31,321 nucleotides of DNA from a virus: the IMG/VR virus record IMGVR_UViG_3300044646_001704, positions 1 to 31,321 of that record; one strand, given 5' to 3'. Made by a program: the position numbers and the translations under genes. Shown here piece by piece: positions 1 to 31,321 of this stretch. Each line of letters opens with the position of its first letter. Position 1 is the first letter of the stretch. The notes beneath the pieces were generated by a model. It did no database searches. It saw nothing but the letters and a program-made list of their open reading frames with translations, and had not been told where the DNA came from.

Positions 1-58
1 CAAAGGCAAGCTGCTCGGCTCGATACACCTTGGAACGCTGGCTATCGCGGGGAATCAT
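1..58 (-). CDS. partial hypothetical protein (N-terminus only)
   Basis: The N-terminal 19 residues of a leftward gene cut by the left edge of the window. It begins MIPRDSQRSKVYRAEQLAF. Its ATG overlaps the stop of the upstream small membrane gene in an ATGA arrangement, so translation is probably coupled. The RDSQRSKVY-type opening recalls small uncharacterised proteins of phages and actinobacteria, but too little is visible to assign a family or function. Confidence 0.6.
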   Translation of the reverse strand, partial: MIPRDSQRSKVYRAEQLAF

Positions 59-219
59 GACTTCACCCCAAGCAGCTCGAGGTACTCAGGCCAGACGCCA
101 CTGGTGGTGATCACCAAAGCATTGCCAAGCAGGGCGCCAACTAGAACCGCCGCGATCCGGGGGCGGTACAACGCCCCCCAGAACGCGAAAACAAACGCGG
201 GCATAATCCAGTAAATCAT
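55..219 (-). CDS. small membrane protein, 54 aa
   Basis: A short gene found by reading the sequence between its neighbours. It starts MIYWIMPAFVFAFWGALYRP and ends LELLGVKS. Residues about 1-18 and 24-40 are hydrophobic and could form one or two membrane segments, separated by a short basic loop (YRPR). Its ATG overlaps the stop of the preceding gene (ATGA at 216-219), and its own stop overlaps the next start (ATGA at 55-58), so three genes are translationally linked. Function is unknown; a role at the inner membrane is inferred only from hydrophobicity. Confidence 0.65.
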   Translation of the reverse strand: MIYWIMPAFVFAFWGALYRPRIAAVLVGALLGNALVITTSGVWPEYLELLGVKS

Positions 220-404
220 TTGACACCCCACACTTCGTGGCCGCGACCGCTGGTCGCATCGCGATTGTCGCGATCACGGCTGACTCGGAACTCTTCGACC
301 TTGGCATACTGATGCCACTCCCGCCCCGACATGGCCAAGGTTTGACCCTTGGCGTAGTCGAAGCCCTCAAAACGCTTGCGCTGCGGCAACTTGATGGATT
401 TCAT
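216..404 (-). CDS. hypothetical protein, 62 aa
   Basis: A small basic, polar protein starting MKSIKLPQRKRFEGFDYAKG. A clear GGAGG ribosome binding site lies six bases upstream of the ATG on the minus strand. The protein ends GHEVWGVK and its stop overlaps the start of the 54-aa membrane protein gene by four bases. No membrane segment or recognised domain is visible. The start choice is supported by the ribosome binding site and by the short gap to the upstream gene. Function unknown. Confidence 0.7.
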   Translation of the reverse strand: MKSIKLPQRKRFEGFDYAKGQTLAMSGREWHQYAKVEEFRVSRDRDNRDATSGRGHEVWGVK

Positions 405-415
405 GATGCCTCCGA

Positions 416-724
416 TTAAAAATTATAGTCGTAAAACTTTTGAGGCTGATCGGCAAGCACGTAGCGCGAGCCGCTCGAGTCCTTCCAGCCCCGCTTGCCG
501 AGACGAATGCGGAACACGCGACCATCGGGGTTGCTGTTGATGAGCCAACGTTGCTGACTCTGGTTGATCACCGTGCCGCAAAAGCCGCCGGGGACGAAGT
601 CAGGCTTCCAATTGGGGTCGCGCTCGGCATTCATGGCGCGGATCTCGACCGTCTTGTCACTGATGCGACGCACGATCTCGAAGGGGTTCACGTCCGAGTA
701 GCCGATATGGTTAGCGTAATTCAT
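416..724 (-). CDS. conserved phage hypothetical protein, 102 aa
   Basis: Begins MNYANHIGYSDVNPFEIVRR and ends in an aromatic tail, KFYDYNF. From memory this matches a small protein found in many unrelated tailed phages, with the same opening (YSDVNPFE), a central W-x-P-x-F-V-P-G-G-F segment, a GxxGWKD segment and the same FYDYNF ending. Its role in those phages is unknown; it is likely an early accessory protein. An AGGAG site sits seven bases upstream of the ATG. The long gap to the upstream gene (85 bases) holds a GC-rich hairpin. Confidence 0.8.
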   Translation of the reverse strand: MNYANHIGYSDVNPFEIVRRISDKTVEIRAMNAERDPNWKPDFVPGGFCGTVINQSQQRWLINSNPDGRVFRIRLGKRGWKDSSGSRYVLADQPQKFYDYNF

Positions 725-768
725 GACAATCTCCTAATAAATAAAATGAACTTGACGGTGATAGGCTA

Positions 769-785
769 CCCCGGGGTTACCGGGG
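769..785. other. GC-rich stem-loop between leftward early genes
   Basis: CCCCGG (769-774) and CCGGGG (780-785) form a 6-bp perfect stem around a 5-base loop. It lies in the 85-base gap between two leftward genes (416-724 and 810-1541). No U-tract follows on either strand, so it is more likely an mRNA stability or pausing element than a complete terminator. Confidence 0.4.
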
Positions 786-809
786 CGCTCGTCTACTACC
801 GCACATAAC

Positions 810-1541
810 TCAAAGGTCAGACTCCTTCTCGCTCAGGATCTTGGGTCGGGCGATGATGGTCTGCTTCACGCCCTCGCGCTCATCATGGGCCTTGACCGTC
901 GCCTTGATGACGTATCGCCAGCCCTTCTCGAGGCCGTGGCTACCCTTGTAGACGATCACGTTGGCCGCCTCATCGCGGCAGATGTTGATGTGGCTGACGC
1001 CGTACACGCCCTCGAACGAGAAAGACCGCTCACAGAGCACGGAGAACTCGCGACGCTCGCCAACGGCACCGACGTGGGTGCTGCCAGCACGGTCGGCCTC
1101 GAGCTTCTCTTCGCGACGCTGGGCGGCCTTGGCGATGCGTTCTTCGGCACGGGCGAGGGCCTTGCGCAGGGCCTCGGTCTGCTTGTCGGTGAGACCGCCC
1201 CATTCCTCGAGAGCCTCGCGAAGCTTGAGCAGGAAGCTGCCGTAGTCGCCGGCGAAAATGCCACGGCAGGCAGGATGCGCGATGGCGCCCTTGCTGCAGC
1301 AGCGATCCATCTCGGCGCAGCGGTGGTCACGCCAATCGCTCGAGGCGAGACCGCAGGAAAAGCGGCTTTCGAACTCGCCGTCGCCGTACAGCCAGTCCCG
1401 CAGGCGCTGAGCGTCCGGGTGCGCAGCAAACCAGTTCTTTTGACGAGTCTTGGCGGCATTCGCCTTGATGTAGTTACGAACCGCCTTGTCGTAGGCGTCT
1501 GGGTGTTCGATATCGTTGTGCGTGTGTCGTACGTGAATCAT
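810..1541 (-). CDS. conserved phage hypothetical protein with Cys cluster and C-terminal beta domain, 243 aa
   Basis: Three regions are visible. Residues 1-60 are helical and polar. Residues 63-92 hold five cysteines (C63, C75, C81, C82, C92) and several histidines, which could bind a metal. Residues about 105-150 are a charged, coiled-coil-like helix (EALRKALARAEERIAKAAQR). Residues 155-240 form a beta-rich domain beginning THVGAVGERREF and ending VKQTIIARPKIL. That C-terminal block recurs in many phage and plasmid proteins and may be an OB-like nucleic-acid-binding fold; this is inference. The gene is the first of the leftward early cluster and faces the divergent region. A GAGG site precedes the ATG. 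Function unknown. Confidence 0.75.
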   Translation of the reverse strand: MIHVRHTHNDIEHPDAYDKAVRNYIKANAAKTRQKNWFAAHPDAQRLRDWLYGDGEFESRFSCGLASSDWRDHRCAEMDRCCSKGAIAHPACRGIFAGDYGSFLLKLREALEEWGGLTDKQTEALRKALARAEERIAKAAQRREEKLEADRAGSTHVGAVGERREFSVLCERSFSFEGVYGVSHINICRDEAANVIVYKGSHGLEKGWRYVIKATVKAHDEREGVKQTIIARPKILSEKESDL

Positions 1542-1674
1542 GTTTGCGTCCTCAGAAAGGCTTAAACTACGATTCGAACTTTAGACCAATACCTATGCAG
1601 AATTCGTGCGCTACCGCACTCGTATTCGATTCTATACAAGTCATGATTGCATCATCTACTACAGGAGATTTTTT
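1542..1674. promoter_or_regulatory. divergent intergenic control region
   Basis: 133 bases between the leftward gene ending in an ATG at 1541 and the rightward gene starting at 1675. As the only divergent gap in the window it must contain promoters for both clusters if these are transcribed independently. The right part holds an AT-rich stretch (about 1621-1640) with a TATAC-like hexamer, but I cannot pick a convincing -35/-10 pair. The AGGAG at 1663-1667 is the ribosome binding site of the rightward gene. Confidence 0.5.
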
Positions 1675-2028
1675 ATGAAAGGTATCGATTTCATCCGTAA
1701 TCGCGATGCGATGGCTGCAGACCTCGGTGAGTTTGAGATGTCCTGCACCACTCAGGTGTACCGCTTCGGGATGATTCTCGAAGTCGAGATCGAGTTCACG
1801 CACTATCCGAGCACCTTTGGTAACTGCGATTCGTACGATCTCAACGAGATTTGGGTTCTTGGTCACTACCCCGAGGGCGATCAGAGCGACGCTTTCAGAC
1901 GTAGCGATTACGTGCCCCTGCTCGTCAAGGTCAAGATCGAGGATTTGACTGAGGCGGACGTCAAAGAAATTAATTACGCCTGCGCCGCTCATGTCGCTCG
2001 GTGTATCAAAGAAGCGAGGGACTACTGA
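1675..2028 (+). CDS. hypothetical early protein, 117 aa
   Basis: Starts MKGIDFIRNRDAMAADLGEF. The frame is open further upstream, but this ATG is chosen because an AGGAG site (1663-1667) sits seven bases before it. The protein is acidic, about half beta-rich (YRFGMILEVEIEFTHY) with a C-terminal helix (EADVKEINYACAAHVARCIKEA). No known motif is recognised. It heads the rightward early operon, and the next gene starts inside its stop codon (TGATG), indicating translational coupling. Likely an early host-interaction or regulatory protein, but that is only inferred from position. Confidence 0.75.
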   Translation: MKGIDFIRNRDAMAADLGEFEMSCTTQVYRFGMILEVEIEFTHYPSTFGNCDSYDLNEIWVLGHYPEGDQSDAFRRSDYVPLLVKVKIEDLTEADVKEINYACAAHVARCIKEARDY

Positions 2029-2174
2029 TGTTTCGATTCACAGGCTTAGCCCTCATCATAGGGTTCTTGATTTTTATGTTTGCACCGCACCCCGGTTTTG
2101 CTGCGATATGGCTTTTCCCTGCAGTACCGATAGGCCTTTTGCTTGATTTTGCTTGTTGGGATGTGGAATGGTGA
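2028..2174 (+). CDS. small membrane protein, 48 aa
   Basis: A short gene fitted exactly between its neighbours through TGATG overlaps at both ends. It starts MFRFTGLALIIGFLIFMFAP and ends FACWDVEW. Two hydrophobic segments (residues about 5-20 and 26-42) separated by HPGF make it a probable two-pass inner-membrane protein. Function unknown. The tight overlaps on both sides are the main evidence that it is translated. Confidence 0.65.
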   Translation: MFRFTGLALIIGFLIFMFAPHPGFAAIWLFPAVPIGLLLDFACWDVEW

Positions 2175-2389
2175 TGAAAAAATTTATTAAATATGTTGGC
2201 GGTGCTGCCGCTTGGTTCGCGATTGTTGTCTTTTTTTTAGGAGGGAGCGAAGCGGGAATCATAATTGCCGCTGTGCTAGGCGCCATGATTGGGCTTATCG
2301 GCATGCTGATTCGTGCTGCGGCCTTAGGATGGGAAGCCGTAGGAAATGAGCTCGATGAGAAAGTTGTTCGCTGGTGGAATAGACGCTAA
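2174..2389 (+). CDS. small membrane protein, 71 aa
   Basis: Starts MKKFIKYVGGAAAWFAIVVF. Two hydrophobic segments are visible: residues about 8-25 (AAAWFAIVVFFLGG) and 29-50 (IIIAAVLGAMIGLIGMLI), followed by a cytoplasmic-looking amphipathic tail ending RWWNRR. Earlier in-frame starts exist at 2153 and 2168, but the TGATG overlap with the preceding gene favours 2174. The stop shares an A with the ATG of the next gene (TAATG). With the preceding 48-aa protein it forms a pair of small membrane proteins in the early operon. Function unknown. Confidence 0.7.
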   Translation: MKKFIKYVGGAAAWFAIVVFFLGGSEAGIIIAAVLGAMIGLIGMLIRAAALGWEAVGNELDEKVVRWWNRR

Positions 2390-2697
2390 TGGAAATCGAA
2401 GATCAAGGTCCGGGCTGGGACCAGCAACAACAGCTTGAAGAGCAGCGCCAGTGGGAAGAGACTGTTAAAAATTCAGGAGATTTGAAAATGCAACAGACAG
2501 ATGCAGAGAAGGAGGCCCATCAAAGACTTGATGAGGCCGCGTCAAATTACGCAGACAAATTTGCCCACAGGGGCAACGATGTCTGGTTCAAGATTTACGA
2601 GGCTTTCGTGGCCGGTTCTGAGTTTGGACGCAAGACCGTCAAAGCTTGCGAGTGCGGAGAAGTGAGCGTTAATTATAGTTATAAATGCAATTCATAG
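2389..2697 (+). CDS. hypothetical protein with possible internal restart, 102 aa
   Basis: The ATG at 2389 overlaps the previous stop (TAATG). The first 30 residues are Gln/Glu/Trp-rich (GWDQQQQLEEQRQWEE), and the rest is a charged helical protein with a C-terminal CECGEVSVNYSYKCNS segment containing three cysteines. A strong ribosome binding site (CAGGAGATTTGAAAATG) lies inside the gene, before an in-frame ATG at 2488. A shorter 69-aa product beginning MQQTDAEKEAHQRL is therefore likely as well, or instead. No family recognised. Confidence 0.7.
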   Translation: MEIEDQGPGWDQQQQLEEQRQWEETVKNSGDLKMQQTDAEKEAHQRLDEAASNYADKFAHRGNDVWFKIYEAFVAGSEFGRKTVKACECGEVSVNYSYKCNS

Positions 2698-2706
2698 GAG
2701 ATCATT

Positions 2707-2910
2707 ATGGGAGTTCCAGATACAGATTTGGGAGAGCAACTAACTGTTCAAAAGGCCCTTCGAGTCTTGCGGGTGAACGGGCTGATCGATGAGGCTCAGT
2801 TTTTTGCCGAAGAGATTAGAAGGCTCGAGGCCAAAGTTTTTGAGGAACAATGCAAGAGAGCCGCTGCGCTCAGACAATTCGCTGAATACTGTGAAGAGGA
2901 GGATGATTGA
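2707..2910 (+). CDS. hypothetical helical protein, 67 aa
   Basis: Starts MGVPDTDLGEQLTVQKALRV behind a good AGGAG site (ATAGGAGATCATTATG). The whole protein looks helical. Residues about 30-67 are charged with heptad-like spacing (FAEEIRRLEAKVFEEQCKRAAALRQF) and end in an acidic run EYCEEEDD. It may form a short coiled coil. The gene follows the 102-aa gene after nine bases, and its stop is only two bases from the next start. No function recognised. Confidence 0.7.
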   Translation: MGVPDTDLGEQLTVQKALRVLRVNGLIDEAQFFAEEIRRLEAKVFEEQCKRAAALRQFAEYCEEEDD

Positions 2911-2912
2911 TC

Positions 2913-3212
2913 ATGTGTATTTGTGGAAAACCTGAAACCCTCGGTGTCGTGCATTCTTTGGACGTGCCGTGCTTTCATTATCAACCGCCGGACCCTCGAG
3001 CTGACGCTTTTGCTCGTGAGTTTTACGTCGCTGCGATCCTTGGCAACAGGGCTGCTGCAGATGGCGCGTCAGAGAAACTGCTTCGGTACGTGCTTTCGAC
3101 GCCGCCCCTGATGGCCGCCACGGTACCGCCTAAAGTTGAAAAACCTGAGCCGAACGTGCGGGAGCAGACATTGGAAAACGGGAAAAGGAGTGACACTTCC
3201 TCTACCAACTGA
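2913..3212 (+). CDS. hypothetical protein, 99 aa
   Basis: Starts MCICGKPETLGVVHSLDVPC. An in-frame TTG exists at 2907, but the ATG at 2913 stands ten bases after a GAGGAGG site (2896-2902) and is preferred. The N-terminal CICGKPE...H...C...H pattern in the first 25 residues could bind a metal. The centre is a helix (RADAFAREFYVAAILGNRAAA), and the last 30 residues are Pro/Lys/Glu-rich and probably disordered. No family recognised. Confidence 0.6.
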   Translation: MCICGKPETLGVVHSLDVPCFHYQPPDPRADAFAREFYVAAILGNRAAADGASEKLLRYVLSTPPLMAATVPPKVEKPEPNVREQTLENGKRSDTSSTN

Positions 3213-3227
3213 TTGAGGAGATTTTTT

Positions 3228-3416
3228 ATGGATTCATATACCGCTGTAGGTTTGGCTGAAGGCTTTATCGAAGCCGAGTCTGAGGAGCAAGTTATCGAGG
3301 CTTGGCAGTATCTGCACGATACCCGCCTCGCCTACCAGCTTCAGGGCTTTTTTGGTCGCACCGCTCAGCATCTGCTGGCCGAAGGCATCATCGTCGACAA
3401 TTCTGAGGAGAACTGA
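3228..3416 (+). CDS. small conserved phage protein (DUF7417-like), 62 aa
   Basis: Starts MDSYTAVGLAEGFIEAESEE. The start follows GAGGAGATTTTTTATG, the same 14-base initiation cassette used at 1675. The run AEGFIEAESEEQVIEAWQYL, followed by LAYQLQGFFGRTAQ, is a compact two-helix pattern that I recognise from small phage proteins of unknown function, close to what is called DUF7417. The family name is from memory and should be checked. It is two bases upstream of the next gene. Role unknown. Confidence 0.75.
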   Translation: MDSYTAVGLAEGFIEAESEEQVIEAWQYLHDTRLAYQLQGFFGRTAQHLLAEGIIVDNSEEN

Positions 3417-3417
3417 A

Positions 3418-3765
3418 ATGAGCAATGAATTCAATCGTATGATCTTTGACGTGGCTCATAAGGCTGGCCACGAGGCCGCGACGAAGGTGGTGCCAGAGCC
3501 CATGATGGTTGTGGGTGACAAGCAGGTTTGGCACGTCCCTGAGGGCATGTGCGGCTTTGCTTGGGTGGGTTTCAAAGGTAACACCAGCTTCGGTCGATGG
3601 GCCCTCAAAAACAAGCTTGCCCGAAAGGCTTACTCCGGTGGCTTGCACCTTTGGGTGAGCGATTACGAGCAATCGTATGACCGCAAGTCGGCATATGCCT
3701 CTGCATTCGCCCAAGTCTTGCGCAACCATGGGATCGATGCCTACGCGGACAATCGACTAGATTAA
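3418..3765 (+). CDS. conserved phage hypothetical protein, 115 aa
   Basis: Starts MSNEFNRMIFDVAHKAGHEA after TGAGGAGAACTGAA. An N-terminal helix is followed by VVPEPMMV, then a beta region (WHVPEGMCGFAWVGFKG), ARKAYSGGLHLWVSDYEQS and a C-terminal helix ending YADNRLD. The order VPxPM...VPxGxCGFAWV...GGxxxWxSDYxQS...AYAxxRxD recurs in a widespread phage protein of unknown function. It is the last gene of this rightward operon and is followed directly by a G-rich tract and a terminator. Confidence 0.8.
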   Translation: MSNEFNRMIFDVAHKAGHEAATKVVPEPMMVVGDKQVWHVPEGMCGFAWVGFKGNTSFGRWALKNKLARKAYSGGLHLWVSDYEQSYDRKSAYASAFAQVLRNHGIDAYADNRLD

Positions 3766-3805
3766 GGGGAGAGCGTCGGGGGGATAAGGGGGGATCGAGG
3801 GCGGG
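3766..3805 (+). other. G-rich tract with quadruplex potential
   Basis: Immediately after the TAA stop of the preceding gene, five G runs follow each other on the + strand: G4 (3766-3769), G6 (3778-3783), G6 (3788-3793), G3 (3799-3801) and G3 (3803-3805), separated by 8, 4, 5 and 1 bases. This satisfies a relaxed G-quadruplex pattern in both the DNA strand and the mRNA. Its 3' end is also the left arm of the terminator hairpin. Confidence 0.5.
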
Positions 3806-3826
3806 ACTTCACACCGCCCCTTTTTT
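3799..3826 (+). terminator. rho-independent terminator
   Basis: GGGCGG (3799-3804) pairs with CCGCCC (3814-3819) across a 9-base loop, followed after one C by TTTTTT (3821-3826). It ends the early operon of genes 1675-3765. The next gene starts at 3869, so that gene needs its own promoter in the 3827-3868 gap or relies on readthrough. Confidence 0.85.
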
Positions 3827-3868
3827 CCGTTACGATCCCGCCTTAATTTATTCAATGAAGGCTATTTT

Positions 3869-4627
3869 ATGAATCCTTTTGAATCTCACGAAATTGAGCA
3901 TTTGTCCGCGTCGACTTGCAACATGTTCGCTTCATCTCCAGCGATGTTTGTACTAACGAAGGTTTTGAAGCGACCGAACGTCGTCGGCGCTGCGGCTCAT
4001 CGTGGGACCGCCGTCGAAGACGGCATTTCGGCTGGCTTGAAAGATCACTCGCTCGATCCGTTGCAATGCGCCGGCATCGCGCTCGATAAATTCAAATTGC
4101 TGACTGCGCTCTCCGGCGATTCGCGTCTTGAGAAAGAGCGGACTTCCGTACCCGACATGGTGAAGCAGGGCCTGCAGGCACTTCGCCCATATGGCGTGCC
4201 CTCATCGATGCAGGGCGAGATTCGATACGAGATCAATGGCCTCGCCGTGCCTTTCATTGGGTACTATGATTTTGAATGGGACAATGGCCAGCGCAAGATC
4301 TTGATCGACTTGAAGACCACGCATGCACTGCATAGCGAAATCAGCAATGCTCATGCGCGGCAATTGGCGCTGTATCATGCTGCTCGCGGCGGAGAATCCG
4401 ACCCGCAGATCGCTTATGTAACGCCGAAAAAGCATGCGATTTACCGACTCGAGAACCCTTCTGCGCACGTCAAGGCACTGCTGCAAATTGGTCTTTCGAT
4501 CCAAAAATTCTTGTCGATCACGAAGGACCCGGGGGAGCTTGCATCGCTCGTGGTGCCTGACGTCGACAGCTTTTATTTTGCCGACCCGTTGACGCGCAAG
4601 GCCGCGTTTGACGTGTGGGGCGTCTAA
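3869..4627 (+). CDS. PD-(D/E)XK nuclease, RecB/Cas4-like exonuclease, 252 aa
   Basis: Motifs of the PD-(D/E)XK nuclease superfamily appear in the expected order. RGTAVE at 45-50 gives the first Glu (E50). GYYDF at 131-135 gives the metal-binding Asp (D134). ILIDLKTT at 144-151 is the D-x-K core (D147, K149). ARQLALYHAA at 163-172 is the QxxxY motif IV helix. The size suits a single-domain RecB-like or Cas4-like 5'-3' exonuclease acting on double-stranded ends. There is no visible Fe-S cysteine set, which argues against a true Cas4. The start ATG has GAAGG upstream. The next gene is an SSB-like protein, so the pair may be a recombination or DNA-processing module. Confidence 0.85.
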   Translation: MNPFESHEIEHLSASTCNMFASSPAMFVLTKVLKRPNVVGAAAHRGTAVEDGISAGLKDHSLDPLQCAGIALDKFKLLTALSGDSRLEKERTSVPDMVKQGLQALRPYGVPSSMQGEIRYEINGLAVPFIGYYDFEWDNGQRKILIDLKTTHALHSEISNAHARQLALYHAARGGESDPQIAYVTPKKHAIYRLENPSAHVKALLQIGLSIQKFLSITKDPGELASLVVPDVDSFYFADPLTRKAAFDVWGV

Positions 4628-4693
4628 GTTTCTGCATAAGCAGGAAAGCAAGCTGCGAGCTATATCGCGGCATCTTGTAAGAGGTAATTGAAA

Positions 4694-5350
4694 ATGGCAC
4701 TTGGTTTTAACTTTTCTGAAGGCGGCTCTGGTGGCGAGATCATCCCGATCATCAAGTTTGATTGTCGGTCTGGCCGCATGTTTCGCCGCGACCGCGTGAA
4801 TGGTGAAGACAACATTGTCGACATCAGCCGCAGCTTCAAGGCGGTATTTGATTTCGAGAACATCGAAGTCGGATACATCAACTTCGATACCGGCAGCGCG
4901 CCTGACTTTCAGGTGGTTCGCTTCGGCCAGAAGCAGCCTGACCGTCCGAGCGAAAAACACAAGCCCGGTGTGCGCTTGTTGGTGAAGCTGGGCAAGGAGC
5001 TTGGTGGCGATCTTCGCGAGCTCGCGTCGACCGCTCGTGCATTCCTTCGTGGTATTGACGAGCTGCACTCGGCTTATACCGCTGGCGCAGCGGCAAATGC
5101 CGGTAAACTGCCCGTGGTGACCCTCAAAGACACCGTGGCCATCACCACGGGTGAGGGCGCTCGCAAGTCGACGAACTACTCGCCGGTCTTCGAGATTGTC
5201 GGCTGGGTCGCACGTCCTGCGGACTTGGTCTATAAGCCGAAGAATCCAGCCCCGGTGGCGGCCCCTGCGCCCTCTGGCGGCCCTCCGGCTACGGGATCGA
5301 CTCAGGTCTCTGCGCCATCCGCTGCGGGTGACGCTGAGGATTTCGGATAA
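4694..5350 (+). CDS. conserved phage protein, SSB-like with acidic tail, 218 aa
   Basis: Starts MALGFNFSEGGSGGEIIPII after AAGAGGTAATTGAAA; a TTG six bases earlier is less likely. Residues 1-170 form a globular, mixed beta region with RMFRRDRVNG, DISRSFKAVFDFENIEVGYI, a central basic stretch and LPVVTLKDTVAITT. Residues about 180-218 are Pro/Ala/Gly/Ser-rich and end in the acidic GDAEDFG. A folded core, flexible linker and acidic, Phe-containing tip is the layout of phage single-stranded DNA-binding proteins, and the nuclease upstream fits that. No diagnostic SSB motif is visible, so the call is inferred. Similar proteins of unknown function exist in proteobacterial phages. Confidence 0.6.
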   Translation: MALGFNFSEGGSGGEIIPIIKFDCRSGRMFRRDRVNGEDNIVDISRSFKAVFDFENIEVGYINFDTGSAPDFQVVRFGQKQPDRPSEKHKPGVRLLVKLGKELGGDLRELASTARAFLRGIDELHSAYTAGAAANAGKLPVVTLKDTVAITTGEGARKSTNYSPVFEIVGWVARPADLVYKPKNPAPVAAPAPSGGPPATGSTQVSAPSAAGDAEDFG

Positions 5351-5360
5351 CAGGTCGGGA

Positions 5361-5383
5361 GGGGGCGGAGAGGGACCGCCCCC
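5361..5383 (+). other. strong GC stem-loop after the SSB-like gene
   Basis: GGGGGCGG (5361-5368) pairs perfectly with CCGCCCCC (5376-5383) over a 7-base loop, 10 bases after the stop at 5350. No U-tract follows; instead ATCCCTTTAAGGGAAGG, itself containing the palindrome CCCTTTAAGGG, leads to the next ATG. It could be a partial terminator or an mRNA 3'-end stabiliser that lowers expression of the 5403 gene. Confidence 0.55.
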
Positions 5384-5402
5384 ATCCCTTTAAGGGAAGG
5401 TC

Positions 5403-5636
5403 ATGAGGTATATATTCACACTGAACATGCCATCGAAAGCGGGCAATCCGGTTCATCAGATCATCGGCGACCATCCAGCAAAAACGCTCGAGGCCCTCAT
5501 CTCTGTGCTGATCGATGACGGAATCATCATCGTCGATGAAATCTACCGGGACAACAACTCAGGCAATTACTACAGCGTCGGCCCGATTGCTTTGTCATCG
5601 AGCGTTATTGGGAAGGTGAAGGTGTTGAACCCGTAG
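5403..5636 (+). CDS. hypothetical protein, 77 aa
   Basis: Starts MRYIFTLNMPSKAGNPVHQI behind AAGGGAAGG. The alternating hydrophobic pattern (TLEALISVLIDDGIIIVDEIYR) suggests a small alpha/beta fold, ending in VIGKVKVLNP. No family is recognised. It is the last rightward gene and its 3' end overlaps the 3' end of the leftward endolysin gene by 32 bases, with no terminator visible between them. Function unknown. Confidence 0.7.
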   Translation: MRYIFTLNMPSKAGNPVHQIIGDHPAKTLEALISVLIDDGIIIVDEIYRDNNSGNYYSVGPIALSSSVIGKVKVLNP

Positions 5637-6165
5637 AGTCTTTTGAAATGCTTTTCGCATACATTCTTTTTGCAGAATGGGCGACGTAAACAGCGCGTCG
5701 ATGCCAACCCTTACCAAAAGTTTCAAAGTTTTTTAGTTGTTTATAAAAATCAAGTCGAAATTGAAAATAAGCAATTATAAATCGCTCAGGCTCGGTGGCC
5801 ATAACCGCCTTCATTGTGCCGGGGCCAAAAATCCCATCTTCTTTGACGCCCGCGACTTTTTGTAAAATGATGGTCGATCTTTTGACGCCAGCGTTCACGG
5901 CAAAATCAAAAACAGAAAGGTCGACGCCCGCCGGCAATTCGTCACATCGGCATTTGTCCCAGTACCATTCTTTGTACAACGGGCGCACAAGATCTGGCGT
6001 GAGATCTCGCATTTCTTTTTCAGTCACTTCGCGCTTAACCCATGTTTCCCACACGCGCTTCGTGACGCCGAGATTGGTCATGCCGCCCGGGTCTTTGGGA
6101 TGATTGACGAAGCCGCCTTCATGTTTGAGGACTTCGGCAAGGCAAAGATCAAAATTCTCTTTCAC
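5605..6165 (-). CDS. endolysin, glycoside hydrolase family 108-type muramidase, 186 aa
   Basis: The N-terminus carries the GH108 signature HEGGFVNHPKDPGGMTNLGVT (residues 15-35), with E16 as the expected catalytic glutamate. The middle (WYWDKCRCDELP, VFDFAVNAG) matches the conserved body of this family, and DGIFGPGT at 110-117 is the peptidoglycan-binding-type segment common at its C-terminal half. It would cleave peptidoglycan at the end of infection. The start codon is GTG, overlapping the holin stop as GTGA, with GAGGT eight bases upstream. There is no signal peptide, so release depends on the holin. A Ser/Pro-rich tail of 12 residues ends the protein. Confidence 0.92.
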   Translation of the reverse strand: MKENFDLCLAEVLKHEGGFVNHPKDPGGMTNLGVTKRVWETWVKREVTEKEMRDLTPDLVRPLYKEWYWDKCRCDELPAGVDLSVFDFAVNAGVKRSTIILQKVAGVKEDGIFGPGTMKAVMATEPERFIIAYFQFRLDFYKQLKNFETFGKGWHRRAVYVAHSAKRMYAKSISKDSTGSTPSPSQ

Positions 6166-6572
6166 TTTTTGAATACCTCAGCTACTGATGGCAGAATCTT
6201 TTCTGCGCTTCGGCCGATGACGTAACCGCCAAGGCCAAGCTGGACGATATCCCAAAGGGCCAAGTACTCTTGCTGCGAAATGTTTGGCGCCGCCCATCCA
6301 AACCATCGAGCTACAATCAAAAAAACAAACGTCAGCATGGTGATAGGTCGCCAACTTGATGCAAGCCAATTTTCCGAGGCCGCCTCGGCCTTAACAATTT
6401 CGGCAGCGCCTTTGCGCAATTCAGTTTGCGCGGCGAGTTCTGCAAGCGCGCCAGTTTGCTGCATCTTGAGTAGCTCAAGCTTCGCCTGATCGCGCTGGGC
6501 GGGATCTGGCCAAAGGCGGTCAATGAGCTTTGAGCCGATGTCGAGTGCTGCGGATACAGGATCGAATGCCAT
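6162..6572 (-). CDS. holin, GTA_holin_3TM-like, 136 aa
   Basis: The chosen ATG gives MAFDPVSAALDIGSKLIDRL and has GGAGA upstream; a longer frame upstream would overlap the adhesin gene and add an Arg-rich stretch, so it is rejected. After an amphipathic N-terminal helix and a charged helical stretch (about 25-65), SSWRPITMLTFVFLIVARWF (72-91) forms a membrane segment. WDIVQLGLGGYVIG (107-120) forms another. The SWRPxTM motif is typical of the GTA-type three-TM holin family. It starts two bases after the adhesin stop and overlaps the endolysin start by four bases, the usual lysis cassette. Confidence 0.85.
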   Translation of the reverse strand: MAFDPVSAALDIGSKLIDRLWPDPAQRDQAKLELLKMQQTGALAELAAQTELRKGAAEIVKAEAASENWLASSWRPITMLTFVFLIVARWFGWAAPNISQQEYLALWDIVQLGLGGYVIGRSAEKILPSVAEVFKK

Positions 6573-6574
6573 GG

Positions 6575-7519
6575 CTATGCTCTCCAAAACTGTACGAAAA
6601 AAGCGCCTACGCCGCCTTTTTGACCCCAACTGTTGTACCCACCCCCGCCTCCGGCACTCGACTCGGGATCAAAAGCATAAGTAAATCCGGCAGCCCCAAA
6701 TCGTCCAAATAATACTCCCCCATCTCTAGATTGGGGATTAGAGAAACCCTGATAATAAAGTTGAGATCCGCCTTGATTGATCCCATAAACATTAGTGACA
6801 CCCGGGTTTCCGTTTCTAGCAGCAAGGGGATTTAATGAATAAGTGGCCCACACTGGGCCGCTTCCTGATACGACGCCTCCAGCACCATTAGTTCCATTAG
6901 CGAGACCGCCTTTCCCGCCGCCTACGGTAATTGTATTTCCGGGCCAACTAAATGTGAAGCTCGACCCATCCGCACCATCACCACTTGTTGTCGTGTCATT
7001 TTCTGGCGTTATTGTTAAAGAAAATTCGTCAAATTCATTGACAACAATTCCGCCGGGTATAAAAGTTTTATTTCCAACAAAACTTGCCGCGCTTCCTCCG
7101 GCTCCAGCGGCAAAATTAGTCGTTGACGCCGCTCCGGCGCCTCCTTGCCCATACATAGTAAAAGCCATTCTATTGCATGTGTATGGAACACTTATTTTCC
7201 CAACAGCCCCCAATGGAAAATCTGGCGGACTTTGGTAAAAAAGTTGTGTACCGACAGAATATGTAGCATCAAGAAAAAGGTCCGTATCGTAAGGCTTGTC
7301 TGCCTCAACACCATTCCACCAAAAGGCATTTGCTGCCCCCCAAGTACCCCCAGAAAAGGTTATTCCAAAAGAACCTCCACTAACTAAATTTTGAGGTTGT
7401 GTGGTGTAAAATTCATTTACAAACCAAGCAGTTTTTGGCTGCGCCCATACGCCGTTTCGTTTGACGTAAACCTCGTTTACTGTTTGCCAAACACCGCCAA
7501 CTTTTACAAATACAGTCAT
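6575..7519 (-). CDS. Gly-rich tail adhesin / receptor-binding protein, 314 aa
   Basis: Starts MTVFVKVGGVWQTVNEVYVK. Two N-terminal units of the form VxVKxxGVWxxxNE (residues about 3-30) look like a virion attachment repeat shared with the neighbouring paralogue. The C-terminal half is very Gly-rich, with runs such as GGGKGGLANGTNGAGG and SSAGGGGGYNSWGQ, and ends in a hydrophobic strand FFVQFWRA. Gly-rich tips of this sort occur in phage adhesins such as the gp38-type polyglycine sandwich. The gene is AT-richer than its structural neighbours (19 G/C in the 60 bases from 7021). It follows its paralogue by three bases. Host-receptor binding is inferred. Confidence 0.7.
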   Translation of the reverse strand: MTVFVKVGGVWQTVNEVYVKRNGVWAQPKTAWFVNEFYTTQPQNLVSGGSFGITFSGGTWGAANAFWWNGVEADKPYDTDLFLDATYSVGTQLFYQSPPDFPLGAVGKISVPYTCNRMAFTMYGQGGAGAASTTNFAAGAGGSAASFVGNKTFIPGGIVVNEFDEFSLTITPENDTTTSGDGADGSSFTFSWPGNTITVGGGKGGLANGTNGAGGVVSGSGPVWATYSLNPLAARNGNPGVTNVYGINQGGSQLYYQGFSNPQSRDGGVLFGRFGAAGFTYAFDPESSAGGGGGYNSWGQKGGVGAFFVQFWRA

Positions 7520-7522
7520 AGC

Positions 7523-8329
7523 TTATGACCAGCTAAGGTATAAAACGGCACTGATTCCAGCCTGACCCGGCGCGCCATTGTATCCGCCTGCGCCACCTCC
7601 TCCGGGGAATTGCGGAGGAATATTGCCAATCGATTGACCACCGGCTCCACCGCCCGGACCACCGGCTGTTCCGCCGACGCCACTTGCAGGACCCGCCACA
7701 GCAGGACCTCCATTCCCCGGATTGCCCGGGTCAAAAAGAACATCACCGCCAACATTGTCCCATACGGTTGTTCCGCCCTCGCCGCCTTGAGCGAGAAAAT
7801 CAAAATAAGGAGTTGCGCCGAACAGTGTAGAAATACCTGCGGGATCTCCTCTGTTACCGGAACCCCATTCGTCAAATACAAAAACCGCATGAGTTGGATT
7901 TGGAGGATTTAAAACACCAAATGAAGAAGGTCCGCCCAAGTAAAAAACATATTCTTGAAGCGGGGTAACTGGATAAGGGCCCTCAATGTTGTACTGAGCG
8001 CCACCGCCAGATCCAGCTAAAAGATTTGTTCCAGAGGACGCATCTTTACAGCCGCCCGCTCCGCCAGCGCCCCATCCATAAACTGTCAATGAAGTCGCGC
8101 CGCACGGGGCATAAACTCTTCCAATAATTCCATAATCAGCAGGGTCTTGATTAGGCTCGTACAACATCTGAGTGAATGGCACAAAACCATTCGGCTGCCA
8201 AAATATTCGCCAAGCACCGTCTACCTTGTGCCAAGCCTCTGTAAGTAACTGCCAAGTCCCGCCAACTTTTACGTAGATTTCGTTGACTTGTTCCCAGTTA
8301 CCAGCGACTTTTACGTATACCTCGCACAT
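7523..8329 (-). CDS. Gly-rich tail adhesin, paralogue, 268 aa
   Basis: The first 45 residues are three back-to-back 14-residue repeats: EVYVKVAGNWEQVN, EIYVKVGGTWQLLT and EAWHKVDGAWRIFW. A predicted beta middle (TSLTVYGWGAGGAGG, LQEYVFYLGG) is followed by a strongly Gly-rich end (GGTAGGPGGGAGG, FPGGGGAGGYNG) and a hydrophobic C-terminus ISAVLYLSWS. Its layout matches the downstream 314-aa protein, so the two are tandem paralogues. It starts directly after the TAA of the upstream fibre-like gene (TAAATG). Probably forms or caps a tail fibre and contacts the host. No enzyme motif seen. Confidence 0.7.
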   Translation of the reverse strand: MCEVYVKVAGNWEQVNEIYVKVGGTWQLLTEAWHKVDGAWRIFWQPNGFVPFTQMLYEPNQDPADYGIIGRVYAPCGATSLTVYGWGAGGAGGCKDASSGTNLLAGSGGGAQYNIEGPYPVTPLQEYVFYLGGPSSFGVLNPPNPTHAVFVFDEWGSGNRGDPAGISTLFGATPYFDFLAQGGEGGTTVWDNVGGDVLFDPGNPGNGGPAVAGPASGVGGTAGGPGGGAGGQSIGNIPPQFPGGGGAGGYNGAPGQAGISAVLYLSWS

Positions 8330-9355
8330 TTAATACCTGAACCAAACGTCACCGTCATTGCCTCCAGAAGGCGCAGCGGTGGAGGCCGTAACAATTGCGC
8401 TGCTGAAAGCTCCGTCCCAATTCAGAAAATCAGATCCTCCGCCACCACCAGAAGAGTTGATCGTGATGGAGCCATCACCATTTGTGATGGTGACGTTCGT
8501 TCCTGCAGTCAGTGTGGCCTTCGTGAGGCCGCCTGCAGCGTTACCGATTAGGATCTGGCCGTTGGTATAAGTCGTTTCGCCAGTACCGCCATTCGCTTCG
8601 GTGAGCGTGCCTGCGAGCGTAATAATGCCGGTCGATGCAGTTGCAGGCGTGAGGCCTGTAGTGCCGCCAGAGAAAGACGCTACACCACCACCACCACCAC
8701 CGCCGACAGCCCAAGACAGATTGCCACTGCCATCTGTCGCAAGCACGTAGCCCGCAGCGCCGTCAGATCCGGGCCACGTATATACCGTGCTGTCCGAAAC
8801 TGCGGCTGGGATCAGCCCAAAGAACCCGCTGGTGGCGCCTACAAACGTCAGGCCTCGAGTGCCGACGTACGTACCGTCAAAGGTAAAGTTTGCCGACCCA
8901 GCCAATACGCCGTTGTCGTTGTATTGAACTTGCGTATTGCTTCCGCCCGGTAGCGAGTTGGTCGACGAGTACGAAATGTTCGTGCCATCACTGATGACCT
9001 GAGACCGATAGCCTTGGCGCAAAAGCAGCGATGTGCCACCGCCAGCAGACGAGAAGGTGACCGTAAAGTTACCCGTCGTGTTGTTGTAGATGGACCAAAC
9101 GCCACCCTTGCCAGAGGGCAATTGATAATTGACGTTTGCGCTTAAAAGACCAGCGATGATGATATTGGGAGGGCGGTACTGCGAGTCCGATAAGGTAACC
9201 GTGCCACTCGCGCCCACCGCATTGATGTTGGTCGTACCGCCAAATGCCGTATCGATAATATCAAAGTCAGTATTGACTGGCTGATCCCACGTATTGACGT
9301 AATCGCCATTTGCCGGCTTTTCGATAAGTTTGTTAGTTGTAAAAGTACTGGCCAT
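8330..9355 (-). CDS. tail fibre-like structural protein, 341 aa
   Basis: Starts MASTFTTNKLIEKPANGDYV, a start often seen in phage fibre proteins (NxLxEKPANGDYVxTWDxPVNxDxxxID). Residues about 45-120 form a beta sandwich-like region (VTLSDSQYRPPNIIIAG, WSIYNNTTGNFTVTFSS). A middle VQYNDNGVLAGSANFTFDGT segment resembles fibre repeat units. Two polyglycine hinges follow, one of eight Gly encoded by a trinucleotide tract. The end is SGGNDGDVWFRY. AGGAG stands upstream of the ATG. It sits between the internal virion proteins and the adhesin pair, so it may join the adhesins to the tail. Confidence 0.75.
   Translation of the reverse strand: MASTFTTNKLIEKPANGDYVNTWDQPVNTDFDIIDTAFGGTTNINAVGASGTVTLSDSQYRPPNIIIAGLLSANVNYQLPSGKGGVWSIYNNTTGNFTVTFSSAGGGTSLLLRQGYRSQVISDGTNISYSSTNSLPGGSNTQVQYNDNGVLAGSANFTFDGTYVGTRGLTFVGATSGFFGLIPAAVSDSTVYTWPGSDGAAGYVLATDGSGNLSWAVGGGGGGGVASFSGGTTGLTPATASTGIITLAGTLTEANGGTGETTYTNGQILIGNAAGGLTKATLTAGTNVTITNGDGSITINSSGGGGGSDFLNWDGAFSSAIVTASTAAPSGGNDGDVWFRY
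8684..8701. repeat. trinucleotide (ACC)6 tract
   Basis: Six perfect ACC units on the + strand encode part of an eight-glycine hinge in the 341-aa fibre-like protein. Slippage would lengthen or shorten the hinge without shifting the frame. Confidence 0.8.
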
Positions 9356-9363
9356 GATTACTC

Positions 9364-12180
9364 CTAAATCGCTTTATCAGCTACTTCAAGTGCCTTTGCA
9401 ATGTGATCATCGTGAACCCCTAAGAGGTCCTCCGTCTTTGAATTGCTGCGCTTCTTGGCATCTTCAGTAGCAACCATCAGCTTATTCAGCAAACTTTCTA
9501 CTGATCCGCCTATCTTACCGCCAGTCGCACGCGCAATTCTGCCGCCAGCTCGAGATGCGGGCCTGCCGAAAATTTTCAAAATGTAGTTTTGTGTTTCCTC
9601 AGGCAAGAAATTGGCAAAACTCTCGCCGCTTTCTCGAGCTGCGTTCAATGCGCGCCGCACCGCGCCGGGGCCTGCATTGTAAGCGGCTGCTGCAATAACC
9701 GGGTCTTCGAATTGCCTGAGCATGTCTTCGAAGTAAGCGCGGCCTAAAGCCTCGTTGTACGCCGGATCGCTCCTCAAACGCTGTGGGTCGTAGGGCAAGC
9801 CGGCTAGTTTTGCTGCTTCTGGCGCAGTTCCCGGCATGACTTGAGCAATGCCCAAAGCGCCAGCCGAAGAAGTTATAACATTGCCCTGCTTGTCGAACTG
9901 CTGCTTCCCACTTTCAACTTGCAACATTCGATCAAAAACCTCAGAAGCTGGAAGCTGCTTCGGTTCCATGCCGACCGAACCCTCAGTGAGAGTGGCACCC
10001 GGAGCCGTGACTTCCTGCGAAGGTGGCGTGCCAATCGAAGCGCGCACCAGCGAATTCCGCATCAGGTCCATGGTGCTTCCGAGAATGCCCGGGGCAGCAG
10101 GGACCTTGCGAATGATTTCGCCAAGACGCTTCAACTTTTCGGGGTCGTCCGTCCCGATCAAGCTCAGCATTTCGTTGGCTGTTTTTCGGTAATTTCTTGT
10201 TTGAACACCGGTTGTCACTGCTTGCTGGGCTTTAGTCGCGAGGATATTCACCATCGGACCAAAATCACCCCTCACTGCAGCCAACATGGCAGGGCCCATT
10301 TCAAATGCAACTTGACCCTTGATGAATTGCTCTTGAACTGACGGGTCATCCAAATGCGCGCCGTAAGCTCTTGTTCTTTTCAAAACAGATTCAGAAGCGG
10401 CGCGGCCTAGAATTGAATCCAGTTCCGCTTGCCCCAACGCGGTTTGTAGGATCTTGCTTCTATTCGGATCTTTGATAAGCCGAAGAATGTCGTCCGGGCC
10501 GCTCTTTTCTGCGATTTCTGCAAGTTGTGCAGCCAAACCTTGCCGAAACATATCTTTTCGTTCCGGCGAATATCTGTTGAAAGCCGTGATCAACGGACCA
10601 GCTTTGAACGTCGTTCCAGCACTTCGCAGGGCGCCATATCCCGCTTCAACGGCATTTTGTGCGCCTAAAGATTCAGACGCGGCATCTCGGGCGCGCTGAT
10701 AATTCGGAACGGTAGTATCGAGTTCGTCAACCACCTGCTTACGTAAATTTTTCAGGTCGATGGCTTTATTTGATTTGCCTTGTCTGTACGCTTCATTGAT
10801 AGCGTCATCAAGATCTCGTTTGACCTGATCCCAGAAGAAAATGTTTCCCGAGCTCGTTCTCGTCGGGGCGATGATTCGTGACTTGGGATTCTTGGCAAGA
10901 TCCCGAGCATTGGTCATGAAATCTTTCAATGCGCCGCTTTTTACAAGGGTACTCAGCTCAACGCTAAATACATCGCGAGCTGCCGGGTCTGTTTCAAGAG
11001 CCTTGTACAGGCGGTTGATTTCGTTTTCGTTGGAAGAGCGAATAGCCTGCTGTATGTCAAATGCATCATCGGTCACGCCGAGCGTGCTTCCGATATGCTG
11101 CCTCATTGCCGTATTTGCTCTGGCCGCTTGGTCGGCAACTTTGCTATTAAGTTCTTCAAGAAGCTGCTGAGACTCTGGCGTCGCAAAGCCGTACTTCGAG
11201 ATGAGTTTTCTCGTTTCATTTCCCGCCATGTTGAAAAGGCCCGGCGATGCGCCAGACTCAATAGCTTTTTTCAACTGCTCGGGATTCATCTTTGACGAGC
11301 CATTTGCAACGTCACGAGCAATGGCTGTGAGAAGTTCCTGCTCAATCTGCCCCTTGCCGGGGCCGGTCACGAATTGAATGCTGCCCTTGGCAGCCTTGAA
11401 CCCTGCAGGTCCGAGGAGAGAGCCCAAAATTCGAGCAGGCGTTTCGTATTCAGTGCCTTCGGTCAGTTGACCTGCGCCTTCAGCAAGCACGCCTGACGTG
11501 CCTGCAATTCCGAGTCGCGTGAGTAAACCCGCGCCTCCAGTACCAATACCGCTTGGCACCGCTCGGAATCCCGCGCCAACAAGTTTTCCTGCTGTCGTTT
11601 CAGGCGCATAAGACAATTCAGGCGCCACAGAGCGAACCACTTTTTCTATACCCTGCCCAGTGGGAAGAGTAATGCCAAAAATCTTGTTCACATCTCCAGC
11701 AATTTCTGCTGCAGATTTGCCTTTCATGGCCTCTTGTCTTGCCAAGGCAATGGCTTTTTCTGCCGATCCTTTTTCAGCAAGACCAAAGCCTTCTTTGGCA
11801 CGAGCGATTGCTTCTCTGGCTTTGAGTGATCCGATATCGACAAGTTGGCCTATGCTGCCGGGAAGCCCCGGCAAATCTGCAAGTAAGCCCATGGCAAGAC
11901 CTGAACCAGCCGATTTGGCGACGTCTTCAATAGTCCCCGGGGGCGGTTTACGAGGGGCGGGCGGCGCTCCCGGGGTAGGAGCGGGAGGCGCCTTTTTTGA
12001 CTCAGGTGTCTCGTATCGACGAGGGCGACGAGGCGCCGCAGCCGACGTCTCTCTTGCCGCGCCATACTGCGCCAAGATACTGCCTGCACGCGAGGTTTCT
12101 GCCTCAGGCGCTTTCGGTGTAGGGGCTTGAGGCTCCCCTGTCGGGGTTATCCCGTAATTGGCAAGGATGCTTTCTGCCAT
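9364..12180 (-). CDS. internal virion / DNA ejection protein with C-terminal lytic transglycosylase domain, 938 aa
   Basis: The N-terminus is Ala/Pro-rich and probably flexible (QAPTPKAPEAET, APRKPPPG). A Gly-rich hydrophobic stretch (about residues 90-110 and 200-240) follows, then a long helical body. Near the C-terminus is an SLT domain: FDRMLQVESGKQQF carries the catalytic Glu (about residue 756), followed by GALGIAQVMPGTA, and AAYNAGPGAVRRAL around residue 832. These are the canonical motif I, II and III elements of family 1 lytic transglycosylases. The enzyme would open peptidoglycan during genome entry. The place after the 1351-aa protein and the length match podovirus core proteins. 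It starts six bases after that gene's stop. Confidence 0.85.
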   Translation of the reverse strand: MAESILANYGITPTGEPQAPTPKAPEAETSRAGSILAQYGAARETSAAAPRRPRRYETPESKKAPPAPTPGAPPAPRKPPPGTIEDVAKSAGSGLAMGLLADLPGLPGSIGQLVDIGSLKAREAIARAKEGFGLAEKGSAEKAIALARQEAMKGKSAAEIAGDVNKIFGITLPTGQGIEKVVRSVAPELSYAPETTAGKLVGAGFRAVPSGIGTGGAGLLTRLGIAGTSGVLAEGAGQLTEGTEYETPARILGSLLGPAGFKAAKGSIQFVTGPGKGQIEQELLTAIARDVANGSSKMNPEQLKKAIESGASPGLFNMAGNETRKLISKYGFATPESQQLLEELNSKVADQAARANTAMRQHIGSTLGVTDDAFDIQQAIRSSNENEINRLYKALETDPAARDVFSVELSTLVKSGALKDFMTNARDLAKNPKSRIIAPTRTSSGNIFFWDQVKRDLDDAINEAYRQGKSNKAIDLKNLRKQVVDELDTTVPNYQRARDAASESLGAQNAVEAGYGALRSAGTTFKAGPLITAFNRYSPERKDMFRQGLAAQLAEIAEKSGPDDILRLIKDPNRSKILQTALGQAELDSILGRAASESVLKRTRAYGAHLDDPSVQEQFIKGQVAFEMGPAMLAAVRGDFGPMVNILATKAQQAVTTGVQTRNYRKTANEMLSLIGTDDPEKLKRLGEIIRKVPAAPGILGSTMDLMRNSLVRASIGTPPSQEVTAPGATLTEGSVGMEPKQLPASEVFDRMLQVESGKQQFDKQGNVITSSAGALGIAQVMPGTAPEAAKLAGLPYDPQRLRSDPAYNEALGRAYFEDMLRQFEDPVIAAAAYNAGPGAVRRALNAARESGESFANFLPEETQNYILKIFGRPASRAGGRIARATGGKIGGSVESLLNKLMVATEDAKKRSNSKTEDLLGVHDDHIAKALEVADKAI

Positions 12181-12186
12181 GGCGGG

Positions 12187-15100
12187 TTACCTGTTAAAGA
12201 AGAACCGCGTGAATCCCGGCATGCCGAGTTCTTTATCCAGCTCCGCCGGATCAACTTTGCCATCGATTATGTCGTCAATCAAAGTTGCGCCAGTTGTTTT
12301 GTTCTTTCCAGTTTTCAAAATTTGATTCAGACGTTGCCGTTGCCTCTCATAGAACTGATCGTTGTAGTCCGTTCTAAATGCCAATCGAGCCTGAGCCGAC
12401 TTGTACATGCCCGGCATCGAAGCAAGTTCCTTGTAGTCTTCAAGATAACGGGCCTGATCGAGAGCTTTTTGCTTGTCGATGTACATGTTGGCCATGATCT
12501 CAAGCGCGGCATCTCTCGGCATGCCTGCGCCCGGAGTCGCTGCGGCAATTTGATTGAGAGCCTGAAATGCCCTTTGCCCTGCGGCCTGAACGCCCTCGAA
12601 TTGCATCGCCGTCGAGAGCTTTTGCGCAATGATGGACTTGTCGACGTCAGAGGGCAAAAGTCTATACTCTTGCGGAACTCCAAGTGACTGTTGGATATCG
12701 TTGATTCTAGCTATCAAAGTCGTTCTAAGTGAGTTCAAAGGGCCCGCCCCGACAAATCCTCCCTCTAATCCCGCAAGTTGTCTTGCGAGTTGGTTCAGGC
12801 TTGTTCCAGATTCTGCCGCAGAGATTGCGGCTGCATTGATGGCTTCTTCATCTGCAATCGATTTTGCGATAAATGCATTGCGCTGAGTCTCCGGCATCGA
12901 GAGCAGCGCATCAGAATCCGCACGCGCCTTGGCCATATTGGCCTCGGAAATTGTCGGATTCCACTTGTACTCACCGACCGCTTTGTCGCCCTCGGCAGAA
13001 GACGGACGACCCGGAACGGCAGGTTCTTGCGGCGCCGCAGGCGTCGTTGCTGCGGGCACACTGGCGCCAGATACAGGAGTTGCGCCCGGCAAATTTTTGA
13101 TGATTTCGCCAGCTTGCGCAGCGCCTGCTGTTGGCGGCTTGCCCATATTGTGCCACTCAGAGAGCGTAACGGTCTTGCCATCGGCGAGCACAACGTACGT
13201 GAGGCCAGCGCGAACAAAGATCGCATTCTGCGGGATCGTCTGCGCTTCGGCAGCCGTGAGCACGCGAGTCTGTTGCGTGTCCGTCTTCGTCTTTTCAATG
13301 TCCGCCAATTGTTTGCGGATATCGGTGTAAGACTTCGTACCAGCACCAAGGCCGGCAGCAAGTGCTACGCCAAGGCTATAAGTCGGCGCCGTGCCCATGG
13401 CTGCAATGCCGCTGAGAAGCGGAATTAGATTCTCGGGCTTACTCAGACTTTCGCGAGCGCCGCTGATAGCCTCAGTAATTTTCTGGCCACGAGTCGGCAT
13501 GCGAATGTTTGGCGCTTGCAAAAGACTTGAATCGAGAGCGCCAGCGCCCATCATTGTTGGCGCAGAGATATCAAGGCCCGGGCGCGGAGCCGCCGCAGGA
13601 GCCGCCGCAGGCGGTGCGCTCACTGCCGCTGCAACTGCGTCCGCCGCTGGCGTATTGGACGCCGCCGGACGCGGACGGACAGGAGGACGATCAGGTTGTT
13701 TCACCGGATCTGGCGCCCCTTCAAAGCTTCCGGTCGCGCCAGTTCTATCGCGCTGAGCTAACCTCTGGCGCTGGGCTGCCGCGCTTTCTGGCGTCACCCC
13801 ATAGCCGGCATAGTCTTGGATGTCTTGAAGGATTTCAGAGAACAGGCCGCCCTTTTTCTTTGTGCCGCCATCTTGAAAGCCTTCGCGACCAGCAGTGCCG
13901 CCGGCGGCTTTCTTTTTACTGTCGCCGATTGACGAAGCTTTTGCAGCAAGATCCAAAATCTTCTCGAGCTCATCAAGACCGGACTCTTTTTCAGCAAGCT
14001 TACCGGGCGTGGCCAGCGTAAAACTTTGCGCGCTGGTAGGGATATTTAACTTCGCACCTTTACCGCCGCCATAAGGCATGGCCTCACCGCCGGCAGCCAT
14101 TCTCGGGCCAACGGTTGATGAAGTTGGAGTTGGGGCTTCAGCTTCACGCTTCCGCTTTCTCTCTTGATACTCTTGGTACTTTTTATAAACGTTAGATCCA
14201 GTCTCGCCAATTTTGGCGGCTTGCTCGAGCGAATCGAGAACGCTTGGCGCTTCGGGCAACGAACCCGCAGTCGTGAGAGACGAAACAGGCAACGAACCTT
14301 GCGGGACATAGCTGCCACCACCGCCGGGTAACCCGCCGGGGGCTCCGCCATAAAGTCCCGCCTGAGAATAGGGGCCAAACATCTGAGCCTGAGCGGCGAG
14401 CAAAGCGGCCATATCACTCGGGCCAGCAAAGCCCGGGCTGCCGCCTTGCTGGAAGCCCTGATAAGCATCAGCCGAATCAACAGCGCCACCCATGGCGCCG
14501 CCCAAAGCCTTGCCGACAGATTCTTTGTACTTAAAGCTGTAGACGGGCTGCCCGTCATATAGCTCGCCAACCTTATGCACGTCTTTCTTTGCACGGCGAT
14601 CCGACAGCATGGCAATCGTGGCTACGATTGATGCAATCTGCGAAGCCTGCTCAAGGGTTGGATCTTTTGCTGACACGCCTTCGGGCGCATCCAATTTCGG
14701 CGGTGCCTTGTTCTCTTGCGGGATATCAATTCCGCCACCTTGCTTCGGCAGGTCGACTTTGGCAGCCCCGACAGGCGCCGCAGCGACAGGCTTTGAAGCC
14801 TCAGCAACCGCCGCTTCAGCCTTTCGCTTTCGCTCTTCCTCTTGGGGGTCAGCAGGACCGCCCAAGGCGCGCTTGCGAGCGGCATCTTCGGTGGCCTTTT
14901 CGTAATCGACCGTCTTGTAGCCGCCGACCTCGCCGACCGCTTCCGGTTTGACCTTCTCGACGTCTTGCGCCATGAGGCCGAGCTGCGTGCGCGGCTCGCC
15001 CTTGTACTTGTAGGCGTAGATGGGTTGACCGTCGTTGGTCTTGCCGACCTCGCGGACGTCTTCCTTGAGGCGTCTGTCGGAGAAGAAACCGCCCGGCTGC

Positions 15101-16242
15101 TTGGTCGTTGTCGTCGAGCCGGACAGAGAACCCGTACCCATAGCGATGTTTCCAAGGAACTGAGCCACTTGGAACGGGTAAGAGAGCTGCTGCAGGTATT
15201 GGTTGTAGAGCGCCTGCAAGCCAGCCTGCTGCGTCTGCTGAGCGGCCTGACCGGCGCCGAGCTGAGCTTGAGCGCCCTGTAGAGCGGCTCCCTGAGCCCC
15301 TGTGCCGAGCGCGGCAAGCTGCTGGGCCGTGCCAGCCCCCATGCCATAGAGGCCCTGCCCGAGCCCCTGCTGAGCCTGCGCGGCCTGCAAGGCCTGCTGA
15401 TACTGCTGCTGGCCGAGGCCCTGATAGGCCTGACCAAGCCCCAAGCCCATACCAAATTGCTGTTGGGCAAGATTTCCGAGCTGACCGGCTGCCGCCAATT
15501 GGGCTGCACGGTTTGCCTGCTCGGCACCAAGGCCGAGCTGTTGCTGCTGCTGAGCCGTTTGCAGGGCCTGCTGGTAGCCGCCACTGAAAAGATTCGAAAG
15601 GGTGCTGCCCCGGGCCAGCTCCTGCTCTCGGGCAAGATTGGCGGCAGCAATGCCTGCCCGGTCGCCACCAAAGGCGCCCGAGCGAATGGCATTTCCAAGC
15701 TGACCCATTTGAGCCTGCTCGGACTCTCGCCGCATAAGATCCAGCGTGCTCCCGGCAACCGCGCCGAGATACGGGTTCATGTATTGCCCGATTTGAGCGC
15801 CGCCTAATTCACCGGGCCTTACTGCCCCTGCGGCACCCCCAGTAAGCCCAAGGGCGGCCTGCTGAGCAGGTTGTGCGGAGCCATATGCGCCGCCAAAGGC
15901 TTGCCCGGCTTGCGTGCCGAGAGCAGCGCCAATGTCTTGCCCATAGCCAATATTCTGAGCGCCGGCCATGTAAAAGGGCATGGCGGCTTGTTGGGCGCCG
16001 GCGAGCTGATACTGCGCGCCAGTGAAATAAGGCTGAGCAAGCCCAGAGGCTTGATTGACGTTATAAATGCCGGCTTGTTGAGTCGGCGTGAGAGGGGCGA
16101 CAAAAGCGGACGGGTCATACGAGTAAGGCTGAAACGGAATGTTTGCAGTTTGCTCGGCACGCGCATTGACCGCGTTATATCGAGCCAGAACCTCTGGTGG
16201 GATCTGGACTGTTTGGGTTGAAGTTGAACTTTTGCCGCCCAT
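12187..16242 (-). CDS. giant internal virion protein with two S74-type chaperone modules, 1351 aa
   Basis: Starts MGGKSSTSTQTVQIPPEVLA. Residues about 60-370 are Gln/Ala/Gly-rich helical repeats (QQQQQLGLGAEQANRAAQ). A peptidase S74-like segment follows: FFSDRRLKEDV (S at about 387, K five residues later), then DGQPIYAYKYKG, LGLMAQDVEK and TVDYEK. A second, shorter copy, MLSDRRAKKDV...DGQPVYSFKYKES, begins at about 543. Next come Gly-rich and Pro/Ala-rich linkers, a hydrophobic stretch (PLLSGIAAMGTAPTYSLGVALAAGLG) near 934-966, and a helical C-terminal third. Size, linkers and the adjacent transglycosylase protein suggest a DNA-ejection core protein. Its role is inferred; the S74 motifs are seen directly. 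Confidence 0.75.
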   Translation of the reverse strand: MGGKSSTSTQTVQIPPEVLARYNAVNARAEQTANIPFQPYSYDPSAFVAPLTPTQQAGIYNVNQASGLAQPYFTGAQYQLAGAQQAAMPFYMAGAQNIGYGQDIGAALGTQAGQAFGGAYGSAQPAQQAALGLTGGAAGAVRPGELGGAQIGQYMNPYLGAVAGSTLDLMRRESEQAQMGQLGNAIRSGAFGGDRAGIAAANLAREQELARGSTLSNLFSGGYQQALQTAQQQQQLGLGAEQANRAAQLAAAGQLGNLAQQQFGMGLGLGQAYQGLGQQQYQQALQAAQAQQGLGQGLYGMGAGTAQQLAALGTGAQGAALQGAQAQLGAGQAAQQTQQAGLQALYNQYLQQLSYPFQVAQFLGNIAMGTGSLSGSTTTTKQPGGFFSDRRLKEDVREVGKTNDGQPIYAYKYKGEPRTQLGLMAQDVEKVKPEAVGEVGGYKTVDYEKATEDAARKRALGGPADPQEEERKRKAEAAVAEASKPVAAAPVGAAKVDLPKQGGGIDIPQENKAPPKLDAPEGVSAKDPTLEQASQIASIVATIAMLSDRRAKKDVHKVGELYDGQPVYSFKYKESVGKALGGAMGGAVDSADAYQGFQQGGSPGFAGPSDMAALLAAQAQMFGPYSQAGLYGGAPGGLPGGGGSYVPQGSLPVSSLTTAGSLPEAPSVLDSLEQAAKIGETGSNVYKKYQEYQERKRKREAEAPTPTSSTVGPRMAAGGEAMPYGGGKGAKLNIPTSAQSFTLATPGKLAEKESGLDELEKILDLAAKASSIGDSKKKAAGGTAGREGFQDGGTKKKGGLFSEILQDIQDYAGYGVTPESAAAQRQRLAQRDRTGATGSFEGAPDPVKQPDRPPVRPRPAASNTPAADAVAAAVSAPPAAAPAAAPRPGLDISAPTMMGAGALDSSLLQAPNIRMPTRGQKITEAISGARESLSKPENLIPLLSGIAAMGTAPTYSLGVALAAGLGAGTKSYTDIRKQLADIEKTKTDTQQTRVLTAAEAQTIPQNAIFVRAGLTYVVLADGKTVTLSEWHNMGKPPTAGAAQAGEIIKNLPGATPVSGASVPAATTPAAPQEPAVPGRPSSAEGDKAVGEYKWNPTISEANMAKARADSDALLSMPETQRNAFIAKSIADEEAINAAAISAAESGTSLNQLARQLAGLEGGFVGAGPLNSLRTTLIARINDIQQSLGVPQEYRLLPSDVDKSIIAQKLSTAMQFEGVQAAGQRAFQALNQIAAATPGAGMPRDAALEIMANMYIDKQKALDQARYLEDYKELASMPGMYKSAQARLAFRTDYNDQFYERQRQRLNQILKTGKNKTTGATLIDDIIDGKVDPAELDKELGMPGFTRFFFNR

Positions 16243-16245
16243 GAA

Positions 16246-16767
16246 TCAGTGCTCCCGTCTGTTTTCCTTCCCGGTCTTCGCCCCATACAGGAAGAAAGCA
16301 CCGCTTGGTTTACCAAACTGGCGCTCATACATTCGAACTTTGGCCTCGGTGCGGCTGTTCGACAATACACCAATGATAAGCGGTATTCCAAGCGTGTCAG
16401 CAACTCGCTTGCTGAATTCGCAAAGTTTACGCCCTCGACCACCCTTTGCGTTTCTAAAATCAGGGTGTATGAAGATGGCCTTTTCTTCAACGACATAATC
16501 GTCGGCGTACCACATGGTGCCGATCCTGAGAAGGACCACGCCTTCAATTTTATCGTTGGGCTTGCCGATCAAACCTACGATGCCGTAGTTAAAGCACAAG
16601 GCCGGGTAAATTTCTGCCGCTAGTTTTTGCGGATTAGGATTTAAAAAACCGTTCTCATCACAAGCCAGCGTGGCAATTTGCATGATCTCATCAAGATCCT
16701 CAGGTCGACCAGCGCGAATGCGCAAGCCTTCAGCATCAACTTTAATGTTTTTAAGAATGTCTTCCAT
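16246..16767 (-). CDS. GNAT N-acetyltransferase-like protein, 173 aa
   Basis: The ATG at 16767 is preferred over an in-frame TTG at 16773 because AAGGA lies at proper distance; it follows the upstream stop by two bases. The fold order fits GNAT enzymes: LRIRAGRPEDLDEIMQIA opens, IEGVVLLRIG is the central strand, and EEKAIFIHPDFRNAKGGRGR (about residues 94-113) forms strand beta4 plus the R/K-x-x-G-x-G acetyl-CoA loop. It ends with IPLIIGVLSN and the typical MYERQFGKPSGAFFLYGA C-terminal fold. Similar acetyltransferases are common in virion operons of short-tailed phages. Substrate unknown; it could modify a virion or host protein. Confidence 0.8.
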   Translation of the reverse strand: MEDILKNIKVDAEGLRIRAGRPEDLDEIMQIATLACDENGFLNPNPQKLAAEIYPALCFNYGIVGLIGKPNDKIEGVVLLRIGTMWYADDYVVEEKAIFIHPDFRNAKGGRGRKLCEFSKRVADTLGIPLIIGVLSNSRTEAKVRMYERQFGKPSGAFFLYGAKTGKENRREH

Positions 16768-16769
16768 AT

Positions 16770-17426
16770 TCAATCCTTTTTAGGTCCGGGTAGTTTCTGA
16801 AGTGTCTTAATAGTTTTCTTTCGATAGCTCTTCACAAATTCATCTAGCACGCGATGGCCAAGTTCGAGATCGCCCTCGCCAACCATGCGAACTTGCTCGG
16901 GTGATACAACATATTCGCCGCCAGCCGCAACGATGGGGACCGATTCTGACTCACCGCCATTAGCCTTACCGGGCAGATTGGAGCCATAAGGGCCGCCACC
17001 CATCTTAACGCTCGTCGGGCCAGAGTACGGCGTGCCCCCGAAGATGATTTTCATCTGCTTGAATCCGGCCATTGTGTTGCCTTCGCCCATGGCGCTGACA
17101 ATGTCGGCGGGAATTACATAGGAGCCACTCGGAACATGCATGGGGAGATGATCTGTCCGACCGGCAACATGACTATGGATCGGGCCAGTGTGCAGCTTGG
17201 TCACAGGCGCCTTGACCTTAGGCGAAGGCGGCTCTTTCATCTTCTTTGCAGGCTGATACAGACCGCCGGATGTCGTCGTCTCGACTTCATAACCGCCCAA
17301 AGCTTTCGCTTTACGTGCCGTATTTAAAGCGGCAGCGATGGCCTGCTTCTGCGGGTGGCCAGCATGCATCATTTCACTGATGTTGGAGCTGATGGTTTTT
17401 TGTGAGCTTCCTTTTTTAAGGGGCAT
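16770..17426 (-). CDS. virion-associated protein with duplicated motif (DUF6496-like N-terminus), 218 aa
   Basis: Starts [20 protein letters not shown]; a TTG 21 bases upstream would lie inside the previous gene and is less likely. The N-terminal pattern KKGSSxKTISxNIxEMxHxGxPxKQAIAxALxxAR recurs in small phage proteins (DUF6496-type, from memory). Two related motifs follow: [18 protein letters not shown] (100-117) and [18 protein letters not shown] (169-186). The C-terminus [22 protein letters not shown] is very basic. GGEYVVxPExV motifs are common in phage internal or tape-like proteins. Likely a minor virion protein. The start follows the upstream stop by two bases (TAATCATG). Confidence 0.7.
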
Positions 17427-17428
17427 GA

Positions 17429-18676
17429 TTACACCGTCAAGTTCCAATAAGTGATTGCGCCAATGGCGTCACCGGTCCCACTAAGGGTTCTAATGCCAAG
17501 AGTATAGATATCACTGGCAGGTGCCAATGAAACGCCCAACTGCAAATCCCAGTTGTAAGCCAGTATTTCAGAGATAGGGGCTGAGCCTTGATTGCTGGCC
17601 GCAACATAGCCTTGCTCGCATATATCACCGCCCGTATACCCGCTAGCGGCTACATCAAATTCAACCGTTGCGTCAGAAGGAACCGCATTCCAAGAAGGAG
17701 TGCCTGTCAAAGTTGGGTTTTTAACAAGAACAAATTCAAAATCATCCGCAGAGTCTGGGAAAACGTTAAGAGTTCTAGGAAGAACAACGGCACCGTATCC
17801 CGTCGAGGCAAGGCGAATTGAAATTAAAGGCACGAATGTTGTGCCAAGGCCGGTTAAAGATGTTGACCTTCTTGCTACCTGAGGTTGAGAAATTTGCTCA
17901 TATCCACCTTCAGAAACAACACTGGAGCAAATTTGTTTTAGTGTTGCAGCGCCGCCAATAGTCCCTGTTGTTGTGATTTCATATCGAACAGGCAAAACGG
18001 CAGTTGTCATGTAAACCGTGTTGTTTACGTTCGCATTCTGAAATGTATGGCAAATAATGTACTGGCCATTAATAATGAAACCGCATCGGACGTTGCCCAC
18101 ACCAAGCCATTCAATGTCAGTCCAGAATATTTGCGACTTGGTAAGATCAAGAGTAAGTCCGCTTGCCCCCGTGCCATCCAACTTATCGCCATTCCAGTTC
18201 GCTTGTGTGGCCGCGTTGGTATCAACCGGCGAGCCGCTAACAGAAGATCTAACAACAAATGATTTTGTCGTTCCATTTAATTGAAAGAAAATGCCATTGT
18301 CTGCATTGAAATAACCTACGCGCTGGCGCAAGTTTGTTGTTGCCGTTGCCATGACAAAGGTAGCTAAAATTAAAAGACCTTTACCGGGCTGATATGGCAT
18401 GACGCGGAAACTTTGACGAACGGCAGAATCGCCGGAAGCTGTCGTTACGTTCAAATTAACGGCTGCTTGTGCCGCCGTGTATGTAATCGAGGCGCTGCCC
18501 GCAAGAGATTCTGAAAATTGAGCGTCTTTTGCAAACCTATTTTTGCTATCAAAAATAGTGTAAGGCTGGCTTACTCTAAGCCTTCCAAAAGCATCAACCG
18601 TAGGGCCGCCAAACTGCGTGTACTGAGCAGTGGAAGTAGATGACCCAATCGGCGGAAATAACGAAATCGTGCTCAT
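17429..18676 (-). CDS. virion structural protein, 415 aa
   Basis: Starts [20 protein letters not shown]. The segment [20 protein letters not shown] (about residues 27-46) is a signature I associate with structural proteins of tailed phages, often near decoration or neck genes. The rest is beta-rich with repeated Ser/Thr strands ([40 protein letters not shown]) and no enzyme motif. No membrane segments. Its ATG overlaps the stop of the small upstream structural gene by four bases, so the two are probably made in similar amounts and may form one complex. Confidence 0.75.
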
Positions 18677-19089
18677 GCGATCAAGCCTCCAGAGGCCGTG
18701 ACCGTGCAGCCCGTAGTCGATCCCTTAACCTGAACAGTGGTTCCAAATGACATTGTGATCGCGCCAGTCCATTGCATGGTGCTATAGCCCGGCAAGTTGG
18801 CATTAAAAAAGATTGCATTTGACGCGGCTGCAGAGCCATTAACCGGCACCACCGATACGTAGATGCCTATGGGCGATGCCGTGGTATTGCAGATCTCAAT
18901 ATCGCGAAGAATGGCTGTTGACGTATTTGGCACCGTGTAGATGGTTGCATAAGACGCCGTCATAGCTGCCTGTCCCATCTTCGTGGGAGAGGCCAAAGAA
19001 GCCAGAATGTTCATCGACGTCGCGATGCTGTTGATGCCAACAACGCCGTTTTTCTGAGCGGTCAAAACATCTGACAGTGAAGTACTCAT
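18673..19089 (-). CDS. small virion structural protein, 138 aa
   Basis: Starts MSTSLSDVLTAQKNGVVGIN. An N-terminal helix of about 30 residues leads to a beta-sandwich-like domain (YATIYTVPNTSTAILRDIEI, PIGIYVSVVPVNG) ending in strands MSFGTTVQVKGS and [10 protein letters not shown]. The compact beta domain resembles small decoration or fibre-joining proteins. It is joined by overlaps to genes on both sides (TGATG with the 772-aa gene, ATGA with the 415-aa gene). No specific function recognised. Confidence 0.7.
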   Translation of the reverse strand: MSTSLSDVLTAQKNGVVGINSIATSMNILASLASPTKMGQAAMTASYATIYTVPNTSTAILRDIEICNTTASPIGIYVSVVPVNGSAAASNAIFFNANLPGYSTMQWTGAITMSFGTTVQVKGSTTGCTVTASGGLIA

Positions 19090-21407
19090 CAGAATTTACC
19101 GTCCTGCTGGAATCGATATCGAATGTTACCGATACGCCAGAAACTATCAGCATCATTGCTCTCGAGCGTAATCGACACCAATCGACCCCTGAATCGAGGC
19201 GTGATGTACTCGACAGACTGAGTCATGGGGAATGGGCCGTAAGTTTTTGGCGTCGCGCCGGCATAGTCCAGAACGTTAAACGTCAGATTGATCGTGGCGT
19301 TCTGAGGACCGTTGAATTCACCCCACTTCATGTCTGGCCAGATCTGGTCGATGAACATCTTCAGGTCTGCTTCATTCATGACAAAGTAACCCGTCGTGAA
19401 GCTCGAGACCATGGGAGACGTGTCATTGTTGTAGCCAACTTCGTGCTGATAGATGTAGGTGTTGTTCCCATCAGCTCCAATCGGCGAACCAAAGACAGAC
19501 TGATCGATCCATGCCGTTCGGGACAATAAACCGTAATCCCATACCTGCAAAGCTGTGTTGTACTTGACGTATGCGTTAATTTCTCCGCCATTACTTTTTG
19601 TCGGGTAATACCAAGTCACCTCAGCAAAGCGAGTGTTGACAGCGCACCGAATCTTATCAAGGTTGTTTGTATCAAGATCTTGGAAGATAACGTCCCAGAC
19701 AGGGCATGAAACCATTTGCACGCCACTTCCTGCGAGCATAAAAAATTGCGTAGGACCCATCCAATAGAAGACGCCGTTAAGAGCGCCGGCAGCCTTCTTT
19801 GCAATCAGTCCGCAATTGGCGCCCACCTCGTTAAATGAATAAACGAATGGCGGCCCAATGTACTGCATGGAGTACAGGTTGATATCAGTCCAGATCAGAG
19901 CTTGTTGAGCTGCCTGCAAGCAACCTACGATCCTTGACCCCTTGGCAAGCCGGAACGAACCGGCTTGATTGGTGACGGTACCAATCCAAGTGTTGTAGTT
20001 ATTGACATCGCTCCAGCGCAAAAGAAGCGGGTCTGGTACGCCTGTAAAAGTTGAGCCCCAAGACACGATTTGCCTTTGCGGCATGGCAACAAACGAGCCA
20101 TCATTATAGGTCGGGCCGCTCGAAAGAATGGTTGAAAACGGTTGGCCAATCAGCGGGTCCCATTTGAAGATAGGCTGAAATGGCGTTTTGAAAACATAGA
20201 TATCACCACCACTGACATAGGCCGTGGTTATGGCTGATGCGACAGTGAGGCTGCCAGAGGATGAAGCAGTTACGTAGTACGATCCGTTATAAGTAGATGG
20301 AACCACATTTGTGATCACCACATACTCGCCGACAACGGGCGTGTAATTCTGAGAGAAAGTAAACGTGGCGGCAGAGCCTGATCCTGTTACTCCTGTAACA
20401 GTCAGATTGATCTGCTCTTCAATTGGATTTGATATGAGCTGTTCGCCCCAGTTATCAAGTGTCCAATCCTCGGCATTTAACGGGTCTCCGGTTGCCGGGA
20501 TGATGGCTGTTCCGACGCCATAACCACCTGAGCCGTATGCGCCAACGCCATAACCTGTGCCGGCTGGAATAGCGCCTAATCCATAGCTGTAGATGTACCG
20601 AGCCCGACCACCGTTAAGCGTGGCTGTAGCGGTTGCAGATGCCTCAACATCTCCAACAATGACAAATACGCTTGAACTGACAACTTCAATAACAACGTAA
20701 TTGCCAAAGATTAAAATTCCGCCGACAAGCGTCGGCGTGACAATAGAGAATGTGCTACCTGCCGTTTGGCCATGATCTGGAAAAGTAACTTGAATTTGCT
20801 CATCGCCAGAAGTTGTATCAAAAATTGGCAATACGGGCGTATTGTCAGTCGTTAATGCTGCTACTGGCGAGCCCAAGGCATCTCGAGCTTGGATGTGATA
20901 GGCCGTGGCAGACAAGAAGTTGTCAGGGTTACACTGATAAAGACCATAAATGATCAAGCCGCCAATGTTGATAGGCGTGGCGACATAGACCGAGTTGTAG
21001 ATTGTTTGATTTTGAAGCGTGGAATCGGTAATGGTAACAATCGAGCTTCCAGCAGTCGTGTCAACAACCGGCGTAATATTGTCTTCGTTTCGAGTTGGCG
21101 TGATGTCTTTTTGGCCATTGTCTCGAATGGCATAAAGACTTGCTTCGTACGTGTTGGTCTCATTCTGATTACCAACGCCAAGGTACTTGTTTGCCTCAGT
21201 ATCTTGCCAAGCCCAAAGAGCCCTTGTGATAGAGGGCATGTAATTGGGGTAAAACTTGACCCATCCACCTAGTTTTTGAACAAGACCAAGTCCTGTACGG
21301 TCATAAATAAATCGAATGAACTGGGATTCCGATATTCCGGCCTCGTTCAAAGCCGGCGTTTGGTTCTGGTCTACGCCGGGTTTTAATTTAACTGATGCGT
21401 GAGGCAT
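19089..21407 (-). CDS. large tail protein, beta-propeller/stabilisation-type, 772 aa
   Basis: The opening VKLKPGVDQNQTPALNEAGI, then FIRFIYDRTGLGLVQKLGGW, followed by RALWAWQDTEANKYLGVGNQ, is a pattern shared by large tail proteins that resemble P22 gp10-type DNA-stabilisation or tail-hub proteins. The middle has several beta repeats (VTGSGSAATFTFSQNYTPVVGEYVVI). The C-terminal third carries blade-like segments (GVFYWMGPTQFFMLAGSG) and ends FRGRLVSITLESND...FWRIGNIRYRF, a closing motif typical of such proteins. It lies next to the adaptor-like gene (gap three bases), which fits a place in the neck or tail. Family assignment is by pattern only. Confidence 0.65.
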   Translation of the reverse strand: MPHASVKLKPGVDQNQTPALNEAGISESQFIRFIYDRTGLGLVQKLGGWVKFYPNYMPSITRALWAWQDTEANKYLGVGNQNETNTYEASLYAIRDNGQKDITPTRNEDNITPVVDTTAGSSIVTITDSTLQNQTIYNSVYVATPINIGGLIIYGLYQCNPDNFLSATAYHIQARDALGSPVAALTTDNTPVLPIFDTTSGDEQIQVTFPDHGQTAGSTFSIVTPTLVGGILIFGNYVVIEVVSSSVFVIVGDVEASATATATLNGGRARYIYSYGLGAIPAGTGYGVGAYGSGGYGVGTAIIPATGDPLNAEDWTLDNWGEQLISNPIEEQINLTVTGVTGSGSAATFTFSQNYTPVVGEYVVITNVVPSTYNGSYYVTASSSGSLTVASAITTAYVSGGDIYVFKTPFQPIFKWDPLIGQPFSTILSSGPTYNDGSFVAMPQRQIVSWGSTFTGVPDPLLLRWSDVNNYNTWIGTVTNQAGSFRLAKGSRIVGCLQAAQQALIWTDINLYSMQYIGPPFVYSFNEVGANCGLIAKKAAGALNGVFYWMGPTQFFMLAGSGVQMVSCPVWDVIFQDLDTNNLDKIRCAVNTRFAEVTWYYPTKSNGGEINAYVKYNTALQVWDYGLLSRTAWIDQSVFGSPIGADGNNTYIYQHEVGYNNDTSPMVSSFTTGYFVMNEADLKMFIDQIWPDMKWGEFNGPQNATINLTFNVLDYAGATPKTYGPFPMTQSVEYITPRFRGRLVSITLESNDADSFWRIGNIRYRFQQDGKF

Positions 21408-21410
21408 GAA

Positions 21411-22190
21411 TTATCTCGGGGGATTTGCAGTTGGCGTGGGGCTATAAGACGTCCAAGCTCCAGACTCAAATTTCTTTCTGAATTCCTCAACAACAGCCCC
21501 GCGTAACAAGGCCTGATATTGACTCTCGTAGCTCTGCGCCATAGCCGGGTCATCAGACTGACGGCCAAAGTTTCTCTGGAAGGCGCTGATGTAAATCATG
21601 CTTGCCATGATCAAAAGGTCAGGCAAATAAGAGCTGATAAAGGTCGAAGCCGTAGCGGCCAGAACAGGTGTTGCGGAGTTCTTGGCCAGAGAGGGCATGC
21701 GAATCGTGCCCGTCGCGGTGCCCGAATAGCTGGCATCGCTGTAAGGGCCGAAGAGAATATTGATCGACGTGTTGCCGCCGGTATTTCTGTCTCCGCCGTA
21801 CATAGCAAAGTATTTTGGGCGGCCACGGGCAGCCGTTGCCGTGCTGCTATAAACGTTCTGCAGCCACTCTACGGTCGTCGGTAGGAGCGTATAACCGACC
21901 CCGCCGCTAGAAAGGTTGACCGTTTGCAGAGTGACAAAGTCATCCGTATTGATCTGCAGGAGGTTGACGCCGGTAGTGAAGGTAATGGGCAGAGACGTCT
22001 TCAGGTTCAGAAGGTCAAGGTCGCGCTGAATCCGCAGCTCGGCATAGTTCAACATCTGTGGAATCAGGTCATTAAATGCCTGATCTACGCCCTCCACAAT
22101 GCCCCCAACCGTCTGGGTGTCGACCACGGCCAAGGTCGCAATTTGCGTCACGTACGAGTTATAAGTCAGCGGTGTAGTCGCGACAGCCAT
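21411..22190 (-). CDS. adaptor-like head-tail connector protein, 259 aa
   Basis: Starts MAVATTPLTYNSYVTQIATL. Helical N-terminus with FNDLIPQMLNYAELRIQRDL, then SLPITFTTGVNLLQINTDDF strands, GRPKYFAMYGGD, a FGPYSDASYSGTATGTIRMP strand pair and a C-terminal helical bundle (YESQYQALLRGAVVEEFRKK). This helix, beta-sheet, long C-terminal helix order, with P-x-Y-F and a Y-rich strand, is the pattern of phage adaptor proteins that link portal and tail. A second adaptor-type protein is present at 29397-30089. It precedes the large tail protein, consistent with neck assembly. Moderately sure of the fold, less sure of the exact position in the virion. Confidence 0.65.
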   Translation of the reverse strand: MAVATTPLTYNSYVTQIATLAVVDTQTVGGIVEGVDQAFNDLIPQMLNYAELRIQRDLDLLNLKTSLPITFTTGVNLLQINTDDFVTLQTVNLSSGGVGYTLLPTTVEWLQNVYSSTATAARGRPKYFAMYGGDRNTGGNTSINILFGPYSDASYSGTATGTIRMPSLAKNSATPVLAATASTFISSYLPDLLIMASMIYISAFQRNFGRQSDDPAMAQSYESQYQALLRGAVVEEFRKKFESGAWTSYSPTPTANPPR

Positions 22191-22237
22191 GGGGTATTAC
22201 CGCCCTCTACGCAGATGTTTGGGGGGATGATAACTAA
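22191..22237. other. intergenic gap with no gene
   Basis: 47 bases between the adaptor-like gene and the glycosyltransferase fusion, one of the larger gaps in the late operon. It contains a G-run (GGGGGG at about 22222-22227 on the + strand) and no clear hairpin. No promoter is evident. Confidence 0.4.
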
Positions 22238-24421
22238 CTAGCAGGCTTCCTGCACGATTCTCAAGTTATTCTGCAGCCTTTCATCACTTGGCTGCTTTTC
22301 AAGCGCCAGCCGGGCTTGGGTTCTAGAAATCTCTTTAAAACCCAAATTCCACGCAGCGATGCTCGCCAAATCATGGGGTTTAGCACCCCAGCAGGCGGGG
22401 TCCGAAGTATGCAAATACGCTCGATCCATAATGTTCAAAGCATGCATCGAGGCATGATAGCACTCGATCCAAAGACCCCATTCGTAACAGGCTTGGGCCA
22501 AATCGCACCACGGCTCACGAATTGTGGGCATCTCGGCGCAAGCTCTACGGAACCACCTCTGGGACTCGAAACCTCGATCAAGAGCTTTGTTTGCCTTGCC
22601 CAAAATCCGCATCATGTGCGTTCGCTCGTGGTCCCAGTAAGCAGTTGGCAAAGCCAGATACCTCTGTGCTTCATCGATACAGGCCTGCCACTTCTCATAG
22701 TAGAACAGCTCTCGAGCGTGGTAGTACGCCATTCGGTGGCAAGCCGGATTTTCTTTTACCGCCTGTTCCAAAAGAGGCAAATACTGCCCCCGGGACTTGT
22801 TGATATCGGGCTCATGGCGAATTAAAACGCCGTCATAACGAACGATTTTCTCAGGCGTGATGGGGATGATGTACTCGTGAATCGGGTACCGCCAGTCGTA
22901 GTTGTTGCGAGCATGGATCTTCTCGCCATAGAAGATATGGTCGCCGCTCCAGTCTTGCTTATACCTAAGCCTGCCCGTACCGGGCGTCCACATTTCCTCA
23001 ACTACTTTTCGCCAGCCCGGCTCAAGCACCTCGTCCAAATCAAGGGGGATACAGACCTTGGCATCTTTTGGGACCAAGGCAAGAGCCGCATTTCTGGCAT
23101 GGTCAAACCGCCATGGATCAATGCTGATGGAGTAGACCGTCGCCCCGCAGGCCTTCGCAATCCCGACCGTCCTATCGGTGCTGCCGGTGTCCGCGATGAT
23201 GATGTAGTCGGCGCCTTGTGCTGATTTGATGAACCGCTCGACGTGCTTCTCTTCGTTTTTGGCAATGGCATAGACCGCGACCTTGATGTTCTCGCGGTAC
23301 GTGTTGAGCGTCGTCATCCACTTTTGTTGGGCAAAGATAGGCCCAGAGCCTTCGTACTTCACGCCGGTGTAATGCTCGGGGATAAAGTAAGACGAGGGCC
23401 AGATGTGGAAATCTTGTGGATGCTTTTTGTGAACTTCTGTGAAAATGACAGGTCCAGTTTTAATCCAAGCCGGTCCATCAGGGACTGTTGGATCATCCTT
23501 GATGGCATCGATGACCGCCTTGAAAAACGGGTGGCCGGGTGCCGAGGCCATATACCCCACGGCAATCATGCCGGGTCTGGCTGTTTCATTCTCCCAAGGG
23601 GCGCAGGCTGAACCGCAGAAAAGCCAGTCTTCGAGAGGCTTCACGCACTCGCTGTCCGCATCCACTGCAAAGCCGCCATGGGCGTGCAGGATCTCGTACC
23701 GCATCATATCGGCGACGCCGTTGTACTTTTTCTGCTCGAGATACGTCTTGATGTGGACGCTATTTATCCAGTCCGTTGCATGCAATTCCTCATTGCCCCA
23801 GACGTGGACTTGCCATCCCGGGTTTTTTTCAGCCCACGTTTTGATTAAGTCATCGGGGCGTTTAAGTTCATCGCCTATCCAAACAATGTGGATTTTGCGC
23901 GGAATGGCCTGAAAGAATTGGCCGCTTTTTGACCAAGCATAAACACCGATTCCGCCGTAGACATTCCCTAGAACGGGACTGCCAAAAAGCGAACGGGCTT
24001 CCTCGTCAGTCCAATTGTCTTTGACGTGCCGCTCGTAGGGGTTGCCTTCGTGTTCGCCCTGAGGCCAGTGGCCGATAGGAATGCTGGCAATAACGGTTTC
24101 GGCGCAATCCTGCAGCTTGCGAATGAGATCCTTCGCTTCGTCATACGTCATGTGCTCGAGGACGTCACCGGCAAAGGCGACATCGTAACGATCAAAGGGC
24201 TGCCACTCTCTGGCATCCCCTACGATCAAAGTTTGATACAGCTCGTTGAGATTGTACTTCTCAACGTAAGGTTCCCATACCTCTACGCCGGTCCATTCAG
24301 CATCAGGGAACAGCTTGGCATACGTGCCAACTCCGCACCCGATATCGAGCATCTTTTCGTGTTTGACTGTGGAAACGATTCTCTGAATTTCTTGCTTACC
24401 ATTCGTACTGCTAACAGGCAT
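22238..24421 (-). CDS. methyltransferase-GT32-GT2-TPR-like fusion, 727 aa
   Basis: At least three enzyme domains in one chain. Residues 1-165: class I SAM methyltransferase, with MLDIGCGVGTY (24-34) as the SAM loop, TGVEVWEPYVEKY as motif II and AFAGDVLEHM (82-91) as motif IV. Residues about 172-370: DXD glycosyltransferase (GT32/Gly_transf_sug type), with PRKIHIVWIGDE, NGVADMMRYEILHAHGGFAV and DADSE (D254, D256). Residues about 380-550: GT2-like, with VAVYAIAKNEEKHV, DTGSTDRT (411-418) and the DLDE acceptor motif (461-464). Residues 560-727: helical, TPR-like. It sits in the late operon just after fibre genes, so the likely job is to build a methylated glycan, on the virion or on host surface material. 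Confidence 0.85.
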   Translation of the reverse strand: MPVSSTNGKQEIQRIVSTVKHEKMLDIGCGVGTYAKLFPDAEWTGVEVWEPYVEKYNLNELYQTLIVGDAREWQPFDRYDVAFAGDVLEHMTYDEAKDLIRKLQDCAETVIASIPIGHWPQGEHEGNPYERHVKDNWTDEEARSLFGSPVLGNVYGGIGVYAWSKSGQFFQAIPRKIHIVWIGDELKRPDDLIKTWAEKNPGWQVHVWGNEELHATDWINSVHIKTYLEQKKYNGVADMMRYEILHAHGGFAVDADSECVKPLEDWLFCGSACAPWENETARPGMIAVGYMASAPGHPFFKAVIDAIKDDPTVPDGPAWIKTGPVIFTEVHKKHPQDFHIWPSSYFIPEHYTGVKYEGSGPIFAQQKWMTTLNTYRENIKVAVYAIAKNEEKHVERFIKSAQGADYIIIADTGSTDRTVGIAKACGATVYSISIDPWRFDHARNAALALVPKDAKVCIPLDLDEVLEPGWRKVVEEMWTPGTGRLRYKQDWSGDHIFYGEKIHARNNYDWRYPIHEYIIPITPEKIVRYDGVLIRHEPDINKSRGQYLPLLEQAVKENPACHRMAYYHARELFYYEKWQACIDEAQRYLALPTAYWDHERTHMMRILGKANKALDRGFESQRWFRRACAEMPTIREPWCDLAQACYEWGLWIECYHASMHALNIMDRAYLHTSDPACWGAKPHDLASIAAWNLGFKEISRTQARLALEKQPSDERLQNNLRIVQEAC

Positions 24422-24423
24422 AC

Positions 24424-24642
24424 CTATCTCATGATGTAGTTAAGTAATAACAAAATAATTGTGCCCATGGCACTGAAGACAAGACCAATCCCCCAATTGA
24501 GATTTCTCTCAATCTTCTTGAGTCGACCATTGATACCCGTGATCTGGATATCAAATTGCTTGCTTAATGATTCATAGCGAACTGCACAAACGTCGATGTG
24601 ACTGTCCACTTTGGCGTTAACCTCTTGAATATCGACTGCCAT
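24424..24642 (-). CDS. small one-TM coiled-coil protein, 72 aa
   Basis: Starts MAVDIQEVNAKVDSHIDVCA. Residues about 5-48 form a charged helix with coiled-coil spacing (SLSKQFDIQITGINGRLKKIERN), then WGIGLVFSAMGTIILLLLNY (50-69) is one membrane segment with an Arg end. This layout (coiled coil outside, single C-terminal TM) resembles XhlA-like or holin-accessory proteins. A second lysis-membrane role, or anchoring of the neighbouring glycosyltransferase, is possible. GAGGGTGAT precedes the ATG. Gaps are seven bases upstream and two bases downstream. Confidence 0.65.
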   Translation of the reverse strand: MAVDIQEVNAKVDSHIDVCAVRYESLSKQFDIQITGINGRLKKIERNLNWGIGLVFSAMGTIILLLLNYIMR

Positions 24643-24649
24643 ATCACCC

Positions 24650-27376
24650 TCAGGGGAAAAATAACTGGAAAAAATTTCCGGTTCCCGCCGCTGGGCAGGC
24701 CGTAAAAATCAGTCCGGTATTATCGCCGTTGTCCGTCGAGTTTGCTCCAACATACCATCGATTGGCGGGAGTTCCGGCGATATCGCTGACGAAGAGATAG
24801 TCGACGCAGACGTTACCGCCGTTCTTAACGACGTTAGCCTTTGTAACTGAACTACTCGACCGAAGTGTAATTAAATTACCGGCGGTTCCTGAGAGCGAGA
24901 AGTTATCGAAGGTAACCGTATTTCCATTGAATAATTGTAGCGGCCATGCGCCGGTTCGCGTCGTCTCAATATTTCCTACGGTCATATTTCCGTAGAGTCT
25001 AATTTCTCCTGTGGACGACCCGCCGCCGATACGCACAGTCCCGACGTTAGGGATCGTAACGCTACTGTTTCCAAATGTACGAGTGTCGTTAGTAGTTGAC
25101 GAGATGACCCACGTACAAGAAGAAGCGTTAAACGTAGTCCCGGTCGCGTTATATTCGAATACATTAGAGGTATTGCCAGTAAGCGTAATAGTACTAGTTC
25201 CGAGATTTAGAACTTTAGTCCCCGTTGCTTCGACGTCGAATACGGTACAACTAATAGCGTAATCATCGCTATCAAACGTACCGGTTCTAGCAGTAAAAGT
25301 ATTATTTGTTGTTAAAGCAGAAGTAAGCGTTAACGACGAGCCAGCGGTTTTATCTATAAAAATACTATTTTGTAAACTCGCGGTTCCGAAGTTAGCCGTA
25401 GAGTTAGCGGTTCCTCTAAAGGACAAAAATCCCTGAGATGCGTTTGAGGCTGGGGCATAAGTTGTTCCCGCATTCAAATTTGCGTGAATATAACATTGAT
25501 TAAGTCCACCACCATTTGCGCTTCCTACAAATCCTTGCAAATCAACGTTTTTAAAATAACCGCCAGACACAGAACCTGTTCCTGCGGTAACTTCAAAATC
25601 TACGACGTCGGAATCGCCCCACGTAGAAGGAAAATTAAAAGATCTAGAACTTGACGTATTTTGACTACAAACGAATTTATTTCCCGTACCTAATACTTGG
25701 GTAAAGTTAGTCGCTGTACTTAAATCGAATATATTTCCATTAGATGTGAATTCTATTACTGCGTTATTGCCCCATTGGAGCTCGCGAACAGTTGTAAAAT
25801 TTAAATTATAAGGCGAATTCGTTTTCCACGTCTTGCCGTTAAGATCTAATATTCCTCGTCGGTGAAGGTGCCCCGAAGTAGGCAAAGTTGTAGATCTTGT
25901 AGTCGTTACGTTATCTGCGAACGTAACCTTACCGCCACCGGCAGAGTTAAAACCGAAATTTAAGTTAAGGCTAACGCCATTTGTCGTGATCGTTCTATTC
26001 GCTCCGTCAACATTCCACATATCGATAATAGCGCCGGTTCCGCCGACAGTCATACCGGTGCCGATTGTTAAATTTCCTACTACATATAAACTTTGGAGTG
26101 TGATTGTTAATGTAGCGGCACTAGTTCGATCGCTTAAATCTAAGTTATTACAAGCCCAAGGACCAGTGGTAACGCTTACGGTCCCTGCCGCTCCTGCGTT
26201 CGTAAAGAAAACATCGTCTTGTGGTAACGGAAAATTATTTAATGCCGGAGCTCCGGTATCAGTTAACGCCCAACCGGTAGAAGTCCATGATTGCGAACCA
26301 GCAAGATTCCAATATTTATTCGCGGCGGCGGTAAAGGTTATCCCGCTACAACCGCCGAGATTACCTAGTCGAGTTCCCGTAAGCGGGGCAGCGGTCCCCG
26401 TAATTGTTATATTTCTAAAATCTGTATCGGAGGGAGAGCAAGAATTAACGGTTAACGTTCTAACAAAATCGGAATCATCAGAAACAATCCTGACTCGCCT
26501 AATAGCGGTTGCGCCAGAAACGGTTAAAGTGCCATTTATCGTACAGTTACCACCGAACTCTATGGTCTGCTGTCCTGTAGCACTAGGACCGGTAACGGTT
26601 AAATTATTAAAAGTATTTGCGCCATTGATACTAAATAAAGTATCTGAACCGGTGGCTGTATAGCCAACATTATAAAAAGTTAGTCCTGCAGAATCTAATT
26701 CACTTGTATCTCTTACAAAATTTATTGTTGATGTTCCTGCGGTAAAAGTTAGATTCGTAATTGTTGTAGCATTAAATTCACTAGTAAGATTCCCTCGAAC
26801 TGAAATCGTAGATGAACCTAATTCGATAGTGCGAGTTGAGGTTCCAGAGATGTTCCAATTGCCGTCCGTTATATTGTTGTTATTTGTTTTCCATGTTCCC
26901 GCTGTTAATGTAAATTCGCCAAAAGAAGTAGATAGCGTCACCGCACTTTGCTGCGTCCACTCTCCTCCCGCTCCATTGACAGTAATGTCAAGATACGTTC
27001 TTGCTCCGAAATCGACAGTCTTTCCCGTAGTCGTTGCTCTAAACGTAACATTACAAGAAGTAAAAACATTGTTAGCCGAATTCGCGGCGGTAAAGTTACC
27101 GTAGCATTGAATACCGTTAGTAGAGCCGGTACCAAAAGTAATAATTTTATCTGGCAAAGATGCGCCGGTTCCAACGGTAAAGTTATTGCATACGGATGCT
27201 GAGGCTGTCAGCGTAACAGTAAAATTTGAGCCGGAATCAGAGTTATTATCAAAGATAACGTCGTCCGTAGTCAGCGGCGGCCCAGCGCCAGTCGCGCCAC
27301 CAGATCCCGTAGACCAGTTCGCGGTATTAGATCCGTTCCATGTCCCTGCGCCGCCAACCCAATAATATGTGGCCAT
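24650..27376 (-). CDS. beta-solenoid fibre / adhesin protein, 908 aa, with internal duplication
   Basis: Starts MATYYWVGGAGTWNGSNTAN. The chain is almost entirely Ser/Thr/Asn/Gly-rich beta repeats (TLSTSFGEFTLTAGTWKTNN, GTSTITLTGNTSNVFEYNA), the texture of a right-handed beta-solenoid. YWxxAGxxxW...DDVxF appears twice, at the N-terminus and again near residue 354 (KYWNLAGSQSWTSTGW...PQDDVFFTN), so the protein is built of two large units. No hydrolase motif is visible. Sampled stretches have 27, 22 and 19 G/C per 60 bases (from 25201, 25801 and 26701), lower than the neighbours. GAGGT is upstream. Likely a virion fibre or spike; not proven. Confidence 0.7.
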   Translation of the reverse strand: MATYYWVGGAGTWNGSNTANWSTGSGGATGAGPPLTTDDVIFDNNSDSGSNFTVTLTASASVCNNFTVGTGASLPDKIITFGTGSTNGIQCYGNFTAANSANNVFTSCNVTFRATTTGKTVDFGARTYLDITVNGAGGEWTQQSAVTLSTSFGEFTLTAGTWKTNNNNITDGNWNISGTSTRTIELGSSTISVRGNLTSEFNATTITNLTFTAGTSTINFVRDTSELDSAGLTFYNVGYTATGSDTLFSINGANTFNNLTVTGPSATGQQTIEFGGNCTINGTLTVSGATAIRRVRIVSDDSDFVRTLTVNSCSPSDTDFRNITITGTAAPLTGTRLGNLGGCSGITFTAAANKYWNLAGSQSWTSTGWALTDTGAPALNNFPLPQDDVFFTNAGAAGTVSVTTGPWACNNLDLSDRTSAATLTITLQSLYVVGNLTIGTGMTVGGTGAIIDMWNVDGANRTITTNGVSLNLNFGFNSAGGGKVTFADNVTTTRSTTLPTSGHLHRRGILDLNGKTWKTNSPYNLNFTTVRELQWGNNAVIEFTSNGNIFDLSTATNFTQVLGTGNKFVCSQNTSSSRSFNFPSTWGDSDVVDFEVTAGTGSVSGGYFKNVDLQGFVGSANGGGLNQCYIHANLNAGTTYAPASNASQGFLSFRGTANSTANFGTASLQNSIFIDKTAGSSLTLTSALTTNNTFTARTGTFDSDDYAISCTVFDVEATGTKVLNLGTSTITLTGNTSNVFEYNATGTTFNASSCTWVISSTTNDTRTFGNSSVTIPNVGTVRIGGGSSTGEIRLYGNMTVGNIETTRTGAWPLQLFNGNTVTFDNFSLSGTAGNLITLRSSSSVTKANVVKNGGNVCVDYLFVSDIAGTPANRWYVGANSTDNGDNTGLIFTACPAAGTGNFFQLFFP

Positions 27377-27390
27377 TTACCATACCTCGA

Positions 27391-29394
<2,004 letters not shown>

Positions 29395-29396
29395 GA

Positions 29397-30089
29397 TCAG
29401 GCCTGATAGTAGCTAGAGATCGTGGGCGAGATGTATTGCTGAGCGGTTTCAATATTCTGGCTGGCAGCAATTTGATAAGACTCATCAGCAAGAGGCTTCA
29501 AGATTTGAATTTTATCAGGAGCCCACATCATGGCGAGTCTTTCGGCAAGGCCAAAAGTGAACGCTTCAAGGAAGTAGTACGGAATCTCAGTTTGCTGGGC
29601 ATTGATAAATTCAGAATCCTGAATTTGCCGCACGCGGTAATACTTGAATTGAGGCTGAGTGCCGTCTGGAACAGGCCACAACGTGACTTCAGGCGATAAC
29701 AACCTATTGAACCAAAAAGTTGTCGGAAAGCCCTGCTGGGTCTTGTTTGGGTAGCTTGCGTATTCAGTTCTGCTGATGGGCAGGATTAGCCGATCAACGT
29801 TTGAAGATGAAACGGTGCTATCGACCATGTAGGCGTCGAGCATGACGATGGTGTTAGCCGGCACAGAGTATGTCGAAACACCCGCAGTCAAATTGATGGT
29901 TTGAAGGTCAACACACCAAAGATTGACGCCCTGACTGCTCCAGCGACCAAGCAGCATGTTGCTCGCCATGCGAGCAGATTCCATGTGCTCTTGAGTGAGG
30001 GCGGTATTTCGAATGCCACAGAGATTGAACGCATAAAGCGTCATCTCACCCAGAGACGGATTAAAGGCGTAGGTGCCGCTGGTAGCCAT
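29397..30089 (-). CDS. head-tail adaptor protein, 230 aa
   Basis: Starts MATSGTYAFNPSLGEMTLYA after GGAGG. N-terminal helices (EHMESARMASNMLLGRWSSQ), a strand (VNLWCVDLQTINLTAGVSTY), then RLILPISRTEYASYPNKTQQ, FPTTFWFNRLLSPEVTLWPV, YYRVRQIQDSEF and a C-terminal helical part (LEAFTFGLAERLAMMWAPDK). The R-T-E-Y-A-x-x-P-N-K-x-x-x-G-x-P-x-x-F-W-x-x-R order is a strong and familiar mark of phage adaptors of the P22 gp4/T7 gp11 type. It lies near the proximal end of the late operon, close to where capsid and portal genes are expected. Confidence 0.8.
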   Translation of the reverse strand: MATSGTYAFNPSLGEMTLYAFNLCGIRNTALTQEHMESARMASNMLLGRWSSQGVNLWCVDLQTINLTAGVSTYSVPANTIVMLDAYMVDSTVSSSNVDRLILPISRTEYASYPNKTQQGFPTTFWFNRLLSPEVTLWPVPDGTQPQFKYYRVRQIQDSEFINAQQTEIPYYFLEAFTFGLAERLAMMWAPDKIQILKPLADESYQIAASQNIETAQQYISPTISSYYQA

Positions 30090-30100
30090 AACGCCTCCGC

Positions 30101-30757
30101 TTACTTCGGAATTGTGCCGGACTGAACCACCGTCATTCGAGCAGATCCATCACCGCTGTTGAGCGTCAAACGAACCCAGCACGGAGTGAACGTAATGCCT
30201 CCCGTCTTATTAGTCGTTTCATTGACGAGGTTCCCATCAAGAACATCGAGCCACACCATCTCACCAATGGGGACCGGGCTGATGAACGAATCAGGATCAT
30301 CCTGCGAGATTTCAACGTCGTAGTTCACAGTGCCATCAACAACGACAGTCACCCCAGTCGGCGAAGGCGCATAGTCGTCAAGACGAAGCCAAGGCGAATC
30401 AGCGACGCCGTTCGTGCCAACAACAATTGAATCGTTAGCATTGACGCTTATCGTGACCGAGGTAACAGTCGCAAAGCTTTGAGTGGTTGAACCCGTGCCC
30501 CCTGAAGGAATTCCAGTGATTGATTCACTAAAAACTTGACCATTCCAGAGAGTGCCCGTAACTACGAAAGTTGCCGCAGATTCATCGCCCGTGGTGTCAA
30601 TTTCAACTCGGCGAGGGGCATCAAGAACAGCAACGCCGTCTACCACGGAACTACCAGTAAGATCAATCGGGCCTGCATCCGGGGTTTCAGCTTCACAAAT
30701 GGCATCAGCGTTTGCGGCTTCAATCGGACCGACAGAAGTAAAAAGAGGTTGAGTCAT
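30101..30757 (-). CDS. virion structural protein, 218 aa
   Basis: Starts MTQPLFTSVGPIEAANADAI. Beta-rich throughout (RRVEIDTTGDESAATFVVTG, TVTSVTISVNANDSIVVGTN, VTVVVDGTVNYDVEISQDD), ending SGDGSARMTVVQSGTIPK. Acidic overall, no cysteine cluster beyond two cysteines, no membrane segment. The texture suggests a decoration or minor head/neck protein. It lies between the DUF6321-like gene and the adaptor gene. The exact role is unknown. Confidence 0.7.
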   Translation of the reverse strand: MTQPLFTSVGPIEAANADAICEAETPDAGPIDLTGSSVVDGVAVLDAPRRVEIDTTGDESAATFVVTGTLWNGQVFSESITGIPSGGTGSTTQSFATVTSVTISVNANDSIVVGTNGVADSPWLRLDDYAPSPTGVTVVVDGTVNYDVEISQDDPDSFISPVPIGEMVWLDVLDGNLVNETTNKTGGITFTPCWVRLTLNSGDGSARMTVVQSGTIPK

Positions 30758-30786
30758 GGCGATTCACCTATGAAGTTTTCGAGATG

Positions 30787-31062
30787 TTAGCACTTAACAT
30801 CCCAACGTTTGAGGGCCAGATTGATTCGGCTATTCGGATCATGCTTCGTCTTGGGTGACGTCAGCTTTTCCTTCATGCCGCACATCCGGCTTCTGAAATT
30901 GTCGCGTCTGGCGGCTGCTGCCGGGCTTTTCTTTGCCTCGCCAGAGGTCACCGGACGTTTAATGTTTTGCCCTTGAGCGCGCAACGAAGCGCGGCCCTTT
31001 TCGTTTAGGCCGCCCTCTGAGGACTGACCCTCTTTGCGCTGCCATGCTGGAGTCTTTGCCAT
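30787..31062 (-). CDS. DUF6321-like small basic phage protein, 91 aa
   Basis: Starts MAKTPAWQRKEGQSSEGGLN. The ATG at 31062 has GAGG upstream and is preferred to an earlier in-frame start that would run into the terminator hairpin. The order TPAWxRKEGxxxxGGLNxKGRAS...RRDNFRSRMCGMKEKLTSPKTKHDPNSRINLALKRW is the pattern I know as DUF6321, found in capsid-gene neighbourhoods of many aquatic phages. Very basic; possibly packaged with DNA. It is the first gene after the terminator-like hairpin, so its expression depends on readthrough or an unseen promoter. Confidence 0.8.
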   Translation of the reverse strand: MAKTPAWQRKEGQSSEGGLNEKGRASLRAQGQNIKRPVTSGEAKKSPAAAARRDNFRSRMCGMKEKLTSPKTKHDPNSRINLALKRWDVKC

Positions 31063-31074
31063 TTGCAATTCCTC

Positions 31075-31111
31075 AAGGAAAAACGGGGGCACAGAGGCCC
31101 CCGTTCTTTTT
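31075..31111. terminator. bidirectional terminator or attenuator inside the late operon
   Basis: ACGGGGGC (31083-31090) and GCCCCCGT (31097-31104) form a perfect 8-bp stem over a 6-base loop. Leftward, the RNA would end GCCCCCGUUUUU; rightward, GUUCUUUUU. Both are good terminators. It lies between two leftward genes, so leftward transcripts from upstream should stop or be reduced here. Confidence 0.8.
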
Positions 31112-31127
31112 GCCTTTTCAGCCCAGA

Positions 31128-31321
31128 TTAATCAAGGCTGCCATCGAGCGTGCGGCCCGGCGGCGGCGTGCCCTTGCGAGCAGAAGTGAACGGATTCTGA
31201 TCCGAAGAGGCGCGGCCACCGCTTTTACGCGGCTTGCGACCGGCATGCATGTCGGCTTTCTTGCCGTCCACTTTGCCAGCGTGCTTCTTCATCGTCTTCC
31301 CGCCACGCTTGCGCTCTTCAG
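31128..31321 (-). CDS. partial basic Lys/Gly-rich small protein (C-terminus)
   Basis: The C-terminal 63 residues of a leftward gene cut by the right edge of the window. The visible part is strongly basic, with EERKRGGKTMKKHAGKVDGK, then HAGRKPRKSGGRASSDQNPF and an end TPPPGRTLDGSLD before TAA. Similar Lys/Arg/Gly-rich small proteins occur near capsid and DUF6321 genes in phages. A DNA-binding or packaged role is possible from charge alone. The stop lies 24 bases before the bidirectional terminator, so this may be the last gene of an upstream (capsid) transcript. Confidence 0.65.
   Translation of the reverse strand, partial: EERKRGGKTMKKHAGKVDGKKADMHAGRKPRKSGGRASSDQNPFTSARKGTPPPGRTLDGSLD

What the first reader, a model, noticed from the sequence alone, without database searches (positions are those of the whole stretch)
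22238..24421. Single-chain methyltransferase, GT32-type, GT2-type and TPR-like fusion
Four recognisable regions with intact key motifs (DIGCG, DADSE, DTGSTD, DLDE) lie in one 727-aa protein. Such stacking of a methyltransferase with two different glycosyltransferase folds is unusual and could make and cap a short glycan in one step. The position of a glycan enzyme within a virion operon rather than the early region is also notable.
Basis: partly seen in the sequence, partly recalled or inferred. Interest (0 to 1): 0.7.

Follow-up and report, generated by a model that had tools for sequence, protein, structure and literature searches.

The report
Phage collagen-fibre glycosylation and methylation enzyme
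This virus gene makes one long protein with a methylating part, two different sugar-adding parts and a protein-gripping tail; its sugar-adding core belongs to a large family found next to collagen-like genes in both phages and bacteria, so it most likely decorates the virus's own collagen-like fibre with a short methylated sugar chain.

Summary
A single complete 727-aa ORF lies on the MINUS strand at 22238-24421, with a class I methyltransferase (1-166), a GT32-type domain (170-376), a GT2 domain (379-575) and a TPR tail (576-727). All named motifs are present and the domains are under purifying selection. The GT2-TPR core belongs to a family of hundreds of viral and bacterial members with collagen-like (Gly-X-Y) genes just upstream, almost never downstream: 40/66 versus 0/71 viral loci within 3 kb; 30/66 versus 0/75 bacterial loci within 1 kb. 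Here the collagen-like gene (27391-28656) is 3 kb upstream, with Thr at 73 of 76 Y positions. C. difficile SgtA, a 358-aa GT+TPR enzyme, puts beta-O-GlcNAc on Thr of BclA3 collagen repeats; its sequence could not be retrieved, so homology was not tested. MT-GT2-TPR without GT32 is common; GT32 sits at one fixed junction. PBCV-1 A064R (GT-GT-MT in one chain) is a precedent for build-and-cap. Best reading: a self-contained O-glycosylation and methyl-capping enzyme for a phage collagen-like fibre. Domains are shown; acceptor, donors and capping are inferred.

The parts
22238..24421 (-). 727-aa fusion protein MT-GT32-GT2-TPR (whole gene, stop codon included)
   Evidence: homologues
23924..24421 (-). 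class I SAM-dependent methyltransferase domain, residues 1-166 (motif I DIGCG at 24332-24346)
   Evidence: Pfam Methyltransf_25/11; D26, G28, G30, G32, D86, E89, H90 invariant in 23 sequences; confident in AF2 model
23294..23914 (-). GT32-type glycosyltransferase domain, residues 170-376, inserted at the MT/GT2 junction (DxD = D254-A-D256 at 23654-23662)
   Evidence: PF04488, AF2 pLDDT 93, Foldseek to YeGT/SetA/Och1, both DxD aspartates invariant in 29 sequences
22697..23287 (-). GT2 domain, residues 379-575 (DTGSTD 23174-23191; LDLDE 23030-23044)
   Evidence: PF00535, D461/D463/E464 invariant, Foldseek SunS/ThuS
22241..22696 (-). TPR superhelix, residues 576-727, putative peptide-acceptor binding tail
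   Evidence: TPR_14/TPR_2 in relatives, helices in model, TPR structures incl. OGT
27391..28656 (-). collagen-like tail-fibre gene, predicted acceptor (421 aa; Gly-X-Y region 27844-28533, Thr at 73 of 76 Y positions)
   Evidence: PF01391 2.7e-32, PHROG tail fiber, composition
24650..27376 (-). 908-aa putative adhesin/fibre protein between the collagen-like gene and the enzyme; alternative acceptor
   Evidence: no Pfam or PHROG match; highly variable between near-identical relatives

Best explanation
The protein is a single-chain protein O-glycosylation enzyme for the phage's own collagen-like virion fibre. The TPR tail holds the unfolded Gly-X-Thr chain of the fibre protein. The GT2 domain puts the first sugar on Thr (by analogy with SgtA, beta-O-GlcNAc from UDP-GlcNAc, Mn2+-dependent). 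The GT32 domain adds a second sugar, and the methyltransferase O-methylates that glycan as a cap. Shown here: the four domains, their intact motifs, purifying selection, the family-wide link to upstream collagen-like genes in phages and bacteria, and the high Thr content of the partner collagens. Inferred: the acceptor, the donor sugars, the order of steps, that GT32 extends rather than starts the chain, and that the methyl group goes on the sugar.
For: Domains and folds. GT2+TPR is the architecture of polypeptide glycosyltransferases: best PDB fold match SunS/ThuS, E 8.7e-17; GmaR and SunS also by sequence profile. Positional link to collagen: viral loci 40/66 with a collagen-like ORF within 3 kb upstream versus 0/71 downstream; bacterial loci 30/66 within 1 kb upstream versus 0/75 downstream. 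Standalone GT32 loci have 0/36. A Peribacillus plasmid has annotated 'collagen-like protein' then 'glycosyltransferase' side by side. The isolated phage DSL-LC01 has two collagen genes upstream of a standalone GT2-TPR. Thr at Y: window 73/76; in a set of viral collagens picked without regard to Y, mean 0.70 with a GT2-TPR in the locus versus 0.32 without, p = 2e-5. Biochemical precedents: SgtA adds beta-O-GlcNAc to Thr of BclA3 collagen peptides and is a 358-aa GT+TPR protein encoded beside bclA3 (PMC7157674); PBCV-1 A064R builds and methyl-caps a virion glycan with GT+GT+MT in one chain (PMC9614988).
Against: No direct proof of activity, and SgtA's sequence could not be fetched, so homology to it is untested. 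In this window the collagen-like gene is two genes away, not adjacent. Many viral loci with the enzyme show no upstream collagen-like ORF in the DNA held (52 of 109, many cut short), and the same-lineage test anchored on the neighbouring virion gene was underpowered (2/4 versus 1/9 at 8 kb). Distant GT2-TPR relatives in jumbo phages sit in virion operons with no collagen within 8 kb. The Thr comparison is not corrected for relatedness. Nothing shows what the methyltransferase methylates.
Confidence: 0.65

Rival explanations
1. It glycosylates a different virion protein, such as the 908-aa fibre/adhesin (24650-27376) between the collagen gene and the enzyme, or a capsid/tail protein, as phage-encoded glycosyltransferases do in mycobacteriophages.
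For: Gene order puts 24650-27376 nearer. Mycobacteriophage capsids and tail tubes are glycosylated by phage enzymes (PMC12363180). Distant relatives in jumbo phages lie in virion operons without collagen.
Against: The 24650 gene varies strongly while the enzyme and collagen stay nearly fixed (L005: 52% versus 99-100%). Bacterial relatives sit beside collagen genes outside any virion operon.
Confidence: 0.15
2. It modifies a host surface glycan (O-antigen or other), to block superinfection or change the receptor, the usual guess for phage glycosyltransferases.
For: This is the role usually proposed for phage glycosyltransferases, e.g. PMC7029224 and PMC10202952.
Against: The domains found account for the whole chain and none is a membrane domain; a TPR tail fits polypeptide acceptors; the gene is in the middle of a tightly packed virion operon and its family tracks collagen genes.
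Confidence: 0.12
3. The methyltransferase acts on the fibre protein or on a precursor rather than on the sugar, so the fusion is two independent fibre modifications rather than build-and-cap.
For: The MT belongs to general class I families with no assigned substrate; MT without GT32 is common.
Against: A064R-D3 shows that a class I MT fused to GTs can be a sugar O-methyltransferase. Mycobacteriophage Phrappuccino encodes a homologous MT and a GT32-like gene in one run of glycosyltransferase genes.
Confidence: 0.15
4. DNA hypermodification enzyme (methylation and glycosylation of bases).
For: Phage glycosyltransferases often act on DNA; proposed for isolated actinophages (PMC10202952).
Against: Best matches are polypeptide, glycan and small-molecule enzymes; virion operon, not replication region.
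Confidence: 0.02

Closest known systems
Clostridioides difficile SgtA (BclA3 collagen O-GlcNAc transferase; PMC7157674)
   Same: GT domain of GT-A type plus C-terminal TPRs in about 350 aa, same size as residues 379-727; gene beside a collagen-like gene; acts on Thr in collagen repeats; metal dependent.
   Different: Single GT+TPR protein of a spore; no methyltransferase, no GT32. Homology by sequence not tested (sequence not retrievable here).
SunS/ThuS glycocin S-glycosyltransferases and GmaR
   Same: GT2 catalytic domain; SunS/ThuS are the best fold match; all are polypeptide glycosyltransferases.
   Different: Cys of glycocins, or flagellin, as acceptor; no MT or GT32; low identity (13-16% for SunS/ThuS).
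Chlorovirus PBCV-1 A064R (638 aa; PMC9614988)
   Same: Two glycosyltransferases and a class I methyltransferase in one viral chain that build and methyl-cap a glycan on a virion protein.
   Different: Order GT-GT-MT, rhamnosyltransferases of other families, acts on an N-glycan already begun on the capsid protein, no TPR tail.
GT32 family (Och1, SetA, YeGT)
   Same: PF04488 domain, GT-A fold, DxD motif.
   Different: Compact version of about 205 aa fused inside a multi-domain phage protein; donor unknown.
Mimivirus L230
   Same: Viral enzyme with a glycosyltransferase domain that modifies viral collagen.
   Different: Hydroxylates Lys and adds Glc to it; unrelated second domain; eukaryotic virus.
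Uncharacterised 'Glycosyltransferase, DXD sugar-binding motif' proteins of uncultured Caudovirales (A0A6J5ND39, A0A6J5T0S5)
   Same: Full-length fold match, 790 and 797 aa, 33-35% identity.
   Different: No function assigned; domain order not examined here.

Membership tests
GT2 polypeptide glycosyltransferase with TPR tail (SgtA/SunS-like) | GT2 fold with DxD-type metal site followed by TPR helices | tested here: met
SgtA-like collagen O-GlcNAc transferase | gene linked to a Thr-rich collagen-like gene | tested here: met
   window collagen 3 kb upstream, two genes away; family-wide upstream enrichment
SgtA-like collagen O-GlcNAc transferase | sequence homology to C. difficile SgtA | not tested
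SgtA-like collagen O-GlcNAc transferase | transfer of beta-GlcNAc to Thr of collagen repeats | not testable with these tools
   needs an enzyme assay
GT32 | PF04488 match, GT-A fold, DxD motif | tested here: met
class I SAM-dependent methyltransferase | class I MT fold with motif I | tested here: met
   substrate unknown
A064R-type multi-transferase | GT+GT+MT in one viral chain | tested here: met
   domains; PMC9614988 for A064R
A064R-type multi-transferase | same domain order (GT-GT-MT) | tested here: not met
   here MT-GT32-GT2-TPR; may work like it, not a member

The most novel reading that the evidence does not exclude
Many tailed phages carry a self-contained collagen O-glycosylation system: a GT2-TPR core that starts glycans on Gly-X-Thr repeats of a virion fibre, extended in several lineages by a fused methyltransferase and in some also by a GT32 at a fixed domain junction, so that one polypeptide builds and methyl-caps a BclA-like glycan on a phage fibre. 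I found no published description of collagen glycosylation in tailed phages in the papers searched.
Probability: 0.5. Interest if true: 0.75.

Novelty: new variant of a known kind. Interest (0 to 1): 0.58.

Why it matters
If true, tailed phages commonly coat their collagen-like fibres with sugars using their own enzymes, as spores coat BclA. That would give a concrete function to a large, vaguely named phage family (PHROG_13126, 'beta-1,4-glycosyltransferase'), whose members are usually guessed to act on host surface sugars or DNA. It would also offer a single-chain route to glycosylated, possibly methylated collagen in E. coli, and suggest that fibre glycans affect host recognition or stability. 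The acceptor is named, so the idea is directly testable.

Tried and rejected
Reading on the + strand (several stops). Repeated independent insertion of GT32: the GT2 tree needs 7 changes (6 forced by well-supported branches), but all fused GT32 domains form one clade apart from standalone ones (100/99), so one insertion followed by losses or domain exchange is preferred. A same-lineage control anchored on virion gene 19089-21407, to test collagen presence with and without the enzyme: too few loci with enough flank. Structure of GT32 from the full-length alignment: residues 265-377 poor, so it was remodelled with its own homologues. Literature searches for phage collagen glycosylation found only giant viruses and spores.

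Full report
What is there. The window is a whole virus record of 31,321 bases. The ORF lies on the minus strand, 22238-24421, 727 aa, ATG start, in-frame stop 21 nt upstream, 2 nt after the preceding gene, in a tightly packed set of minus-strand genes. Neighbours include virion structural proteins by PHROG (21411-22190, 19089-21407, 17429-18676), a collagen-like tail fibre (27391-28656), a 908-aa protein with no family match (24650-27376), an XhlA-like 72-aa protein, an S74-chaperone-containing protein and an SLT-domain protein. The position within a virion operon is confirmed.

Domains. Pfam finds Methyltransf_25 (25-105), Gly_transf_sug/GT32 (191-267) and Glycos_transf_2 (386-478), each above its curated cut-off. 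PHROG_13126 covers 380-725. In 23 relatives the MT motif residues (D26, G28, G30, G32, D86, L88, E89, H90) and the GT2 residues (D411, T412, G413, D416, D461, D463, E464, H515, E516) are invariant. In 29 GT32 sequences both DxD aspartates (D254, D256) are invariant. AlphaFold2 of the full protein is confident for MT and GT2-TPR but poor for 265-377. The GT32 segment with its own 28 homologues gives pLDDT 93, pTM 0.90 and matches YeGT, SetA and Och1. The full model's best PDB matches are SunS/ThuS, peptide glycosyltransferases of the GT2 type. TPR families are called in most GT2-TPR relatives; one member also matches the peptide-binding TPR of prolyl 4-hydroxylase, weakly (2.7e-4), which is no more than suggestive. 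dN/dS against relatives is about 0.03-0.13 where dS was not saturated.

Architecture survey. A first scan gave 46 viral loci. The window's four-domain form is shared by near-identical and 82% identical relatives; most other relatives found there are MT-GT2-TPR of about 520-530 aa with no GT32. GT32 is inserted exactly between the MT end (IGVYxYSK) and the GT2 start (xIxVYAIxKNE). In L025, L027 and L030 a different GT32 is appended at the C-terminus, and L231 is GT32-GT2-TPR. The GT2 tree needs 11 changes for MT and 7 for the inserted GT32, while all fused GT32 domains form one clade apart from standalone ones (100/99). So the GT32 was probably inserted once, then lost or exchanged several times.

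The acceptor. Collagen-like ORFs (at least eight Gly-X-Y) were mapped around the GT2-TPR gene. Viral: within 3 kb upstream 40/66, downstream 0/71; within 5 kb 30/46 versus 1/47. Bacterial: within 1 kb upstream 30/66, downstream 0/75; 37 of 80 within 300 bp. Bacterial loci are mainly Clostridia and Bacilli, where phage operon order is not an obvious explanation. A Peribacillus plasmid has 'collagen-like protein' then 'glycosyltransferase' adjacent. The 36 loci with standalone GT32 have no collagen at all, so the link follows GT2-TPR, not GT32. In the window, Thr occupies 73 of 76 Y positions. In viral collagens picked by a pattern blind to Y, mean Thr at Y is 0.70 where a GT2-TPR is in the locus (12) and 0.32 where not (99), p = 2e-5, uncorrected for relatedness. 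The published average for bacterial collagens is 31.6% (PMC8968730).

Precedents. SgtA is 358 aa, GT then four TPRs, encoded beside bclA3, and adds beta-O-GlcNAc to Thr of BclA3 collagen peptides with Mn2+ (PMC7157674). PBCV-1 A064R carries two glycosyltransferases and a methyltransferase in one chain that builds and methyl-caps a virion glycan (PMC9614988). Mimivirus L230 glucosylates hydroxylysine of viral collagen.

Mechanism. Most likely the TPR tail binds the fibre chain before it folds, GT2 starts the glycan on Thr, GT32 extends it and the MT caps it. Only the domains and the genomic association are shown; the steps are inferred. Weak points: the collagen gene is two genes away here, many loci show no collagen in the DNA held, jumbo-phage relatives have none within 8 kb, and the same-lineage control was underpowered.

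Verdict. Observation confirmed; interpretation partly supported; a new variant of a known kind, with a clear and testable prediction.

Noticed in passing
24650-27376 (-): 908-aa putative fibre/adhesin is highly variable between contigs whose other genes are mostly 90-100% identical (81% in L004, 52% in L005), like a receptor-binding protein under rapid exchange.
   Followed up: partly
16246-16773 (-): GNAT-like acetyltransferase gene inside the virion operon (Pfam Acetyltransf_7 below its cut-off, PHROG acetyltransferase): possibly a second virion-modifying enzyme.
   Followed up: no
12187-16242 (-): 1351-aa protein with a Peptidase_S74 chaperone domain in its middle (residues 388-436) and a similar-looking repeat further on, with matches to DNA ejection and virion proteins.
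   Followed up: no
L050:3433-6077: Isolated phage DSL-LC01 has a tryptophan halogenase gene between its collagen-like genes and the GT2-TPR gene, another possible fibre modification.
   Followed up: no
L345:5461-7823, L350:2927-5289: MT-GT2-TPR gene followed by a separate GT32 gene of the C-terminal type, i.e. the split form of the fusion seen in L025/L027/L030.
   Followed up: no
L135, L137, L141: Brevibacillus and Desulforamulus carry an MT-GT2 fusion directly upstream of the GT2-TPR gene.
   Followed up: no
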